Positions 1 to 64,000 of a stretch of DNA of 64,000 bases are shown piece after piece. Position 1 is the first letter of the stretch; the number at the start of each line of letters is the position of its first letter. The DNA is taken from positions 62,001 through 126,000 of the forward strand of contig PAVO01000055.1 in NCBI GenBank assembly GCA_002713215.1, read 5' to 3'. The position numbers and the translations under genes were made by a program. The stretch is from Crocinitomicaceae bacterium. Lineage in GTDB: Bacteria > Bacteroidota > Bacteroidia > Flavobacteriales_G > Salibacteraceae. The notes under the pieces were generated by a model. That model saw only the letters and a program-made list of their open reading frames with translations. It had not been told where the DNA came from and ran no database searches.

Positions 1-366
1 GAAATATTGGTAAATGAAGTTGCACCACGAACCCATAACTCCGGCCATCATACCATTGAAGGAAATATTACATCTCAATTTGAGCAACACCTTCGGTCGG
101 TATTGAATTTACCACTGGGAAAAACCGACATAGTATTACCAAGCGTTATGATTAACTTGCTTGGAGAAAAAGGATTCTCAGGGCCTGCAGTTTATGATGG
201 TCTGGAAACTGTACTTAAAGAACCGGGAGTTCACGTGCATCTTTATGGCAAAACAGAAACGAAACCCTTTCGAAAAATGGGACATACCACCTGTACCGGA
301 AACAACCTTGAGGACGCTTTGAGAAAGGCGAAGTTTGTCCAGAAAAATCTAAAAGTTAATGCTTAA
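1..366 (+). CDS. purK: PurK, N5-carboxyaminoimidazole ribonucleotide synthase (3' part)
   Basis: Only the last 121 residues are present; the reading frame is open to the first base, so the start lies outside the window. The fragment carries the C-terminal PurK signature of the ATP-grasp fold: NEVAPRTHNSGH near the left edge, followed by TSQFEQHLRSVLNLPLG. PurK uses ATP and bicarbonate to carboxylate aminoimidazole ribonucleotide in cytoplasmic purine synthesis. The TTG at 7 is an internal codon, not a start. The usual partner purE is not downstream here. The product assignment is firm from the motifs; nothing can be said about regulation. Confidence 0.93.
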   Translation, partial: EILVNEVAPRTHNSGHHTIEGNITSQFEQHLRSVLNLPLGKTDIVLPSVMINLLGEKGFSGPAVYDGLETVLKEPGVHVHLYGKTETKPFRKMGHTTCTGNNLEDALRKAKFVQKNLKVNA

Positions 367-437
367 TAACTTAAGTCGATTTTTAGTGTATTATTGGAAA
401 TTTAATCCAAAAATGATCTGAGGTTCTTACTCAATAG

Positions 438-2000
438 ATGCCAAATAACTCATTTATAGAAAACCTGAAAAACGATCTTCCAGCAGGCTTGGTAGTCTTT
501 CTGGTAGCTCTTCCACTCTGTTTGGGTATTGCTTCTGCTTCTGGGGCTGGAGATTTAGGCTTCTCACTTTTTAGCGGAATTATTGCAGGAGTTGTTGGCG
601 GAATTATTGTTGGTTTTTTAAGTGGTTCATACATAGGTGCAAGTGGACCTGCAGCGGGTTTAGCTATAATTGTATTTACTTCCGTTCACGACCTGGGCTA
701 TTCCACTTTTTTGGTTGCGGTAATTCTAGCCGGTTTCATTCAAATTCTTCTTGGTTTTTTAAAGGCTGGCTCAATTGCGTACTATTTTCCAAATTCGGTG
801 GTAAAAGGTATGCTGGCCAGTATTGGGATCATTCTTATTCTTAAACAAATTCCACATGCCCTGGGTATTGATAAGGACCAGGAAGGTGATCTGACTTTTT
901 TTCAAAGCGATGGACAAAATACACTGAGTGAAATTGCTAATGCTTTGGATCTATTCTCTCCTGGTGCCATTATAATTTCGGTTACCTGCCTCCTGTTTAT
1001 CATTCTTTGGGACCGGTTCTCAAAAGCCAAAGGAGGATTGTTGAAGTTGGTTCCAGGCGCTTTGCTAACTGTAGTTTTAGGAAGTTTAATCAATGAAATC
1101 TACATGGTTTACTTCCCAAATCTGGTAATTAGTGGAAATCACTTGGTAAGCATTCCTGTTTTTGATTCATTCGATGACATCAAAACCAATTTGGTATTCC
1201 CGGATTGGTCCTCCATTGGAAACAAAAGCATGTGGTTTACCGCAGTGACCATTGCTATTGTAGCAAGTTTAGCAACGTTAATGTGTCTGGAGGCCACAGA
1301 TAAAATTGATCCTAAAAAAAGAATTACTCCTGCCAATCGTGAACTAAAGGCGCAAGGTGTTGGAAACATTATAAGTGGTTTGCTTGGTGGCTTGCCCATT
1401 ACACAGGTTATTGTTAGAAGTAGCGCTAACGTTGATTCCGGTGGAATGACCAAAACGTCTACGATTTTTCATGGCTTTCTGCTTTTAATCTCAGTCCTGT
1501 TTGCCCCTCTCCTGCTCAACAAAATTCCACTTAGCGCGCTATCTGCGATTTTGTTTGTGATTGGATACAAACTGGCAAAGGTTTCCATTTTTAAGGAATT
1601 GTATTCTAGGGGCAAAGAACAGTTTATCCCCTTTATATGTACAGTTATTACCATTTTATTTACCGATCTGCTCATCGGTATTGGGATAGGCTTTTTAGTA
1701 GCCATTTACTTTATACTGAGACGAAACGTTGAGACCGATCACATTCAAATAAGTGAAGAAACCGAAGGAAAACACATTCACCGAATTATTCTGTCCGAGG
1801 AAGTAAGTTTCCTTAATAAAGGTGGGCTTCAGAATGCACTTAGGCATGTTAAGGCAGGAGAGGAAGTAATAATTGATGGCTCAAAGGCGGTGAATATTCC
1901 CTTCGACATTTTCGATTTAGTTAAAGAATTTGAAAGCACTTCGGGAGAAAAGGGAATTACTATTTTTCTAAAAGATTTTGACCGTCAGAAGGTTGGTTAA
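438..2000 (+). CDS. SulP/SLC26-family inorganic anion transporter
   Basis: A 520-residue polytopic membrane protein. The N-terminus (NDLPAGLVVFLVALPLCLGI) and the SGPAAG segment near residues 70-75 match the SulP core. Hydrophobic segments fill residues 15 to about 430, and the final 85 residues are soluble and resemble a shortened STAS domain (LNKGGLQNALRHV, EVIIDGSKAVNI). Family members carry sulfate or bicarbonate, usually with protons or sodium. Substrate cannot be read from the sequence; close relatives in Bacteroidota often sit beside carbonic anhydrase genes, but none is adjacent here, so bicarbonate versus sulfate stays open. The gene converges on ddl with 13 bases between them. Confidence 0.88.
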   Translation: MPNNSFIENLKNDLPAGLVVFLVALPLCLGIASASGAGDLGFSLFSGIIAGVVGGIIVGFLSGSYIGASGPAAGLAIIVFTSVHDLGYSTFLVAVILAGFIQILLGFLKAGSIAYYFPNSVVKGMLASIGIILILKQIPHALGIDKDQEGDLTFFQSDGQNTLSEIANALDLFSPGAIIISVTCLLFIILWDRFSKAKGGLLKLVPGALLTVVLGSLINEIYMVYFPNLVISGNHLVSIPVFDSFDDIKTNLVFPDWSSIGNKSMWFTAVTIAIVASLATLMCLEATDKIDPKKRITPANRELKAQGVGNIISGLLGGLPITQVIVRSSANVDSGGMTKTSTIFHGFLLLISVLFAPLLLNKIPLSALSAILFVIGYKLAKVSIFKELYSRGKEQFIPFICTVITILFTDLLIGIGIGFLVAIYFILRRNVETDHIQISEETEGKHIHRIILSEEVSFLNKGGLQNALRHVKAGEEVIIDGSKAVNIPFDIFDLVKEFESTSGEKGITIFLKDFDRQKVG

Positions 2001-2006
2001 CAACCT
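1990..2006. terminator. Small hairpin across the SulP stop codon
   Basis: AGGTTG and CAACCT form a six-pair stem around the loop GTTAA, which contains the TAA stop of the SulP gene. It lies between two convergent genes, so it could act in either direction, but there is no clear U-tract on either side. Reported because similar hairpins occur at other convergent junctions in this window. Confidence 0.3.
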
Positions 2007-2013
2007 CTCTTAT

Positions 2014-2991
2014 CTAACTCTTTAGCATTTGCTCTATCTGATATTCCAATACTTCTTCCAGGGAGACATTAGCGTATTCCAGTTGTTGAGGCATTAGGCT
2101 TTTCTGAGACATTCCAGGTACAGTGTTTACTTCTATCAAATACAATTCTCCCTTGCACAAAATAAAATCAGCCCTGAAAAACCCCCTGCAGTCAAGTAGT
2201 TTGTAGATTCTTTTGCTGAGTTCCATGGTCTTATTGTACTCAATTTCCGATATTCTCGCCGGAGTTATTTCCTGTGTTCCTGGTGAATCGTACTTGGCTT
2301 CAAAATCAAAAAAGTCATTTTCAAACACAATTTCTGTAACGGCTAACGACCTAACCTCACCACCTATCCGAATTACGCCGCAAGTAATTTCAGTTCCTTC
2401 GACAAAGCTTTCAATTAAAATTCTGTCGGATACACCGAAAGCAAGTTTAATGGCGGGAGCCAGTTCATCGCTTGACTTAACTTTAGTAACACCAATACTT
2501 GAACCACCATCATTCGGTTTAACAAAACATGGAAGTCCTAATTTGCCTATTATTTCTTCCTCATTACAATCTTGCTCCCTTGAAATCAAAACACTCTCCG
2601 CTACGGAAATTCCGTTCTGCCTCAGGTATTGATTGCAAAACCCTTTGTTAAAGGTTAGTGCGCTTATCAACACTTCACAACCGTTGTATTTTATTCCCAG
2701 CAGATCAAAATAGCCTTGAATTTTCCCATCCTCTCCAGGGGTTCCATGAATGATATTCAATACCCCGTCAAATGCAACTGTTTCCGAGTCATTATAGCAA
2801 GTAAAGTCCTGTTTATTAATTTTCCAAGATGCTCCTTTTAAATCTTCAACGGACCAGCCATTAACGCTTAGAATAACTTTAAAAACACGGTACTTTGAAC
2901 CGTTAATGTGGTCAATAATTGTTTGGGCACTTTGCATTGAGATGACATCTTCACCACTAAACCCTCCACATAATACCGCTATATTATTCAT
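2014..2991 (-). CDS. ddl: D-alanine--D-alanine ligase
   Basis: A 325-residue ATP-grasp enzyme joining two D-alanines with ATP for the peptidoglycan pentapeptide, in the cytoplasm. Visible family features: AVLCGGFSGED at the N-terminus (the usual gGxSxE region), HGTPGEDG near residue 85, the ATP-grasp lysine region CFVKPNDGGSSIGVTKV, and the metal/ATP site FRADFILCKGELYLIEVNTVPGMS near residues 272-295. Length is typical of bacterial Ddl. It diverges from the PASTA gene, an arrangement common in Bacteroidota. A TAnnTTTG-type box (TATTTTTG) lies 16 bases upstream of the ATG on the minus strand. Function is very likely. Confidence 0.95.
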   Translation of the reverse strand: MNNIAVLCGGFSGEDVISMQSAQTIIDHINGSKYRVFKVILSVNGWSVEDLKGASWKINKQDFTCYNDSETVAFDGVLNIIHGTPGEDGKIQGYFDLLGIKYNGCEVLISALTFNKGFCNQYLRQNGISVAESVLISREQDCNEEEIIGKLGLPCFVKPNDGGSSIGVTKVKSSDELAPAIKLAFGVSDRILIESFVEGTEITCGVIRIGGEVRSLAVTEIVFENDFFDFEAKYDSPGTQEITPARISEIEYNKTMELSKRIYKLLDCRGFFRADFILCKGELYLIEVNTVPGMSQKSLMPQQLEYANVSLEEVLEYQIEQMLKS

Positions 2992-3006
2992 GAGTAGACC
3001 TTTTTA

Positions 3007-3014
3007 CAAAAATA
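3007..3014 (-). promoter_or_regulatory. -7 box (TATTTTTG) of ddl
   Basis: Read on the minus strand the sequence is TATTTTTG, matching the Bacteroidota -7 consensus TAnnTTTG. It ends 16 bases before the ddl start codon. No clear TTG -33 element is present at the usual distance. Confidence 0.5.
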
Positions 3015-3112
3015 GAATTCACCATTTTCGGGGGAGAATGGCTCAACAAAACTTATTAAGAATAATTACTAACAGATTTTTTTAAAAGAACTATTGCATT
3101 TACTCTGAAAAT

Positions 3113-3120
3113 TATCTTTG
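3113..3120 (+). promoter_or_regulatory. -7 box (TATCTTTG) of the PASTA/T9SS/rluD run
   Basis: TATCTTTG matches TAnnTTTG. A TTG at 3094-3096 sits 16 bases upstream as a possible -33 element. The ATG at 3127 is only six bases downstream of the box, so the transcript should have almost no leader. The box overlaps the TTG at 3118, which argues against that codon as start. Confidence 0.6.
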
Positions 3121-3126
3121 CAGTAT

Positions 3127-3960
3127 ATGTTGAAGTTCATTCGGTTCATATTCACAAAGAAATTCTGGGTCAATATTGCGGTATTCCTTGTCTTGTTTGT
3201 TATTGGAATTTGGGCATTGTTTTCACACCTGGGTAGTCGAACCCTGCATGGTGAGGAAATTAAAGTGCCGAGGCTTATCGGGTTTCATGTTTCCGAAATA
3301 AAAAACTTACTGGAGCAAGATGGATTAAACTATGCGGTAATGGATTCCATTTACGTGGAAAAATCAGCCGGCGGAATGGTGGTTGAACAAAACCCCGACT
3401 CAGGGATGTTAGTAAAAAACGGGCGAAAAATTTATGTCACATTAAGTTCTTACACCGCTCCTAAAATTCCCGTTCCCAACCTCAAATGGGATCAAAAAAG
3501 AAATGTAATTGCTCAACTTTCATCAATGGGCTTTAAAATTGGTAATATCCGATATATACCCTCAGTTTGCGAGGATTGCCTGGAACGCATTGAAATTGAT
3601 AGCGTGGAGCTAAAATCTGGAACACGACTCGATATTGGAACAGAATTGGATTTGGTGCTTGGAGGGGGCTCCTCTGATCAATTTATTCCTGTTCCATACT
3701 TGATTGGCACACCACTTCGAGCATTGGAAAATACAGTAATAAACACAGGGCTGATTTTAGGGTCTGTTGTGCTCGATGAGGAAATGAGTTCGGAAGACTC
3801 TTCTCAAGCCATGGTATATAAGCAAAGCCCAGAGCCTGGAACTGAGGATGTTCACCTGGGAACAGCTATGACTGTATTTGTTTCTACTGATTACAATAAG
3901 CTGCCAAAAAACGAGTTAGATAGTGCATCTCAAACGGAACAGTATGAGCAAGTCGAATAA
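3127..3960 (+). CDS. PASTA-domain inner-membrane protein
   Basis: A 277-residue protein with a short cytoplasmic tail, one transmembrane helix at about residues 14-35, and a periplasmic part made of three PASTA repeats (about 45-113, 115-182 and 184-255; recognisable by the VP.L.G start of repeats 1 and 3 and by QNPDSG/QSPEPG). PASTA domains bind peptidoglycan or its precursors in kinases and penicillin-binding proteins; here no kinase or transpeptidase domain is attached. I chose the ATG at 3127 over the TTG at 3118 because the latter lies in the promoter box. The next gene starts inside its last codons. The position next to ddl suggests a cell-wall-related role, which is inference. Confidence 0.85.
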   Translation: MLKFIRFIFTKKFWVNIAVFLVLFVIGIWALFSHLGSRTLHGEEIKVPRLIGFHVSEIKNLLEQDGLNYAVMDSIYVEKSAGGMVVEQNPDSGMLVKNGRKIYVTLSSYTAPKIPVPNLKWDQKRNVIAQLSSMGFKIGNIRYIPSVCEDCLERIEIDSVELKSGTRLDIGTELDLVLGGGSSDQFIPVPYLIGTPLRALENTVINTGLILGSVVLDEEMSSEDSSQAMVYKQSPEPGTEDVHLGTAMTVFVSTDYNKLPKNELDSASQTEQYEQVE

Positions 3961-6142
3961 AGCGCTAATTGCTGCTATTGTTTTTTTTATTTCCTGGACA
4001 TCTGGTATGGCCCAGGAGGAGCTTGGTAATCTCTGGAACAGAAGTGCTACAGGAGTTTATTTGGAAAACTCCGAACAACAGTATATCGATGCTGAACGAG
4101 CAGAAGAGGATGTAAAAATCAATTACCTATTTAACACGCTTGAACTTCCGGTTGTTGACGATTTTGCGAAGTACAAAATAAAGTACTTTGTGACCGACAC
4201 AAATCATGCTTCTGTGTTTGATTCCCTTACCTACACTTTTACCGAAAATGGCAGCTATACGGATACACTACGTTATGTAACGGATACCGTTTACAACTAC
4301 ATTTTCAATCCTTCGACTCAAAAACTGGATTCAAGCATTGCTCCTCCGATTAAAATTAGATTTTATCTCGATACAACTAACAAATTTGTTGCATCGGACA
4401 GTTTAATTGTATTTCCAAATTATTCAGTAATCACTCAAAATGGAATTAGTAGAAAGCAATTCTATCAAGAGGATAGTGTTTTGGTGAATAAAATAACCAA
4501 GCACTATTTCGCATACGACGATGATCGGTCTTTATGGATATCGGAAGGTGGGTTTTGGAACCGAACCATGGGACTTAATCCTCCAACAGTAGGTGTAATA
4601 ACTTTCGATGGCCTCAATTCGGATGGTAAACCCTATGATAATTCAAGCAGATTAACTTATGGAGCGGCAGACCGGTTCACTTCAAAACCCATTAACCTTT
4701 ATGGTGATAACACAGGTAGATATACAAGTTCGGACAGTATCTATTTAAGCTTCTATTATCAGCCTTATGGAAACGGAGACCAACCTGAAGTCGAGGACTC
4801 GCTTGTTCTTGAATTTTACAGCCCCGTTCAAAAAAGATGGAACATTGTATGGAGTAAGAAAGGAGATACATTACAGGAATTCCAGCAAGTATATTTTCAC
4901 ATGGCAGATACCATATATTTACAGGTCGGGTTCCAATTCCGATTTAGAAATTACGCTACACTTTCCGGAAACTTTGACCATTGGCACGTGGATTACATTA
5001 GGCTTGCTAAGGACAGGCGAAAAAATGACCATATGGTGGACATTGCATTTACCAAACCAATTAGAACCTTTCTAAAGCATTATACCTCAATTCCATGGAC
5101 CCACTATAAGGCAAAACCCTATTCGTATGTTGCCGAAAACGTAACCTATCATCTTCGAAACCTTGATACGGCTACCGCCTTGGCTCCATCTGATTACAAA
5201 GTGCATTTAAATGGACAGGTAAATCCATTCTTTAAATCAGAAGTGCTAATAAATATTGCCGCTCCTGCTAACACCACATTTACTGAAGTGCATTCTGTAA
5301 ATTCAGCTCCTAATAACTTTATCTTCCCAATAGATACTAATGAAAGGCAATTGTTTGAAATAAACGCAAGATTCTCAGGTGCAAATGACCAATTGCCGGA
5401 AAAAGAAAATGATACACTAAAACATGTACAGTTATTTGACCGCTATTATTCCTATGATGATGGATCAGCTGAAAAGACTTATCACCTGAATCTTGTTGGA
5501 ACAACCGTGGTAATTGAGTTTAAGACTCCTATTTCAGATACGTTGAAATCGGTAATGATTAATTTCGTTGAAACCTTTGAACCACCCAGCAGTCAAAAGA
5601 TTAACATCGTGGTATATAAAGATCTAAATAGCTCTCCGATATACCAATCCGGGCCGGTGGATGTAATCTATAATGCCGAGGGCAAATTTCACCGATACCA
5701 CATTGACCCTATTGTGGTTGAAGGCCAGTTCTATGTGGGATATCAGCAACTGGATCAGAACAAAACTTTCGTGGGATACGACGTAAACTACAATAACCAG
5801 GGAAGAACGTATATCAGTCAGATCGATGGCGACTGGACCAATTCCATTTTCCTGGGTACTACAATGATTAGAGCCAGCTTTGGAGACGGCTCGGAAGAAC
5901 CATTATCAAACGAGCAAGTTGTATCTGACAATGATCAACTTGAATTTTACCCCAATCCGGCTCAAGATTGGATCAAATTCAAACAGGAAGTCAACTCCGA
6001 TATTGAGGTGTATTCAATTGGAGGCAAACTGGAAATGAGGGAATACGTTATAGACCATCTTAATATCTCAAACCTTCCCAATGGTTTTTATTTAATTCGA
6101 TCAAATAAAAGTGAAGTATCGAAATTGATCATTAATCGATAA
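3944..6142 (+). CDS. T9SS-secreted surface protein, function unknown
   Basis: A 732-residue exported protein. It begins with a signal peptide (basic start, hydrophobic core, likely cleavage after GMAQ near residue 24) and ends with a type A T9SS sorting domain in about the last 65 residues (FYPNPAQDWIKF, SIGGKL, LPNGFYLIR, SKLIINR). The middle has no catalytic motif I recognise; it is rich in beta-type, aromatic and Asp/Thr segments (for example FDHWHVDYIRL) like jelly-roll surface proteins. The start ATG at 3944 overlaps the PASTA gene by 17 bases, so translation is probably coupled. The GTG at 3923 would extend the N-terminus ahead of the signal peptide and is less likely. Followed after three bases by rluD. 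Confidence 0.85.
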   Translation: MSKSNKALIAAIVFFISWTSGMAQEELGNLWNRSATGVYLENSEQQYIDAERAEEDVKINYLFNTLELPVVDDFAKYKIKYFVTDTNHASVFDSLTYTFTENGSYTDTLRYVTDTVYNYIFNPSTQKLDSSIAPPIKIRFYLDTTNKFVASDSLIVFPNYSVITQNGISRKQFYQEDSVLVNKITKHYFAYDDDRSLWISEGGFWNRTMGLNPPTVGVITFDGLNSDGKPYDNSSRLTYGAADRFTSKPINLYGDNTGRYTSSDSIYLSFYYQPYGNGDQPEVEDSLVLEFYSPVQKRWNIVWSKKGDTLQEFQQVYFHMADTIYLQVGFQFRFRNYATLSGNFDHWHVDYIRLAKDRRKNDHMVDIAFTKPIRTFLKHYTSIPWTHYKAKPYSYVAENVTYHLRNLDTATALAPSDYKVHLNGQVNPFFKSEVLINIAAPANTTFTEVHSVNSAPNNFIFPIDTNERQLFEINARFSGANDQLPEKENDTLKHVQLFDRYYSYDDGSAEKTYHLNLVGTTVVIEFKTPISDTLKSVMINFVETFEPPSSQKINIVVYKDLNSSPIYQSGPVDVIYNAEGKFHRYHIDPIVVEGQFYVGYQQLDQNKTFVGYDVNYNNQGRTYISQIDGDWTNSIFLGTTMIRASFGDGSEEPLSNEQVVSDNDQLEFYPNPAQDWIKFKQEVNSDIEVYSIGGKLEMREYVIDHLNISNLPNGFYLIRSNKSEVSKLIINR

Positions 6143-6145
6143 ATT

Positions 6146-7171
6146 TTGGAAGAGGAAATTGAGTCGGTCGAAAACGAACTCTTCGAGTATAAAACGATTC
6201 TTGTAGACCAGGGCCAGCAGCCACTTCGGGTAGATAAATTCCTGATGGACCGCCTTCACCAAATGTCGCGAAATAAAATTCAGCGAATTGCAAAAGGAGG
6301 TGGGTTAAAGGTTAACAATCTGGTTGTAAAATCGAATTATAAGGTCAAAGCGCTAGATTCAATTGTCATATTCCTACCTCATGAAAAGGAGGAAATAACC
6401 ATTACACCCGAAGATATTCCATTGGATATCGTTTTTGAGGACGATGATGTTCTGGTCATCAACAAACCTGCGGGGTTAGTCGTACACCCGGGATATGGAA
6501 ATCAAACCGGTACACTGGTAAACGCACTGGCTTTTCACTTTGAAAACCTGCCGGTTCGTAGTGAAATTGACCGACCGGGAATTGTACATAGACTGGACAA
6601 GGGTACTTCAGGACTAATGGTTATTGCTAAATCCGATATTGCAATGACCCATTTGGCAAAACAATTTTTTGATCGCACCAGTGAAAGACGCTATTGGGCA
6701 CTTATATGGGGGGAGGTTGATCCACTTGAAGGAGAAATTGAGGGAAATGTTGGACGCAGTTTGAAAGATCGAAAGGTGATGTCCATTTTCCCAGATGGTG
6801 AATACGGAAAAACAGCTCTTACCCGGTACAAAACCATTGAAAAACTTGGTTATGTAAGCTTGGTTGAATGTAAACTGGAAACAGGAAGAACACATCAAAT
6901 CAGGGCGCACTTTAAATGGATCGGTCATCCGCTATTCGGGGACGTAGAATACGGAGGAAATAGGATTATGAAAGGCACCACCTTCAATAAATTCAAGCAA
7001 TTTGTCCAAAACAATTTAAAGGTATTAACTCGACAAGCCCTACACGCCAAAACCCTTGGCTTTACTCATCCTGTAAGTGGCAAATGGATGCACTTTGATT
7101 CTGAATTGCCAGACGATATGAACCAGATTTTACTTCGTTGGAGGGACTATATCAAGAACAGGCCCGAGTAG
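6146..7171 (+). CDS. rluD: RluD-type 23S rRNA pseudouridine synthase
   Basis: A 341-residue RluA/RluD-family enzyme that isomerises uridine to pseudouridine in large-subunit rRNA. It has an N-terminal S4 RNA-binding domain (about 24-85, LRVDKFLMDRL... NKIQRIAKGGGLKVNN) and a catalytic domain with the RluD signature HRLDKGTSGLMV near residues 148-159, whose Asp is the catalytic nucleophile, plus GRTHQIRAHF and HPLFGD. The start is TTG, three bases after the preceding stop; no ATG occurs before the S4 domain, so a rare start is needed. It is co-transcribed with the PASTA and T9SS genes, a neighbourhood seen repeatedly in Bacteroidota. Confidence 0.93.
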   Translation: MEEEIESVENELFEYKTILVDQGQQPLRVDKFLMDRLHQMSRNKIQRIAKGGGLKVNNLVVKSNYKVKALDSIVIFLPHEKEEITITPEDIPLDIVFEDDDVLVINKPAGLVVHPGYGNQTGTLVNALAFHFENLPVRSEIDRPGIVHRLDKGTSGLMVIAKSDIAMTHLAKQFFDRTSERRYWALIWGEVDPLEGEIEGNVGRSLKDRKVMSIFPDGEYGKTALTRYKTIEKLGYVSLVECKLETGRTHQIRAHFKWIGHPLFGDVEYGGNRIMKGTTFNKFKQFVQNNLKVLTRQALHAKTLGFTHPVSGKWMHFDSELPDDMNQILLRWRDYIKNRPE

Positions 7172-7218
7172 GTTTTATTCAAAAATCTTTTACCTTTCCA
7201 GTTCTTTAACTAATAGAC

Positions 7219-8220
7219 ATGCAAACGGTTGATAATTCTCAAATCGATCTTCTGGAGGAAATATCGAAGAAGCTCAATAATAAAAGAAGGTTGGTTGATT
7301 GCCTGGCAGAAACTCTATGTATTAGCACGGATAGTGCCTACCGAAGAATTTCCGGGAAAACGGCGCTTACCTTTGACGAAGCAGTAAAGCTAGCCTCGTA
7401 TTTTGACCTTAAGCTTGATGGGTTGGTTGAAAAAAGTGGAGGTACGGTTTCCTTTGATCGGAGAGGTATTTTAAAAACCGAAAATGACATTGCCATACAC
7501 TTAAAGGAAATGGCTGAAATGATGAAAATTCAGATTGCCACTGGGGTTCAACCAGCCATTTACACAACCAAAGATATTCCCGTGTTCTATCAATTATATT
7601 TCCCGGAATTAGCAGCGTTCAAAGTCTATTCGTGGTATCGGGGCCTGAATACATCGGAAGAATTGAATGATCCTTTTGATCCGGATAAATACATTTCATC
7701 CTACAAGAACCTATTCACCGACATTAAAATACTGTATTCGAAATTGCCTGCTATAGAGATCTGGTCAGAAATAGCCATTTTAGGTTTTATCAGGCAACTT
7801 CAGTACTATTACGACTCTGGACTCATGGGAAATAAGGAAACGGCACTTCTTCTTTGCGATCAGCACCAACAGGTTTTTGATCTGGTGAAAGAACAAGCTC
7901 GGCTCGGTTGTAAAATAAATCCTGATTTTGGGCAACAGACTGAAGTACAGTATGATCTCTATTTCAATGAATTGTTTGTCATGGACAATTCTGCACTGTC
8001 GCGTTTAAAGTCAGGTAAGGTGTTTTTTAATTCCTACGCCAACTTTAATTACATCCCTACTCAGGACGAACAGTTTTGCCAGGACGCTGAATCATGGTTG
8101 CAAAATCAAATGAAACGCTCAGTGAAATTGAGTAAAACCAGGGAAAAGGAGAGAAACATGTTCTTCAGCAAAATTCAAAAAGAGCTGAACGAATTGTCTA
8201 ACTATATTCGATCAAATTAA
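7219..8220 (+). CDS. Helix-turn-helix protein with unassigned C-terminal domain
   Basis: A 333-residue soluble protein. Residues about 24-70 form a lambda-repressor-like helix-turn-helix (TLCISTDSAYRRISGKTALT, then FDEAVKLASYFDLKLD), suggesting DNA binding. The remaining 260 residues are mostly helical, with many aromatic residues and no recognisable sensor, kinase or protease motif; the C-terminal stretch is basic and probably coiled coil (SVKLSKTREKERNM). No adjacent target is obvious. It converges on menE and the two coding regions overlap by 23 bases. Transcription factor is an inference from the N-terminal domain alone; the ligand or signal is unknown. Confidence 0.7.
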   Translation: MQTVDNSQIDLLEEISKKLNNKRRLVDCLAETLCISTDSAYRRISGKTALTFDEAVKLASYFDLKLDGLVEKSGGTVSFDRRGILKTENDIAIHLKEMAEMMKIQIATGVQPAIYTTKDIPVFYQLYFPELAAFKVYSWYRGLNTSEELNDPFDPDKYISSYKNLFTDIKILYSKLPAIEIWSEIAILGFIRQLQYYYDSGLMGNKETALLLCDQHQQVFDLVKEQARLGCKINPDFGQQTEVQYDLYFNELFVMDNSALSRLKSGKVFFNSYANFNYIPTQDEQFCQDAESWLQNQMKRSVKLSKTREKERNMFFSKIQKELNELSNYIRSN

Positions 8221-9214
8221 GCGTCTCAGAACGTTGAATTTTTCCAGTATCGGTGTATTTAAACCTGGAGATACTAAACACTTCCTTTGGTTTTTCATAG
8301 CTGGATAATTGACTAAAATCAACAGGTGTTTCCTCCCCTTCTACCAATAAAACAACCTTATTTCCCAAATGCTGATCTGGAAGACCAGCAATAAAAAAGT
8401 TGCCCGGAATTTGTCCTTCCAAAATGGATTCAATTCGTTCGGGAAATACTTTTATCCCCCCTGAATTGATAACATTATCTATCCTTCCCAGCCACTCAAA
8501 CTCCTTTTCTGATAACAAATTAACCATGTCATTGGTTATCATATTGTGAACTCCCCAACCTGAAGCGTGAATGATCAATTGCCCCTCCTCGTTCTGATGA
8601 AATTTTACTCCTGGCAGTGCCTTGAAACAGGTTTTAACCCCAATTTCGCGTAGTGCAATGTGGCTCACAGTTTCAGTCATTCCAAAGGTAGCATAGCATT
8701 TGGTCTTTAGGTTTTCCAGCTTGCGTTCCAACAAAGTATTTATGTCGCCCCCACCAATGATTAGCATTTCAATGCTATCAAAAAAAGTAACATCAGTATC
8801 AAGGATTCTGGACACCTGATGCGGGGTCATTGCACAAAAATGAAACTTGGGTTTTAGCTTAACTATCTCTTTGACTTCTGGTTTTGCGACATGCAGATCC
8901 AATCCCAAAACCATGGCCCGAACCAACATCATTCTACCCGCAATGAATTTAACCGGTAAACACAAAAGCGAAGAACAACCCTCGGTTAATCCAAAAAACT
9001 CACCTGTGACCTGGGCAGAATGCTCCATATAGGCCCTGTCTATTTCAATGGTTTTTGGAATACCGGTTGATCCTGAAGTCTGAAATTTGTAACTTTTAGT
9101 ATTCTTGCTCCACGCTTCGATAAATGCTGCAATTTGAGCCAACTCTTCCTCTTCATGATTCAATGTTAACCACTTTAAATACCCTATCCCATTGATTTGA
9201 AATGATGGATTCAT
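8198..9214 (-). CDS. menE: o-Succinylbenzoate--CoA ligase
   Basis: A 338-residue AMP-forming acyl-CoA ligase of the ANL superfamily. It activates o-succinylbenzoate with ATP and CoA for menaquinone synthesis. The adenylation motif TSGSTGIPK lies near residue 46-54, followed by the ATFGMTETVSHIA core motif and GRIDNVINSGGIKV of the hinge region; the C-terminal subdomain ends with KYTDTGKIQR. It is shorter than the 450-490 residues of E. coli or Bacillus MenE, as is usual in Bacteroidota. I chose the ATG at 9214 because it forms an ATGA overlap with the menC stop; the longer frame to 9256 would overlap menC further. Last gene of the men operon. Confidence 0.93.
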   Translation of the reverse strand: MNPSFQINGIGYLKWLTLNHEEEELAQIAAFIEAWSKNTKSYKFQTSGSTGIPKTIEIDRAYMEHSAQVTGEFFGLTEGCSSLLCLPVKFIAGRMMLVRAMVLGLDLHVAKPEVKEIVKLKPKFHFCAMTPHQVSRILDTDVTFFDSIEMLIIGGGDINTLLERKLENLKTKCYATFGMTETVSHIALREIGVKTCFKALPGVKFHQNEEGQLIIHASGWGVHNMITNDMVNLLSEKEFEWLGRIDNVINSGGIKVFPERIESILEGQIPGNFFIAGLPDQHLGNKVVLLVEGEETPVDFSQLSSYEKPKEVFSISRFKYTDTGKIQRSETLNLIEYS

Positions 9215-10260
9215 AACTTCAAATTTGATAAATCCCAGGAATTTGACCCATACCACAAATGGTTGGACCGCAGCTCAAGCGGTGAGGGAATATTATTAGA
9301 GAAAAGTTGGCCTGTGCCTAAGCCCTGTGGCATTTTGCAGCCTTTTGTATCAACGTATTGGGCAATTGCATTAAGACCAATATTGGATTCCAAAGCACTT
9401 GTAACCCACCATTTTATATTATGCTTTTCCGCCATACTGACCCATTCATCGGTTCCACCGAACCCACCAATCAATGCCGGTTTAAGGACAATGTATTGTG
9501 GTTTAATTGTGTTGAGAAGTTCTTCCTTTTCTGCAATCGAAGTAATGCCAATTAATTCTTCATCAAGTGCAATTGGAACTATTGGGGCCTTGCTCAGGTC
9601 GCACATCACCTTCCACTGCCCTTTTTTAATGGGTTGTTCAATGCTGTGCAAATCGTATTCAGCCAGCGCTTCCAGCTTTTCAACAACATTTGAGGCCATA
9701 AACGCACCGTTAGCATCTACTCTGATTTCAACGTCATTCCCGGAATATTCTTGCCTAATTCTCTTTAGCAGGTTCAATTCTTGATTGAAGTCGATTGCCC
9801 CAATTTTTATTTTAATGCAGGTAAAACCGTCTTCCAGTTTTTTCCTCAATTGCTTATTCATATGATGCCAATCGTCCATCCAAATCAGTCCGTTTATTTC
9901 AATACCACGGGTTCTTTGGCAAAAATCACCATTAAAAATATTAAAAGGGTTGCTCGATTGAAGTCCTTTTATTGCAGTCTCCAACCCGAATTGAATGGAA
10001 GGCCAGTCTGTCAACTCCCAGATGATCTGTTCTGGAGGAAAACCAGACTCAATTTTGTCTGCAACGTTCTTTAAGGTGTCCAAATAACCAGGCCGATCGT
10101 CAAAGCTTAGTCCCCTAAACACAGCACATTCTCCAATTCCGAATTGGTGGTCATCCTCAATGGTTAAGAAATAGGTTTCTTTTTCTTTTAAAATCCCTCT
10201 GGACGTACCCCCAGGAGTAATAAACTTTAGTTTATATCGAGATGTGTGTGCCTTAAGCAT
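9211..10260 (-). CDS. menC: o-Succinylbenzoate synthase
   Basis: A 349-residue enolase-superfamily enzyme that dehydrates SHCHC to o-succinylbenzoate in menaquinone synthesis. The TIM-barrel catalytic pieces are visible: KIKIG (lysine acid/base pair), RVDANGAF (first metal ligand), SIEQP (second ligand) and ALDEELIG (third ligand), followed by VLKPALIGGF. It starts with ATG overlapping the menA stop region by eight bases and hands over to menE through a four-base ATGA overlap, so translation is probably coupled. Function is supported by both motif order and operon context. Confidence 0.94.
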   Translation of the reverse strand: MLKAHTSRYKLKFITPGGTSRGILKEKETYFLTIEDDHQFGIGECAVFRGLSFDDRPGYLDTLKNVADKIESGFPPEQIIWELTDWPSIQFGLETAIKGLQSSNPFNIFNGDFCQRTRGIEINGLIWMDDWHHMNKQLRKKLEDGFTCIKIKIGAIDFNQELNLLKRIRQEYSGNDVEIRVDANGAFMASNVVEKLEALAEYDLHSIEQPIKKGQWKVMCDLSKAPIVPIALDEELIGITSIAEKEELLNTIKPQYIVLKPALIGGFGGTDEWVSMAEKHNIKWWVTSALESNIGLNAIAQYVDTKGCKMPQGLGTGQLFSNNIPSPLELRSNHLWYGSNSWDLSNLKL

Positions 10261-11161
10261 AAGAAATTAGAAGACCAATAGAATACAATAGGGTAAACAG
10301 AAATGTCCCCAGGGCTAATTGTTTTAAAGAGGGAATTAACTCCTTGGGATCACTATGCAACAATGCCTTTTTACCATTTAAATAAAAAAGCGGAAGAGAA
10401 AGCAGAAAGAGCCATGCCCAGGAAGAATTACCTTTAATTAATACATAGGCAATCTGCGCTAGCCAGGCTAAGCTAAGCAAGACTAGATGATAATACCGGG
10501 CCCGATTACTACCTAACCGCACGGCTACGGTTATCTTATTATTCTCTTTATCATTAACAATGTCTCTTAGGTTGTTCAAATTAAGCACCCCAACCGACAT
10601 AAGCCCAATACAAGTCGCAGGAAGGAAAACCAACGCATTTATGGTTTCTCCATGCAAAAAGAAAACACCTGAAACTCCTAGCCAACCAAAAAAAAGGAAT
10701 ACAAATAAATCTCCTAAACTTAAATACCCGTAAGCATTTTTACCAACTGTGTACTTAATAGCTGCGGCGATTGATAGGCAACCGAGAAGCAGAAATACAA
10801 TTAAATTCAAATTGAAGTTTTGAAAGGAAAGATAGAGCAGGAAAGAACCGGAAATAAATGATAGAATCGCAAATAAAACAACTCCTTTCATCATAGCTGA
10901 TTTGGATATTAGCCCACTCTGTACAGCTCTGCGAGGCCCTAATCGTAGTTCATTATCTGTACCCTTAATGGCGTCTCCATAATCATTGGCCAAATTGCTT
11001 AATACCTGAAGACAAAGCGTCGTTATTAATGCCATAACTAATACTTCCAGGCGAAAGTACCCAAAGTCATAGGCGACGACCGAACCCATGATTATACATG
11101 AAAATGCAAGAGGAAGCGTTTTTAACCTAAATGCTTCTATCCACGATTTAACCTTATTCAA
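10253..11161 (-). CDS. menA: 1,4-Dihydroxy-2-naphthoate polyprenyltransferase
   Basis: A 302-residue UbiA-family integral membrane enzyme that prenylates 1,4-dihydroxy-2-naphthoate to demethylmenaquinone. About eight or nine hydrophobic helices are present. The first aspartate-rich motif is NDYGDAIKGTD near residue 58-68, and the second region is NLRDIVNDKENNK near 197-209, both metal-diphosphate sites. It lies 26 bases after menD and overlaps menC. Substrate DHNA must come from a DHNA-CoA synthase and thioesterase encoded elsewhere, because menB is not in this operon. Confidence 0.94.
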   Translation of the reverse strand: MNKVKSWIEAFRLKTLPLAFSCIIMGSVVAYDFGYFRLEVLVMALITTLCLQVLSNLANDYGDAIKGTDNELRLGPRRAVQSGLISKSAMMKGVVLFAILSFISGSFLLYLSFQNFNLNLIVFLLLGCLSIAAAIKYTVGKNAYGYLSLGDLFVFLFFGWLGVSGVFFLHGETINALVFLPATCIGLMSVGVLNLNNLRDIVNDKENNKITVAVRLGSNRARYYHLVLLSLAWLAQIAYVLIKGNSSWAWLFLLSLPLFYLNGKKALLHSDPKELIPSLKQLALGTFLFTLLYSIGLLISYA

Positions 11162-11187
11162 TTGAGTTATTTAGAAGGATTATAGTA

Positions 11188-12867
11188 TCAGACTCTTTTT
11201 GATTCTATAAAACTAAAATACTGCTTTAATACTTCGGCATTCTGTTCACGTGGAGTCCGAATTTCCAGAATTTTGGGTGCACGTGAATCATTAAAGAAAG
11301 TTTTCAGGCTGATTTCCAATTCCTTCTCATTGCAGACACGATCAAATGAAAACCCAAAAGTTCTAGACAAAGGCTCAATGTCCAGTTTGTGATTAGTCTC
11401 GAAGAATTTTTCATGATTGGGAACGCTATCCGGCCCGGGGATGAAACGGAATATCCCTCCACCCTGGTTGTTGACTACAATTATTCTAAAATCTGATCGA
11501 ATGGAATCGTTCCAAAGCCCATTGGAATCGTAAAGAAAACTTATATCTCCGGTAATTAATACGGTTGGTTCTTTAAGGGCAGTGCTATAACCAATTGCTG
11601 TAGAAGTGCTCCCATCAATACCGCAGGTTCCCCTATTAGCATGACAATGTTTCCATTGATTGAATTCAAACAACTGTATATAACGAATTACGCTACTGTT
11701 TCCGCTTTGTAAATGGTAGAATGCAGGAATTGTACTCAATACCTTATTAAATACAGAAAGGTCGCAAAATGGAACACGTTGCATAAACTCATTGTGCAGT
11801 TTTCTACCATTAATCTCGCTTTGCTCCCATCTGGAAGAATAATCCGAGTTTTGATCTTTAAGGCTCCTCAGAATTTGTTCCAGAAAATCAGATTTATCCA
11901 TTTTCTGCGATTTATGGTCCGATTGAAACGTGTCGTAAGAATGACCCGAGTCGCTCACATGAATATGTGTTAGGGCCTCCGTATTCTTCAAGAGCTGTTT
12001 GATTTTCTTTGAAATCACATGCTCTCCAAGAGTCACCACCAATTCAGGCTTTAATTCTTTGGTTGTACCTGCCGACAACGTTCGATCTATGGTAGCAATT
12101 CCACAACCTGTATGCAGGTTAGAAATAGACTCAAACAGTACGGTAATATCCTCTCTCTTATTGAGGTTCTCCAATTGATCAATAAGACTCTCACTTTTGC
12201 CCAGGTTTCCACAAAGAATAAGCTTCTTCTCTTTGGAATTAATTACGTGAATTAACTCATTAGATAACATGGTACCACGAACAACCTTTAACTTTTGATC
12301 TGATAACGATAATAGCTTATTATTAATATCGGAGTGACCAACACTCTCTTCGTAGAGTGGCTCAGACAAGGGTAGGTTAAAATGAATTGGGCCAGGCTTA
12401 CCCTTCAACATAGTGTCAAATAAATCCGAAGATTTGACAATAATGTCATAATTATTCAACACATCTTCCGGCACATTTAAAAAACCCTTTTGAAAATTAT
12501 GGTAGACTCCTGATTGTTGGATCGTTTGGCCTTCGCCGGTATCAATTCTATCCAAGGGGCGGTCTGCACTCATAACAACCAGCGGAGCTCCAAGGTAAAA
12601 AGCCTCTGCTATTGCTGGAGAATAGTTTAAGAGTGCTGTACCCGATGTGCAAACCAGGGCGACGGCTTTACCAGTAGCTATTGCAATACCTAACCCATAA
12701 AAACCCGCGCATCGTTCATCAACAATCGAATAGCAGGTTACACCATTAAGATCCTGAAAAGCCTTGATTAATGGTGCATTTCTACTTCCGGGAGAAATAA
12801 CCACATGTGTTCCTCCCTTTTTTGTAAAAAGATTTGCAATTAAATATGCATTCTCCTTGGAAGTCAT
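11188..12867 (-). CDS. menD: SEPHCHC synthase (MenD)
   Basis: A 559-residue thiamine-diphosphate enzyme joining isochorismate and 2-oxoglutarate, the first committed step of menaquinone synthesis. The N-terminal pyrimidine-binding domain has VISPGSRNAPL and DERCAGFYGLGIA, containing the catalytic glutamate region, and TSGTALLNYSPAIAEA. The C-terminal diphosphate domain has GSTSTAIGYS, ITGDISFLYDSNGLW and VVNNQGGGIFRF, the metal-binding GD...NN region. The start ATG overlaps the menF stop as ATGA. Complete, of normal length. Confidence 0.95.
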   Translation of the reverse strand: MTSKENAYLIANLFTKKGGTHVVISPGSRNAPLIKAFQDLNGVTCYSIVDERCAGFYGLGIAIATGKAVALVCTSGTALLNYSPAIAEAFYLGAPLVVMSADRPLDRIDTGEGQTIQQSGVYHNFQKGFLNVPEDVLNNYDIIVKSSDLFDTMLKGKPGPIHFNLPLSEPLYEESVGHSDINNKLLSLSDQKLKVVRGTMLSNELIHVINSKEKKLILCGNLGKSESLIDQLENLNKREDITVLFESISNLHTGCGIATIDRTLSAGTTKELKPELVVTLGEHVISKKIKQLLKNTEALTHIHVSDSGHSYDTFQSDHKSQKMDKSDFLEQILRSLKDQNSDYSSRWEQSEINGRKLHNEFMQRVPFCDLSVFNKVLSTIPAFYHLQSGNSSVIRYIQLFEFNQWKHCHANRGTCGIDGSTSTAIGYSTALKEPTVLITGDISFLYDSNGLWNDSIRSDFRIIVVNNQGGGIFRFIPGPDSVPNHEKFFETNHKLDIEPLSRTFGFSFDRVCNEKELEISLKTFFNDSRAPKILEIRTPREQNAEVLKQYFSFIESKRV

Positions 12868-13874
12868 TGTCTCGCGAAAGTGTGTATTTTTTTTATTGCA
12901 CTCAACAGAACTTCCTGTTTTTGTTTGGTTTCATCATATTCATCCCTTACAACGGAATCTTTTGTGATTCCCCCGCCTACATACAATTCGGTTTGCAAGC
13001 CTTCACTTTTTAAGCAGCGCAAATTGACATAGAATTCTGCCTTATTCTCCTGAACAAGCCCAATGTAGCCCGTGTAGTATTGCCTGTCATACCCTTCATT
13101 ATTTACAATCCAATCCAGTGCCTTGAACTTGGGTAATCCACAAACTGCCGGTGTAGGGTGAATTATTTGCAGTAAGTTCCAAAAACTGGTCATATCCTTT
13201 AGATTTCCAGAAATTTCCGAATGCAAATGGCATATGGGGCCGTTTGACTTTATGGCAACATCAGAAACCGAAACATTTTCACACGTAGCCGAATAGGCTT
13301 CGTTAAGGTAGTCCGTAACCAGTTGTTGTTCATTTCTCTCTTTACTCCCCCAGTTTTCAATTTTTTCACCTTCGCTTAACTTCATTGTTCCTGCTAACGA
13401 TGCCGAACAGCAATAGCCATTATCAACAGATAGCAACTTTTCGGGAGTAGCACCCATGTATGTAATTCCATTAATATCGAAATGATAAACGAAACAGTCG
13501 GGGTAATTCCTAACCAATTCATTAAAAACTGCCGGGTAATTCATAGAACCGGTAACGGTAACCTTTCGACTTACCACTAGTTTATGATATTCATCTGAAA
13601 GGCAAGCGCCGATTGCTTTTTGTAGGTTGCTTCTATAGGCTACATTTTCAGGGTCTTCAACTTCCAGATTATTTGAAGAATCAAATTCATGCATTGAATT
13701 TTCATCCATGCTTTCAATCGTTCCAGTCCAATATTGGTTTTCATTTTCCCCTTCTATAAATGGATTAAATACAAGTAATGGATACGTTGATTGTGCATTT
13801 TGCTTATCTACACGAACCGGATTAGTCAATGTATAGACCTGTTGACTTTTGTATGGACTCCATTTAAATTGCAT
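12864..13874 (-). CDS. menF: Isochorismate synthase
   Basis: A 336-residue chorismate-binding enzyme converting chorismate to isochorismate for menaquinone. The family core is present: KLVVSRKV near residues 97-104, GATPEKLLSV, SASLAGTMKLSEGE, LHSEISGNL and the C-terminal HPTPAVCGLPK and YTGYIGL...FYVNLRC. It lacks part of the N-terminal region of longer MenF proteins, as other Bacteroidota enzymes do. First gene of the minus-strand operon. Its ATG is only about 20 bases past the terminator of the upstream adhesin gene, with no TAnnTTTG box between, so the operon promoter is not obvious. An isochorismate synthase for siderophores is an alternative excluded by the operon. Confidence 0.93.
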   Translation of the reverse strand: MQFKWSPYKSQQVYTLTNPVRVDKQNAQSTYPLLVFNPFIEGENENQYWTGTIESMDENSMHEFDSSNNLEVEDPENVAYRSNLQKAIGACLSDEYHKLVVSRKVTVTGSMNYPAVFNELVRNYPDCFVYHFDINGITYMGATPEKLLSVDNGYCCSASLAGTMKLSEGEKIENWGSKERNEQQLVTDYLNEAYSATCENVSVSDVAIKSNGPICHLHSEISGNLKDMTSFWNLLQIIHPTPAVCGLPKFKALDWIVNNEGYDRQYYTGYIGLVQENKAEFYVNLRCLKSEGLQTELYVGGGITKDSVVRDEYDETKQKQEVLLSAIKKIHTFARQ

Positions 13875-13894
13875 TCCCTAGATAAAAATTGGGC

Positions 13895-13925
13895 AAAAAA
13901 AAACCCCGACCAAAGGTCAGGGTTT
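13895..13925 (-). terminator. Rho-independent terminator of the giant adhesin gene
   Basis: On the minus strand AAACCCTGACC, loop TTT and GGTCGGGGTTT form an eleven-pair stem with one G-U pair, followed at once by a run of at least six T. On the plus strand the same position is a C-A mismatch, so the signal is directional for the adhesin gene that ends at 13947. Confidence 0.85.
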
Positions 13926-13946
13926 CTTTTGAAATAGTGTTACCTA

Positions 13947-16900
13947 TTATTTAGATAATTGAATTTTGCTTATAACTTTTTCAGTACCTACTGTAGTTTC
14001 TACAAAGTAGATTCCCACAGCAAAGCTGCTCAAGTCAATTGAAATTCTATCTTGAATAACATTGTCTTTCTCAATTGTTTTAATCACTTCACCGATTGAA
14101 CTAAGAACCTTAATTCTTACGTTTTCTTCAGCAACCAGATTTAAATCAACGAACACATTTCCTTCAGTAGGATTAGGGAATATGTTAAAGACAGCAGTAT
14201 TGTCTAAGTATCCAATACTTGTAGTTTCAGAGAACACATCAATTTGATAAGTAAATGAACAACCTTTAGAATCCACAACAGTAACCTTGTTAACTCCATC
14301 TTTCAAGTTAACAGCTCTTTCAGTTGCTTCTCCTGATGGGCTCCAATTCCAAGTATATGGAGGAGTACCACCTGTAGAGGTAGCTGTTGCTTTAACAACA
14401 CCTGCGCTATCTACAATATTGTCAAAGTTTACATTAACCGCAGTTGGAGCAATGATAACTACAGAAGTATCATGATCACAACCATTACGGTCTACCAAAT
14501 GAAGTTTATAAGTACCAGCACCAACTCCATTTATAACTGAAGTAGTACTGTTTTTATAATCCCAATTGTATTTGTATGGAGCAGTACCACCAAGGATATT
14601 TACTTTAGCAGTAGTTGTATCATAACTACAATCCAAAGTAAGGTCATTTGGAATAGATACCGGAGAATTAGGATCAGTAACTCTCATTTTAGATATTACA
14701 ACACAACCTAAACTATCAGTAACTGTAACATCATAAACACCTTCAGTTAAACCAACAGCTTTACCACTGGTTTGTCCATTGCTCCATAAGAACGAGTAAG
14801 GTGCAAGTCCACCATTCATTTGAGCTTCTGCACTTGCGTCAGCCATTTTACATGCACTAGGAGGAGTAACTACGTCTTTCGAAGTTAATACCGGTGGATC
14901 CATTACCACCACTGTATCTTTAGTTACACAACCACTTGCATCTGTAATGTCAACTACATAAGTACCAGAAGGTAAGTTAACGTTAGTAGCATTGTTCTGA
15001 GAACCTCCGGCATTCCATTGGTAGGTATAAGGCATAACACCTTTGTCTACACTAGCAGTAGCCGTACCGTTACCATCTCCATTACAAGTAGGATATGTCC
15101 ATGAGTTAGATACTAATGGGAATGCACCCAATACCTGTACCTTCTGTGTATTTTCACATCCAATTGAATCTTTAATTACAACGGTATAATCATCACCAGC
15201 AACATTACTCAAGTTTTGTGTAGTTGCTCCAGTACTCCAAGCATAAGAATGAGGAGGATAAGCACCAGTTACAGCAAGAGTAACCGAACCATCACTTTGT
15301 CCACAAGTTGCTTTGACAGGAGTAGTAGTAACATTCATTGGAGTTGCCATAGTAGCTGTTGTACTATCAGAGTACTTACAACCAATAGCATCCCATGCAG
15401 TTACTTTATATACTCCAGGAGTAGATACCAGAATTGAATCGAACAAGTAACCGTTAGACCACAATTGTCTGTCATACTTAGCATTTAATTTTAAGTACGT
15501 ACTACTGTTGTTACAGATCAATGAAGTATTAGGCAACAGATCGTTTTCTTTGATTTGTCCTAAGTTAACCCGAAGCGCCAATACTGCATTTTTCACATTA
15601 TTTGAAGTGCTATTGTATAAATCATTCCAGGTACCTCCTGTAGCTCTTTCCCAACGGGTTGCTGGAACACCTACACCATTTACGTCAATTCCAAGTTCCA
15701 TTCGAACTGGATTAGATTGCTCGATAGTAACTAAGTACTTACCTGGTTGAGCAACTATACCGGCACAACCAAATTGTAAGGTATACCAGCCAGTACCGCT
15801 CTTACCAACGATAAACGAACGAGTAGAATCAACTATATTACCAGGCATTTGAGTAGAATCGATAAACTCATATACCAACAGACGTACAGTAGCTCCTTGT
15901 ACAGGGCCATTCAAATAGAAGGTACCAGAACTAATGGTATCTGCATTGAAAATTTCAAATACACTACCAAACTCCCCGGTACCAGGAGAGTTAAACCCTA
16001 AACGATTATTAACTGTACTGTCATCGTACGCATAAACAGTATCCGATACTATAAAAGCATACTTCGCAGAGTCATTCAATAGATCACAATCTGTTTCTGT
16101 AATGGCAGTATACATAGAAGCATTAACTACTCCACTTGCGCCTGTTAAAGGAACAGCTACAGAGAATGCAGAATCGCCATCGGATAAAATGCTTCCCAAT
16201 GGAACATTTATTGTGTTAGTACCAACACTTGCAGTAGCACTTACACCTGTAATGGTATCCAAACCAACATTAGATACTCTACCGTACATTCTCACGGATT
16301 GAGTGTTTGGAATTTGCCTGTAACGAGCATAGTATTCTTTGGCCACAGCATCGAAATAGCATGGATCGAACTCATGTGCACCAATATCGTGCGAACCAAG
16401 AACCCTGGTCATTCCATAAATATCATCTGCAACACCAACATTAGTAGCAGCACTATCCAGTTGAATACTATTTACTCTTAGATCCCATTTTTCAGGATCC
16501 TTAAATCGGGGATTAGTAATCATAGAATTAGTTCCCATAGTAGGACCAGACTTTCCACTAACTATTGGATTACCTGTCCAGTATGCGTTATAATCCCTGG
16601 TTACAGAAGAAGAACTTCTTTCGTTCCAGGTTGTACCACTCATACAATAGAAAATGTTGTTTTTAACATCACTATTTCTTAGGAAGTAAGTATACATCCC
16701 TTCTCTTGTTCCGCTAGTATTACTTCCATGTACCGCAATATTATTGTGGTAAATCTGAGCTCTGTAGTTATAGTAGTATATATATGCACCTCTACGAGTA
16801 CTGGTAGATTTATTTGAACCAGCGGTAATGTAGTTATTAATTAATTTCAAGCTATCGCTAGAACTTCCGTACCGGTTATTGCTGTAGCAATACAATCCGT

Positions 16901-19900
16901 ATCCACCGGTAGTACCACCAGCCCAGATATTATTCTTAATAATTTCTACGTTGTCGTTGTAGTAAGAATAAACGCCCCAAGGATAACCAGAATTATCAGA
17001 AATAATTTCATTATTATTCACGTGCAGGTTGAAGCAGTAGAAGGCATAAACACCGTAGTTAGTCCAACCGTGACATTTATTGTTTTCGAAGTAGATATTT
17101 CCTTCTTTACTCGATTTTTGAGTACTTGAACCTCCATAGAATCGAACAATGTAATTTCCTAGATTTACGGTATTGTTTGTGAACCATACCGAATCCATGT
17201 TTTGTTCGTAGAAACCATCCCACAAAGCAGAACCAGAATTCTGACCCAGGTTGAAGGTATTACTATCTACTTTCAGGTTAGTTACCTTTTGACCACTGTT
17301 AAATACAATTGCATTTCCAGTAGTATTAAAGATCATATTCTTGATAGTAAGATGAGTTACATTATCCAAAGAAATATTACCATCCAACTCGCCTGGATTA
17401 GTATTGGTAGGATCCTGCTCCATAGTAATTGTATTAGAACTACTATTTCCAGGAATTTTTCCAATTGTAAAATTCTCAATGAGTGTAGTATCCTTGATTT
17501 GTAATCTAACAGGACCACAAACTCCAAATTTTACAAGATCAGCAAATGCAGTAGTAAAATCAGCATAATCAGAAGCAGCAGTACCAACCGTGAACGTTCC
17601 GGAAAGAGCGTTTTGTAATGTTTCTCTCAACGTATCGTTAAACTGTTGTTGATCTGTTTGCCCACTTGGAGCAGAAGTGATATACTCGAAGTTATAAGCA
17701 GTACCACTAACAAAATTGTGAGTTCCCAATGTAACCAAAGTATCTGCACCAGCAGCTACATTACTTCCGGTAACAGACAATGCAGTTTGTGCAACACCAC
17801 CAATTGACCAATTCACGGTGAATGAAGTCAACGGTTTAACACCAACATTTGAAACATAAATTTGAACATTTTGAGTTCCGGAACATGGCTTATCTCCCAA
17901 CGTAGTTGGAGAAATATCGTAGTCTGGCAACCAGAATTCATCAGCACCACGATCAGGAGCAGTAGCAGCACCCGGACATCCAGTACCGGGACAACGAGTA
18001 TCACCGTCAATATCCATAGTTACACCCGTAACCGCAACCCCTGAGTTATGAACTGCAGTACTTCTTGAATGTAAATCTGTAAAAGACTTGTACTTTGGAT
18101 CAACGTTAAGAACATTGGAACCTAAGTTTCCATTAAAAGAAGTAGCTGTAGGGGCCCACCATACATTATTACTTCTGGTTTGAGATCCATATTGACGGTA
18201 TCTGTAACCATTACCAAAGTTGGCAATAATGTTATTTCTAAAGGTCACACTTGTACCGTAGTACAGATACAACTGATATGAATTACCTTTTTCATTCGAT
18301 ACGCTATTGAAGCTAATATCAGTGTAATTTGCGTAATACTCATACAATGGCCAGTGCCACCCGCTACCACCGGTAACAGCAATCATGTTATTTTTAACTT
18401 CTTGACGAGCAGTGGACGTACCATAACAACGGTAATGGTAAATACCATATGCGTAGTTATTTGCTTTTATCTGAATGTTGTTACCACGAATACTGGTTTT
18501 GTTACAGTAGTAAAAATGAAGACCACGAGGGTAGTTATATCGTCCTGAATTTGATATTACATTACGATTGATATCATTATTCGAACGGTAGTAACAGTAA
18601 ATACCCATGTAGTTAAAACCAGACATGATATTATCTTCAATTTTATAATATCCACCAGTTTGATTTGTACTTCCTCTACCATAAATGTAGAATGAAGAAG
18701 ACCCACCTAACATTACGTTCTTTCTAAAGGTCATGTTTTCAGCATAGGTTTGATAATCATAAACAATCGCCATCCAATTCGACGTTGTAGAAGAAGTTTG
18801 ATTACCAATTAAAGAATCGCCTGTAAATGAAAGGTTTTTCGGAGCATTTTGAAACTCAATAACGTTTGCATAACTACCACCTTTTGCTTCAATGGTAATA
18901 GAATCCATAGCAATGTGCTGCGTTCTATTGAATACAACCGTACCTCTATTACCATTACCACTCGAAGTAGACGAATAAGTCAGTCTTACCGGAGCAGTAT
19001 TACTTGGATGAGGTCTGAACCTTACATTGTTAGTAGCAGAAATTCCAACATAGGTAGTAAATTTAACCTGTTCGTTGTATGTTCCAGCTTCTACATTAAA
19101 TATGGTTGGAGCACAAATTCCTTTCAATTTCATATCAGCCTCGGCAGCCTTAAACGTATTGTAATCAGCACCAGAAGAAGCACCAATGGTATACGTTCCA
19201 CCTAACGCAGCAGAAAATCCGATCTTTGAAATTTTGTCATTTGTAGTATTGCTATCCGTTGAACTATTTGGTGATGAAGTTTGGAAATCCATATCATATG
19301 ATTTTCCAGCAGCTATGGTATAGTTAGTAACCGTATATAGCGTATCCTTCAAACGTGGAATAGCCAGCCCGGTTAAAGTTGTAGGGCCATAAGTAGTAGT
19401 AGCCCCACCAATTTCTTTGATTGTACCCGAAATGGTAACCGACTTCATGGTATCAATACCAAAGTTCATAATCCTTACCTGAATTGCATTACTTCCTGCA
19501 CAAGCTGCAGCAGGAGTCATTTCAGTTATACCCGCATCATTTTTAGGTGGCTTCGGAATCGAAATTCGGTAATCTTCAATCTCACCCTGGTAATTGCTAT
19601 ATCCACACCCACTAGGATCACGTCCAATAGAGGCATAATAATAATAATTACTATAAACCCTCATTCTTAACGAGCCATAAGCAGCATTATTAGGAACAGT
19701 TACACTAAAAGTTTCAGTCTGGACATTAGTTCTTGTACTCTGAGGACCTGTTTTAATCAACTCTCCTGCATCAGCGAAATCACCATCATCATTCCAGTCA
19801 ATCCAACAAAGATAAGACCTGGTAAATTTCACTTCAACTGTAAATGTTTGACCATAATTAGTCGCAACACTGTCAGAAGAGGTATAATTTCTATAACCAC

Positions 19901-20108
19901 TGGAAGTCGTACCAGACTTGTTAATGTTGATGGTACCTCCGGTTGTTTTAACAGAACTTATATAGCCCCAAGTCGCGCTCCTTCTTGGAGTACAGTACTG
20001 CGAGAATGCTTCCGCACTAACAAATAATACTCCTACTAAGAGCATTACAATTCCGTAGACATTTTTCATACTTTTCATTTTAATTTTAACTGTTTTTTTC
20101 ACTTTCAC
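13947..20108 (-). CDS. Giant T9SS-secreted adhesin: GEVED, two beta-helix modules, SprB-like repeats
   Basis: A protein of up to 2053 residues. In order (numbered from the GTG at 20108): signal peptide ending near AFSQ (37); GEVED domain about 75-185 (WIDWNDDGDF, GEIEDYRI); CARDB-like domain 190-300; right-handed beta-helix 303-725; second CARDB-like domain 730-830; second beta-helix 835-1248; third CARDB-like domain 1250-1355; a beta domain 1356-1515; about six Ig/SprB-like repeats 1520-1958 (PPHSYAWSTG, MPYTYQWNAG, APYSFLWSNG, APYKYNWD, PPYTWNWSPSG); T9SS type A sorting domain in the last 75 residues (NIFPNPTEGNVFVDL). It should be anchored on or released from the cell surface and probably binds a surface or glycan, which is inference. 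ATGs at 20078 or 20069 are likelier starts than the GTG. Strong consensus promoter upstream and terminator downstream. Confidence 0.9.
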   Translation of the reverse strand: MKVKKTVKIKMKSMKNVYGIVMLLVGVLFVSAEAFSQYCTPRRSATWGYISSVKTTGGTININKSGTTSSGYRNYTSSDSVATNYGQTFTVEVKFTRSYLCWIDWNDDGDFADAGELIKTGPQSTRTNVQTETFSVTVPNNAAYGSLRMRVYSNYYYYASIGRDPSGCGYSNYQGEIEDYRISIPKPPKNDAGITEMTPAAACAGSNAIQVRIMNFGIDTMKSVTISGTIKEIGGATTTYGPTTLTGLAIPRLKDTLYTVTNYTIAAGKSYDMDFQTSSPNSSTDSNTTNDKISKIGFSAALGGTYTIGASSGADYNTFKAAEADMKLKGICAPTIFNVEAGTYNEQVKFTTYVGISATNNVRFRPHPSNTAPVRLTYSSTSSGNGNRGTVVFNRTQHIAMDSITIEAKGGSYANVIEFQNAPKNLSFTGDSLIGNQTSSTTSNWMAIVYDYQTYAENMTFRKNVMLGGSSSFYIYGRGSTNQTGGYYKIEDNIMSGFNYMGIYCYYRSNNDINRNVISNSGRYNYPRGLHFYYCNKTSIRGNNIQIKANNYAYGIYHYRCYGTSTARQEVKNNMIAVTGGSGWHWPLYEYYANYTDISFNSVSNEKGNSYQLYLYYGTSVTFRNNIIANFGNGYRYRQYGSQTRSNNVWWAPTATSFNGNLGSNVLNVDPKYKSFTDLHSRSTAVHNSGVAVTGVTMDIDGDTRCPGTGCPGAATAPDRGADEFWLPDYDISPTTLGDKPCSGTQNVQIYVSNVGVKPLTSFTVNWSIGGVAQTALSVTGSNVAAGADTLVTLGTHNFVSGTAYNFEYITSAPSGQTDQQQFNDTLRETLQNALSGTFTVGTAASDYADFTTAFADLVKFGVCGPVRLQIKDTTLIENFTIGKIPGNSSSNTITMEQDPTNTNPGELDGNISLDNVTHLTIKNMIFNTTGNAIVFNSGQKVTNLKVDSNTFNLGQNSGSALWDGFYEQNMDSVWFTNNTVNLGNYIVRFYGGSSTQKSSKEGNIYFENNKCHGWTNYGVYAFYCFNLHVNNNEIISDNSGYPWGVYSYYNDNVEIIKNNIWAGGTTGGYGLYCYSNNRYGSSSDSLKLINNYITAGSNKSTSTRRGAYIYYYNYRAQIYHNNIAVHGSNTSGTREGMYTYFLRNSDVKNNIFYCMSGTTWNERSSSSVTRDYNAYWTGNPIVSGKSGPTMGTNSMITNPRFKDPEKWDLRVNSIQLDSAATNVGVADDIYGMTRVLGSHDIGAHEFDPCYFDAVAKEYYARYRQIPNTQSVRMYGRVSNVGLDTITGVSATASVGTNTINVPLGSILSDGDSAFSVAVPLTGASGVVNASMYTAITETDCDLLNDSAKYAFIVSDTVYAYDDSTVNNRLGFNSPGTGEFGSVFEIFNADTISSGTFYLNGPVQGATVRLLVYEFIDSTQMPGNIVDSTRSFIVGKSGTGWYTLQFGCAGIVAQPGKYLVTIEQSNPVRMELGIDVNGVGVPATRWERATGGTWNDLYNSTSNNVKNAVLALRVNLGQIKENDLLPNTSLICNNSSTYLKLNAKYDRQLWSNGYLFDSILVSTPGVYKVTAWDAIGCKYSDSTTATMATPMNVTTTPVKATCGQSDGSVTLAVTGAYPPHSYAWSTGATTQNLSNVAGDDYTVVIKDSIGCENTQKVQVLGAFPLVSNSWTYPTCNGDGNGTATASVDKGVMPYTYQWNAGGSQNNATNVNLPSGTYVVDITDASGCVTKDTVVVMDPPVLTSKDVVTPPSACKMADASAEAQMNGGLAPYSFLWSNGQTSGKAVGLTEGVYDVTVTDSLGCVVISKMRVTDPNSPVSIPNDLTLDCSYDTTTAKVNILGGTAPYKYNWDYKNSTTSVINGVGAGTYKLHLVDRNGCDHDTSVVIIAPTAVNVNFDNIVDSAGVVKATATSTGGTPPYTWNWSPSGEATERAVNLKDGVNKVTVVDSKGCSFTYQIDVFSETTSIGYLDNTAVFNIFPNPTEGNVFVDLNLVAEENVRIKVLSSIGEVIKTIEKDNVIQDRISIDLSSFAVGIYFVETTVGTEKVISKIQLSK

Positions 20109-20118
20109 GTTAAGCGTC

Positions 20119-20149
20119 CAAATATATGTGAAATATATACTTCGACAAA
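20119..20149 (-). promoter_or_regulatory. Full consensus promoter (TTTG-N19-TATATTTG) of the giant adhesin
   Basis: On the minus strand TTTG (20149-20146) is followed by 19 bases and TATATTTG (20126-20119), a perfect match to the Bacteroidota -33/-7 consensus. It is the best promoter in the window. A start near 20112-20115 would give roughly 35 bases of leader if translation begins at the ATG at 20078, but almost none if it begins at the GTG at 20108. Confidence 0.8.
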
Positions 20150-20184
20150 TTAATTTTTATTCTCTACTTTTTCTGTTCACAAAC

Positions 20185-20192
20185 TACATTTG
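20185..20192 (+). promoter_or_regulatory. -7 box (TACATTTG) of the response regulator
   Basis: TACATTTG matches TAnnTTTG and ends 21 bases before the ATG at 20214. It overlaps the TTG at 20190, which rules that codon out as start. It lies about 60 bases from the oppositely directed adhesin promoter. Confidence 0.55.
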
Positions 20193-20213
20193 CCAATTCA
20201 GATTCTAAAACCT

Positions 20214-20906
20214 ATGTCTTATAAAATCCTCTTAGTTGAAGACGAAGCAAATTTGGCTAATGCTATATTGCTCAATTTAGAACTCGAAGGATACTCGCCA
20301 ACATGGATAAAGAACGGAAAAACGGCAAATTCTCATTTGCTTTCGAACCCGAATTTCTTCGACCTCGTGATATTAGACGTAATGATTCCAGAAAAGGATG
20401 GGTTCGAAATCTGTAAAAATTACAGGGATGCAGGAAATAACACCCCAATTCTCTTTCTTTCGGCCAGAAATACTGCGGAAGACAAGATAACAGGCCTACG
20501 TCTTGGGGCTGATGATTACCTGGGAAAACCCTTTAATCTGGAAGAATTGCTTTTAAGGGTCGAGATTTTACTTAAACGGTATAATCAGGCTCCTACCCCT
20601 TCTCTTAATAAGGTATTGCTGGGAAAAGGGTCCATTAATTTTGCGGCACAATCTGCCACAAGTGTCACAGGCCTTACAATTAACCTATCTTCCCTGGAAA
20701 ACCAATTGTTACATTACCTGGTTCAAAGAAAGGGTGAAGTGGTTTCCCGAGAAGACATAATTGAACATGTCTGGAAAAACGAATCCATTAAAGGACGATC
20801 AATTGATAATTTAATCTCAAGGTTTAGAAAGTGGTTCGAAGTCGACCCAAAAGAACCCAAACATTTTGTTTCTGTCCGTGGAGTCGGATATCGCTTCGAT
20901 CTGTAA
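20214..20906 (+). CDS. OmpR/PhoB-family response regulator, orphan
   Basis: A 230-residue two-component regulator. The receiver domain (1-120) has the acidic pair E9/D10, the phosphoacceptor D55 in LVILDVMIPEKDG, Ser83 and Lys105 in DDYLGKPFNLEELL. The C-terminal winged helix (about 135-230) has the OmpR features GEVVSREDIIEHVW, SIDNLISRFRKWF and SVRGVGYRFDL. No histidine kinase is adjacent, so the partner is unknown. It diverges from the giant adhesin gene with a 105-base shared regulatory region, making that gene a candidate target. The ATG at 20214 gives the canonical start of a receiver domain. It converges on the nuclease gene with seven bases between stops. Confidence 0.93.
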   Translation: MSYKILLVEDEANLANAILLNLELEGYSPTWIKNGKTANSHLLSNPNFFDLVILDVMIPEKDGFEICKNYRDAGNNTPILFLSARNTAEDKITGLRLGADDYLGKPFNLEELLLRVEILLKRYNQAPTPSLNKVLLGKGSINFAAQSATSVTGLTINLSSLENQLLHYLVQRKGEVVSREDIIEHVWKNESIKGRSIDNLISRFRKWFEVDPKEPKHFVSVRGVGYRFDL

Positions 20907-20923
20907 TTCCGAATCAGATCGAA
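20895..20923. terminator. Nine-pair hairpin spanning both stop codons of a convergent pair
   Basis: TTCGATCTG (20895-20903) and CAGATCGAA (20915-20923) are perfect inverted repeats around an 11-base loop. The loop contains the response-regulator stop (20904-20906) and the hairpin covers the nuclease stop (20914-20916). U-tracts are weak on both sides, so termination is plausible but not proven by sequence. Confidence 0.5.
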
Positions 20924-23577
20924 AATTTCTTGTACCGGTGGTTGGTTAATTCAATGGGAGTTTTTCTATCTAGCATATTGAGTGCAATTGCCTCCATCCC
21001 CTTTTCAAACAATTTAATTTGATGCTCATCAATCAACTCATTGTCATCAATGAGCAAAGGAATAAATCCAGCTCTCTGGTTCCTGAATGAATAGATGGAA
21101 CTTAAAAACGGATTTTCACTTTGTTTTACACCTCTATATATATAGGCATACATCAATAGTTGATAAGCTTTTGATTTATTGGGGTTGAATTCCAGTAACT
21201 CCTGCGAGTCTAGCCTCAAATCTTTTTGGTCTACTTTACCGGTTTTGTAATCTATTACATGTTCAGCGCCCTTCCATCTTTCGATGCGATCTACAATTCC
21301 TTTCATCTTCAATGGAATGGAAATTTTGGCAAGCTGATATTCCAATTTTTCCTCAACACTTACTAGTTTAAATGGCTCAGCTTCTCCCCTTTTTTTATCG
21401 ATGGCCAAAAAGTTTTTGACCCATTTTTCGAGTATAGGTAGCAAGATCTTTAATCGACCATTTTCCAAATAATTTTTTGGATAAATCTTGCTCAACTCAA
21501 AAACCAACTGATTCAGAATCTTCGTGCCTAAGGTTTCATATTCAATGGTATTTGATAGCTTTCCCCGATAGGGTTTATATAAAATTTCCAGGGTATCATG
21601 TATTACTGTTCCCAAAGAAGAAGTTTCGATGGAAAGATCCACATTTTCCTTTTCTCTTAACCCCAGAACATGGTAGATGAGAAAATCCATTGGATTGGAC
21701 AGATAAACATTAAGTGCTGAAGGACTCATCCCCCTTTCAAACAAGTAATGTTTAATGGCTTCGTGAACCCGATCCGATTTTTCAATAATTAGCTCCTTAT
21801 TCACAAAAGGCTCAAGGTCGTTCTTAACTATTGAAGAAGTGAATTTTAGCCCTTTGTCATTTTTGCTCCATTCCATGGCAGCCTGAAGAACAAACCGGCT
21901 TGGATCACCAGACTTGGAAAAGGTAGAACCGCTAGAATAAATAAACTTCGAAGACTCGGCTCTCTTCAAAAGCCGCATAAAATGATTAGCCAATATAGAC
22001 TCACGGGCCATTTGATCCGGAAATCGGTACTGAATTCTTAATTCAAGCGGAATTAAGCTAGACTGTTTGGATTGGGGGAGGTTTTCATCTAAAAAAGATA
22101 AGAAAATAAGGTTTTTGAAGTCCAGGCATCTTGTTTCTAACAGACTCAATACCTGCAATCCCGATTTCATTTCACCCTGAACAGCAACGTAGGTTGAGTT
22201 AAGTTCTTTTTCTAATAAATAACTAAATACTTCTCCGTCATTCTGTTCTTTTGAAAGCAGCTCATAGTTGTTTCTGGCAGTGAAAAATAACCTGACACAG
22301 GTTCCTGACCACGAAAAGTTTTTAATTTCCAACAGCTTAGACACAAAAACATTTGTATCCAATCCTGTTTTAAAAAGTTCACTAAATGAGTTAAGCTCTG
22401 TTTTGGAAAATACATCAGAGAATTGCCGCCTACTTAGTGATCTGATATTTTTCTTAAGAATGTTTTCTCTGATTTGATCGATAACCTCGGGCTTCAATAA
22501 ATCAAAGGGCTTTAATTGGTCAAGAAAGTCAAAAACAACCGGAAATTTTATTTCATTCTTTCGCTTAAGTTCTTTATTAATCTTCAGTATGGATTTAAAC
22601 AGCGCACCTTCCGGTGTATTCCCATACGATTTACCTTTTCCAACGTTAATAGAATTAACTTCCCCGGGAATCGAATTCATTAGGAGGGGTAAATCATTAT
22701 CATTCAACAAAATGATCGCAGTTTGATCAACTGCAGCTTCCGTCATCTTACTTAACTCCTTCGAAACCAACTTGGATGCAACAGCATCATTTCCACACTC
22801 AATTGACTCTATGGATCGGGCCAGCTCTTTTTCAGAACCAACGGTAATCACCTTTGAAAAGAGGGTTGAGTTCTCTATGCTGAATCGGTTTGATTCGTGT
22901 TGCTGATCAATTCCATTCCATAGCGGAGAATCTTCTATCAGGCAACAAAATCGGGATTCTTTAAAAAACGTAATGATCTCTTTTTCAACGGGTGAAAAAA
23001 CAGTGAAACCACAGAAGTAAATTTTCTTCTTGAGAAAAGAAGTCTTCCTCAATTCATCAAGACCAATTACATACTTTAAAGAACTGGTGCACAGCTTTCT
23101 CTTCTGCAGATACTCATAAAAATTCTTAAACAGAAGGGGGAGCTTCTCCCAAACCTGAAGGTACTTTTCCTTCTTGGCAAGGTCCAGTTCCCATTTATCG
23201 AGAGCCTTTAACATATTTACCTGGTTCAATACTTTTTCCCCAGGTAAATTCTGCAATACAATTCTTTCAAAGTCGTTATAAATACTCGCTCCCCAATTTA
23301 GAAAAGCGGTAAAGGATTCTGAGCTTTTAAACGAGGTACAATAGACCTTATGCAACAGGGCAATTGCAACATCTTTATCTATTTCCTTATGAGGAATTTG
23401 CTGTTCTATAAAACCTGACCAGGTGTTAATGGCAGGTAACTCTATGGGCTTTCCTGCATTCCTATGAATTTCGTTTTTGAAAAGGCTAATGGCTCGCTGA
23501 GTAGGAAAGATTATTACAGTATTGGGATAATCTTCCTGTTTAATTTCTTCATATACACGCGTAAGAAATGAACTCAT
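20914..23577 (-). CDS. AddB/RecB-like PD-(D/E)XK nuclease
   Basis: An 887-residue protein. The N-terminal part resembles a degenerate superfamily I helicase as in AddB (VIIFPTQRAISLFKNEI near residues 20-38), without a Walker A GKT/S. The C-terminal third is a PD-(D/E)XK nuclease: SLGTVIHDTLEILYKPYRG supplies the conserved His, VDRIERW the first Asp region (D763) and HVIDYKTGKV the catalytic D776/K778 pair, followed by QLLMYAYIY. AddB proteins process DNA ends for recombination together with the AddA helicase-nuclease, which is not in this window. The AddB iron-sulfur cysteines are not visible: the C-terminus ends RYKKFSI. Last gene of a tightly overlapped operon. Confidence 0.82.
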   Translation of the reverse strand: MSSFLTRVYEEIKQEDYPNTVIIFPTQRAISLFKNEIHRNAGKPIELPAINTWSGFIEQQIPHKEIDKDVAIALLHKVYCTSFKSSESFTAFLNWGASIYNDFERIVLQNLPGEKVLNQVNMLKALDKWELDLAKKEKYLQVWEKLPLLFKNFYEYLQKRKLCTSSLKYVIGLDELRKTSFLKKKIYFCGFTVFSPVEKEIITFFKESRFCCLIEDSPLWNGIDQQHESNRFSIENSTLFSKVITVGSEKELARSIESIECGNDAVASKLVSKELSKMTEAAVDQTAIILLNDNDLPLLMNSIPGEVNSINVGKGKSYGNTPEGALFKSILKINKELKRKNEIKFPVVFDFLDQLKPFDLLKPEVIDQIRENILKKNIRSLSRRQFSDVFSKTELNSFSELFKTGLDTNVFVSKLLEIKNFSWSGTCVRLFFTARNNYELLSKEQNDGEVFSYLLEKELNSTYVAVQGEMKSGLQVLSLLETRCLDFKNLIFLSFLDENLPQSKQSSLIPLELRIQYRFPDQMARESILANHFMRLLKRAESSKFIYSSGSTFSKSGDPSRFVLQAAMEWSKNDKGLKFTSSIVKNDLEPFVNKELIIEKSDRVHEAIKHYLFERGMSPSALNVYLSNPMDFLIYHVLGLREKENVDLSIETSSLGTVIHDTLEILYKPYRGKLSNTIEYETLGTKILNQLVFELSKIYPKNYLENGRLKILLPILEKWVKNFLAIDKKRGEAEPFKLVSVEEKLEYQLAKISIPLKMKGIVDRIERWKGAEHVIDYKTGKVDQKDLRLDSQELLEFNPNKSKAYQLLMYAYIYRGVKQSENPFLSSIYSFRNQRAGFIPLLIDDNELIDEHQIKLFEKGMEAIALNMLDRKTPIELTNHRYKKFSI

Positions 23578-24179
23578 TTATCTAATTTGAAGCCATTTTT
23601 GATAAACAACAAAAACTCCTTCCTCACTTTTTTGGTAAAGAATACATCCTTAATGGTTTTCCAGCTGGAATCAGCATCTGAATCGGATTCGATCTGTTCA
23701 TCGATCGAGTTTTGGTCTGTAGGTGCCTCTACCTTAGGTATTGGATTCTTATCATTAAAAAAGTCCTCTGACAGGGAATCGGCTTTTTCGAAACTTTTTT
23801 TTGCACTTGATTCAAAACCTTTTTTTTCCTGAAGAAGCCCCAGGTTGTTATGCGCTATGGCATCTTTAGGGTCGAGATGAATGGCCTTGTTATAATCTTC
23901 AATAGCACCGTCAACATCCCCTAACCCATTTCTTATAAAGGCTCTGCTCGAGTAACGGAACGAATTATTCGGATCGAGTTTTAATGCAGTTGTCAAATTT
24001 TTTAAGCAATCGTTCAAATTACCCAAGTGATAAAAGCACATCCCTAGTTTTTCGTAATAATCCGGATGGTCATCAACCATTTCGATAAGTTGATTAAGGT
24101 ACAAAGCAGCTTGTTCGAATTCCTTGCCTTGATAATGCTTTTGGGCTTTAGTTAATAATTCCTCGCCTGACAAATTCAT
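23574..24179 (-). CDS. TPR-repeat protein
   Basis: A 201-residue soluble protein with no signal peptide. Residues about 1-135 contain three to four tetratricopeptide repeats (KAQKHYQGKEFEQAALYLNQ, YYEKLGMCFYHLGNLNDC, FRYSSRAFIRNGLGDVDG, AHNNLGLLQEKKGF), a protein-protein interaction scaffold. The tail from about 140 is acidic and low in complexity (EQIESDSDADSSW), then basic. It starts with an ATG that shares one base with the oxidoreductase stop and overlaps the nuclease start by four bases, so all three should be made together. No specific function can be assigned. Confidence 0.8.
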   Translation of the reverse strand: MNLSGEELLTKAQKHYQGKEFEQAALYLNQLIEMVDDHPDYYEKLGMCFYHLGNLNDCLKNLTTALKLDPNNSFRYSSRAFIRNGLGDVDGAIEDYNKAIHLDPKDAIAHNNLGLLQEKKGFESSAKKSFEKADSLSEDFFNDKNPIPKVEAPTDQNSIDEQIESDSDADSSWKTIKDVFFTKKVRKEFLLFIKNGFKLDK

Positions 24180-25189
24180 TACAATTGTATTGCTGAAGAA
24201 TATAGTTTCTCAATCATATCCACTACCTCTACCCCATCCCTGGCGGTGGTCATTATTTGCTCCTTTCCCTGAAGTGTTTTAACTACGTTGTCAATTACTT
24301 TATCATGGTTTGACATCGAACCTTCATAATATCCATAATTATTGGCCGGAGCTGATATTGGCAGTTGATCCGCATTAATCGAATCCGACTGGATATACTC
24401 TATGGCATTGAGGTATTTCCCGCCAATTTTAATGGTTGCATTCTCCGCAAAAATGGTAATGGAACCTTCCATGTTTTGACCAAAAGAGTTGGTTGTAAAG
24501 TTTAATGAACCCAGAATGGATTCACCCAGGATGAATGTAAAATTGCCACTGTCTTCAAATTCGGTTGATAGCTGATGTGCACAGTTTTTTATGTTTCCTG
24601 AAACATTGATCCAGGAACCAAACAGGTAGTATACAATATCAATAAAATGGCTGAACTGATTGAACAGAACACCTCCATCAAGTGCTTTGGTTCCCTTCCA
24701 GTTGCTATTGGAATAATAGGCATCATTTCGGTTCCAATAACAATTTACTACCACCTGATAAACATCTCCTAACTTACCTTGTTCCAACTCACTTTTAACT
24801 TTTTGTACGGGTGGATTGTATCGGTTTTGTTTTACAACAAATAATTCTTTGCCGGCCACTTCCGATTCTTTTCTCATTTCAATCGCATCGGAATAGCTCA
24901 ATGCCATTGGCTTTTCTACCAAAACATGTTTTCTACTGCCAAACGCAGAAATAGAATGCTCTCTGTGTAACCCACTGGGAGTGCAAACTGCAACAATGTC
25001 GCATGAAGAGTCCAAAAGCCCGGTATAGCTATTGAACTTTGTTGTACCAAATGACTTTGCAAAATTGCCACCAATGGATTCATCCTTATCAAATACACCA
25101 ACAAGCTCAGCATTCGGGTGTTCAACTATATGTTTTGCATGACGACTCGCAATATGCCCGCAACCAACTATCCCGAATTTAACATGCAT
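24179..25189 (-). CDS. Gfo/Idh/MocA-family NAD(P)-dependent sugar oxidoreductase
   Basis: A 336-residue enzyme with a Rossmann domain (FGIVGCGHIASRHA, residues 5-18) and the family EKP motif at residues 92-94 (LVEKPMAL), whose lysine is catalytic. The second half has WKGTKALDGGVLFNQFSHFIDIV, the active-site histidine region. The GT.ALDGG and NQ..H pattern resembles WlbA/WbpB-type UDP-N-acetylglucosaminuronate 3-dehydrogenases of O-antigen pathways; that specific substrate is inference. It sits at the edge of the polysaccharide locus but heads an operon with TPR and nuclease genes. A 12-base motif shared with the divergent membrane protein gene lies 68 bases upstream. Confidence 0.85.
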   Translation of the reverse strand: MHVKFGIVGCGHIASRHAKHIVEHPNAELVGVFDKDESIGGNFAKSFGTTKFNSYTGLLDSSCDIVAVCTPSGLHREHSISAFGSRKHVLVEKPMALSYSDAIEMRKESEVAGKELFVVKQNRYNPPVQKVKSELEQGKLGDVYQVVVNCYWNRNDAYYSNSNWKGTKALDGGVLFNQFSHFIDIVYYLFGSWINVSGNIKNCAHQLSTEFEDSGNFTFILGESILGSLNFTTNSFGQNMEGSITIFAENATIKIGGKYLNAIEYIQSDSINADQLPISAPANNYGYYEGSMSNHDKVIDNVVKTLQGKEQIMTTARDGVEVVDMIEKLYSSAIQL

Positions 25190-25256
25190 AAATGAGAATT
25201 TTACTCTTGTTCATAATTTCATAGTTGGCCTTATGCCACTTGAATATACCTCTTCC

Positions 25257-25402
25257 TTTTAGCAAAATGTTTAACCTGATAAAAGATTGATGCAAAAGAA
25301 GCTAAAATGATTCCATGGAATAACTATTCAATTAGTAATTTTCAATCTCAATCAACTAACGATTTCAATACCTAATATTGTACGCATACAATTTTGCTAA
25401 AA
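25257..25402. repeat. 12-base perfect inverted repeat in a divergent intergenic region
   Basis: TTTTAGCAAAAT at 25257-25268 and ATTTTGCTAAAA at 25391-25402 are perfect reverse complements 122 bases apart. Read toward each gene, both the oxidoreductase and the membrane protein therefore have ATTTTGCTAAAA upstream, 68 and 45 bases from their starts. The rest of the 257-base gap is AT-rich with no gene, tRNA or clear TAnnTTTG box. Confidence 0.55.
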
Positions 25403-25446
25403 ATTGAAGAAGAAGAACGCAATAGTGCCACTAATAAACCCATCAA

Positions 25447-26808
25447 ATGATACTTGAAGATCTGGGCTTGGAATTGGGTCTTGGGGCACTGTATTTCATA
25501 CTAATACTCCTCTGGCTGTTTTTCTATACCTCAACTAAACGAGATCCTATTTTCAAGTACTTCCGATGGGGTATGGCTTTAAAACTGGTGGGAGGACTAT
25601 CATTCGCTCTTATCTATAAGTTTTATTATGGATACGGAGATACTTTTACTTATTTCACGAGTGCCCAAATACTTGGACAAATTATTATCGATGAACCAAT
25701 CTATGGTTTAAAATTGGTGCTTAACATAACCGATTATGTACGAGCTGAAGACTATCTCTATAATCATATTCTGGTAAATTACTTTAATGGTGCTGATACC
25801 TTTACGGTTATTAAAATTGCAGGGCTGCTTTCAATTCTGGGAGCAGGTTTGTTTCTTCCCACGACCTTATTCTTTTCAATTTTCGCGTTCCTTGGGCAAT
25901 GGAAACTTTATTTAACCTTCGTTAGAAGGTATCCACACCTAAAATTCGAACTGGCCCTGGCTCACTTTGCTATTCCATCGGTAATTTTTTGGGGTTCTGG
26001 TGTAATGAAGGATTCGTTGGTTTTAGGTTTTTTCGGGTTTCTCGTTTATTATATCGATATGGTACTTTTTCAAAGGAAGTACAAGACCATCTACGTAGCA
26101 TACATACTGGCCACGACTTATTTAATTTACCTCATTAAAGGTTACGTAATTATAGCTTTTCTACCAGCGTTCCTAAGCTGGATCTTCTTTGCGTTTAATG
26201 CAAAAATTAAGAACGTGGTAATCCGGGTATTTATCTTTCCCTCGTTAATTGTAGGGTTAAGTGTAGCCAGTTTTTATTCTTATTTCTTAATTGAAAATTA
26301 TGATGAGAAGTATAGCTCCGAAAATCTATTGAATCGGGCATACATATACCAGGTTAACCATTACTCAGAAAATGACATTGAGGGAACCCGGTCGGGCTAC
26401 ACATTTGGCCAGTATGAAAAGACACTTCCAGGAATGGCCACACTTATTCTTCCCTCGATTAACGTAACGCTTTTTAGGCCCTATCCCTGGGAAATAAAAA
26501 ATGCGGTAATGGGCATAACCAGCATGGAAAGCCTGTTTATTTCCTTGTTTTCGCTTTTTGTAATATTTCGGATTAAGTTTAGGCGCTTAATGAGGTATTT
26601 AGGAAGCGATTCATTTCTAATCATGTCCATTGTTTTTACACTGGTGTTCTCCTTTATTGTTGGTTTTTCATCCTACAATTTTGGAGCGTTGGCGAGATAC
26701 AAGATTCTATGCTTACCATTTTACATTAGCACACTTTTAATCCTTACCAAAGAAGATCAAATACGGGAAAGCCTTAAACAATTTCCTTCTCGAAATACTC
26801 AGCGATAG
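25447..26808 (+). CDS. Polytopic membrane protein of the polysaccharide locus, candidate Wzy-type polymerase
   Basis: A 453-residue protein with roughly ten hydrophobic helices spread over its length and a hydrophilic loop at about residues 285-350 (ENLLNRAYIYQVNHYSEND, GTRSGYTFGQYEKTLPG). No motif of a known enzyme is visible. Wzy O-antigen polymerases are recognised mainly by this kind of topology and by location among glycosyltransferases and flippases, and this locus has no other polymerase candidate. That role is inference; a membrane glycosyltransferase of another family is the main alternative. Its last 35 bases overlap the 3' end of the convergent double glycosyltransferase gene. Confidence 0.6.
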   Translation: MILEDLGLELGLGALYFILILLWLFFYTSTKRDPIFKYFRWGMALKLVGGLSFALIYKFYYGYGDTFTYFTSAQILGQIIIDEPIYGLKLVLNITDYVRAEDYLYNHILVNYFNGADTFTVIKIAGLLSILGAGLFLPTTLFFSIFAFLGQWKLYLTFVRRYPHLKFELALAHFAIPSVIFWGSGVMKDSLVLGFFGFLVYYIDMVLFQRKYKTIYVAYILATTYLIYLIKGYVIIAFLPAFLSWIFFAFNAKIKNVVIRVFIFPSLIVGLSVASFYSYFLIENYDEKYSSENLLNRAYIYQVNHYSENDIEGTRSGYTFGQYEKTLPGMATLILPSINVTLFRPYPWEIKNAVMGITSMESLFISLFSLFVIFRIKFRRLMRYLGSDSFLIMSIVFTLVFSFIVGFSSYNFGALARYKILCLPFYISTLLILTKEDQIRESLKQFPSRNTQR

Positions 26809-29062
26809 TATTGAGCTCAAAATCCTTAATTCTATCTTTGGATTTGGAGGCATATTGACTCAGTAACTCAGCATCGTGAACCAGGTTAAGGATTGCATCA
26901 GACAGTGACTGTATGTTGTTGCTTGTATAAAGAATTCCAAACTCTTCTCTGGCAAATCCTCTACTAAGAATCTCATATTCATTGGAGTTCGGTGCTAATA
27001 ACTCCCTGGGCCCACTTAAGCAATCGGATGAAATAATCGGCAAAGAATAAATCATTGATTCCAGCAAAACATTCGGAAATCCTTCATGTAATGATGACAA
27101 AATGAAAATGTCAGCCTGTTGATAATACTTCTGAAGGTCACTCGTAAACGGAAATATTTTAACCCGATTTTCAATACCTAATTCCTTGGACAATTCCTGG
27201 ATACTTGTTTTTTCCTTTCCATCACCAATTATTAGTAACCTAAAATTAACCTGGTCTTTAATGTTGCTAAGGGCACGCAAAACCAACTGATGGTTTTTAT
27301 TTTTATCCAACCTCCCAATACATAAGAAGGTAACTTCATCATTAATCTTAGTATTTCGATTGACTGCGTCAATCCCGGTTTTTACGGGATTATATATGGT
27401 TCTTAGCTTGTTTTCGCTGATTCCAAAGTTTAAGTTTAAATCCTTCCCGGTTGCTTTGGAATTCGTTATAATTAAATCTGCTTTGGGGTATTGCCTCCTT
27501 ATCAGGTATTTACTTACCCTGTTCTGAAACGAGCTGCCTTCATACTCTAAGGAACTATAACTCCTTTCACTTACAACAACTTTTAACCCGGGAACATTCT
27601 TCTTCACACCACAAGCAATGTAGTTGGGCCTATTTAAGAAAGATAAAAGCGTGTGTATTTTTCGATTTCTTACTTCTTTGGCTAATTGCTTTATGTAAAA
27701 TGGAATATCAAAAAACTTAACAATGGGTAATTCGCTGTCAATCAATGGTTTTTGTAGAACAACAACCTCAACGTTTTCGGGAATTGAATACGAAATTCGA
27801 TTTTCTAGTAAAAACAAGGTCACCTTGTATTTTGCAACCAAATAGTTGGCCAGAATGGAAAGTACCTTTTCCGCCCCCCCACCCTGCAGGGAAATACAAA
27901 ACAATCCAATGTGAGTTTCTTCTTCTGTATCCGGAAGGCACTTAGAATAAAACTCAAGGGTAGTATCCACCATTTTATCAATGGAAAATTTATCCTTTAG
28001 GGTGTCATAAGCATTGTTCCCAAATTCAATCCTCTTTTGAGGATCATTGTAAAATACCTGGAGTTTTTCAGCAAACAATTCCACATCAAAGGGGGGAATC
28101 ACAAATCCGTTGAATTCATTGATTACCACTTCATTCAATGCGGCTACATCAAAACATATTACCGGCTTTTTGAAAGCAAATGCCTCAATGGCCACCAATC
28201 CAAAACCCTCAGATTTTGAAGGAACAAGAACAACGTCTGAATTCGCAATGATTGAATTCGGATTATCAACATAACCCATAAAATTTACCTGACCACTTAG
28301 ACCCAATTCTTTGGTTAATTCTTGTAAATAATTTAGATATTCTCCACTACCGGCAATGTTTAATTCAAAATTTACTTTGTTCTGTTTTAATCGATAACAT
28401 GCCCCTAACGCAAATTCATGCCCCTTTAAGTCAAACAACCTACCCAAAATGAGCAGGTTTAGTTTTTTCTCTTTCCTTTCGGAGATTAGTGGTAACGAAC
28501 CTTCAATCTTTATTCCATGAAATATAGTGTCAATTCTACCCGATTTAGCAATTCCATAGCGAACAAACAAATCCCGTAAACCCATGGAAACGGCAAATGA
28601 ACGGTTGATCCATTTCTCAGAAAAACGAGCAATTAAATAGTACAGACTCTTAACCGGTTTCTCTTTTTCAAGTCCAAACTTCTGCATAAATGACTCATCA
28701 TAACCGTGTTTGGTACTTACCAAAACAAGTTTAGATTGGAAGAGCATCTTTACAAGAGAACAGTAAAAATCTGCATGTATCAAATGGCTGTGTACAATAT
28801 CCGGGTTCGAATTGGATATGGTTTTACGAAGGCCATTTAGTGTGGTTAAAGAGAAGTATCCGGTAGTATTAATTAAATGCGTTCTTACACCCAATTTTTG
28901 GAGTTCTTTTGTGAATGAGGCAATATCCGATAGATGGATCTTTTCGAACAAAACCACAAACTCTACTTCATGGCCTTTTGAAAGCAGGCCCGGAAATAAA
29001 TTCAAGAAATATTTCTCTGATCCTGCCAGCCCTTTGACTTTTTGTACGAAAAGTAATTTCAT
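26774..29062 (-). CDS. Bifunctional protein: two GT4 glycosyltransferases fused in tandem
   Basis: A 762-residue protein made of two complete GT-B enzymes. Module 1 (about 1-375) has GLAGSEKYFLNL near the N-terminus, the nucleotide-sugar site with LNLLILGRLFDLKGH, and the E-x7-E motif at E285/E293 (SEGFGLVAIE). Module 2 (about 384-762) restarts the fold with SLQGGGAEKVLSIL, continues with FLCIGRLDKNKNH and has its own E660/E668 (HEGFPNVLLE). Both keep the catalytic-site motifs, so both are probably active and may add two successive sugars to a lipid-linked glycan at the cytoplasmic face. Sugar donors cannot be read. It starts four bases inside the end of the preceding GT4 gene and is the last gene of the operon. 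Confidence 0.88.
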   Translation of the reverse strand: MKLLFVQKVKGLAGSEKYFLNLFPGLLSKGHEVEFVVLFEKIHLSDIASFTKELQKLGVRTHLINTTGYFSLTTLNGLRKTISNSNPDIVHSHLIHADFYCSLVKMLFQSKLVLVSTKHGYDESFMQKFGLEKEKPVKSLYYLIARFSEKWINRSFAVSMGLRDLFVRYGIAKSGRIDTIFHGIKIEGSLPLISERKEKKLNLLILGRLFDLKGHEFALGACYRLKQNKVNFELNIAGSGEYLNYLQELTKELGLSGQVNFMGYVDNPNSIIANSDVVLVPSKSEGFGLVAIEAFAFKKPVICFDVAALNEVVINEFNGFVIPPFDVELFAEKLQVFYNDPQKRIEFGNNAYDTLKDKFSIDKMVDTTLEFYSKCLPDTEEETHIGLFCISLQGGGAEKVLSILANYLVAKYKVTLFLLENRISYSIPENVEVVVLQKPLIDSELPIVKFFDIPFYIKQLAKEVRNRKIHTLLSFLNRPNYIACGVKKNVPGLKVVVSERSYSSLEYEGSSFQNRVSKYLIRRQYPKADLIITNSKATGKDLNLNFGISENKLRTIYNPVKTGIDAVNRNTKINDEVTFLCIGRLDKNKNHQLVLRALSNIKDQVNFRLLIIGDGKEKTSIQELSKELGIENRVKIFPFTSDLQKYYQQADIFILSSLHEGFPNVLLESMIYSLPIISSDCLSGPRELLAPNSNEYEILSRGFAREEFGILYTSNNIQSLSDAILNLVHDAELLSQYASKSKDRIKDFELNTIAEYFEKEIV
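26794..26812. terminator. Small hairpin across a convergent overlap
   Basis: AATACT and AGTATT form a six-pair AT-rich stem around a seven-base loop that contains the first base of the membrane-protein stop codon, inside the double glycosyltransferase coding region. Weak by itself; listed because hairpins recur at convergent junctions here. Confidence 0.25.
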
Positions 29063-30174
29063 AAATTTCTAAAAAGTTCAAGGTATGAATCCATCATCTT
29101 CTTATTTGATAGGTTGGTTTTAGCGTAGTCTAGCGAGGCATCACCCAGTTCACTACGTGTGGTTTCATTTGAAATAAGGCTTATTATAGCTTCACTCAGT
29201 TTTTCAGCGTCTTCCACGGGAACAAGTATACCATTCTTTGAATCCTCGATTACATTATTAATGCCTGAAACGTCGGAGGCAATTATTGGTAAACCACAGG
29301 CCTGAGCCTGCATAATGGATGTACTCATAGTCTCTCCAAATGAAGCATGAACATAAATATCTAACTGATTTAAAGCATCGGGAATTTCTTCTTCGCTAAT
29401 CGCTCCAGCAAAGTCCACTTGGTCTGCCAAACCTAATTCAGATGAATACGATTCCAAAGAAGACCGAGTGGCCCCATCGCCATAAATGGAGAGATGTACC
29501 TGCTTATTTGCTGTCAATTTAATTATAGATACTGCTTTAAGAAGCGTTTTATGGTCCTTAATATCTACCAAACGGCTTAGCATACCAATCCTTATGGTAT
29601 CAGTCAAATTAGGTCTCTTATCGGGCTTGAAAAAAGTAAGGTCAATTCCATTTGGTATTACCCAGGACCTTCTCGAATTGTAGAACAACAACTTCCTGTG
29701 CTCTATTTCTTCTTTGTATTTCGTAGATAAAAAAACAATGGCATCTGAAAATGGCAATGCAACCTTTAGAAAAAGCCAATCTTTTTTGGTCTTTAAATGA
29801 TTGGCCTGTGTTTCCCGAATGACCATCCGAAGCTCCTTAACTGAGAACACTTTTACCAACCAGGCCATCAAGGACAAGTAGCTTCCATGTAAAAAAAGTA
29901 CTTCTGGCGATTCTCTCCTTACTTCCCTAAATACCTTAAGAAAGAACAATAAATCGATTCCTCTATTTTTGGAAATCACTTTGTGGGAAAGTCCCAGTTC
30001 ATTGCATTTATCGATATAACTTGACCTAACTTTTTCGATTCCATAAAAGATGGGAACATGAACAAATTCACTATTTTGACTTGCTTTTACCATAGAAAAG
30101 AAAACGCTTCCATGACCGCCAATTCCTCCGTAAAGCAGGTGCACAACTTTTTTCTGTCTTACTGATTTAGTCAT
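29059..30174 (-). CDS. GT4-family glycosyltransferase
   Basis: A 371-residue GT-B enzyme. The N-terminal domain begins VVHLLYGGIGGHGSVFFSM, with the glycine loop of acceptor-side GT4 domains; the C-terminal domain has IRIGMLSRLVDIKDHKTLL and the E-x7-E region at FGETMSTSIMQAQACG, where the second acidic residue is replaced by Gln (E..Q), a modest departure from the usual motif. No membrane helix or signal peptide, so it works in the cytoplasm, probably on a lipid-linked glycan. It lies 30 bases after the GT2-transglutaminase gene and overlaps the double GT4 gene by four bases. Donor and linkage are unknown. Confidence 0.88.
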   Translation of the reverse strand: MTKSVRQKKVVHLLYGGIGGHGSVFFSMVKASQNSEFVHVPIFYGIEKVRSSYIDKCNELGLSHKVISKNRGIDLLFFLKVFREVRRESPEVLFLHGSYLSLMAWLVKVFSVKELRMVIRETQANHLKTKKDWLFLKVALPFSDAIVFLSTKYKEEIEHRKLLFYNSRRSWVIPNGIDLTFFKPDKRPNLTDTIRIGMLSRLVDIKDHKTLLKAVSIIKLTANKQVHLSIYGDGATRSSLESYSSELGLADQVDFAGAISEEEIPDALNQLDIYVHASFGETMSTSIMQAQACGLPIIASDVSGINNVIEDSKNGILVPVEDAEKLSEAIISLISNETTRSELGDASLDYAKTNLSNKKMMDSYLELFRNL

Positions 30175-30204
30175 TCAATTGCTTACCTACCCGATCTTCC
30201 CTTA

Positions 30205-31806
30205 TCAAATTAAGTTTAAAACCTGGATAATTTTTCTTTTCCAATAATACCTCGACACATAGAAGACTGCCAGTGTCGGAATACTTGCATACCAGGCCCA
30301 CAAACAAAATCGATTGAACCATTCCAGTTGATTAAAAAAATTTATGTTCTTATCCATTATTATAACCTCAGATAAATCACCGAGTGCAACCTCCGCATTT
30401 TTTCGAACGGCAATTCTGTTTCTACTGTACAATTCAAAAAAACTGAGATGTTCATCATTATCTGGGTTCTCTTTTACAAATACAGTATTCGTTGGATCAA
30501 AGTAATGCCAATTATCGTTGTAGAAAAGTTCGATGGCCACATGGTTACTAAATACAACGTAGCGATAATTCAATTTTAATTTTCGGGCAATATCTGCAAT
30601 GAGTTTGCTCTGTTGACCACAGAATGCATCATCACTATGCTCAAAAAGAAATTTTGAATCACATACCTGACTAATTCCTGGATGAATGGTATTAATTAAA
30701 TAACTAATTGGGTTTTCATAACACTTGTATGGCCTGTATTTAAAATTAAAACTGGAAGACACCAGTTCCACTACCCGCTGTGCCGTTACTTGAGGTTCCG
30801 ATTGTTGGCAGTTTGTCACTGACTCTTTAAAATCTCGTTTCGACTCATAAGTCTCTACTACAAACAGAACATTGATTAATAGATAAACACAACCCACCAT
30901 CAACAACACCGTTTTGATGGGCTTCTTCAAGAAAACAAATATTCCATACCGGAACACGCGAAGGCTATTTTTTGAAAGAAAGAAAGCAGGCTTCTCTATT
31001 AATGAATTCCAATACCATTGCATGCCTTTACCAAAATGACCTGCTATTAACAACTTAATAGCCACCATTTGTAAAAATGAAGATCGGATTATGCTCACTT
31101 CACCAGAACTGATTGTATCATTGGAAATGATTTTGTCTGACAGTACTTCCAGCTGCCCTTCCCAATTTTCAATATCTACAGAATGCATGCTTCTATCTGC
31201 ATGATTGATGAGGCTGTATGTGTGGTAATTGAAATAATGTAATTCTGTTTTTTTTGAAATCTCAAGGAGCAGTAACCGATCTTCCGATCCAGCTAATCTT
31301 CGATCTTCTACAAAAGGGTTATCTAAAGCGAATTCTCGTTTTAAGAAAAACGCGGAAGCACAAACATTCGATCGAAGGATAATACGCGGGTCGATCGCCT
31401 CACCAAAATCGGGATTAAGTGGTGCCAACTCACCTGTTTCGTTCGATTTTATTCCGGTAAACAAAAAACTGGGATACTCTTTTGTCTCAATACCCTTCTT
31501 TGCTAATTCTAAATGTTCCGGATCAATCAGGTCGTCCGAATCCAAAAAGAAAACATAGGTTCCGTTTGCCCGTTGAACTCCGTGATTTCTTGCTGCCCCA
31601 CGTTCTTTGTTTTCCTGATAGAAATAAGTGATCCGGCTATCATCTAATTGATTTACTACCTCAGCCGTATTATCTGTACTTCCATCATCAATGATAATTA
31701 ACTCAAAGTCTTTGAACGTTTGCTTCAGGCTACTTTCTATGGCCAGGGAAATAAATTTCGCCCGGTTATAGACAGGAATTATTATTGAAAAAAATGGAGC
31801 GTTCAA
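30205..31806 (-). CDS. GT2 glycosyltransferase fused to a periplasmic transglutaminase-like domain
   Basis: A 533-residue two-domain membrane protein. Residues 1 to about 230 are a GT-A family 2 glycosyltransferase: FSIIIPVYNRAKFI, IIIDDGSTDNT and the metal-binding FLDSDD at 88-92. A transmembrane helix follows at about 297-317. Residues about 340-475 carry a transglutaminase-like core with a complete Cys-His-Asp triad: C396 in AFCGQQSKLIADIARKL, H422 in SNHVAIELF and D437 in WHYFDPT. A second helix (about 498-519) ends the protein. The predicted topology puts the glycosyltransferase in the cytoplasm and the transglutaminase-like domain in the periplasm. Such folds act as transglutaminases, proteases or amidases; the reaction here is unknown. 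Four-base overlap with the preceding gene. Confidence 0.85.
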   Translation of the reverse strand: MNAPFFSIIIPVYNRAKFISLAIESSLKQTFKDFELIIIDDGSTDNTAEVVNQLDDSRITYFYQENKERGAARNHGVQRANGTYVFFLDSDDLIDPEHLELAKKGIETKEYPSFLFTGIKSNETGELAPLNPDFGEAIDPRIILRSNVCASAFFLKREFALDNPFVEDRRLAGSEDRLLLLEISKKTELHYFNYHTYSLINHADRSMHSVDIENWEGQLEVLSDKIISNDTISSGEVSIIRSSFLQMVAIKLLIAGHFGKGMQWYWNSLIEKPAFFLSKNSLRVFRYGIFVFLKKPIKTVLLMVGCVYLLINVLFVVETYESKRDFKESVTNCQQSEPQVTAQRVVELVSSSFNFKYRPYKCYENPISYLINTIHPGISQVCDSKFLFEHSDDAFCGQQSKLIADIARKLKLNYRYVVFSNHVAIELFYNDNWHYFDPTNTVFVKENPDNDEHLSFFELYSRNRIAVRKNAEVALGDLSEVIIMDKNINFFNQLEWFNRFCLWAWYASIPTLAVFYVSRYYWKRKIIQVLNLI

Positions 31807-32762
31807 GATTCTAAAATATGACCCAGAACCTTCATAGAATGACCTATGGTGAATTTGTTTTCAACTATTTGTCTAGGAGTAAAATGATCCAACTCCAACA
31901 TTATGGAGTCAAATTTATCTTCAAAATCATCCGTACCTTCAAAAGTTCTTCCCAATTGATCACTCAGGTATGGGCAACTGGATGCTTTGTTATAAGTATA
32001 TCCTTGATATTTCCACACCCCCGGATCGAAGTGAAACGTTGGAACGTTACAGCTCCATGCCTCAAAAATAGCTAGCCCCTGGGTTTCTGTTTTAGATACA
32101 AAAATGACCAATTGGGAGTTGAACAATGAAGACTTAAACTGTTCAGGTGTATAGTTTCCACAAACGATTTCTTCAAATTCGATTCCTTTATTAGTCAATA
32201 TTTTTTTGATCTGCTCAGATACTTCTGGGTTTGTCTTAGAGTAGACCAAAACCTTTTTCCCGTTGCTATTTTTAGGTCTCACCCAGTAGTTTGTATCCAC
32301 GCCACAAAACCAATTGAAATTTTGTTTCAATTGAACCTTTTCCGAAAATGACTTAAAAAGCTCTTGATGCCATTGGCTAAAGAATACCAACTTATCAATT
32401 CTTTCGTCTTCAACAATAGCTTTTCTCTCTGCCGGGTGATTTACAATAAAAGGACCTGCTGTTATTTTCAGTTTTGGATCCTTCTTCTTTTGTTCAAGCG
32501 CCCATTCCAAAGCCAACACGTCTTTAAACACGTAAATCTGGTCGATACCAGTTGCATTTAATTCATTGATTCGAGCTATGCTTTTATAATTTGGTAAATG
32601 CTCCTTTACAATAGAAGGCATGCTCTTGGAGCCTCCCGTTTTTCTATTCTTAAATACTTCCCTCCAACTACCATGGAGAACCCCTTCTTTCAAAAAAATC
32701 TTGCAAAAGGTAATCACCTGCTCAACAAAGGACCTGGGATATTCGTCAAGAAAGAGTATCAT
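31803..32762 (-). CDS. Divergent GT4-like glycosyltransferase
   Basis: A 319-residue soluble protein. The C-terminal half resembles a GT-B donor domain: KKVLVYSKTNPEVSEQIKK, followed by LVIFVSKTETQGLAIFEAWSCNVPTF with the E-x7-E spacing of GT4 enzymes. The N-terminal half is short and lacks the usual glycine-rich loop; FNWFCGVDTNYW corresponds to the linker. The family is probably glycosyltransferase, but acceptor and donor are unknown. I chose the ATG at 32762 because it overlaps the FkbM stop as ATGA; a start at 32777 would overlap further. It passes to the GT2-transglutaminase gene by another four-base overlap. Confidence 0.72.
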   Translation of the reverse strand: MILFLDEYPRSFVEQVITFCKIFLKEGVLHGSWREVFKNRKTGGSKSMPSIVKEHLPNYKSIARINELNATGIDQIYVFKDVLALEWALEQKKKDPKLKITAGPFIVNHPAERKAIVEDERIDKLVFFSQWHQELFKSFSEKVQLKQNFNWFCGVDTNYWVRPKNSNGKKVLVYSKTNPEVSEQIKKILTNKGIEFEEIVCGNYTPEQFKSSLFNSQLVIFVSKTETQGLAIFEAWSCNVPTFHFDPGVWKYQGYTYNKASSCPYLSDQLGRTFEGTDDFEDKFDSIMLELDHFTPRQIVENKFTIGHSMKVLGHILES

Positions 32763-33619
32763 ATTTCGCAATAACAATCAAAGTGGAACTCTGGTCCAAG
32801 TTCTAATTCACTACTAAAATACTCTCCTGATTGAACATTAAAAAACGAATAGCCAAAAGGTTTTAAATAATCAATGATTTGCTGTACACTGGCATTATAT
32901 CGTTGTAGGTTATTTCGATCAAACTCAATAAATAGCTTTGGTTTAAACTTTTCCAATATTGCCGTTGCCCCCATCAGCACCTCAAATTCAAAACCTTCCG
33001 TATCAATTTTAATCAACTCTATTTTTTCCAGGTTCAATAACTCCTGGTCCAGGGGAACGACTTCAACATCCTTACCCAGATTCTCCTCGTCTTTGACAGA
33101 GACAAGCCGATCCATTCCTGTATTGTTGGAAGAAGTTCTTGCCATACGCATTACTCCGGGTTCACTACCGCAGCCCTTCCCTATTAGCGTACAATTCTCG
33201 ATCGATGACTTATTCCTAAGAACGAGATCCAAACAAACCTCATAGTTATCAGGGTTCGCTTCAAAGGAGTATACTTTACCAGTAGGTCCAACCTGCTTTG
33301 AAAATAAAGTGGTCAAAATGCATTTATTGGCGCCGACATCCACTACAACATCGTTCTTCTTAATCTTCGAAAAAAGAAATTCATGAGCTTCATCTTTAAA
33401 CCCCCAATAAAACCACCAATCCATAAGGTCAGACAGGTCTAATCGGTAACTTATTCCATCCCTTTTGATCTCTCTTACAGAATTGGATTTCGAATACAGT
33501 TCAGGCATGGGCGCCATTCTATATCGAATTGAACCCTCGGTAGCATTTTGGGTTATTTTCTGCAAAACGCTTCCCAATTGTTCGTGACTAAACAACTTCC
33601 TAATTCCGTTAAGATTCAT
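32759..33619 (-). CDS. FkbM-family methyltransferase (second of a tandem pair)
   Basis: A 286-residue SAM-dependent methyltransferase. VVVDVGANKCILTTLFSKQVG is the SAM-binding motif, in which the usual glycine after GAN is replaced by Lys-Cys, and LIKIDTEGFEFEVLMGA with KLFIEF is the FkbM signature. FkbM proteins usually O-methylate hydroxyl groups, and in polysaccharide loci they probably methylate sugars. It overlaps the preceding FkbM gene by 11 bases and the next gene by four. The pair share the same fold but differ enough to suggest different positions or sugars, which is inference. Confidence 0.87.
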   Translation of the reverse strand: MNLNGIRKLFSHEQLGSVLQKITQNATEGSIRYRMAPMPELYSKSNSVREIKRDGISYRLDLSDLMDWWFYWGFKDEAHEFLFSKIKKNDVVVDVGANKCILTTLFSKQVGPTGKVYSFEANPDNYEVCLDLVLRNKSSIENCTLIGKGCGSEPGVMRMARTSSNNTGMDRLVSVKDEENLGKDVEVVPLDQELLNLEKIELIKIDTEGFEFEVLMGATAILEKFKPKLFIEFDRNNLQRYNASVQQIIDYLKPFGYSFFNVQSGEYFSSELELGPEFHFDCYCEI

Positions 33620-34553
33620 TTTTTAGTGCAATTAAATCGGTATGATCTTCTATTTGAGAAGCCTGTTCAACTGGTTTTCCCGTTTTTGCAGAAACCAGAT
33701 TATAGTTAAATGACTTGAGGAACTCAACCACTTCTTTCCCGGTATATCCAAAATCCTTGAAATTGGATTCGCTAAACTCTAAAAACAAAGTGGGATTTTT
33801 CCTTTCCAAAAGCTCTTTAGCGCCCTTTAAAACGGACAACTCCATACCTTCCACATCTATTTTAATCAGGTCTACTATTTCCGGGATTTCCTTATGATCG
33901 ATTAAATGATCTATGGTTTTTACTTCAACCTGAACCATTCCTTTTTCCCGGGCCTGACCATTTACCGATTGAAGCTGATCCGCCCCCTTATTTCTTTCCG
34001 TCCTTCTTCTAACAGTCATTTGGGTTAGGTGGTCTGAAAGGCCAATATTAAGCCCGGTAACGTTTAAGTCGGGATTGAGTTTACAATTATAATCCAGGGA
34101 TTTATAGGTAGAAGGGTTGGCCTCTACGGCATATACGGCGGCTTCTTTACCAGCCAATCGAGACATGTTTAGAGCGGTTTCACCAACGTTAGCACCTACA
34201 TCCAAAATCGCTTTTTTGTTTCTGGCAAGCCTGTATAGAGCTTCCCGGTTTTCTATGTCATGACCAAAGTAGATGAGCCATTGCATGTGGTCCGAAATAT
34301 CGACCTCGAATTTCACTCCCTTTCTTACAATCACCCTTCTGGTTGGTTGTTTATAGTTGGCATTGTCCGGAATGAATTTACAAAGAAAGTAGGTGGAAGG
34401 TTTTCCTGCCACCAATGAAGGAAGCAACTGATCAATTCCTAAGAGTGCAACACAAGTCCGAACCCATTTTCCAACCATCCGGCAAATAACGGGAGAAACT
34501 TGTATTAATACAATGCTTGTTATCTCTTTATTTCGGAACTGTTCTAATTGCAT
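33609..34553 (-). CDS. FkbM-family methyltransferase (first of a tandem pair)
   Basis: A 314-residue SAM-dependent methyltransferase. AILDVGANVGETALNMSRLAG is the SAM motif, AVEANPSTYKSL the second motif, and LIKIDVEGMELSVLKGA plus TLFLEFSE the FkbM signature. Residues 1-90 form an extra N-terminal region, partly hydrophobic at about 10-50, that may contact the membrane or acceptor. It is the first gene of a six-gene minus-strand operon running to 26774. It diverges from the flippase with only 55 bases between starts, so the two promoters must be close together or overlap. Acceptor unknown; most likely a sugar hydroxyl of the locus glycan. Confidence 0.87.
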   Translation of the reverse strand: MQLEQFRNKEITSIVLIQVSPVICRMVGKWVRTCVALLGIDQLLPSLVAGKPSTYFLCKFIPDNANYKQPTRRVIVRKGVKFEVDISDHMQWLIYFGHDIENREALYRLARNKKAILDVGANVGETALNMSRLAGKEAAVYAVEANPSTYKSLDYNCKLNPDLNVTGLNIGLSDHLTQMTVRRRTERNKGADQLQSVNGQAREKGMVQVEVKTIDHLIDHKEIPEIVDLIKIDVEGMELSVLKGAKELLERKNPTLFLEFSESNFKDFGYTGKEVVEFLKSFNYNLVSAKTGKPVEQASQIEDHTDLIALKNES

Positions 34554-34608
34554 ATCTATATGCTACTTTAGCTCCACCATAATGTGGCTAATTAATAATT
34601 GGGTTTAG

Positions 34609-35889
34609 TTGTTTTTAAAGAGTCTTTCTTTTGTTCTTTTATCTGCAATAAGCACTATTAGTGGAATCATTTTATTTCCATTATTCATCAAATATTTAGA
34701 ACCTGTTGAATTTGGCTATTACAGCCTTATTGTTTCCTGCACGGCTCTCGCCACCTTACTTTCCGGCTTAGGGCTCTACAACGGAATGAGCAATTTTTAC
34801 TTTGATTTTGAGTCTGATGAACGAAAAAAGCTCCTAAACAACCTCTTCTCAGGTTCCGCCGTACTCAATCTTATTCTGGCATCGGTATTTGCAATAATTA
34901 TTTTTCTTCTGGGCATCTACGATTTTAAAATAAGTACACTGCTTAGCCTGGCTATTGTTCTGGGCTTTGCGGATTCATTAAATGCACTGTTCTTTCAGTT
35001 TCTTCGAAACGAGGGCAAAAACAAGCGTTTTTTAGTGCTAAGCACCATTAGTATTATCACCAACCTGGTAATCACCTCAGCTATGCTTTTCTTTGGTTGG
35101 GGGCTTTGGAGTGCCGTCCTGGGAAAGCTTATGGTGTCAGGCGTTCTAATGGTTTTGATTGCCCTTCGATATATCCGTTTTGAAATAGACCAATCCTTTC
35201 TGAAACCAATAATGAAATACGGAGTTAAGCTTGTTCCTGTTTTGCTCTTTGGTTGGGTTTTCCAGTTCTCTGATCGCTTTTTAGCTGAGTACTTTTTAAT
35301 TCCTCAGGTATTTGGAAATTTCGGATTTGTTATTTCGGCTTCTGCGCTTATAATGACCGGTTTTCTGGCCATTGGCAATTCCATTCAACCCGAACTTTAC
35401 TTTGCTTTTAAAGAGGAAAACAACCAACAAGTTGGTAAGGTAGTAAGGCATTACATTTTACTCATTCTGGCCGGAGCCTTTGTGGGGTTAGCCATATTAT
35501 GGGGTATTCATACCTATTGGGCGGGATTTAAATACTACGACAGTATTCCTGCATTGGTGCTGTATGCCGGTGGATTTTTCCTTTTAGCATTCCAGCATTT
35601 ATACAACATGGAACTTATCTACCTGAAAAAGGTTAGGGTCATAACCATTTACCAAAACCTGAGTTATGCCAGTTATTCCATCCTGCTTTTTGGAATCTTT
35701 AGTGTTGGTTATCTTGATTTAATGTATCCGGCGTATTTATTTTTTGGTACGCGAATTCTAATTATGGGGTTCTACTTTGTTGGACAGATGAAGTCGTCCA
35801 AAATAATTTTTAGCAATAAGAAGGTTCTTATATTGAGCCAAATTCTGTTGGTTGCACTTATTTGCCTTACTTACTTCTTAACTGTTTGA
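34609..35889 (+). CDS. Wzx-type polysaccharide flippase
   Basis: A 426-residue membrane protein with about twelve hydrophobic helices and the MOP/PST flippase pattern: LSFVLLSAISTISGIILFPLFIKYLEPVEFGYYSL at the N-terminus, the usual GYY region after helix 2, and FSDRFLAEYFLIPQVFGNFG in the middle. It should move lipid-linked repeat units across the inner membrane. A stop codon directly precedes the TTG at 34609 and no ATG occurs before the first helix, so the start is rare or slightly later. It stands alone on the plus strand within the minus-strand locus and its 3' end overlaps the convergent methyltransferase by 12 bases. Confidence 0.87.
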   Translation: MFLKSLSFVLLSAISTISGIILFPLFIKYLEPVEFGYYSLIVSCTALATLLSGLGLYNGMSNFYFDFESDERKKLLNNLFSGSAVLNLILASVFAIIIFLLGIYDFKISTLLSLAIVLGFADSLNALFFQFLRNEGKNKRFLVLSTISIITNLVITSAMLFFGWGLWSAVLGKLMVSGVLMVLIALRYIRFEIDQSFLKPIMKYGVKLVPVLLFGWVFQFSDRFLAEYFLIPQVFGNFGFVISASALIMTGFLAIGNSIQPELYFAFKEENNQQVGKVVRHYILLILAGAFVGLAILWGIHTYWAGFKYYDSIPALVLYAGGFFLLAFQHLYNMELIYLKKVRVITIYQNLSYASYSILLFGIFSVGYLDLMYPAYLFFGTRILIMGFYFVGQMKSSKIIFSNKKVLILSQILLVALICLTYFLTV

Positions 35890-36600
35890 ATTCGTTTTGC
35901 ACCAAATTCGCTGAACTCCATTTTTATATTCTTCCTCTGCGATGCTAAGCCCTGAACTTAGAATTAAGGCCTTCATTTCTTCCCTATCAAATTCATGAAC
36001 GTGATCGTCATCGGTGTAGATTAAATCTACTCCAAAATCGTTTCTGTATTGATTCAAATAACCCTTATCAAAGTCGGGGACTTCAATGTAAATTAATGAA
36101 AAGTGACTTTTCAATTTATCCAATAGTTCATTGGGGTGATCCAAATGCTCCAAAATGTGTGAAAGAATTAGCGCATCGAATTTAGTAGTGTTGCTTTCTA
36201 GGTACTCAAAAGCTTCACCACATACAAAAGTTAAGTTGGCCTTTGGAAATCGTTTCTCTGCCAAGTGAATGGCTTCCTGATTATAATCTACTCCCACCAC
36301 CTTTTTGGCCTTTTCGGCAATAAAATTGGAAATAAACCCTTGATTACTTCCTAAATCCAGTACCGTGTGATTGGCTTCAATTTTATTGAGAATAAATTCC
36401 TTAGAAGAATAACGCATGGGATGGTCTTCCTCGTTGTACAGTTTAAAAGAAGTTTCGTGAACCAATCGATCAAAAATCCACTCCAGGTTAAGGAAGAGTT
36501 TAATCTTCGCCTTATTCGATAACGGAACTATCGAATTGAGCCGATACAACACCGACAGTAAAAGGTTCTTTGGCTTTTTACGCGCAATTTTAACTCCCAT
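35878..36600 (-). CDS. Class I SAM-dependent methyltransferase
   Basis: A 240-residue soluble protein. VLDLGSNQGFISNFIAEKA near residues 80-98 is the SAM-binding motif I, KVVGVDYNQEAI motif II, and FDALILSHILEHLDHP the motif around the active site seen in UbiE/Methyltransf_11-type enzymes. The N-terminal 50 residues are basic and may touch the membrane. Substrate is unknown; placement beside a glycosyltransferase and an amidotransferase suggests a glycan intermediate. It is the last gene of a four-gene operon and starts ten bases after the truncated GT4. Confidence 0.85.
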   Translation of the reverse strand: MGVKIARKKPKNLLLSVLYRLNSIVPLSNKAKIKLFLNLEWIFDRLVHETSFKLYNEEDHPMRYSSKEFILNKIEANHTVLDLGSNQGFISNFIAEKAKKVVGVDYNQEAIHLAEKRFPKANLTFVCGEAFEYLESNTTKFDALILSHILEHLDHPNELLDKLKSHFSLIYIEVPDFDKGYLNQYRNDFGVDLIYTDDDHVHEFDREEMKALILSSGLSIAEEEYKNGVQRIWCKTNSNS

Positions 36601-36609
36601 GCTTCTTGT

Positions 36610-37482
36610 TTAATTCATTTTTAATTGTTCCCATTCCTTCTTTGCGTTGCTGTTTCCTTCCCAGTGGCTTTTTTGCCAGAATTCGTCAGCTCTTGCCATG
36701 AACTTCCAGGGATTACTCTGGTGTCCCAACAATTTCACTTTATCGATCAGGTTTAAATCTCTAATTTGATCTTCCAGTTTCTTTCTTTCAACTCCTTCGC
36801 CTAAAATATAGTACCGATAATTTTCCGGTGCATTTGCCGCTTCTTTGATAAGTCGACCATAGTTCTTAACTGATTTAAGTGAACCTATCGCAATTACATT
36901 GTGAAATTCAGAACTCATTTCATTGCAATCTTCCTGCGATTTCTTTATCAAATATTCACGATCAACCGGATTATCAATTTCAATCAATTTATCCTCTGTA
37001 AAACCGTAATTATTTTTCATGTCTTCGAACATGGCCATGGATTGGCAAACAATTACGTCGAAGCGTTTCATAAATCGATTATAAATCCACTCATGTACAA
37101 AAGCATTTTTATCTGCCTTATTCCTCATTGAAGGTATGCTGGACTCACGAGCGATGTACCTGATCGTTTTGGGCAAAAACGGAATCATGAGAGAAAGAAT
37201 CTCATTTACGTACCCCAAGGTAGAAACAACCGTATCGGGCTTTCTCGATTTAATTAATTTGTACAGAGGGGCCCAGGCATATCGTGCCTTGGAAACGTTC
37301 AGGTTTATTAATTCAGCCTCACACCCCATTTCTTTTAAATCCAACGGGTTTTTGCCTTGGTTAAGGATAACCAACACCGGAGTATATTTTGTTCTATCCA
37401 GGTATTTAATTAGGGTAACAATAACCCGTTCGGCCCCACCGGAAGCCAGGGAAGGCATTAGAAACATAATATTTCTTCCCAT
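36610..37482 (-). CDS. GT4-like glycosyltransferase, C-terminally truncated
   Basis: A 290-residue protein with a normal GT4 N-terminal domain (IMFLMPSLASGGAERVIVTLIKYL) and the first part of the donor domain (AIGSLKSVKNYGRLIKEA, YYILGEGVERKKLEDQI, KLLGHQSNPWKFMARAD). The protein then runs into SHWEGNSNAKKEWEQLKMN and stops, where family members continue with EGFPN...E and 70-90 more residues. The second acidic residue and last helices are missing. The frame after the stop does not recover them. It may be a decayed gene or a shortened enzyme. ATG at 37482 chosen; it lies 20 bases after asnB. Confidence 0.75.
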   Translation of the reverse strand: MGRNIMFLMPSLASGGAERVIVTLIKYLDRTKYTPVLVILNQGKNPLDLKEMGCEAELINLNVSKARYAWAPLYKLIKSRKPDTVVSTLGYVNEILSLMIPFLPKTIRYIARESSIPSMRNKADKNAFVHEWIYNRFMKRFDVIVCQSMAMFEDMKNNYGFTEDKLIEIDNPVDREYLIKKSQEDCNEMSSEFHNVIAIGSLKSVKNYGRLIKEAANAPENYRYYILGEGVERKKLEDQIRDLNLIDKVKLLGHQSNPWKFMARADEFWQKSHWEGNSNAKKEWEQLKMN

Positions 37483-37502
37483 AAAACAGGACTCATATTG
37501 CC

Positions 37503-39407
37503 TTACTTCATCCATTGAACATGCCACTGGTGAAACATAAACAGGAACCAAACTGGGTTAAAATCCTCATTTCTACCTGAAATATAATTCGCTTTTAAAT
37601 TTTCTACAGCAATTGGATTAAAAACACCTACCGCTTTCACCCTGGATTCACTTAAGGTATCTTCCAATAATTCCCTTAAGTCAGATCGCATCCACTCTTT
37701 AACCGGAACCGAAAACCCTTTTTTGGGCCGATCCATCATTTCTTTAGGCAAGTATTTATGGACAATGGATTTTAGCAAGTACTTTTTTTGCCCGTTTTTT
37801 ATTTTTAGGTGTTCCGGAACCCCAGCCATAAACTGAGCCAGGTTATGATCCAGCAAAGGTTCTCTTCCTTCCAGCGCAACAGACATAGTGGCTCGGTCTA
37901 CTTTGGTCAGTATATCATCAACCAGGTAAGTTTTATAATCCAATGCCAACAATTGGTTTAAGGGCGACAGTTGTTCATACGCAGATTCAAACAAATCGTA
38001 GTTTGAATTTCGAGGGGCTGTACTTTTGTTAAGCAGCAACCTCAATTCTTTATCCAGAACATTTTGGCTACTCAATTTCATAGCCCGATACGGAGCAACT
38101 CCTTCCTTAAGAAGGTCAACCGCTCGCTTATACCGTCTATCGAAATTAAATCCTGATCCTAAACTCTTTGCCACCGGTGTAGCCAGGTTCAAAACAGAAC
38201 CACTCAATTTTTTAAATGGAAAATGAGACAACACATTGGCGTACTTCAATGAGGTTGGATATTTACCATAACCTCCAAAAAGTTCATCTCCTCCATCGGC
38301 ACTCAGCGAAACCTTTACATGTTTCTTTGCCAGCCTACTTACCAACAGCGTTGGTATTGCGGAACTATCTCCAAAAGGTTCATCATATATACGACCCAAT
38401 TCCGGAATTATGCTTTTAGCATCGCTAAAAGTGCAGTACTGTTCATGATGTTCCGTTTCCAAATAATCGGCAACCTGCCTGGCATAGTTAGCTTCGTTAT
38501 ACGCTGCTTCCTCGAAACCAATGGTAAACGTTTTTATGTTTTCATTGTGATGTTTTTGAAGTAGTGCAACTACAGCAGAACTATCGTATCCTCCACTGAG
38601 AAAAATCCCTACCGGAACATCGGAAACCATTCGATATTTAAATGCCTTAACCAGTAAATCTTCCAGTTCTTCAGCAATTTCTTTTTCCGGTCTATCAATA
38701 ATTGGTTTAGAAAAATGATCCAGAATTTCCCAGTATTTAGATTGGTCAATTGTTTTCGATTTAATACTCAGTTTTACAACGTGCCCGGCCTTAACCTTGT
38801 AACAGTCTTTAAAAACTGTATTCGGTTCCGGGTAATAACCGTATTTGAGAAATAACGCAGTGGAGTCAGTATCCACCTCCTTATTAAACCTTGGATGGTT
38901 CATCAATGCCTTTAATTCTGAGCCAAATAGAAACAACCCTTCTTGAAAAGAATAATAAAGTGGTTTAACCCCAGCCCGGTCCCTAACCAAATTGAGTTCT
39001 TTTTGCTCCCGATCGTAAATTGCAAAAGCAAACATGCCAATGAAATGTTCAACGCAGTCGCTGTTCCATTTTTCCCAGGCTTTTAATACTACTTCGGTAT
39101 CCGATTCAGTTGTAAATTCTTCTCCAAGATCTTGCAGTCTGCGTCTTACTTCTTTGAAATTGTAAATCTCACCGTTAAAAACCAGGTAATAACGTTGATC
39201 CGAAGTCCACAAAGGTTGGTTCGACCGTTGGTCCAAATCTATTATGGATAGTCTTTGATGTGCTAATCCAATGGCCGCGGTTTCGCTTTCCAATAGCTCA
39301 CGTCCTGCTGCATCAGGACCCCGATGAGTAATAGAATCACCCATAAACTTCAGTTCGTCATGCGAACTTGCACCATTAAAATCAACAAAGCCAGCAATAC
39401 CACACAT
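37503..39407 (-). CDS. asnB: Asparagine synthase-type glutamine amidotransferase
   Basis: A 634-residue enzyme. Translation from the ATG at 39407 places Cys2 (MCGIAGF) as the class II glutamine amidotransferase nucleophile after Met removal; the longer frame upstream would bury it, so this start is certain. The N-terminal domain has RGPDAAG and NGEIYNFKEVRR; the synthetase domain has the ATP pyrophosphatase loop FLSGGYDSSAVVALL and SADGGDELFGGYGKY. Members of this family inside polysaccharide loci often amidate uronic acids instead of making free asparagine; which applies here is inference. Its start shares one base with the flippase stop (TAATG). Confidence 0.92.
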   Translation of the reverse strand: MCGIAGFVDFNGASSHDELKFMGDSITHRGPDAAGRELLESETAAIGLAHQRLSIIDLDQRSNQPLWTSDQRYYLVFNGEIYNFKEVRRRLQDLGEEFTTESDTEVVLKAWEKWNSDCVEHFIGMFAFAIYDREQKELNLVRDRAGVKPLYYSFQEGLFLFGSELKALMNHPRFNKEVDTDSTALFLKYGYYPEPNTVFKDCYKVKAGHVVKLSIKSKTIDQSKYWEILDHFSKPIIDRPEKEIAEELEDLLVKAFKYRMVSDVPVGIFLSGGYDSSAVVALLQKHHNENIKTFTIGFEEAAYNEANYARQVADYLETEHHEQYCTFSDAKSIIPELGRIYDEPFGDSSAIPTLLVSRLAKKHVKVSLSADGGDELFGGYGKYPTSLKYANVLSHFPFKKLSGSVLNLATPVAKSLGSGFNFDRRYKRAVDLLKEGVAPYRAMKLSSQNVLDKELRLLLNKSTAPRNSNYDLFESAYEQLSPLNQLLALDYKTYLVDDILTKVDRATMSVALEGREPLLDHNLAQFMAGVPEHLKIKNGQKKYLLKSIVHKYLPKEMMDRPKKGFSVPVKEWMRSDLRELLEDTLSESRVKAVGVFNPIAVENLKANYISGRNEDFNPVWFLFMFHQWHVQWMK

Positions 39408-40723
39408 TATGCAAAGTCTTTTTGTAACGCGTTTCCAGACGTAAAAAATAGTGCTATAAAAGTGAACAAATAAACTACTGAAGTAGATAATGCAATTCCC
39501 GAAATTCCAATCCACTTTGTGAATCCAATATTGAGCATAACGTTAAGGATAAGTGCTACAAAGGAAATAACAAATACCTGGTCATTTTTTCCAAGGGTGG
39601 ACATGAGTCGAGAAAGCACAACACCACCAACGTAAAATGGAAATTGAAGGATGTAGAATTTAAGTAGTTCCGAAACAAAATCCACTTCAACTGCCTTAAA
39701 AGCCCCCCGTTCAAAAATTAAAGAAATGATCTCATCGGAGTACAAGTAGATGACAACCACTAGGGGAATACTTAGAAATGCAATTAAGGACAACACGCTT
39801 CGCACCAATGACTGAACCTTATCTTTATTTCCCTGAGCAATTAATTTAGAAAATACCGGGAGTGCAACCGTTGCTAGGGAAATGGACCCAAGTCCGCATA
39901 CAATTCCTGCTAGTTTATACCCGTAGTTAAGCCCCGAAACACTACTTACTCCAAAAAAAGAGGCCATGTATTGATCAACCACCAGGGTAGACCCCATGGT
40001 TGCACTTGCAAGTAAAAGCCATGAATATTGTTTTTTCAGACCCGTTTCAACCCTATCCAGTTTAAAAGAAAAAATAAGTCTAACGTTTCCTTTCATCAGC
40101 AAAGCAACAATTTGAATGAACAAAAACAACAATGCAGATGCCAACATACCAGCGGCAATGGAAAGAATACTGGAGAATAAGTAGATAAAAACCAACACCC
40201 CAAGTGACGATAATACCGTACCCATTGAGGTAAAAATGAACAATTTTCGGTTCTCCAAAAAAGGCAACAAATAATTAGAAATACTTTGTACCACCACTAT
40301 TGGAACAAACAAAAGCGAGATGGATCTGAACAAGGATTCATTGGTCGCATCAACATTTAAAACAATGCTGAGAAACGGTATCAATATCCAATAGATTAAA
40401 GCAAGTGCCACAGAACCGTAGAATACATATCCCAGGATTTTAGAGAATAACACTTGTGCCTCTTCCTTGCCTTTTATTTCCAGGCGATTGTATACAGGAA
40501 TAAAAGTTGGACCCAGGGGATTGGTGAGTGAAACAACTGCGTACATGGGTATCAGTATCGCGAGAAAGTAAGTATCAAGTTCAGCTGAAAGCCCAAATTC
40601 TTTTGCAATTACAATTTCTTTCAATAGCCCTACTAATCTGGCTATCATACTAACAGTCAACACAGTTAGTGATCCACTTAAAAACTTTTCAGAAAGTAAT
40701 TTGAACGAATCTTTCAAGATCAA
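39407..40723 (-). CDS. MurJ/MviN-like lipid flippase
   Basis: A 438-residue membrane protein with about twelve to thirteen helices and MviN features: MIARLVGLLKEIVIAKEFGLSAELDTYFLAILIP at the N-terminus, GPTFIPVYN, and YGYKLAGIVCGLGSISLATVALPVFSKL in the middle, the region that contains the pore in MurJ. It could be the true MurJ (lipid II flippase) or a second exporter for the polysaccharide locus. Its place at the head of an operon with asnB, a glycosyltransferase and a methyltransferase favours the latter. No TAnnTTTG box is visible in the 120 bases upstream on its strand. Confidence 0.85.
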   Translation of the reverse strand: MILKDSFKLLSEKFLSGSLTVLTVSMIARLVGLLKEIVIAKEFGLSAELDTYFLAILIPMYAVVSLTNPLGPTFIPVYNRLEIKGKEEAQVLFSKILGYVFYGSVALALIYWILIPFLSIVLNVDATNESLFRSISLLFVPIVVVQSISNYLLPFLENRKLFIFTSMGTVLSSLGVLVFIYLFSSILSIAAGMLASALLFLFIQIVALLMKGNVRLIFSFKLDRVETGLKKQYSWLLLASATMGSTLVVDQYMASFFGVSSVSGLNYGYKLAGIVCGLGSISLATVALPVFSKLIAQGNKDKVQSLVRSVLSLIAFLSIPLVVVIYLYSDEIISLIFERGAFKAVEVDFVSELLKFYILQFPFYVGGVVLSRLMSTLGKNDQVFVISFVALILNVMLNIGFTKWIGISGIALSTSVVYLFTFIALFFTSGNALQKDFA

Positions 40724-40903
40724 TACTTTGAGCAGTCAAAAGAATAACTAATTATTGGAATGATAAGAAGTCAATCAAGTTTTCGGCTCAATATTTTTGA
40801 AATTGCAATTCATAATTTCTAAAGCCAACTTGGTTCTTATCAATTGAAAAATTCTCGTACTAATTTTATGGCCCATTAAGTACACAAGAATCAAACTATA
40901 CCG

Positions 40904-40911
40904 TAAATTTG
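40904..40911 (+). promoter_or_regulatory. -7 box (TAAATTTG) of glyA
   Basis: TAAATTTG matches TAnnTTTG and ends 36 bases before the ATG at 40948. It overlaps the in-frame TTG at 40909, excluding it as a start. The remaining 224-base gap 40724-40947 is AT-rich and shows no other gene or RNA. Confidence 0.55.
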
Positions 40912-40947
40912 TGCGCCTTAGTTTGTTTTAATTTAAACTTATTTCCC

Positions 40948-42240
40948 ATGAAAGACTCGCATATTTTTTCGCTCATAAAAGACGAAAAGAATCGTCAAAA
41001 AAGAGGTGTTGAACTAATTGCCTCCGAAAACTTTGTTTCCAAACAGGTTATGAAAGCCATGGGCTCCGTATGTACTAACAAATATGCGGAAGGGTTACCT
41101 GGAAAAAGATATTACGGAGGATGTGAAGTTGTAGACCAGATCGAAGATGAAGCAAGAAACCGCCTTAAGACCTTATTTAATGCGGAGTGGGTAAATGTGC
41201 AGCCACATTCAGGAGCACAGGCTAATGCAGCCGTTATGCTGGCTTGCCTAAAACCCGGTGATGCTATTCTGGGTTTTGACCTTTCGCATGGAGGACATTT
41301 GACCCATGGTTCTCCGGTTAATTTTTCCGGTAAACTATATCAGCCTCACTTCTACGGCGTAAACAAGGAAACCGGTTACGTCGACATGGATATGGTTGAA
41401 TCGCAAGCTAAAAAGGTAAAACCCAAAATGATAATTGCAGGAGCTTCTGCTTATTCCAGGGACTGGGATTTCGAACGATTCAGGGAAATTGCAGATTCTG
41501 TTGGCGCTATATTACTTGCAGATATTTCTCATCCGGCAGGTTTAATCGCCAAAGGACTGCTGAACGATCCAATGGAACATTGTCATGTGGTAACCACTAC
41601 TACCCACAAGACCTTACGTGGTCCAAGGGGTGGAGTTATAATGGTTGGTAAGGACTTTGAAAACCCGTTTGGAATTAAAACCATGAAGGGTAACCTAAGG
41701 TCGTTTTCTTCCTTGCTGGACTCAGGTGTATTCCCAGGTACCCAAGGAGGGCCACTTGAGCATGTTATTGCCGCAAAGGCAGTAGCATTTGGAGAAGCCT
41801 TAACAGACGATTATATGGAGTATGTAGTACAGGTAACCAAAAATGCAGATGCAATGGCCAAAGCATTGGTTGCTCGTGACTATAACTTAATCTCTGGAGG
41901 CACAGACAACCATTGCATGTTAATCGATTTGCGAAACAAAGACATCAGTGGGAAAGATGCCGAAAACACGTTGATTAAAGCTGATATTACGGTTAATAAG
42001 AACATGGTTCCATTTGATGATAAATCACCATTTGTAACCTCTGGAATCCGCGTTGGAACGGCTGCCATTACAACGCGTGGTCTTGTTGAATCGGATATGG
42101 AACGCATTATTGATTACATTGATCGAACACTGATGAATCCGGAAAATGAAAAACTATTGGCTTCTACGCGATCCGAAATAAACGAATGGATGATGGGCTA
42201 TTCTCTTTATCCGGAAGTTGGTCAGGCACTCTCAGTTTAA
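40948..42240 (+). CDS. glyA: Serine hydroxymethyltransferase
   Basis: A 430-residue fold type I PLP enzyme interconverting serine and glycine with tetrahydrofolate. The N-terminus has [13 protein letters not shown] and [17 protein letters not shown], typical of GlyA; the PLP lysine is K221 in [14 protein letters not shown], and [17 protein letters not shown] follows. Length matches bacterial GlyA. The ATG at 40948 gives the standard start ([10 protein letters not shown]); a longer frame begins inside the promoter. First in a long plus-strand run of housekeeping genes, cytoplasmic. Confidence 0.97.
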
Positions 42241-42306
42241 ATTGAGCCTATAATTTCTTAAACAATTTGATTTTCCACAATTGGACATTTCGAAAAATAA
42301 TCTTAC

Positions 42307-43575
42307 ATGTTAAAATCAAACAATCCCCAACTAACGAGTTGGGTTGAAACACCGGAGGGAACTGATTTTCCTATCCAAAATTTACCATTTGGAATCTTCT
42401 CTGCCGGAGGAAGTAAAAGAGTTGGAGTAGCGCTTGGCACCCAGGTGATTGACCTGGGTGTGCTTGCAGAATTAGGTTACATAAACATTGCTGGAGTTGA
42501 GAATAAAGTCTTTGAGTCCGAATATCTAAATGACTTTATGATGTCGGGCAAAACCGGGACAAGGGCTGTAAGAGAGCGAGTATCAGAACTTTTTTCTTCT
42601 GATAACAACGAGCTTAAAAACAACACGGATCATATTTCTAAAGTATTGGTGGAGCAGTCGGAAGTAGAACTTCATCTTCCCATCAAAGTGGGTGATTATA
42701 CCGACTTCTATTCTTCCAGGGAACATGCGACCAATGTGGGTACTATGTTTCGGGACCCCAATAACGCCTTACTTCCCAACTGGTTGTACATCCCTGTTGG
42801 ATATCACGGTAGAGCATCTTCAATAATTACATCAGGGCAGCCCATTCACCGGCCAAAAGGACAACAAAAACCAAATGAAAACGAACCACCCACTTTTGGT
42901 CCATGTAAATTACTTGATTTTGAACTCGAAATGGCTTATTTCACCTTTCAGGGAAAACCGTTGGGGCAATCCATTTCGGTTGATGAAGCCGAAGATTATA
43001 TTTTCGGAATGAGTCTGTTCAATGACTGGAGTGCACGAGACATTCAAAAATGGGAATATGTGCCACTTGGCCCTTTTTTGGCAAAAAACTTTGCCTCAAG
43101 TATGTCTCCCTGGATTATTACCATGGATGCCCTGGATGCGTTTCGTTGCGAGACTCCTGAACAAGATCCGGAGCCCTTTGAATACTTACAATTTGAAGGC
43201 GATAAAAGCTTTGATATCAATATTGAAATGTACATTCAGCCTGACGGCGGTGAGGAAAACAAGGTTTGTAAGTCGAACTACAAACACATGTACTGGAACC
43301 CTAGTCAGCAGTTGGCCCACCATACGGTAAACGGGTGCGATATTAATTGTGGTGATCTCATGGGGAGTGGAACCATATCAGGACCTACACCTGATTCATA
43401 TGGATCGATGCTCGAACTGGCATGGAAAGGAACCAAACCCATCCAATTAAGCGATGGAAGTGAGCGTAAATTCATTCTGGATGGCGACACTGTTATTCAA
43501 CGGGGATACTGTGAAAAAGATGGCGTCCGTGTTGGCTTTGGTGAGGTGAGTACCAAAGTTCTACCTGCCCTATAA
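42307..43575 (+). CDS. fahA: Fumarylacetoacetase
   Basis: A 422-residue enzyme hydrolysing fumarylacetoacetate to fumarate and acetoacetate, the last step of tyrosine degradation. The N-terminal domain (about 15-125) is followed by the catalytic beta-roll: DFYSSREHATNVGTMFRDP holds the metal Asp and catalytic His, DFELEMAYF two metal glutamates, and FNDWSARDIQKWEYVPLGPF the next Asp and substrate residues; KNFASSMSPW and GDLMGSGTISGP complete the site. Other tyrosine-catabolic genes are not adjacent, so it may be expressed alone. Normal length, no defects seen. Confidence 0.95.
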   Translation: MLKSNNPQLTSWVETPEGTDFPIQNLPFGIFSAGGSKRVGVALGTQVIDLGVLAELGYINIAGVENKVFESEYLNDFMMSGKTGTRAVRERVSELFSSDNNELKNNTDHISKVLVEQSEVELHLPIKVGDYTDFYSSREHATNVGTMFRDPNNALLPNWLYIPVGYHGRASSIITSGQPIHRPKGQQKPNENEPPTFGPCKLLDFELEMAYFTFQGKPLGQSISVDEAEDYIFGMSLFNDWSARDIQKWEYVPLGPFLAKNFASSMSPWIITMDALDAFRCETPEQDPEPFEYLQFEGDKSFDINIEMYIQPDGGEENKVCKSNYKHMYWNPSQQLAHHTVNGCDINCGDLMGSGTISGPTPDSYGSMLELAWKGTKPIQLSDGSERKFILDGDTVIQRGYCEKDGVRVGFGEVSTKVLPAL

Positions 43576-43626
43576 CATCTGCTTCAAAATTACCGATTGG
43601 AAGGTCCGAGTTATTTAAGCTTCAGC

Positions 43627-43634
43627 TAACTTTG
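43627..43634 (+). promoter_or_regulatory. -7 box (TAACTTTG) immediately before the relA start
   Basis: TAACTTTG matches TAnnTTTG. The GTG start at 43639 is only four bases beyond the box, the distance at which transcription normally begins, so the mRNA would be leaderless. No TTG lies at the usual -33 spacing. Confidence 0.5.
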
Positions 43635-43638
43635 TAGG

Positions 43639-45846
43639 GTGAATTGGGCAGAGGAAGAATACGGTGTTGAGCAACTTCGAAAAGAAAAACGTGATATAAT
43701 TCGCGCTTACCGGAGTTTGATGAAACCCGGTAAGACCCGATTAAAAACCAAGGACAAAGAACTTATTAGAAAGGCTTTTGATGTTGCTCTTGAAGCACAT
43801 AGGGGTATGCGCAGAAAATCAGGAGAACCCTATATTTTCCATCCCCTCGAAGTAGCCAAAATTGCTAAAGAGGACATTGGCGTAGGGCCAACAGGCATTG
43901 TATGTGCTTTACTTCATGACGTCGTTGAAGATACAGACATCACCCTTCTCGATATTGAACAGCTTTTTGGAAAAAAGGTGGCCAAAGTCATTGATGGGCT
44001 GACAAAAATCTCCGAGTTGTTCCATCAAAACTCTAACCTCCAGGCCGAGAATTTTAAGAAGCTATTGCTTACCCTCTCGCAAGATGTACGAGTCATTTTG
44101 ATCAAGCTTGCCGATCGCCTGCACAACATGAGAACACTGGGCAGTATGCCCGGGGAAAAAGCGAGAAAAATAGCTTCGGAAACTTTGTACTTGTATGCTC
44201 CGGTGGCCCATCGCTTGGGTATTTACAACATCAAATCAGAAATGGAAGATTTGAGTTTGAAATACCTGGAGCCTGAAGTATATGGTGAGATACGTGATAA
44301 ACTTCAAAAATCGAAGGCTGTAAGAACCCGTTTTTTAAATCGATTCTCGCTGCCCTTGAAACGGGAACTAAAAAAAGCCAAACTCAGCTTTGACATTAGC
44401 GGGAGAACAAAGTCCATTTTTTCTATTTACGAGAAGATGAGGCGTCAAAACATTCCCTTCGAGGAAGTTTATGATATTCTGGCCGTTCGAATTGTATTAA
44501 ATGCGAATCGTGAAAACGAAAAGGCGGATTGCTGGAAAGCCTATTCAACTGTAACCGACTTTTATAAGCCTAATCCGGAACGACTTCGGGATTGGATTAC
44601 CAGCCCAAAAGCCAATGGATATGAAAGTTTGCACATAACCGTAATGAGCCCTACTGGAAAATGGGTGGAGGTGCAAATTCGTAGTAAACGTATGGATGAA
44701 ATTGCGGAAAACGGCTACGCAGCCCACTGGAAGTACAAAAGTGAAGGTGAGGACCATGCCGTTGACCAGTGGATTGAAAGAATTCGGGAAACACTTGAAA
44801 ATAGTGACACGCATTCTGAAGATTTTATTGATGAATTTCGCTTGAGTCTGTATGAAAAAGAAATCATGATTTTCTCCCCTAAGGGAGACATGATATCACT
44901 TCCTTCTCAATCAACTCCGGTAGATTTTGCCTATGAAATTCACTCCCAATTAGGAGATCAAACCATTGGTGCAAAAGTCAATGGAAAGTTGGTACCACTG
45001 AGTTACCACTTGCAAACAGGTGATCAGATTGAGATTATAAAATCGTCAAAAGGAAAACCAAGTGAAGACTGGCTCAAGTTTGTAAAAACGGCCAAGGCCA
45101 AATCGAAAATTAAAAGTCACTTAAAAACAGAAAAGAAAAAATTTGCGGGATTGGGCAGAACCATTTTGCGCCGAAAAATGCGCGAATTGGGAATAAAATT
45201 TGAACAGGATAATTATTATCGAATCGCCTACCTGTTTAATCTTCCAACACTTGATGACCTCTTCTATCAGGTAAAAAACGAGGGACTCGATTTAAATCAA
45301 CTCAACAAGCTTAAAATTGAAAAAGGGCTTATTAAAAACAATTTCAGAAAAACCAAAAATGCCATTATTACGGAGGTTGGTGGGCGAGCACAAATTGCCT
45401 CAAAGTCAGAAAACATTGAAGGTGTGGAATACAATTTGGCCAATTGTTGCAATCCAATTCCCGGTGACAAGGTATTTGGCTTCATGAACCGAAATAATTT
45501 ATTCGACATTCATCGTTCCAATTGCCCAAAAGCACTTGAACTCAGAAGTCATAAACACTACCGGGTAATTGAAGCCAAATGGACAAGCGAACATTCACTG
45601 GCGTTTCTTGTAGGTGTTAAACTCAGTGGAATTGACCAGTTGGGAATGGTGAATGAACTAACCAATATTATATCTCAGGATATGGACATAAACATGCGAG
45701 AAGTCCATTTTGAATCTGTTGATGGGGTATTTCAAGGAGAAATTAGAGTCTATGTTACCAACAGGCAACATTTAAATGACCTCATGAGGGTGTTGAATAA
45801 GGTAAAAGGAGTGGAAAAAGTGGAACGAATCGATGACACTAAATGA
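43639..45846 (+). CDS. relA: Bifunctional (p)ppGpp synthetase/hydrolase
   Basis: A 735-residue Rel/Spo homologue. In order: HD hydrolase domain (about 30-200) with an intact HDxxED motif at H93/D94/E98/D99 (LLHDVVEDTD); synthetase domain (about 240-370) with SGRTKSIFSIYEKM and YDILAVRIV; TGS domain (about 405-470, IMIFSPKGDMISLPSQST); a helical region with NLANCCNPIPGD; and a C-terminal ACT domain. The intact hydrolase site makes it bifunctional, controlling the stringent response in the cytoplasm. The start is GTG, just after a -7 box. Probably the only long RSH enzyme, but that cannot be checked within this window. Confidence 0.95.
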   Translation: MNWAEEEYGVEQLRKEKRDIIRAYRSLMKPGKTRLKTKDKELIRKAFDVALEAHRGMRRKSGEPYIFHPLEVAKIAKEDIGVGPTGIVCALLHDVVEDTDITLLDIEQLFGKKVAKVIDGLTKISELFHQNSNLQAENFKKLLLTLSQDVRVILIKLADRLHNMRTLGSMPGEKARKIASETLYLYAPVAHRLGIYNIKSEMEDLSLKYLEPEVYGEIRDKLQKSKAVRTRFLNRFSLPLKRELKKAKLSFDISGRTKSIFSIYEKMRRQNIPFEEVYDILAVRIVLNANRENEKADCWKAYSTVTDFYKPNPERLRDWITSPKANGYESLHITVMSPTGKWVEVQIRSKRMDEIAENGYAAHWKYKSEGEDHAVDQWIERIRETLENSDTHSEDFIDEFRLSLYEKEIMIFSPKGDMISLPSQSTPVDFAYEIHSQLGDQTIGAKVNGKLVPLSYHLQTGDQIEIIKSSKGKPSEDWLKFVKTAKAKSKIKSHLKTEKKKFAGLGRTILRRKMRELGIKFEQDNYYRIAYLFNLPTLDDLFYQVKNEGLDLNQLNKLKIEKGLIKNNFRKTKNAIITEVGGRAQIASKSENIEGVEYNLANCCNPIPGDKVFGFMNRNNLFDIHRSNCPKALELRSHKHYRVIEAKWTSEHSLAFLVGVKLSGIDQLGMVNELTNIISQDMDINMREVHFESVDGVFQGEIRVYVTNRQHLNDLMRVLNKVKGVEKVERIDDTK

Positions 45847-45928
45847 TGTTAAAAACATGTGATAAATAAAGGGTTACCAACATGACCTCTTAACCAAAAA
45901 CTCTACTTTTACACCTTAATAATTCCTA

Positions 45929-46378
45929 ATGACACAAGTACAGACTGCAGAAGAAGTCCGTTCAATTTTTGCAGCATTTCTTAAGCAAAATGGCCACCGA
46001 AAAACTCCGGAACGATTTGCCATATTGGAAGAAATTTATTCGCTTGAAGAACATTTCGATGTAGAGGCACTGTATTTCTTAATGAAGGAAAAAAAATACA
46101 GGGTTAGTCGAGCTACCCTGTACAATACCATTGATTTATTAATGGCTTGTAACCTGATACGAAAACATCAGTTTGGACAAAAAATCAGCCAATATGAAAA
46201 ATCTCATGGTTATAAGCAACACGACCATATAATCTGCACCAACTGCAACAAAGTCATTGAATTTTGTGACCCAAGGGTTCAGCAAATTAAATCTACGCTG
46301 GAAAGCCAATTGGGGGTGAAGGTATTTCACCATTCACTAAATTTTTATGGAACCTGCGATAAATGTAACTCAAAGTAA
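45929..46378 (+). CDS. Fur-family transcriptional regulator
   Basis: A 149-residue metal-responsive repressor. The N-terminal winged helix (about 15-85) has [17 protein letters not shown] and [21 protein letters not shown], the Fur recognition helix. The dimerisation domain has the regulatory metal region [19 protein letters not shown] and the structural zinc pair CDKCNSK near the C-terminus, with the first pair CTNC. Whether it senses iron, zinc, manganese or peroxide cannot be decided. It sits 82 bases after relA and 22 bases before purA, so it is probably in the purA transcript. A weak box (TACTTTTA) is upstream. Confidence 0.9.
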
Positions 46379-46400
46379 ATTTCGGAAACTTAGAAGTTTT

Positions 46401-47669
46401 ATGAAGATAGATGTACTACTAGGACTGCAATGGGGTGATGAGGGAAAAGGAAAAATAGTTGACGTCCTAACACCAAAATATAACGTAATTGCCCGATTTC
46501 AAGGTGGTCCAAACGCTGGACACACCCTGGAGTTTGAAGGAATAAAACACGTACTTCACACCATTCCTTCGGGAATCTTTCATAGCGATTCCGAAAATGT
46601 TATTGGGAACGGGGTGGTTATTGACCCGGTAATAATGGAAGCAGAATTAAAAGCGTTGGAGCCATTCAATGTTGACATTAACAAAGTACTCTTTGTTTCA
46701 AGAAAAGCTCAGCTTATTTTACCGACTCATAAATTACTGGATGCTGCTTCCGAAGCTGCTAAAGGAAAAGACAAAATTGGTTCTACGCTTAAGGGAATTG
46801 GCCCCACTTATATGGATAAAACGGGCCGTAATGGCCTTAGGGTTGGCGATATCGAATCGGATCAGTTCATGGCCAAATACAACAAGTTAAAAGACAAACA
46901 CATCCAATTACTAGGCAACTTTAAATTTGATTATTCGGAATTGGATGCACTTGAAACAGCTTGGATGAAGTCTATTGAATTGCTCCGTGGACTTAATTTA
47001 ATTGATAGCGAACACTTTGTAAATAATCGTTTAAAGTCTAATAGTTCCATACTGGCAGAAGGTGCCCAGGGTTCGCTTTTGGATGTAGATTTTGGCTCTT
47101 ACCCTTTTGTAACTTCTTCCAACACGGTTTGTGCAGGAGCATGTACAGGTTTAGGGGTTGCTCCCAATAGAATTGGTGATGTTTACGGAATTTTTAAAGC
47201 GTATTGCACCCGAGTAGGTTCCGGGCCGTTTCCAACTGAATTACATGATTCTGTTGGTGAAGAAATTAGGAAGGCAGGTCATGAATTTGGTGCTACGACC
47301 GGTCGCCCAAGAAGATGCGGCTGGATTGACCTTCCAGCATTGAAATATGCCATAATGCTTAATGGCGTTACTCAATTAATTATGACTAAGGCAGATGTTC
47401 TTAGTGGTTTCTCAGAAATTAACGTGTGTACCCATTACATGCACAAGAACGAGAAAATCGATTACATGCCCTATGATATTATAAGCGAAGAAGTTACTCC
47501 CGTATATCATTCCGTACCGGGTTGGGAAGAGGACTTAACCGGTATGCGTTCAATCGACGAGTTACCTAAAAGTTTAATGGATTATGTAGAATACCTTGAG
47601 GGAGAACTTGAAGTGCCTATTTCAATCGTTTCGGTTGGACCCGACAGAACTCAAACTTTGATGCGATAA
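46401..47669 (+). CDS. purA: Adenylosuccinate synthetase
   Basis: A 422-residue GTP-dependent enzyme joining IMP and aspartate, the first committed step to AMP. The P-loop QWGDEGKGK lies at residues 9-17 and its Asp is catalytic; GGPNAGHT, GIGPTYMDKTGRNGLR, EGAQGSLLDVDFGSYPFVTSS and GATTGRPRRCGW complete the family signature. The ATG at 46401 gives the standard start; a longer frame from 46347 would overlap the Fur gene. A terminator-like hairpin lies about 45 bases after the stop. Cytoplasmic. Confidence 0.96.
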   Translation: MKIDVLLGLQWGDEGKGKIVDVLTPKYNVIARFQGGPNAGHTLEFEGIKHVLHTIPSGIFHSDSENVIGNGVVIDPVIMEAELKALEPFNVDINKVLFVSRKAQLILPTHKLLDAASEAAKGKDKIGSTLKGIGPTYMDKTGRNGLRVGDIESDQFMAKYNKLKDKHIQLLGNFKFDYSELDALETAWMKSIELLRGLNLIDSEHFVNNRLKSNSSILAEGAQGSLLDVDFGSYPFVTSSNTVCAGACTGLGVAPNRIGDVYGIFKAYCTRVGSGPFPTELHDSVGEEIRKAGHEFGATTGRPRRCGWIDLPALKYAIMLNGVTQLIMTKADVLSGFSEINVCTHYMHKNEKIDYMPYDIISEEVTPVYHSVPGWEEDLTGMRSIDELPKSLMDYVEYLEGELEVPISIVSVGPDRTQTLMR

Positions 47670-47712
47670 TTTGCCTTTTTTCGGTAAAAATATTGGCCCA
47701 GTTAATTGGAAA

Positions 47713-49272
47713 TTGCCTGCTCTTTGCAGGCTTTTTTCGTTCGTAGTTTTATTAGCGATAGTATTTGATTCTCAAGCTCAGAAAAGGGCTAGAAAGATTG
47801 AAATTCTTGGAGCCAATGATCTTATCTACGATGACTCAGAAGGTGTACGGGCCAAAAAGCTAATTGGCGATGTAAAAATCAAACATGGAAAAACATACAT
47901 GGATTGCGACTCTGCCTATGTCTATTCCAAAACAAACACCATGAAGGCTTATGGAAATGTGCACATTTATGACAATGATGGCTTAGAACTTTTTGGTGAC
48001 TCGCTCAAGTATTTTGGAGACACAAAACTGGCACAGGTAAGAGGCAATGAGGTTAAGTTGATTCAGGACGACATGACTCTGGTAACACAATTTCTGGACT
48101 TCGACCGAAACAACGAAGTTGGATATTATTGGAACGGTGGCAACATTTTGATGAATAATAATAAGGACAGCCTGTTCAGTTACAAGGGGTATTATTTTAC
48201 TCAAAGTTCCACCATGCAGTTTAAAGATTCTGTTCGATTACGTACTCCTGATTACATTGTTAAAAGTGATACCCTACACTACAATAGTAGTTCACAGAAA
48301 AGTCATTTTTTCGGGCCAACATTTATAGAAAGCGAAGGTGATTTAATCTACACCGAAAAGGGTTGGTCGGACAACAAGAATAAAGTTTCTGTTTTCACAA
48401 AAAATGCGTACATAATCAGTAAAGAACAGGAGCTGTACGGAGACAGTATCTACTACAACCAAAAAGATGGAATTGGAGAAGTATTCAACAATGTTACTTT
48501 ACTCGATACTTCCAATAATTTTATGGTCCAGGGAGAATACGTTTATCTCAATCAAATTGACAGCACTTCTCTAGTATTGGGAGAGCCCATGCTTACTCAA
48601 TTCTTCGAAAAAGACAGTCTCTATCTGCATGCCGACACCTTGTATTCTAATTATGATTCTACCCGTAAATATAGACTGATTCATGCCTACCCTAAAGCTC
48701 AGTTTTACAAATCGGATATGCAGGGAAAAAGTGATAGCCTTGTTTTTTCAGATGTGGATTCAAGCATTACCATGTATCACGATCCTATCATCTGGTCGGA
48801 GGCCAATCAAATTACCGCCAGGTTGATTACGATTTACAAAAAGGGAGAAAACATTGACCGAATGACCATGGATTACCGATCATTCATTACTTCCCTGGAA
48901 GATTCAACTTCTAAATACAGAAAATATAATCAGATTAAAGGTGATAGCATGATTGGCCATTTCAAGGAAAATCGGTTAAACTCAGTCGATGTGAATCACA
49001 ATGGCGTTTCTATCTATTTTGCTAAAGAAGATTCTGGAGGATACATTGGCATGAATAAATCCAAAAGTGAGTACATGACCATATACCTCGACAGTAATTC
49101 CGTAAAAGAAATTATGTTTCGGCAATCGCCAGAAGCCACACTCTACCCCATTAAGGACGTAACACCAAGAATGCAATACCTGAAACGGTTTAAATGGAGG
49201 GATTCTGAAAGACCAAAAAAGAGGGAAGATATTTTTAATTGGAAGGAAGAGGAGGAAATAGAAGGAGAATAA
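47713..49272 (+). CDS. OstA-like/LptA-type periplasmic protein
   Basis: A 519-residue exported protein. From the TTG at 47713 the N-terminus is a compact signal peptide (PALCRLFSFVVLLAIVFDS then QAQ). The mature part is made of LptA/OstA-N beta-jelly-roll repeats in which short strands with SDxLxYN, KTYMDCDSAYVYS, GNVHIYDNDGLELFGDSL and similar phrases recur to about residue 330. LptA-fold proteins shuttle lipopolysaccharide across the periplasm. The very acidic, lysine-rich C-terminus (KREDIFNWKEEEEIEGE) is unusual for that family. No ATG or GTG exists before the signal peptide, only TTG at 47671 or 47713. It lies directly after purA. Confidence 0.78.
   Translation: MPALCRLFSFVVLLAIVFDSQAQKRARKIEILGANDLIYDDSEGVRAKKLIGDVKIKHGKTYMDCDSAYVYSKTNTMKAYGNVHIYDNDGLELFGDSLKYFGDTKLAQVRGNEVKLIQDDMTLVTQFLDFDRNNEVGYYWNGGNILMNNNKDSLFSYKGYYFTQSSTMQFKDSVRLRTPDYIVKSDTLHYNSSSQKSHFFGPTFIESEGDLIYTEKGWSDNKNKVSVFTKNAYIISKEQELYGDSIYYNQKDGIGEVFNNVTLLDTSNNFMVQGEYVYLNQIDSTSLVLGEPMLTQFFEKDSLYLHADTLYSNYDSTRKYRLIHAYPKAQFYKSDMQGKSDSLVFSDVDSSITMYHDPIIWSEANQITARLITIYKKGENIDRMTMDYRSFITSLEDSTSKYRKYNQIKGDSMIGHFKENRLNSVDVNHNGVSIYFAKEDSGGYIGMNKSKSEYMTIYLDSNSVKEIMFRQSPEATLYPIKDVTPRMQYLKRFKWRDSERPKKREDIFNWKEEEEIEGE
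47715..47737 (+). terminator. Rho-independent terminator-like hairpin between purA and the OstA-like gene
   Basis: GCCTGC (47715-47720), loop TCTTT and GCAGGC (47726-47731) form a perfect six-pair GC-rich stem followed by six T. It would end the purA transcript. It also overlaps the first codons of the OstA-like gene, which therefore needs read-through or its own promoter, or the hairpin acts as an attenuator. Confidence 0.65.
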
Positions 49273-49353
49273 CTACCTCCTCCTCAATGTCCCAACCAAT
49301 TTACATCAGGGTATTACTCAACTAAACCACTTTTTTTTTCGAGGGTTGGGGAT

Positions 49354-49367
49354 TTGATTTAAATCAA
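49354..49367. promoter_or_regulatory. Perfect FNR/CRP-type palindrome TTGATTTAAATCAA
   Basis: The 14-base sequence equals the FNR consensus TTGAT-N4-ATCAA with a symmetric centre. It stands 170 bases before the desaturase -7 box, in the 283-base gap after the OstA-like gene. Crp/Fnr regulators exist in Bacteroidota, but binding here is inferred from sequence only. Confidence 0.4.
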
Positions 49368-49453
49368 CCTAAGAGAACTTACAAATTCATTGTTTTGGCC
49401 TATAAAAAACAGATTCTAATCCATGAATGTAAAGCGTTTCGTTTCAAACCTAT

Positions 49454-49499
49454 TTTAATAGTAATCCATTTTAATCTTTAATAGTAATCCATTTTAATC
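49454..49499 (+). repeat. Tandem duplication of a 23-base unit
   Basis: Positions 49454-49476 and 49477-49499 are identical over 23 bases (TTTAATAGTAATCC... then ATTTTAATC). The repeat lies just upstream of the desaturase promoter. The rest of the gap contains a T-run (49331-49339), the palindrome at 49354 and no gene. Confidence 0.85.
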
Positions 49500-49536
49500 G
49501 ACTGATATATGTTCTGATTTCTGCTCATTATTGAAC

Positions 49537-49544
49537 TACCTTTG
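49537..49544 (+). promoter_or_regulatory. -7 box (TACCTTTG) of the desaturase
   Basis: TACCTTTG matches TAnnTTTG and ends 11 bases before the ATG at 49556. The tandem 23-base repeat ends 37 bases upstream of it, placing the repeat where a regulator could reach the polymerase. Confidence 0.55.
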
Positions 49545-49555
49545 CGGCTTCAAAA

Positions 49556-50338
49556 ATGAATGTTGATATGGTTGTAATAATCCTGTTTTTTCTGTTTGCG
49601 TGGTACGGTGGACTTATGTTCCAATCCGGATTTCATCATCGATATGCGGCACACGCCCAATACACGCTTAGTCCGTTCAAAGAAAAGTTAATGTTTATCC
49701 TTTCCTGGCTATTCATGGGCCCGAACTATCTGAGCCCTTACGGGTATGGTGTAATGCACAGACAACATCACGCTTACCCTGATACTCCTAAAGACCCGCA
49801 TTCACCCAAGTACGATAAAAACGTATTTAACATGATGTGGAAGACCAAAGTTTACTATTCGGCAATTGCCAATGACAAAATAGAAGTTGAGGAACGTTTT
49901 ATCAAGGGTGTACCCCGGTGGGACTTCTTTGACAAGTTTGGCAGAAGTTGGGTTTCGAGATTAATGTGGGCAACCATTTACATTTATATCTTTTATGTTT
50001 TTGTGCCTGAAGGAATGTGGTATTTATGGTTATTACTTCCGCTAATGCTTTTTATGGCCCCAATTCATGGAGCAATAATTAACTGGGGGGCCCATGTTTG
50101 GGGTTATACCAATTTTAAAGTAAACGACACCTCCAAAAACCTAATGCCTTTCGATTTCTTAATGTGGGGTGAGAGTTATCATAACAATCATCACAAATTA
50201 GGCGGTAGCGCTAATTTTGGTGGGCAACGTTGGCACGAGATAGATCCATTGTATATAGTCATGTTGTTTTTTCATGCCATTGGCTTTATTCGTCTCAAAA
50301 AGGTGGAACCTTTATATAAAAGCAGCCCGAAGGGTTAA
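49556..50338 (+). CDS. Membrane fatty-acid (acyl-CoA/lipid) desaturase
   Basis: A 260-residue member of the membrane di-iron desaturase family. It carries the three histidine boxes: FHHRYAAHAQ near residue 25, MHRQHHAYPD near 65 and ESYHNNHHKLGG near 205, with two pairs of hydrophobic helices between (about 1-20, 35-60, 135-175). These enzymes use oxygen and electrons to insert a cis double bond, usually to keep membranes fluid. It is short compared with stearoyl-CoA desaturases and lacks a fused cytochrome b5, so an external electron donor is needed. It converges on the YihY gene with four bases between. Confidence 0.88.
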   Translation: MNVDMVVIILFFLFAWYGGLMFQSGFHHRYAAHAQYTLSPFKEKLMFILSWLFMGPNYLSPYGYGVMHRQHHAYPDTPKDPHSPKYDKNVFNMMWKTKVYYSAIANDKIEVEERFIKGVPRWDFFDKFGRSWVSRLMWATIYIYIFYVFVPEGMWYLWLLLPLMLFMAPIHGAIINWGAHVWGYTNFKVNDTSKNLMPFDFLMWGESYHNNHHKLGGSANFGGQRWHEIDPLYIVMLFFHAIGFIRLKKVEPLYKSSPKG

Positions 50339-50342
50339 GGAG

Positions 50343-51638
50343 CTATTCTCTAAGAAAAGCATTTCCCTTGCTGGTTTTAAGGTCATTTTTCAATAGCTGA
50401 AACCATTCTTCAATCTCATCTTTTTCTTCTGAAGGAAGGTCGTCTTCTTTGCCCAGAAGACCCTCTATTACATAGAGGACGTTTAACTCTTTAGAGTCTC
50501 GAGCAGATTGGTAATACATCTCTGTTTCTCTTTCTACCTCAACAACCAGATTTACTTTCTCCAATTCGAAAAGAATGTCTTCAACTCTATCCGGGCCTAT
50601 TCCGGTTTCTTCGGAAAGTTGCATAGATGTACGATAGGGCAAACTATCTGGCCCGTGACGTAGCAAGGCACGAAGAACCACGATGCTGAATTTCAATTTT
50701 TGAATGGGGGATATTTTTCTTTTCCTGAAGGTTAAGACCAACTCATCAATGTTTTGAATAACATAGGAAAGTTCTGCTCCAAGAAGTACAATGGTCCAAC
50801 TGGTTTGCAACCAAATTAAGAACAAAGGCAATGCTGCAAAACTTCCATAAATACCATTGTATTTAGACACTCCAACCTGAAAAACAACATAAACCCAACT
50901 AACCCCCTGATAAACGCTTCCCGCTACAATTGCAGCAATCATGGCACTCTTGAACTTTACGTTCCGGTTAGGCATAATCATGTAAATGGCCAAAAACAGT
51001 AACCACACCAAAATGTACGGACTTAGATTTAGGCTAAATTTTAAAACAGGGCCAATCACAGAAATAATTCCCATTTTGTGGGCTACCGCTTCCAGGTTTG
51101 AACTGACAAAAACCATAGCACTACCCGAAAAAACCAGAAGAATGGGAGCTAATAATGTAATGGACAGGTAATCGGTAAATTTTCGCAGAATGGTTCTGGC
51201 CTGCTTTACATTCCAAATGTCATTAAAAGTGTCTTCGATTAAGGAAATTGTTTTGACTAGTGTGTACAACAATAAAATAATCCCGATTCCAGCCAGAACG
51301 CCACCTCTGGCATTGTGTAAGGTATTCTCGGCAAACGTGAACATTTGCATAAACAACTCCTGATTTTGATCGGTCGACTCTAAAATCCTGGTTTTTAGTT
51401 TTTCTTCGAACCCAAATCCTTTTGCTATTCCAAACAACAAGGCCAAAACAGGAACCAATGACAAAACGGAGTAAAAGGTTAAAGCAGAAGCCCGTACCGC
51501 ACATTTATCTTCGATATAATCCCTGCCCGTTAAGAAGGCAACCTGAACCATACGAATACCCAGCTTTGGCAATCCCTTTAATTTGTCCGCAAGATGCCAG
51601 ACATCTTCTTTAAAAAAGTCTCTCAGCTTTTTAAGCAC
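50343..51638 (-). CDS. YihY/BrkB-family inner-membrane protein
   Basis: A 431-residue protein. Residues about 45-300 hold six transmembrane helices with the family features SALTFYSVLSLVPVLALLFGI, IEDTFNDIWNV, PNRNVKFKSAMIAAIVAGSVYQ and YGSFAALPLFLIWLQTSW, followed by LGAELSYVIQN. From about 320 a cytoplasmic winged-helix-like region continues (MQLSEETGIGPDRVEDILFELEKVNLV) with an acidic C-terminus. Once annotated as ribonuclease BN in E. coli, wrongly; the real role is unknown, perhaps transport. The GTG at 51638 lies four bases after a TAGTTTTG box, so its mRNA may be leaderless. Confidence 0.87.
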   Translation of the reverse strand: MLKKLRDFFKEDVWHLADKLKGLPKLGIRMVQVAFLTGRDYIEDKCAVRASALTFYSVLSLVPVLALLFGIAKGFGFEEKLKTRILESTDQNQELFMQMFTFAENTLHNARGGVLAGIGIILLLYTLVKTISLIEDTFNDIWNVKQARTILRKFTDYLSITLLAPILLVFSGSAMVFVSSNLEAVAHKMGIISVIGPVLKFSLNLSPYILVWLLFLAIYMIMPNRNVKFKSAMIAAIVAGSVYQGVSWVYVVFQVGVSKYNGIYGSFAALPLFLIWLQTSWTIVLLGAELSYVIQNIDELVLTFRKRKISPIQKLKFSIVVLRALLRHGPDSLPYRTSMQLSEETGIGPDRVEDILFELEKVNLVVEVERETEMYYQSARDSKELNVLYVIEGLLGKEDDLPSEEKDEIEEWFQLLKNDLKTSKGNAFLRE

Positions 51639-51642
51639 AGCC

Positions 51643-51650
51643 CAAAACTA
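51643..51650 (-). promoter_or_regulatory. -7 box (TAGTTTTG) of the YihY gene
   Basis: On the minus strand TAGTTTTG matches TAnnTTTG. It ends four bases before the GTG start at 51638, the same geometry as at relA. Confidence 0.5.
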
Positions 51651-51734
51651 ATGATTTGATGAAATTGTGATTCTTTTGATTGAAAGTACACTATTCAATA
51701 ATCAGGAGTAATTTCGCATGGAATAAGCTCTAAC

Positions 51735-52139
51735 ATGGAAGATATAATTGCTGACTACAACAAAAACAACCTCTTTGGTATTTGGATGGAAATGGATTTT
51801 CAAATCGACTCCCCCGGTGAAATCACCTACAAAATGGAGGTTAAAAAACATCATCAGGCTGTAGAGAATGTTGCCCATGGTGGAATGATTGCCGGCATGA
51901 TGGACGGAGTAATTGGAGTTGCAGCATTAAGCAGTGTTGCCTCTGAGGGAAAAAGAGTTTCAACAGTAGAGTTTAAAATTAATTATCTCAACCCTGTTTT
52001 GGTCGGTGATAAACTAACTGGTCGTGGGAAGGTATTGAGAAAAGGAAAAAGACTGGTTGTTTCAAGTGGAGAAATTTCGAACGAAAAAGGAATTGTGGCC
52101 ACCGCTCTGGGGACATTTATGGCTTATCCGGTAGATTAG
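51735..52139 (+). CDS. PaaI-type hotdog thioesterase
   Basis: A 134-residue protein of the hotdog fold. VAHGGMIAGMMDGVIG near residues 47-62 is the HGG-containing catalytic helix of PaaI/4HBT thioesterases; VSTVEFKINYLNPVLVGDKLTGRGKVLRKGKRLVV supplies the strands. It hydrolyses an acyl-CoA, but which one is unknown. In organisms with a split men pathway such small enzymes can act as DHNA-CoA thioesterase, a possibility only. A weak box (TAATTTCG) lies upstream. The 3' end overlaps the convergent gene by 23 bases. Confidence 0.85.
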   Translation: MEDIIADYNKNNLFGIWMEMDFQIDSPGEITYKMEVKKHHQAVENVAHGGMIAGMMDGVIGVAALSSVASEGKRVSTVEFKINYLNPVLVGDKLTGRGKVLRKGKRLVVSSGEISNEKGIVATALGTFMAYPVD

Positions 52140-52845
52140 AGTCGGGGTCGTAATTTTGGCTAAAATTTATTGGATGCCTGTTGTTGTATTTTATTGCGTA
52201 CTCATAAATTGCTTTCGTCTTTTTCGTTTCCAATAAATAGCGCTCATACAAAAAAGAATCTCGTTCAATTATTTTTTCCAGGTTCTTTTTCGTGTTTCGA
52301 TAAATGTCTTTCTTTTCAAAATCAATAATTTGATCCACCCTTTCGTTTCTGTATTGAGGTTCCATTCGGGTTACATCGGCTGACCAATAGAAAGGATCTT
52401 CGTAAACCACTTCATAGGTTAAATAAGAAATTGTACCCAGAACGTTGATCATTATTAAATTCTCGCGCCTTGCCCGATCCACATATCGATAAGGAATTCC
52501 ATTCACACAAATCCCCCAAATGCTTTTCTTTTCAATTATTTTACTCTTTCCTCCCTCAGAAACAATTAAATAGCGCTCTCTGATATCAAAATTGACCTTG
52601 ATTTCCGGATTTGCATTAACCTCAGCCAATACTCCTCTTCTCCGAAGAGAATCTTTAAACCTCCAGTCATCAGCCGTTAACTCCAGCCAGAAATAGGCCG
52701 GTGAATTATTAAGTAACTCATCCTGGGTCATATAGACCCCATCGCTAAGCCATACCTTGGAGGTATCATCATCCCGTACCCATTGACCACGTACGGATAA
52801 AACGGTTATAAGAAATAGACCTAATATGAAAGGAATCCTGGACAT
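52117..52845 (-). CDS. Exported protein of unknown function
   Basis: A 242-residue protein with a clear signal peptide (basic MSRIP, hydrophobic core, cleavage after VRGQ near residue 21), counted from the ATG at 52845; a start at 52866 would add seven residues. No enzyme motif is visible. The mature protein is charged, has several aromatic strands (SIWGICVNGIPYRYVDRA) and a basic, Arg/Lys/Tyr-rich C-terminal half suggesting helices. Probably periplasmic. It follows the BCKDH E1 gene by about 43 bases and is likely co-transcribed with it and DUF349, though the link in function is not apparent. Confidence 0.7.
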   Translation of the reverse strand: MSRIPFILGLFLITVLSVRGQWVRDDDTSKVWLSDGVYMTQDELLNNSPAYFWLELTADDWRFKDSLRRRGVLAEVNANPEIKVNFDIRERYLIVSEGGKSKIIEKKSIWGICVNGIPYRYVDRARRENLIMINVLGTISYLTYEVVYEDPFYWSADVTRMEPQYRNERVDQIIDFEKKDIYRNTKKNLEKIIERDSFLYERYLLETKKTKAIYEYAIKYNNRHPINFSQNYDPDSNLPDKP

Positions 52846-52888
52846 ATAGTGCCTTAAAGTTACCACTAAATGTTCAACGTTGACTCAA

Positions 52889-54973
52889 CTAATAATTCAG
52901 CAATTCTTTCATCTTCTCCCCAACCTTATCAGCATTGGGAATCATGGTAAATTCCAGTGTAGAATTTAAAGGTATCGCCGGCATATTTTCTGAACCTATG
53001 GCCATTACGGGAGCATCGAGAAACTCAAAGCACTTTCTTTGAATCTCACCAACAATACTCATCGCAAAGGAGTTTAGCAATGGCTCTTCTGTAACCACCA
53101 AGCATTTGTTGTTCCTTTTCACACTTTCAAGAACCAATTCTTCATCCATTGGATAAATGGTTCTAAGGTCAATTACTTCAACTTGTCCTTTCAGTTTCTT
53201 AGCGGCATTCTTGGCCCAGTACACTCCCATTCCGTAGGTAATTACCGAAATACTGGTACCCGCCTCTACATGAGAACTATCTACTTCCAAAGCAATTCGA
53301 CCCTTTCCAAACGGAATAACATAATCCTCGTCGGGTTCAATGGTTTTAGCTTCTTCCGTACCCTTTATTTTAGACCAATACAATCCCTTATGTTCTAACA
53401 TAACCACCGGATTTGGATCGTAATAAGCAGACTTCATTAGTCCCTTTAAATCTGCGCCTGTACTTGGGTAGGCTACTTTAATTCCACGAATACTGGCAAG
53501 AATTGATTCCACAGAACTTGAATGGTAAGGTCCACCACTTCCATATGCCCCTATAGGAACACGGATGATTGAACTCACCGGCCACTTTCCATTCGACAGG
53601 TAATAAGAACGACTAACCTCGGTAAACAACTGATTAAGGCCCGGCCAAATGTAATCGGCAAATTGAACTTCAACAATAGGTTTCAACCCAACTGCTGACA
53701 TGCCAACTGTGCTCCCAATAATAAACGCTTCCTGAATGGGTGTATTAAAGACACGCTCACCTCCAAATTTCTGAGCCAAAGTAGCTGCCTCGCGAAATAC
53801 ACCTCCAATTCTGGCACCTACATCCTGTCCATATAACAGACACGTTTTGTCCTTAGCCATTATTTCCTGTATGGCAAACAAGGCAGAGTCTACCATTACG
53901 GTAGCTTCCTTTCCTTTTGGCTCTCGTTGCCCTTTTTCTTCGGTTATTGGGGTTGGTGCAAAATCGAAATTAAACAGGTCTTCCGGTTTAGGGTCCTCAG
54001 CAGCTTGTGCCCTTTCATAATCGGCATCAACCAGTGCACGAGTCTCAGTCTGCACCTTTTTTAGCTCTGTCTCTGTAAACCCGGCTTCCAACATTTGTTT
54101 CCAAAATACTGGAAATGGATCACGAGACTGATGCTCTTCAAGATCGTCGCGGTACCATTCTCTACGAACACCTGAGGTGTGGTGACCTAACAGGGGAACC
54201 CTTGCATGAAGAAGAAAAGGTCTTCTCTCCTTTCGCATGGTTTCAATTATTTCCTTTAGCGTTAAGTAGGAAGTTAAAAAATCAGTTCCATCGATTGACC
54301 GAACTTCAATACCATGAAAACCTGCCGCAAATTCCGCCGCATTCTGTGCCCTGATTTCATCAGCGCTGGCCGAAATATCCCATTCATTGTCCTGGACAAA
54401 ATAGAGGATTGGAAATTGTCCAAGTGCAGCCATTTGCAGCGCTTCGGAATATTCTCCTTCTGTTGTAGCAGCGTCTCCAATTGAACAAACTGCAATGGGT
54501 GCATTGGTTTCATCAACCGTACTCAATCCCAGCTTTTCTTTGTATTGCATACCCATTGCAACACCAGTTATCGGTATGGCCTGCATACCGGTTGCAGATG
54601 TTTGCGTTGGAATTTTAGGCATATCATCCCTATTCAAACTAGGATGGCTGTAGTACAACCTTCCCCCGGAAAATGGGTCTTCTCGTTTTGCAAACAATTG
54701 AAGCATTAGCTCATAGGGCTCCATTCCAATCCCCAGTAATATGGAATCGTCTCTATAATAAGGAGCTACAAAATCTTCAGGGATTAGTTGCAACGACATT
54801 GCCAATTGAATAACCTCATGGCCACGAGAAGAAGCATGTACGTATTTTGTAGTTACACTGGCATTTTCTTCATACTTATCACTCATGGCTCTCGCAGTAC
54901 ACATTAGGCGAAAAGCCTTTTGCATTACTTCTTTGTCAACCAATGTTTGTTTTTTTGCCACTTCAACCTCCAT
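52889..54973 (-). CDS. Branched-chain 2-oxoacid dehydrogenase E1, alpha and beta fused
   Basis: A 694-residue enzyme joining the E1 alpha and E1 beta subunits of a 2-oxoisovalerate-type dehydrogenase. The alpha half (about 1-340) has SRGHEVIQLAMSLQL, YYRDDSILLGIGM, the thiamine-diphosphate site with GDAATTEGEYSEALQMAAL and QDNEWDIS. The beta half (about 350-694) has VDSALFAIQEIMAKD, GGVFREAATLAQKFG, FNTPIQEAFIIGSTVGMSAVGL and EVQFADYIWPGLNQL. It decarboxylates branched-chain oxoacids for acyl-CoA and branched fatty-acid synthesis. E2 and E3 genes are not adjacent. The GDA in place of GDG occurs in related fused enzymes. It starts one base after the DUF349 stop. Confidence 0.93.
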   Translation of the reverse strand: MEVEVAKKQTLVDKEVMQKAFRLMCTARAMSDKYEENASVTTKYVHASSRGHEVIQLAMSLQLIPEDFVAPYYRDDSILLGIGMEPYELMLQLFAKREDPFSGGRLYYSHPSLNRDDMPKIPTQTSATGMQAIPITGVAMGMQYKEKLGLSTVDETNAPIAVCSIGDAATTEGEYSEALQMAALGQFPILYFVQDNEWDISASADEIRAQNAAEFAAGFHGIEVRSIDGTDFLTSYLTLKEIIETMRKERRPFLLHARVPLLGHHTSGVRREWYRDDLEEHQSRDPFPVFWKQMLEAGFTETELKKVQTETRALVDADYERAQAAEDPKPEDLFNFDFAPTPITEEKGQREPKGKEATVMVDSALFAIQEIMAKDKTCLLYGQDVGARIGGVFREAATLAQKFGGERVFNTPIQEAFIIGSTVGMSAVGLKPIVEVQFADYIWPGLNQLFTEVSRSYYLSNGKWPVSSIIRVPIGAYGSGGPYHSSSVESILASIRGIKVAYPSTGADLKGLMKSAYYDPNPVVMLEHKGLYWSKIKGTEEAKTIEPDEDYVIPFGKGRIALEVDSSHVEAGTSISVITYGMGVYWAKNAAKKLKGQVEVIDLRTIYPMDEELVLESVKRNNKCLVVTEEPLLNSFAMSIVGEIQRKCFEFLDAPVMAIGSENMPAIPLNSTLEFTMIPNADKVGEKMKELLNY

Positions 54974-54974
54974 G

Positions 54975-56780
54975 TTATTCTTCTCCTTCTTCTGTTACTT
55001 TTTTCTGCGTGTCGCCCGAAGCTTCAGCAGAGGCACAAGCCTCTTGCTTTTTGATTCGGTTCATCTCTACATTCAAAAACTTGGTTTTCAAATCAAGTTC
55101 TTCCATAATTTTAATGGTTCCTTCAATTTTAGCCTTCGCATCTTTCAATAATGGATTATCTCCTTTGGAGCTTGAGAAAAATGCGAGGTTTGTTTCCATC
55201 TGCACTTTTTGGTCGTTCATTTTGGTTTTGCGATCTCTAATCTTCCGCTTTTCCAACTCCAACGCTTTTAAAGGGTCTTTCTGTGCCAACAATTGTTTGA
55301 TCTTTCCTTTGAAAGAAAATTCAATTTGCTTGGCTTCATCCATATTGAGTTGGCCGTACGCTACATTCAATGCATCCGCAAATTCCCGACTAATCTTCTC
55401 CTTAGCCTCATTGGGTACAAAACCCGCTTTAGACCATTCCTGACTGAATGCCTCAAGAGAAGCAAGGTCCTTGCTTTCATCTCCACTGGCCTTCCACTTC
55501 CTGACTTTTTGAATAGTGGCCTTTTTAGCCTTTAAATTATCTTTTTGCCGTTGATCTTTTCCCTTGAAAAACTGATCCTTTGATTTAAAAAAGCCATCGC
55601 AAATTGCCCTGAATTTTTTCCAAAGTTTTTGCTCATCATGCCTGGATGCAGCCCCAATATTCTTCCATTTTTTTTGAAGGTTTACCACCAATTGGGTTCT
55701 CCCCTTCCAGTCTAAGGACTCATCATTTAAATCTACATCGGTAATTTCTTTTAACTTTTCAATGAGCTTTTCCTTTGCTTCTTTAAAATCTTTTTGTTCG
55801 CTTTTTATCGATTTAAAAAAGGCACTTTTCTTTTCAAAAAATTCGTTTCCAATTTCTTTGAACTCCTTCCAAACCGCATCATTATGTTTTTTCGGAGCAA
55901 ATCCAACTGACTTCCATTCATTCTGAATGGCCTTTACCTTATCGGTTGCTTTGTTCCAATCGCTAACTGATTTGTACTCTTTTTCGAGGTAGGTTTTCAC
56001 CTTTTCTATCAGAGCAATTTTACTTTTTAAATTATTCTTTTGTCGCTCTTTGATGTCTTGGTAATGTCCCCTAACCTTTCCACTTAGTTGGTGAGACAAA
56101 TCATAAAACTTATCCCGAATCTCCTCCCAGTTTTCTTTAAAGGTGGGGCCTATCTCATCCCATTCATCATGGATGGCTTTATGTAATTTTTCAATTTCCT
56201 TAATGTTGGTTTCTTCGGTCAGCTTAGTCATTCGATCTATAAGGCCCTGCTTTAACCCAAGGTTTCTCTTTAAATCATTGGCCTTTAATTCTTTGTAAAT
56301 ATTGATGTGGTAGTAAAACTCTTCAATTTTTTTTCGGTATTCATGCTGAAGCTCACGAAATTTATTCGATGGAACATTGCCAATGGCTTTCCAACGATCC
56401 TGAATAGAATTGAAGGAATTAAAAGCTTTTGCAATTACATCTTCGTTTTCAATTACTTCCTGAAGTTCATTTAGTAACCCAAGTTTCTTTTCGTGGTTTT
56501 TATCCTCCGCTTTGATTTTATCTTCCCGGATTGCTTTTACTATGCCCAGATACCGAAGTCGATATTCCTCGAATGAGCGATCGAACTCATCGATTGGCAT
56601 CTCAAAGAACTCAGGTTTATCACCATCTGCGACAAAGGCAGCCAGTTTTTTCTTTCTATCCTCTTCAACGAATAATTTAAACTCGTCAATGGTTTTGTCA
56701 ATTTCAGGTTTTGCGCTTTCGAAATCATCTTTCTTCAAGAGATCTTTCAAACGTGATACTAACTTTTCTTTTACTTCCAT
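54975..56780 (-). CDS. DUF349-repeat coiled-coil protein
   Basis: A 601-residue, highly charged soluble protein (many Lys, Glu, Asp). About five DUF349-type repeats of roughly 70-75 residues run from about residue 120 to 470; each has a W.....P....D.LW..F....D.FF pattern, for example WKAIGNVPSNKFRELQHEYRKKIEEFY, WKSVGFAPKKHNDAVWKEF and WKNIGAASRHDEQKLWKKF. The rest is coiled coil. The family occurs widely, but no biochemical role is firm. It is the first gene of the operon that continues with the fused E1. A TACATTTG box lies about 52 bases upstream. Confidence 0.88.
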   Translation of the reverse strand: MEVKEKLVSRLKDLLKKDDFESAKPEIDKTIDEFKLFVEEDRKKKLAAFVADGDKPEFFEMPIDEFDRSFEEYRLRYLGIVKAIREDKIKAEDKNHEKKLGLLNELQEVIENEDVIAKAFNSFNSIQDRWKAIGNVPSNKFRELQHEYRKKIEEFYYHINIYKELKANDLKRNLGLKQGLIDRMTKLTEETNIKEIEKLHKAIHDEWDEIGPTFKENWEEIRDKFYDLSHQLSGKVRGHYQDIKERQKNNLKSKIALIEKVKTYLEKEYKSVSDWNKATDKVKAIQNEWKSVGFAPKKHNDAVWKEFKEIGNEFFEKKSAFFKSIKSEQKDFKEAKEKLIEKLKEITDVDLNDESLDWKGRTQLVVNLQKKWKNIGAASRHDEQKLWKKFRAICDGFFKSKDQFFKGKDQRQKDNLKAKKATIQKVRKWKASGDESKDLASLEAFSQEWSKAGFVPNEAKEKISREFADALNVAYGQLNMDEAKQIEFSFKGKIKQLLAQKDPLKALELEKRKIRDRKTKMNDQKVQMETNLAFFSSSKGDNPLLKDAKAKIEGTIKIMEELDLKTKFLNVEMNRIKKQEACASAEASGDTQKKVTEEGEE

Positions 56781-56831
56781 TATCTGATTACGTGATCTAA
56801 CCTACCAAAATTGATCGGGTTAAACGGTCCG

Positions 56832-56839
56832 CAAATGTA
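56832..56839 (-). promoter_or_regulatory. -7 box (TACATTTG) of the DUF349/E1 operon
   Basis: On the minus strand TACATTTG matches TAnnTTTG and ends 51 bases before the ATG at 56780. It would serve the DUF349, E1 and exported-protein genes together. Confidence 0.5.
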
Positions 56840-56927
56840 AGCTATCAGCGCTTTAAAATAAAGATTTATCTACCGTGACAACAGTGGCACCATTAGTCGC
56901 TAATATTAACTGAAGGTTAATTTTTTG

Positions 56928-56935
56928 TATCTTTG
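56928..56935 (+). promoter_or_regulatory. -7 box (TATCTTTG) of the MORN-repeat gene
   Basis: TATCTTTG matches TAnnTTTG. It lies inside the longest reading frame from the TTG at 56925, so the real start must be downstream, most likely the TTG at 56955. Confidence 0.55.
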
Positions 56936-56954
56936 TCTTAACATTAAGTTAACA

Positions 56955-57341
56955 TTGAAGCTCTTAAGTAACATACTGACTATTTCCGCAATCGTAATTT
57001 GCACTCACGCTATTGCAGGTGGTAATGTTGAAACCAAGACCTTAACCGATGGAACCACAATAGATAGAATAAGCAGTCAGTTGTACAAGGTCACTTCTTA
57101 CTATAAAAACGGACAGGTCAAGGAAATTGGCCATTATAAGAATGGTGAACGACATGGTTCTTTCACCAGATATTCAGAATCCGGCCTTAAAGAAGCAAGT
57201 GCATTTTTCTACTCAGACAAAAAGGATGGCTTATGGATTTTTTATGATCAACATGGAAACGTAAAACATTATGTGTTCTTTCATAAGAATGATATTATTC
57301 GCTTAGAAAATGAAGGGATGGTAACCAATTCCGAGTTTTAA
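56955..57341 (+). CDS. Exported MORN-variant repeat protein
   Basis: A 128-residue protein with a signal peptide (LKLLSNILTISAIVICTHAIAG), followed by two or three MORN_2-type repeats: YYKNGQVKEIGHYKNGERHG, FTRYSESGLKEASAFFYSDKKDG and LWIFYDQHGNVKHYVFF. These YwqK-like repeats form beta-hairpin stacks and are common in Bacteroidota surface or periplasmic proteins; older annotation as toxin-antitoxin component is not supported. No ATG exists in frame; the TTG at 56955 is chosen because the TTG at 56925 lies under the promoter box. It converges on the NamZ gene with three bases between them. Confidence 0.75.
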   Translation: MKLLSNILTISAIVICTHAIAGGNVETKTLTDGTTIDRISSQLYKVTSYYKNGQVKEIGHYKNGERHGSFTRYSESGLKEASAFFYSDKKDGLWIFYDQHGNVKHYVFFHKNDIIRLENEGMVTNSEF

Positions 57342-57344
57342 TCT

Positions 57345-58550
57345 TTACTCAAAGTCTTCGTACAACAAATACTTCTTCCGGATGGGCTTAAACTCATTCA
57401 ATTGATTCTGCCAGCTTTCTCTAATTTCACTTTCCGATTTACCTTCTTTAATCTGTTTCATTAATAAATCAGTACCGGCCAATTTATTTAGAAAGTTATT
57501 CTCTAGAAAAAAAGGAGTTTTAGCATTTTTAAGCTGATTATACGTTTCAATAATCCAGGTGAGGTTTATCTTTTTCTCAAATGGAGCCGAATCATTACCA
57601 TACTGTCTAAGGTCATATCCTTTACAACTCTTGCCTTGCAACTTTGGATAACGTGCCCCTTCGTTGGGTTCAGGAGTAAACTCAAATTCCATTCCTTTTA
57701 AATCAGGGTGCCCAACAACCTGAAATGGGAAATCTGTCCCCCTTCCCACGCTTACTACTGTTCCTTCAAAAAAACCAAGTGAGGGGTATAGAAATATTGA
57801 CTCCATGTTAGGGAGGTTTGGAGAGGGTTTAATTGGCAATTTGTAATAATCGTAATGGTCGTAATTAAGGCACGGAATGACGGTAAGATCACATTTCAAA
57901 CCTTCGCCTAACCAACCCTCACCGTTTACCATTTGAGCGTATTCACCTATGGTCATTCCATGGACCAGTGGAACCTCATGCATTCCAATAAAAGATTGAA
58001 ACTTTAGGTCCAACACAGGACCATCGACATAAAAACCATTCGGATTAGGTCGATCAAGAACAATCATCTTTTTATCCATTTCAGCGCAGGATTGCATTAC
58101 ATAGTGCATGGTAGATATGTAGGTATAAAATCGAACGCCTACATCCTGAATATCGAAAACAACCACATCAACATCGGCCAAATGATCGTAACTGGGCTTT
58201 TTATTCTTGCCGTAGAGTGATGTAATTTTTAAACCGGTTTTCTGATCTCTGCTATCCTTTATGCTTGCACCGGCATCAGCTTTTCCTCTAAATCCATGTT
58301 CGGGAGCAAATACTTTTACTACATTAACATCATTTGCCAAAAGAAAATCGACCAAATGTTCCTCACCAACCATACTTGTTTGGTTAGCAACTACGGCAAC
58401 CCTGTTTTCTTCTAAAAAGTACTGATATTCATCAATTTGCTCGGCACCGGACTTGATTGTTTTTTCCGTTTTGAAGTACAATGGCTTTTGCGCAAACAGG
58501 ATGTTTATTTGACACAAGCAAACACAAATAGCAAGTAATTGATACCTCAT
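57345..58550 (-). CDS. namZ: NamZ-type exo-beta-N-acetylmuramidase (DUF1343)
   Basis: A 401-residue exported protein with a signal peptide ending near LFAQ (residue 21). The DUF1343 core includes VAVVANQTSMVGEEHLVDFLL, VFAPEHGFRGKADAGASI, LYGKNKKPSYDHLADVDVVVFDIQDVGVRFYTYISTM and LDRPNPNGFYVDGPVLD, close to family consensus. NamZ removes N-acetylmuramic acid from the non-reducing ends of peptidoglycan fragments during recycling; the enzyme assignment is by family and has been shown for Bacillus and Tannerella members. Periplasmic. No muropeptide transport genes adjoin. No -7 box of the standard form is visible upstream. Confidence 0.9.
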   Translation of the reverse strand: MRYQLLAICVCLCQINILFAQKPLYFKTEKTIKSGAEQIDEYQYFLEENRVAVVANQTSMVGEEHLVDFLLANDVNVVKVFAPEHGFRGKADAGASIKDSRDQKTGLKITSLYGKNKKPSYDHLADVDVVVFDIQDVGVRFYTYISTMHYVMQSCAEMDKKMIVLDRPNPNGFYVDGPVLDLKFQSFIGMHEVPLVHGMTIGEYAQMVNGEGWLGEGLKCDLTVIPCLNYDHYDYYKLPIKPSPNLPNMESIFLYPSLGFFEGTVVSVGRGTDFPFQVVGHPDLKGMEFEFTPEPNEGARYPKLQGKSCKGYDLRQYGNDSAPFEKKINLTWIIETYNQLKNAKTPFFLENNFLNKLAGTDLLMKQIKEGKSESEIRESWQNQLNEFKPIRKKYLLYEDFE

Positions 58551-58612
58551 ATGGTGTAAAAATCAAATTTTAGACCTTTTTACTTTCTTTTGCAACCAAA
58601 GTCCTCTGTTTC

Positions 58613-59848
58613 GTGAACCACGAATTGTTCATAGCGCATAAAATAATTAATTCCCGTTCCAAAGGTGGGGCTATAAATCGTGGTACACGGATCATTCTGA
58701 ATATTGCCATTCTGGGTATTTGCCTGGGATTAGCAATTATGCTGGTTGCAGTTAGCACCGTAACCGGGTTTCAGCGGGAAATTCAATCGCGGGTGGTTGG
58801 ATTTGGCTCACATGTTCAGATAACTGAATTCAATTTCGACGATCCCTTAAATTTCCAACCGATTGATAAAAAGCAACCCTTTTATCCCCTCATGGATACT
58901 ATCCCAGAAGTACGAAACTTGCAGATTTTTGCTTTAAAGGAAGGAATTGTTAAGGGAGAGGACGAAATATATGGTGTAATCTCTAAAGGAATAAGCACTG
59001 ACTTTGATTGGGAGTTTTTTGCAAATAATATGGTTGAAGGCCGGCCAATTATGCTCTCGGATAGTTCGAAATCAAAAGAAGCAGTCATTTCAAAGACGAT
59101 AGCACAAAAACTAAATTTAAAACTAAATGACCCACTTCTGGTGTATTTCATACATGATGGGAAATCGAGACCACGTAAATTCACCATTTCAGGAATTTAC
59201 CACACGGGGATGGAACAATTTGACAAGGCATATATTCTTGTAGATATAAAGCACCTTCAAAAAATAAATGGCTGGGACGAAAATCAGGTTAGCGGATTCG
59301 AAGTTCTCCTTCACCGCTATGAAGATCTTTTTCGCATGGATGAATTTCTTTATCGATACATTCCACCTGAGCTAAACACCATTTCCATTGTTAGCCAATA
59401 TCCTGAAATATTCGGTTGGTTAGAACTTCAGGATATGAATGTTATTGTAATTATTATACTCATGATTCTGGTTTGTGGTATTAACATGATATCGGCTCTA
59501 TTGATCCTGATTCTTGAGAAGATAAACATGATCGGTATTCTGAAATCTATGGGGGCACAAAATGGAAGTATTCGAACCATTTTCCTTTACATGGCAAGCT
59601 ATTTAGTCACCTGGGGTTTATTCTGGGGTAACTTAATTGGTTTGAGCTTTCTTTATATTCAGGATAAATATCACCTGTTAAAGTTAGACCAATCCTCTTA
59701 TTACATTGACCATGTCCCGGTGAATATCAACTTCTACCATCTGGTACTCATAAATGTTGGCACCCTGTTTTTCTGTGTTTTATTCTTAGTTCTTCCCTCC
59801 TATTTGGTGACAAAAATCTCACCGGTTAAAGCTGTACGGTTCAATTAG
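58613..59848 (+). CDS. LolE/LolC-like ABC transporter permease
   Basis: A 411-residue integral membrane protein of the FtsX/MacB family. It has a first helix at about 26-50 (TRIILNIAILGICLGLAIMLVAVSTV), a long periplasmic domain (about 55-265, starting FQREIQSRVVGFGSHVQIT) and three helices in the last third with the FtsX core MISALLILILEKINMIGILKSMGAQNGSIR, which couples to the ATPase. Such permeases with a LolD partner extract lipoproteins from the inner membrane. The ATPase gene is not adjacent. It begins with GTG at 58613 and has 62 bases of divergent space with namZ. Confidence 0.87.
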   Translation: MNHELFIAHKIINSRSKGGAINRGTRIILNIAILGICLGLAIMLVAVSTVTGFQREIQSRVVGFGSHVQITEFNFDDPLNFQPIDKKQPFYPLMDTIPEVRNLQIFALKEGIVKGEDEIYGVISKGISTDFDWEFFANNMVEGRPIMLSDSSKSKEAVISKTIAQKLNLKLNDPLLVYFIHDGKSRPRKFTISGIYHTGMEQFDKAYILVDIKHLQKINGWDENQVSGFEVLLHRYEDLFRMDEFLYRYIPPELNTISIVSQYPEIFGWLELQDMNVIVIIILMILVCGINMISALLILILEKINMIGILKSMGAQNGSIRTIFLYMASYLVTWGLFWGNLIGLSFLYIQDKYHLLKLDQSSYYIDHVPVNINFYHLVLINVGTLFFCVLFLVLPSYLVTKISPVKAVRFN

Positions 59849-59922
59849 AGGCAGCCCCAATATTTTTCATAATTCTACGAAAATATTTCATTACAAAAGC
59901 ACGCAGCTAGGTCAGTTGAATG

Positions 59923-59930
59923 TAGTTTTG
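59923..59930 (+). promoter_or_regulatory. -7 box (TAGTTTTG) of the CBS-like gene
   Basis: TAGTTTTG matches TAnnTTTG and ends 13 bases before the ATG at 59944. It would also drive the metal-receptor-like gene that follows. Confidence 0.5.
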
Positions 59931-59943
59931 CAAAAAATTTTTT

Positions 59944-61302
59944 ATGCAGTTTTACAACAATATTCTTGAAACAATTGGAAATACCCCACTTGTAAAAATC
60001 AACAAACTTGCTGAAGGTGTTAATGCTATGGTTTTAGCCAAAGTTGAAACCACCAACCCAGGAAATTCTGTAAAAGATAGAATGGCGCTTCAAATGATTG
60101 AAGACGCTGAGAAAGAAGGCTTGATTAAACCCGGTGGAACTGTAATTGAGGGAACCAGTGGTAACACCGGAATGGGATTGGCCCTGGCTTGTATTGCCAA
60201 AGGATATAAACTTATTTGCACGTTAGCAGATAAGCAGTCGAAGGAAAAAATGGACATTCTAAGAGCCATGGGTGCCGAAGTTATCGTAACACCAACCGCA
60301 GTAGCACCTGAAGATCCTCGTTCGTACTATTCTGTTGCCAGAAGACTAGCGGATGAAATTCCGAATAGTCTGTACGTAAATCAGTATGATAATACGAGTA
60401 ACACCAAAGCTCATTATTTGAGCACTGGCCCTGAAATTTGGGAACAAACCGAAGGAAGAATAACCCACTTTGTGGTGGGTGTTGGAACCGGAGGAACCAT
60501 CTCAGGTGTTGGAAAGTACTTAAAAGAGCAAAATCCGGATATACAAGTACTGGGTATTGACACTTATGGATCAGTATTTAAGAAATATCACGAAACAGGA
60601 GTCTTTGACGATAACGAAATCTATCCTTATATCACAGAAGGAATTGGTGAAGATATCCTACCCAAAAATGTAGACTTCGATGTGATTGATCATTTTGAAA
60701 AGGTTACGGATAAGGATGCAGCCGTTTATACCCGATACCTGGCCCGAAAGGAAGGGGTTTTTGTTGGCAACTCTGCCGGTGCGGCCATGGCAGGCATTGT
60801 TCAAATGAAAGATCGTTTTAAGGAAGGTGATGTTGTGGTTGTACTGTTCCATGACCATGGTAGTCGGTACGTTGGTAAAATATTCAATGACGATTGGATG
60901 AAAGATCATGGATTTATCGATCGCGAACAAACTGCATTGGATTTAATCGAAAACCACAAGGACAAGGCTCTTATTACGGTTTCGGAAGACGCGCATATTG
61001 AAGATGCTTTGCTTAAAATGAAGCAATTTGACATTTCTCAAATTCCTGTTACTTCCAATGGTAGCTTCGTTGGTTCATTATCCGATAATTATTTATTTGC
61101 TCAATTGATTGAAGATCCTTCAATTAGAAAGGGGTATGTAAAGGACGTTATGCAGGATGCTTTCCCCGTAGTTAACGCCAATGACAGCGTGGAAGACATT
61201 AGCAAATTAATCAATAAGAATAATTCAGCCTTATTGGTTAATGATGGAGAAGGAAATGCGCACATAATTACCAAGTACGATATAATTGATGCCCTTCACT
61301 AG
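59944..61302 (+). CDS. Cystathionine beta-synthase-like PLP enzyme with CBS domains
   Basis: A 452-residue enzyme. Residues 1 to about 325 are a fold type II PLP catalytic domain: GNTPLVKINKLAEGV, the Schiff-base lysine in NPGNSVKDRMALQM, EGTSGNTGMGLALACIAKGYK and GVGTGGTISGVGKYL. The last 115 residues contain two CBS modules (about 335-395 and 400-452; ALITVSEDAHIEDALLKMKQF and VKDVMQDAFPVVNANDSVEDI). It condenses serine or O-acetylserine with a sulfur nucleophile; cystathionine or cysteine synthesis cannot be separated by sequence. No heme-binding N-terminus. Followed by three bases and the next gene. Confidence 0.92.
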   Translation: MQFYNNILETIGNTPLVKINKLAEGVNAMVLAKVETTNPGNSVKDRMALQMIEDAEKEGLIKPGGTVIEGTSGNTGMGLALACIAKGYKLICTLADKQSKEKMDILRAMGAEVIVTPTAVAPEDPRSYYSVARRLADEIPNSLYVNQYDNTSNTKAHYLSTGPEIWEQTEGRITHFVVGVGTGGTISGVGKYLKEQNPDIQVLGIDTYGSVFKKYHETGVFDDNEIYPYITEGIGEDILPKNVDFDVIDHFEKVTDKDAAVYTRYLARKEGVFVGNSAGAAMAGIVQMKDRFKEGDVVVVLFHDHGSRYVGKIFNDDWMKDHGFIDREQTALDLIENHKDKALITVSEDAHIEDALLKMKQFDISQIPVTSNGSFVGSLSDNYLFAQLIEDPSIRKGYVKDVMQDAFPVVNANDSVEDISKLINKNNSALLVNDGEGNAHIITKYDIIDALH

Positions 61303-61305
61303 AAT

Positions 61306-62103
61306 TTGGAGATCCTTGATCAAATAGGGCACCAAATTCATATTGATAGATTACCCAAGAGAATAATTTCATTGGTTCCATCTCAATCGGAGTTGTTGGT
61401 TGATTTAGGAATGGATAAAAAACTGGTTGGTGTTACCCGATTCTGTACACATCCCAAGCATCTTCGTACTTCAAGAACCATGGTTGGAGGTACCAAAGAC
61501 CTGAATTTCGAATTAATTTCAAATCTAAATCCTGACCTGGTTGTTTGTAACAAGGAGGAAAACAATAAGGAAGATGTTTTGCGGCTTCAATCGTTATATC
61601 CAACCTACACGAGCGATGTAAATTCATTGAATGAAGCTTTAATAATGATCAGTGATTTGGGTAAAATAACTGGTGCTACTGATCTAAGTAGGAAACTAAA
61701 CGAGAAAATTTCTTCTGATTTTATTTCCCTGGAAAATTCAATTTCAGGAAGTGTAGCATACCTTATCTGGAATGACCCCATAATGGTGGCAGGACAAAAT
61801 ACATTTATCAACTCTGTGTTAAACACAATTGGTTTTAGCAACGTATTTGATCAAAAACCGGGAAGGTATCCGGAGGTTTCTGATCATGAATTGATGAAGT
61901 ATAAACCCGATTATATTTTCCTTTCATCAGAGCCCTACCCGTTTAAAGAAAAGAATCGGGAAATATTTCAGAAAAAATTCCCACGAAGTCAAGTTGTTTT
62001 AGTCGACGGCCGAATGTATTCGTGGTACGGATCTTGCTTGTCGCGAGCAGTTGAAAGCATTAATTCATTAGTTAAAAGACTATCGAAAAATTACTCCAAT
62101 TGA
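61306..62103 (+). CDS. BtuF/FepB-like metal-receptor protein without signal peptide
   Basis: A 265-residue protein with the helical-backbone metal receptor fold (RIISLVPSQSELLVDLGMDKKLVGVTRFCTHP, then NPDLVVCNKEENNKEDV and YPEVSDHELMKYKPDYIFLSSEPYPF). Family members bind vitamin B12, heme or siderophores for ABC importers in the periplasm, but this one has no signal peptide or lipobox, so it would stay in the cytoplasm. The start is TTG at 61306, three bases after the CBS-like gene, so the two are co-transcribed. Function is therefore uncertain: a cytoplasmic cofactor-binding protein or a partner of the sulfur enzyme. Confidence 0.72.
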   Translation: MEILDQIGHQIHIDRLPKRIISLVPSQSELLVDLGMDKKLVGVTRFCTHPKHLRTSRTMVGGTKDLNFELISNLNPDLVVCNKEENNKEDVLRLQSLYPTYTSDVNSLNEALIMISDLGKITGATDLSRKLNEKISSDFISLENSISGSVAYLIWNDPIMVAGQNTFINSVLNTIGFSNVFDQKPGRYPEVSDHELMKYKPDYIFLSSEPYPFKEKNREIFQKKFPRSQVVLVDGRMYSWYGSCLSRAVESINSLVKRLSKNYSN

Positions 62104-62111
62104 TACCTTTG
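62104..62111 (+). promoter_or_regulatory. -7 box (TACCTTTG) of the patatin-barrel gene
   Basis: TACCTTTG matches TAnnTTTG; it begins at the last base of the preceding stop region and ends 18 bases before the GTG at 62130. Confidence 0.55.
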
Positions 62112-62129
62112 TTACACATTGACTAAAAA

Positions 62130-64000
62130 GTGCTACCACAAAAATTAATACTTACCACTTTATTTCTGCTATCAGGGTTTTTTCATTCCCTCTATTCGCA
62201 AAAGGTGGGGTTGGTATTATCGGGCGGTGGTGCCAATGGAGTTGCACATCTTGGTGTAATTCAGGCATTGGAAGAGAACAACATTCCTATTGATTTTATT
62301 ACGGGAACGTCCTCGGGAGCCTTTGTTGGTGCTATGTATGCCTCTGGTTATTCGGTAGAAGAAATAAAGGCATTTCTCACTTCAGACGAGTTTATAGCCA
62401 TGACCCGTGGTGACCTCAATGCCAGTGAACAGTACTTTTTCAAGAAAGATGATCCTAGTGCCGCTATGTTTACGGTAAAAGTTTCGAAGGACTTCTCATT
62501 GTCCAACTCACTTCCTACCAATGTTATTTCAACTTCGAAAGTAGATTTCGAAATGATGCGCATATTTTCTAAGGCCTCTGCGGCTGCGCGGTATGATTTC
62601 GACAGCCTGCTGATCCCTTTTAGATGTGTTGCGGCAGATATAGATGCTAAAGAAGAGTTTGTCTTCGCATTTGGAAATTTAAGTACTGCGGTTCGTGCCT
62701 CATTTACTTATCCATTTTTGATCAAACCCATTGAAGTCGACGGTAAACTATTGTACGATGGCGGATTGTATAACAACTTTCCACATGACATTATGACCAA
62801 TGAATTTAAGCCTGACTACATAATTGGAGTAAAGGTTACTTCAAATGAACCCCCTCCCAAAAGTGATGACTTAATTAGCCAGGTTAGAACCATGTTAATT
62901 AGTAAAACAGATTTTAATCTTAAATCACCAGGATTAATTATTGAGCCTCAAACGGGACAGGGATCCTTTGACTTTGGAAATATTGAGGAGGTTATTGAAA
63001 TTGGGTATCAGGAAGCATTAAAACAGATACCTGCAATTCGGGAGAAAGTTAATCGGAGCATCAATGCTGCAGAAAGAGAACAAAAAAGAAAGGAATTTGT
63101 AAAAGATCAGAAGGATCTAGTGTATGGAGATCTATACATTCATAACCTCAAAAAGAGGCAACGAAAATACGTTAAGAACAACCTGTGGCCCACCAAGGAC
63201 ACCTCAATGAATTTGAATGAAATAAAGAAAGGCTTCTACAGAACAAGTGCCGATCCTCATATTGACGCTATTTTCCCTTCTAGTGCTTACGATTCAAGGT
63301 CTGAAAAATATCGATTGCATGTTAAGGTTAACAAATCAAAACCTTTTGAGTTTGACTTTGGTGGGGTAATATCGAGCAGACCTATTTCCACAGGATATGT
63401 TGGACTGACTTATTTACCATTTTCAAATCCGAGCTATATGTTGAAAGCCAACACCTACTTCGGGAAATTCTACAATTCGGTTTTGGTATCCGGGGAAATT
63501 GATTTCGCATGGAGAATTCCCTTTTCGGTTGAAATAAGCTTTATCCGGAATTCATGGAATTACTTTAAAAGCCACTCATTCTTTTTTGACGATGAAAAAC
63601 CATCTTACCTAATAAAACGAGAAACTTTTGGGTCATTGGAATTAAAATTACCCATTGGCAATAATGCTAAAGTCACTCTTTTGGGGAACCTAACCGAATT
63701 GAGGGACAACTACTATCAAACCCAAAATTTTGGATCGAACGACGTTCCCGACGAAACGAAAACCAATCCTATAACAACAGGGATTAAATATGAATTCAAT
63801 ACTCAAAATCGCATCTTATATCCCAATTCAGGAACTAAGATTGCACTGAAAGGATTTTATTCACAAGGAGAAGAAAGAACTATACCAGGTACTACGGCGC
63901 AGGATGCAACAATTAGCCTAAAAGATCATCATTGGACCAAGGCTCAACTCTATTTAGACTGGTATTACAAACAACATGGTCTTATAAGGCTTGGGCTCAC
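62130..64000 (+). CDS. Patatin-like phospholipase with POTRA and outer-membrane barrel (5' part)
   Basis: The frame runs open to the window edge (about 623 residues visible). A GTG at 62130, just after an in-frame TAA at 62124, begins a signal peptide (PQKLILTTLFLLSGF...LYSQ). The patatin domain (about 25-320) has the oxyanion loop GGGANGVAHLGV, the nucleophile S61 in GTSSG (59-63) and the catalytic Asp in DGG (D210). Then follow a POTRA-like region (about 330-400) and the first strands of a beta-barrel (FEFDFGGVISS, YVGLTYLPF, NQNRILYPNSGTK-type strands), resembling type Vd autotransporters such as PlpD. It is probably a lipid acyl hydrolase exposed at the outer membrane. The C-terminus is outside the window. 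Confidence 0.88.
   Translation, partial: MLPQKLILTTLFLLSGFFHSLYSQKVGLVLSGGGANGVAHLGVIQALEENNIPIDFITGTSSGAFVGAMYASGYSVEEIKAFLTSDEFIAMTRGDLNASEQYFFKKDDPSAAMFTVKVSKDFSLSNSLPTNVISTSKVDFEMMRIFSKASAAARYDFDSLLIPFRCVAADIDAKEEFVFAFGNLSTAVRASFTYPFLIKPIEVDGKLLYDGGLYNNFPHDIMTNEFKPDYIIGVKVTSNEPPPKSDDLISQVRTMLISKTDFNLKSPGLIIEPQTGQGSFDFGNIEEVIEIGYQEALKQIPAIREKVNRSINAAEREQKRKEFVKDQKDLVYGDLYIHNLKKRQRKYVKNNLWPTKDTSMNLNEIKKGFYRTSADPHIDAIFPSSAYDSRSEKYRLHVKVNKSKPFEFDFGGVISSRPISTGYVGLTYLPFSNPSYMLKANTYFGKFYNSVLVSGEIDFAWRIPFSVEISFIRNSWNYFKSHSFFFDDEKPSYLIKRETFGSLELKLPIGNNAKVTLLGNLTELRDNYYQTQNFGSNDVPDETKTNPITTGIKYEFNTQNRILYPNSGTKIALKGFYSQGEERTIPGTTAQDATISLKDHHWTKAQLYLDWYYKQHGLIRLGL

Follow-up and report, generated by a model that had tools for sequence, protein, structure and literature searches.

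A glycosyltransferase joined to a membrane-anchored transglutaminase-like domain in a Bacteroidota polysaccharide locus, from a gene family linked to AsnB

We analysed a stretch of 64,000 nucleotides of DNA, referred to here as the window. It contains a polysaccharide locus in which one open reading frame joins a GT2 glycosyltransferase, a transmembrane (TM) helix, a transglutaminase-like (TGL) domain and a closing helix. The main features are listed below, with the four parts of the fusion protein given after it.

25447-26808, plus strand: membrane protein of 453 aa without Pfam or NCBIfam match, a candidate polysaccharide polymerase that recurs in many related loci
26774-29062, minus strand: two GT4 glycosyltransferase units in tandem in a 762-aa protein
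29059-30174, minus strand: GT4 glycosyltransferase, encoded directly downstream of the fusion (domain search)
30205-31806, minus strand: GT2-TM-TGL-TM fusion protein, 533 aa, TTG start (open reading frame, Pfam and GT2 alignment)
30931-31806, minus strand: GT2 glycosyltransferase domain, residues 1-292, DSDD at 89-92 (PF00535, 2e-32; alignment with separate GT2 proteins)
30856-30918, minus strand: first TM helix, residues 297-317 (hydropathy peak; helix in the AlphaFold model)
30472-30714, minus strand: TGL core, residues 365-445, with Cys396, His422 and Asp437 (conserved columns, AlphaFold model, structural matches)
30241-30309, minus strand: closing TM helix at about residues 500-522, ahead of a tail with positive charge (AlphaFold model and hydropathy)
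31803-32777, minus strand: weak GT1/GT4-like protein, next gene upstream, overlapping the fusion gene by 4 bp (domain search)
32759-34553, minus strand: two FkbM methyltransferase genes (domain search)
34609-35889, plus strand: Wzx-type flippase (PF01943)
37503-39407, minus strand: WbpS/eps_aminotran_1-like AsnB amidotransferase, with its start placed at MCGIAG (TIGR03108, 586 bits; MCGI start)

The AsnB gene lies seven genes away from the fusion. Its best NCBIfam match is TIGR03108 (eps_aminotran_1), with a score below the cutoff of 817 bits, and it is the best TIGR03108 match in its own genome. The start is very probably Met37 (MCGIAG), near 39407 and not 39515. As for the membrane protein at 25447-26808, relatives occur in 240 of 395 genomes of the class, beside polysaccharide genes in the loci seen, and many carry a GGDT motif. 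It represents an unnamed family of candidate polysaccharide polymerases. We rejected it as a specific TGL partner, given how common it is and its weak link with TGL (Fisher 0.03).

The order of parts in the fusion had been proposed in a preliminary description, and it is borne out by Pfam, the GT2 alignment, hydropathy and the AlphaFold model. The Pfam GT2 match spans residues 7-121, and the first 292 residues can be aligned over the full length with separate GT2 proteins from related loci. The DDGS, DSDD and ED motifs are conserved in this alignment, including the DSDD already proposed. Judged by sequence, the N-terminal part is a complete GT2 with a DXD-type motif. Its 292 residues resemble the GT2 enzymes of exopolysaccharide loci along their whole extent and in the motifs, but the window protein continues into a TM helix and a TGL domain.

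A sequencing error was considered as the source of the fusion. The GT2 homology stops at about residue 292, just ahead of the helix that starts at 297 (alignment and hydropathy), and the two share one reading frame, with no remnant of a tail between them, so a simple frameshift is disfavoured. The GT2-TGL fusion is known from one assembly, in whose sequence the two parts are joined end to end.

The C-terminal part gave little signal in direct searches. On its own it has a sub-threshold Transglut_core2 match (E 0.041), and a sequence search of solved structures returned no meaningful match. Among the 36 aligned family members, 20 match Transglut_core weakly (best 1.5e-5), with the window protein remaining sub-threshold. 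AlphaFold was run on the whole fusion as a single sequence (pLDDT 35.8) and on the TGL domain with a 36-row homologue alignment, where mean pLDDT was 80.7. Block means reached 87-93 over model residues 91-140, a region that holds the triad except Asp437.

Individual Foldseek matches of the TGL model were marginal (best E 1.5e-3). After structural re-alignment the top match was LapG (Z 9.9), followed by a Cytophaga protease (8.9) and TglA (8.8). Human transglutaminases scored Z 7-7.7, and vasohibins and the amide synthase ShGdmF were also listed. A Z below 8 is little proof by itself, and the listed matches (Z 7-9.9) consist almost entirely of TGL/papain-like or NAT enzymes. The comparison with transglutaminase folds that had been proposed thus gave LapG, TGL proteases and transglutaminases as best matches. 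In terms of catalytic residues, exact conserved columns hold Cys396 in 35 of 36 homologues and both His422 and Asp437 in all 36; Gln398 is likewise conserved in 36 of 36. Fold, triad order and triad conservation, taken together, make the assignment of the modelled domain to the transglutaminase superfamily, with an ordered Cys-His-Asp triad, secure. The TGL core and triad first described therefore stand, with residues 380-445 modelled as a TGL fold and the triad kept among homologues.

Relatives of the C-terminal half are stand-alone proteins of about 270-300 residues, with an N-terminal helix, the TGL domain and a C-terminal helix. This TM-TGL-TM family is small and is found in exopolysaccharide loci of the class Bacteroidia. 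A sample of the whole phylum contained no members beyond this class. Within the family and order of the window genome, no significant relative of the C-terminal half was found outside the genome itself. Plasmid records yielded no relative, and a search of genome contigs returned a GT2 relative only. In one bacterial family the gene is present in 30 of 87 genomes.

Open frames of the relatives are at most 314 aa, with a single exception, so the GT2-TGL fusion is unique so far. No second case was found among these frames, in line with the earlier remark that no characterised enzyme is known to have this order. The exception (L028:9316-11046, minus strand) lies in a full polysaccharide locus and places a methyltransferase-like domain ahead of TM-TGL-TM. 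This copy has Pro in the catalytic Cys column, the sole exception to Cys396 among the 36 members, and is therefore probably an inactive pseudo-enzyme. The same search gave weak matches to longer TGL proteins of about 490-520 aa in Bacteroidia (L010, L014, L018 and L021), which probably form a different family.

GT2 and methyltransferase domains work on cytoplasmic substrates. In both fusions found, such a cytoplasmic-type enzyme precedes the first helix. Furthermore, Lys and Arg across the family average 4.5 in the flank after the second helix, against 2.4 before it. These fused enzymes and the positively charged C-terminal tails argue well for a TGL domain that faces the periplasm, the side on which it had originally been placed.

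A clear pattern is seen in the gene order of related genomes. A GT2 gene lies at position -1 of the TGL gene, on the same strand, in 21 of the 33 loci where the upstream gene is visible, compared with 7 of 422 at the other positions from -8 to +8. The window protein thus unites two genes that stand side by side in relatives. Descent of the window GT2 from TGL-adjacent GT2 proteins is not shown, as its branch is long and unplaced. On the other side, a WbpS/eps_aminotran_1-like AsnB gene follows directly (+1, downstream) in 18 of 36 TGL stretches, often overlapping or less than 50 bp away, and lies within ten genes in 28 of 36. The remaining eight have none nearby (L024, L026, L028, L116, L118, L120, L124 and L132), and the same holds for the TGL locus of genome G239; for several such loci an AsnB is found elsewhere in the genome.

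The two genes also occur together across genomes. With the AsnB of one TGL locus as query and a threshold of 500 bits, AsnB turned up, within one bacterial family, in every one of the 30 genomes that have TGL and in 13 of the 57 that lack it (Fisher 1.9e-13, with relatedness handled only by a split into genera). Inside two genera, the counts for TGL-positive and TGL-negative genomes were 17/17 and 8/23, and 10/10 and 4/10. AsnB is also present without TGL, at times straight after the GT2 gene (the TGL-negative L151, L153 and L157), which makes TGL an optional third member of the run. The conserved unit is the GT2 - TGL - AsnB gene run and the fusion is one case. Of the proposal that centred on the fused protein, the fusion itself is real and the conserved form consists of three separate genes. 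The proposed AsnB linkage proved strong across genomes, and of the expected AsnB/FkbM neighbourhood the AsnB part is common while FkbM was seen in two related loci.

We found no description of the GT2-TGL-AsnB combination in the literature, and the known systems nearest to it each share part of its features. The TIGR03108 family includes WbpS and WbqG, which are needed for uronamide, and the WbpS of P. gingivalis gives glucuronamide (PMC7468200). The product of the window AsnB would, by its family, be a uronamide, which places the TGL gene in a polysaccharide locus with an amidotransferase of the uronamide-forming type. WbmE of B. bronchiseptica is a periplasmic transglutaminase-superfamily protein that deamidates uronamide-rich O chains (King et al. 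2009, as cited in PMC3507681). It and the window TGL both belong to the Cys-His-Asp transglutaminase superfamily and both sit in surface-polysaccharide loci, and the window domain is probably periplasmic, as WbmE is. WbmE acts on sugar uronamides, which the AsnB partner in the window would be expected to make. Unlike WbmE, compared here by its description, the window TGL is held between two membrane helices and fused to a GT2.

On balance, and with modest confidence, we favour the reading that the C-terminal half of the fusion (about residues 297-533) is a membrane-anchored, WbmE-like periplasmic enzyme, joined to its partner GT2, that acts on the AsnB-made primary amide of the polysaccharide exported by this locus. 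In the cytoplasm, the WbpS-like AsnB would turn the carboxylate of a uronic acid into a primary amide, a uronamide, and the GT2 half would add a sugar onto the lipid-linked repeat unit. The repeat units would be flipped and polymerised before the TGL step. A primary carboxamide is also the natural acyl donor in transglutaminase chemistry. Cys396, activated by His422 and Asp437, may then attack the uronamide, releasing ammonia and leaving a thioester. Water would then resolve the thioester, giving a deamidation like that of Bordetella WbmE; resolution by an amine, giving a transamidation, is less likely. The presumed benefit of tethering is that the fusion would keep the periplasmic editing enzyme where the glycan is assembled. 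Cross-linking, amidation, trimming and protein coupling had all been suggested as roles. Trimming or exchange of the AsnB-made uronamide fits best, given the WbmE precedent, and amidation would be the task of AsnB.

In another reading, the TGL domain is a periplasmic cross-linking enzyme with true transglutaminase chemistry. It would pass the carbonyl of the AsnB-made uronamide to an amine, whether on a protein, on peptidoglycan or on a second chain, and in this way anchor or cross-link the polysaccharide. The GT2 and AsnB linkage and the co-occurrence apply equally to such cross-linking, and the structural matches include transglutaminases and ShGdmF. The periplasmic TGL domain of TgpA from Pseudomonas aeruginosa, itself among the structural matches, transamidates in vitro (PMC3507681). 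TgpA is likewise an inner-membrane protein, but it has six TM helices and a DUF3488 region, lacks a GT2 domain and is critical for viability (PMC3507681). We nevertheless regard cross-linking as unlikely, since WbmE, the closest glycan precedent, is a deamidase and nothing near the fusion gene stood out as a candidate for the amine acceptor. In a wider form of this idea, a single polypeptide would work on both sides of the membrane: the GT2 half adds a sugar in the cytoplasm, and the periplasmic half draws on AsnB-made uronamides as activated acyl groups for linking the exported glycan to proteins or other chains, so that GT2, TGL and AsnB would form a polysaccharide transamidase system. This seems more doubtful still.

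The TGL domain could also be a cysteine protease or a regulator of glycan assembly. Like LapG or HvyA, it would cut a protein of the periplasm or envelope and thereby govern polymerisation, export or attachment. Its closest fold match is the protease LapG, and in Caulobacter the TGL-like HvyA, whose gene lies in the capsule locus, holds back capsulation in a triad-dependent manner (PMC4241560). LapG and HvyA share with the window domain the TGL fold and probably an envelope function. However, HvyA is a soluble periplasmic protein with no AsnB linkage reported in the passages of that paper covered here, and no LapG/HvyA-type Pfam match was found among the 36 members at E 0.1. A protease would also leave the AsnB co-occurrence (30/30) and the gene order unexplained, and we give it a low probability, on a par with cross-linking.

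Finally, in lasso-peptide pathways a TGL protease works together with an AsnB-like enzyme. A similar pair, in which the TGL protease and an AsnB-like cyclase would mature a peptide, was rejected as highly improbable. The window AsnB does match the lasso cyclase model at 217 bits, but this is far below the cutoff of 525 and also below its TIGR03108 score. The TGL domain is membrane-embedded, the family members match Transglut_core and the neighbours are polysaccharide genes.

The enzyme kind itself has precedent under the preferred WbmE-like reading; what is new is the TGL family tethered by two helices, the association of this family with AsnB, and the fusion to a GT2. A family poorly recognised by Pfam and NCBIfam is now tied to a specific AsnB partner, of the uronamide-forming kind, and to a pathway step, which gives a testable function for many otherwise hypothetical genes. 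If this reading holds, surface glycans of these Bacteroidota are edited or cross-linked once assembled, by way of the amide that AsnB introduces, and in the window one protein works on both sides of the membrane.

Amide editing could also bear on surface attachment, as related uronamide sugars attach type IX secretion cargo to the Porphyromonas surface (PMC7468200). A sorting tail for type IX secretion (PF18962) is present on the protein encoded at 3923-6142 of the window (plus strand), which makes it probable that the host possesses this secretion system. Lastly, hisH/hisF-like and WbpG-like genes are also present at three AsnB or TGL loci (L118:10422-12965, L145 and L150), which, judged from the starts of the sequences, suggests acetamidino sugars.

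Follow-up and report, generated by a model that had tools for sequence, protein, structure and literature searches.

A terminator-like hairpin behind purA lies within the signal-peptide codons of an ostA-like gene in Bacteroidota

In a Crocinitomicaceae genome (5.03 Mb, 56 contigs), a terminator-like hairpin and its T tract lie wholly inside the open frame of an ostA-like gene directly 3' of purA. Judged from sequence comparison, the hairpin is probably the intrinsic terminator of purA, with the ostA frame running back through it and ostA expressed by read-through. What the genomes compared do show is the layout itself: it recurs with stems of different sequence, is tied to purA and is conserved more than the protein demands. 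Within the window (the whole stretch of DNA analysed, 64,000 nucleotides), the genes follow one another on the + strand in the order spoT/relA (43639-45846), fur (45929-46378), purA (46401-47669) and the OstA_2 gene (47671-49272). The features of the locus are as follows.

46401-47669, + strand: purA, adenylosuccinate synthase (PF00709, E = 7.2e-166; NF002223 above cut-off)
47667-47669, + strand: purA stop codon, TAA
47671-49272, + strand: ostA-like gene (OstA_2, LptA-like repeats), longest form from TTG 47671 (PF13100, E = 1.4e-41; PF03968, E = 3.4e-9)
47671-47673, + strand: candidate ostA start, TTG, one base past the purA stop; the presumed start
47713-47715, + strand: alternative start, TTG, whose G is the first stem base
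47715-47731, + strand: terminator-like stem-loop GCCTGC-TCTTT-GCAGGC (6-bp stem), from sequence, consensus scan, folding and counterparts in relatives
47732-47737, + strand: T tract of six T within Leu-Phe-Ser codons, where the hydrophobic core starts

The ostA product scored 142.2 bits against the OstA_2 profile PF13100, above the curated cut-off of 21.2, and 44.7 against the LptA equivalog TIGR03002, below the cut-off of 71.7. It shares 57-62% identity with its nearest relatives, and the named OstA relatives come mostly from MAGs under Flavobacteriales, Crocinitomicaceae, Cryomorphaceae or Bacteroidetes; among viral contigs there were 27 pattern matches, none of them a relative. The signal peptide, approximately residues 1-37, was assigned by eye. 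On the 3' side of ostA, AATAGTAATCCATTTTAATC occurs twice with 3 bases between the copies (49457-49499).

The first-pass annotation had described a perfect GCCTGC/GCAGGC stem with six T at the first codons of the signal peptide, and we confirmed both elements at the positions listed. The stem-loop begins 46 nt past the purA stop codon, and its GC-rich stem carries a U tract immediately 3' on the sense strand, as an intrinsic terminator does. Folded alone, positions 47700-47740 reached -16.7 kcal/mol (z = -5.05), with none of 200 shuffles equally good. A consensus scan flagged the stem and T tract as terminator-like; because 8 kb held 4 such sites versus 7.4 in shuffles, that scan is by itself no proof. 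Rfam returned no match across 47300-48000 at E <= 5.

To place the locus within its own genome, we called 332 ORFs in 450,620 bases (the window plus 20 stretches). Thirty-six of them are followed by a terminator-like site of -8 kcal/mol or lower, and in five of these 36 the site falls inside the longest form of the ORF that follows; in one of the five, an ATG comes after the hairpin. A hairpin that overlaps the following gene is thus not unique in this genome, and ostA is the clearest case: it alone of the five combines a perfect stem running into six T with the lack of a nearby ATG. Elsewhere in the genome, on the minus strand of contig C10, an ORF at 2472-3723 (L195; reverse-strand coordinates) begins MKKEVVDHLFRHQYGK and overlaps the preceding ORF; a hairpin of -18.8 kcal/mol lies 18-54 nt after its ATG and is followed by TCTATTTTA, a poorer T tract.

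OstA was present in 112 of 120 relative genomes and in 39 of 42 genomes of the order, two sets that overlap. Each oriented locus was scanned from -14 to +110 nt around the purA stop for a hairpin ending at a T-rich stretch. Pairs were called 'nested' where a hairpin of -8 kcal/mol or lower lay inside the ostA frame with a start codon upstream, and 'before' where the ostA start lay downstream. The loci compared leave out 13 of the 112 matched genomes, those with the weakest matches, as well as L088 and L099 (no OstA match) and L010 (OstA far from purA); further loci were drawn from 80 of 578 confirmed loci, minus those judged copies of loci in the set. The resulting 84 purA-ostA pairs, among which L033 and L141 are identical and L006 and L008 are 96% identical around the purA stop, comprised 15 nested, 6 'before' and 63 without a hairpin. 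Besides the window (L002), the nested set contains L003, L004, L006, L007, L008, L009, L013, L015, L017, L018, L022, L074, L110 and L113; L004, L006, L007 and L008 represent four species of one genus.

The hairpins in these relatives (15 nested and 6 'before' of 84) retain the structure despite altered sequence, as would be expected of a terminator. Nested stems include AAAGCCCC/GGGGCTTT, AAAAGCCTCC/GGAGGCTTTT, GGAGCTT/AAGCTCC, TAGGCAGGCTC/GAGCCTGCCTA, AAACAGACC/GGTCTGTTT and others. Counted from the outermost G-C, stem pair 4 is T-A in the window, L004, L006, L007 and L008 and C-G in L003, while pair 5 is G-C in the window and C-G in L003, L004, L006 and L008; at both pairs, both sides are altered between close relatives. 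Measured from the purA stop, nested hairpins begin at 19-54 nt and those of the six 'before' pairs at 18-22 nt, the latter spanning +18 to +59. The other 63 of 84 pairs, some from the same family, carry no such hairpin, so it is dispensable over evolution.

A T run of at least five directly adjoins the stem in 10 of the 15 nested hairpins; L074 also has at least five T, five bases further on, and the remaining runs are shorter (four in L113, three in L022, two in L009 and L015). The nearest PurA relative, L005 (G011), has a hairpin without a T tract, which, like the shorter runs, weighs against the terminator reading. L009 (G110) carries an 11-pair hairpin, GGGGTGAGTAT/ATACTCACCCT, in the ostA signal peptide 37-62 nt past the purA stop (-16.4, no T run next to the stem, equalled in 0 of 1000 synonymous shuffles), which may not be a terminator. 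Such a strong hairpin without a T run would suit a post-transcriptional role, in which the structure protects the processed 3' end of purA mRNA or hides the ostA start without terminating. So would a second predicted hairpin in the window, at 47664-47695 by the purA stop, which has TTG 47671 in its stem and could limit initiation there. The prevalence of T runs directly at the stem speaks against this role, as do the six 'before' pairs, which carry the same kind of element as a plain intergenic terminator, and we regard it as improbable.

Signal peptides are rich in Lys (AAA) and in Leu and Phe (CTT, TTT), and terminator look-alikes could arise from coding alone; indeed, 9 of the 332 ORFs in 450 kb of the own genome have a hairpin of -8 kcal/mol or lower at the 5' end. 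We therefore redrew ostA codons synonymously, using the codon usage of each gene itself. In a single-locus test of 17 loci, picked since a hairpin had already been seen there (1000 draws each), no draw was as good for L004, L006, L007, L008, L009, L017 and L022, two were for L013 and L113, three for L003 and L110, and seven for L018, so that 12 of the 17 had 0-7 draws as good. L015 had 23 and the window 17; the window's count favours coding chance to some degree, as the excess at the own locus is modest, and the weight comes from the relatives. L014 (113), L005 (136) and L032 (156) reached higher numbers still, and these five results count against the terminator reading.

The test across all loci is the unbiased one (300 draws each; 83 loci with purA upstream and 73 without, after removal of further copies). 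With purA upstream, 14 of 83 loci had an in-frame hairpin at -8 kcal/mol versus 1.58 expected (largest replicate set 7), 10 had one at -10 (0.42 expected) and 9 at -12 (0.11 expected, largest replicate set 1), an excess over synonymous shuffles of about nine-fold at -8 and eighty-fold at -12. The -8 cut-off was set after first looks at hairpins, and the excess persists at -10 and -12; L017 is uncounted here, as its scanned stretch begins inside its hairpin. Where no purA was found upstream, 1 of 73 loci had an in-frame hairpin versus 1.42 expected, a class that includes contigs cut near the gene, purA having been sought with the window's PurA as sole query; the sole case, L026, is a repeat-like CCTCTCTCC...GGGAGAGAGG. 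An excess with purA and none without it indicate that the hairpin is kept at the RNA level and goes with purA. For the group, then, chance is largely refuted, and we consider it a very improbable explanation: on these comparisons the hairpin appears not to be a mere accident of coding, having been kept for the RNA and tied to purA. The same contrast favours a purA terminator into which the following gene has extended, one of the two layouts that the first-pass annotation had proposed.

On a PurA tree of 81 of the 84 pairs, built by a quick method with 29 of 77 inner branches open, the nested label needs 9 changes, 4 of them forced by starred branches, versus an average of 13.2 for shuffled labels. 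The need for nine changes is a further point against the terminator reading. Nested pairs adjoin 'before' pairs in two places, with L022 by L023, L039 and L040 (fork support 87) and L110 together with L144 and L161 within one starred branch, and the occurrence of both layouts as neighbours again suits growth of a gene into a terminator. From the tree, it seems that either the hairpin comes and goes repeatedly or the ostA start shifts across it repeatedly.

As the first-pass annotation had stated, no ATG or GTG is available: the only in-frame ATG, GTG or TTG codons 5' of the hairpin in the window are TTG 47671 and TTG 47713, and the first in-frame ATG lies 228 nt 3' of TTG 47671. A start at TTG 47671 would make the stem-loop codons 15-21 and place it 44 nt from the start, versus 15-45 nt for the first ATG in the 9 of 15 nested pairs that have an in-frame ATG 5' of the hairpin. 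Those nine pairs make the upstream start independent of the window's TTG codons. We infer that ostA does not start 3' of the hairpin, a candidate rejected because, in the window, none of the codons ATG, GTG and TTG occurs in frame after the T tract until the mature protein is reached; in L003, L004, L006, L007, L008 and L013, a downstream TTG or ATG would leave a short remainder before the mature protein, without a charged n-region. Weak starts were considered as a hallmark of nested pairs and found unsupported: an ATG is absent in 6 of 15 nested and 11 of 63 hairpin-free pairs (Fisher p = 0.08), and also in 4 of 6 'before' pairs. In the own genome, 26 of the 332 ORFs, taken at full length, lack any ATG within 50 codons of their first start; initiation at TTG or GTG may thus not be rare there, although some of these ORFs may be miscalled.

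TAnnTTTG is the Bacteroidota -7 promoter element. In the 64-kb window it occurs 35 times on both strands versus 77 on average in dinucleotide shuffles, a strong avoidance that fits a motif kept for promoters. No exact match lies on the + strand across 46930-49536 (the minus strand has one at 49445), and on that ground an own ostA promoter of the Bacteroidota type was rejected. A sigma-70-like match at 47641-47670 was discounted, being one of 24 found versus 20.9 expected. When the stretch from 250 nt ahead of the purA stop up to the mature protein was searched, TAnnTTTG occurred in 1 of 15 nested pairs, in 1 of 6 'before' pairs and in 3 of 63 pairs with no hairpin. Its absence near ostA is not peculiar to nested pairs, and given its rarity in all classes, co-transcription of ostA with purA seems to be the general rule. 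One 'before' pair, L140, has a TAACTTTG box about 97 nt past the purA stop, between terminator and ostA, and L144 and L161 have near matches to that box.

Under the terminator reading, the hairpin would be the intrinsic terminator of the purA transcription unit, and the ostA frame would extend back to a TTG at, or close to, the stop codon of purA, with stem and T tract doubling as part of the signal-peptide code. The majority of polymerases coming off purA would halt around 47737, and those reading through would make ostA mRNA, yielding the envelope protein well below PurA. Since the ostA start and the terminator lie on the same mRNA, ostA output should follow read-through. We infer all three of the parts on which this scheme turns: that the hairpin terminates, that ostA lacks its own promoter and that read-through sets the ostA level. 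Terminated transcripts with a ribosome already on ostA would become non-stop messages, a cost that PMC4824070 discusses for its own construct.

The ribosome could also act on the hairpin itself. If a ribosome starting or restarting at TTG 47671 met the hairpin and blocked termination, ostA transcription would track translation from its own start, a ribosome-gated attenuator that we think possible but unlikely; an attenuator dependent on ribosome position was the second layout of the first-pass annotation. Starts at or overlapping the purA stop do recur (GTG at -7 in L003, L017 and L005, TTG at -7 in L022, TTG at -10 as the sole start option in L004 and L007, ATG at 0 in L013), and in E. coli, according to PMC4824070, a ribosome stopping 5 bp before a terminator lowered its efficiency from about 90% to below 10%; with just 5 bp between stop codon and terminator, termination was almost abolished. 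The same paper finds, however, that the ribosome largely spares a terminator situated within 100 bp of the beginning of a coding region: where tR2 lay 30 bp past an AUG, with another gene upstream, translation cost only about 10% of its efficiency. Measured against this, the element, at +46 from the purA stop, would be expected to terminate efficiently. Nor, when 47640-47760 is folded, does the minimum-energy or the centroid structure contain a pairing that competes for the stem arms, leaving no antiterminator in either, and nested pairs are not clearly poorer in ATG by the counts given above. A bolder form, to which we give a rather small chance, is a leaderless ribosome-gated attenuator whose signal-peptide codons are leader and terminator at once, such that reinitiation after purA decides transcription of the OstA-like gene and couples outer-membrane assembly to purine synthesis. 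On this form, the signal-peptide code (Lys AAA, Leu/Phe CTT/TTT) would ease such double use, and the arrangement may have had several origins.

In genome annotation, terminators are usually placed between genes and taken as the points at which to divide operons. The element described here is natural and terminator-like, and several lineages keep it, in changing sequence, within the coding part of the gene that follows. A survey that drops terminators lying in ORFs or close to the upstream gene would overlook cases of this kind; the attenuator survey PMC2965389 discarded terminators nearer the upstream gene. The element also offers a small, testable system in Bacteroidota for asking how polymerase read-through and the entry of ribosomes govern the amount of a probable envelope-biogenesis protein. 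Among the papers listed in searches of the open PMC library, which does not extend to subscription papers, none was seen to describe a terminator conserved within the signal-peptide codons of the gene behind it; this silence is weak evidence of novelty.

The arrangement is uncommon, its parts are known, and its hosts belong to a little-known group of Bacteroidota. Like the intrinsic (Rho-independent) terminator at the end of an operon, the purA element has a GC stem, a short loop and a T tract, but the ordinary operon-end terminator sits between genes, whereas this one is wholly inside the next gene's coding sequence. It shares with 5' attenuators and premature terminators, as surveyed in PMC2965389, a terminator that the full downstream mRNA must pass. 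Attenuators of that survey are defined as lying between promoter and first start codon, whereas at ostA the terminator comes after the start codon; neither a leader nor a ligand site nor an alternative fold was found there. A further counterpart is tR2 of PMC4824070, which was engineered in E. coli and kept most of its efficiency, whereas the ostA element is natural, recurs in Bacteroidota and is read in frame as part of a long gene.
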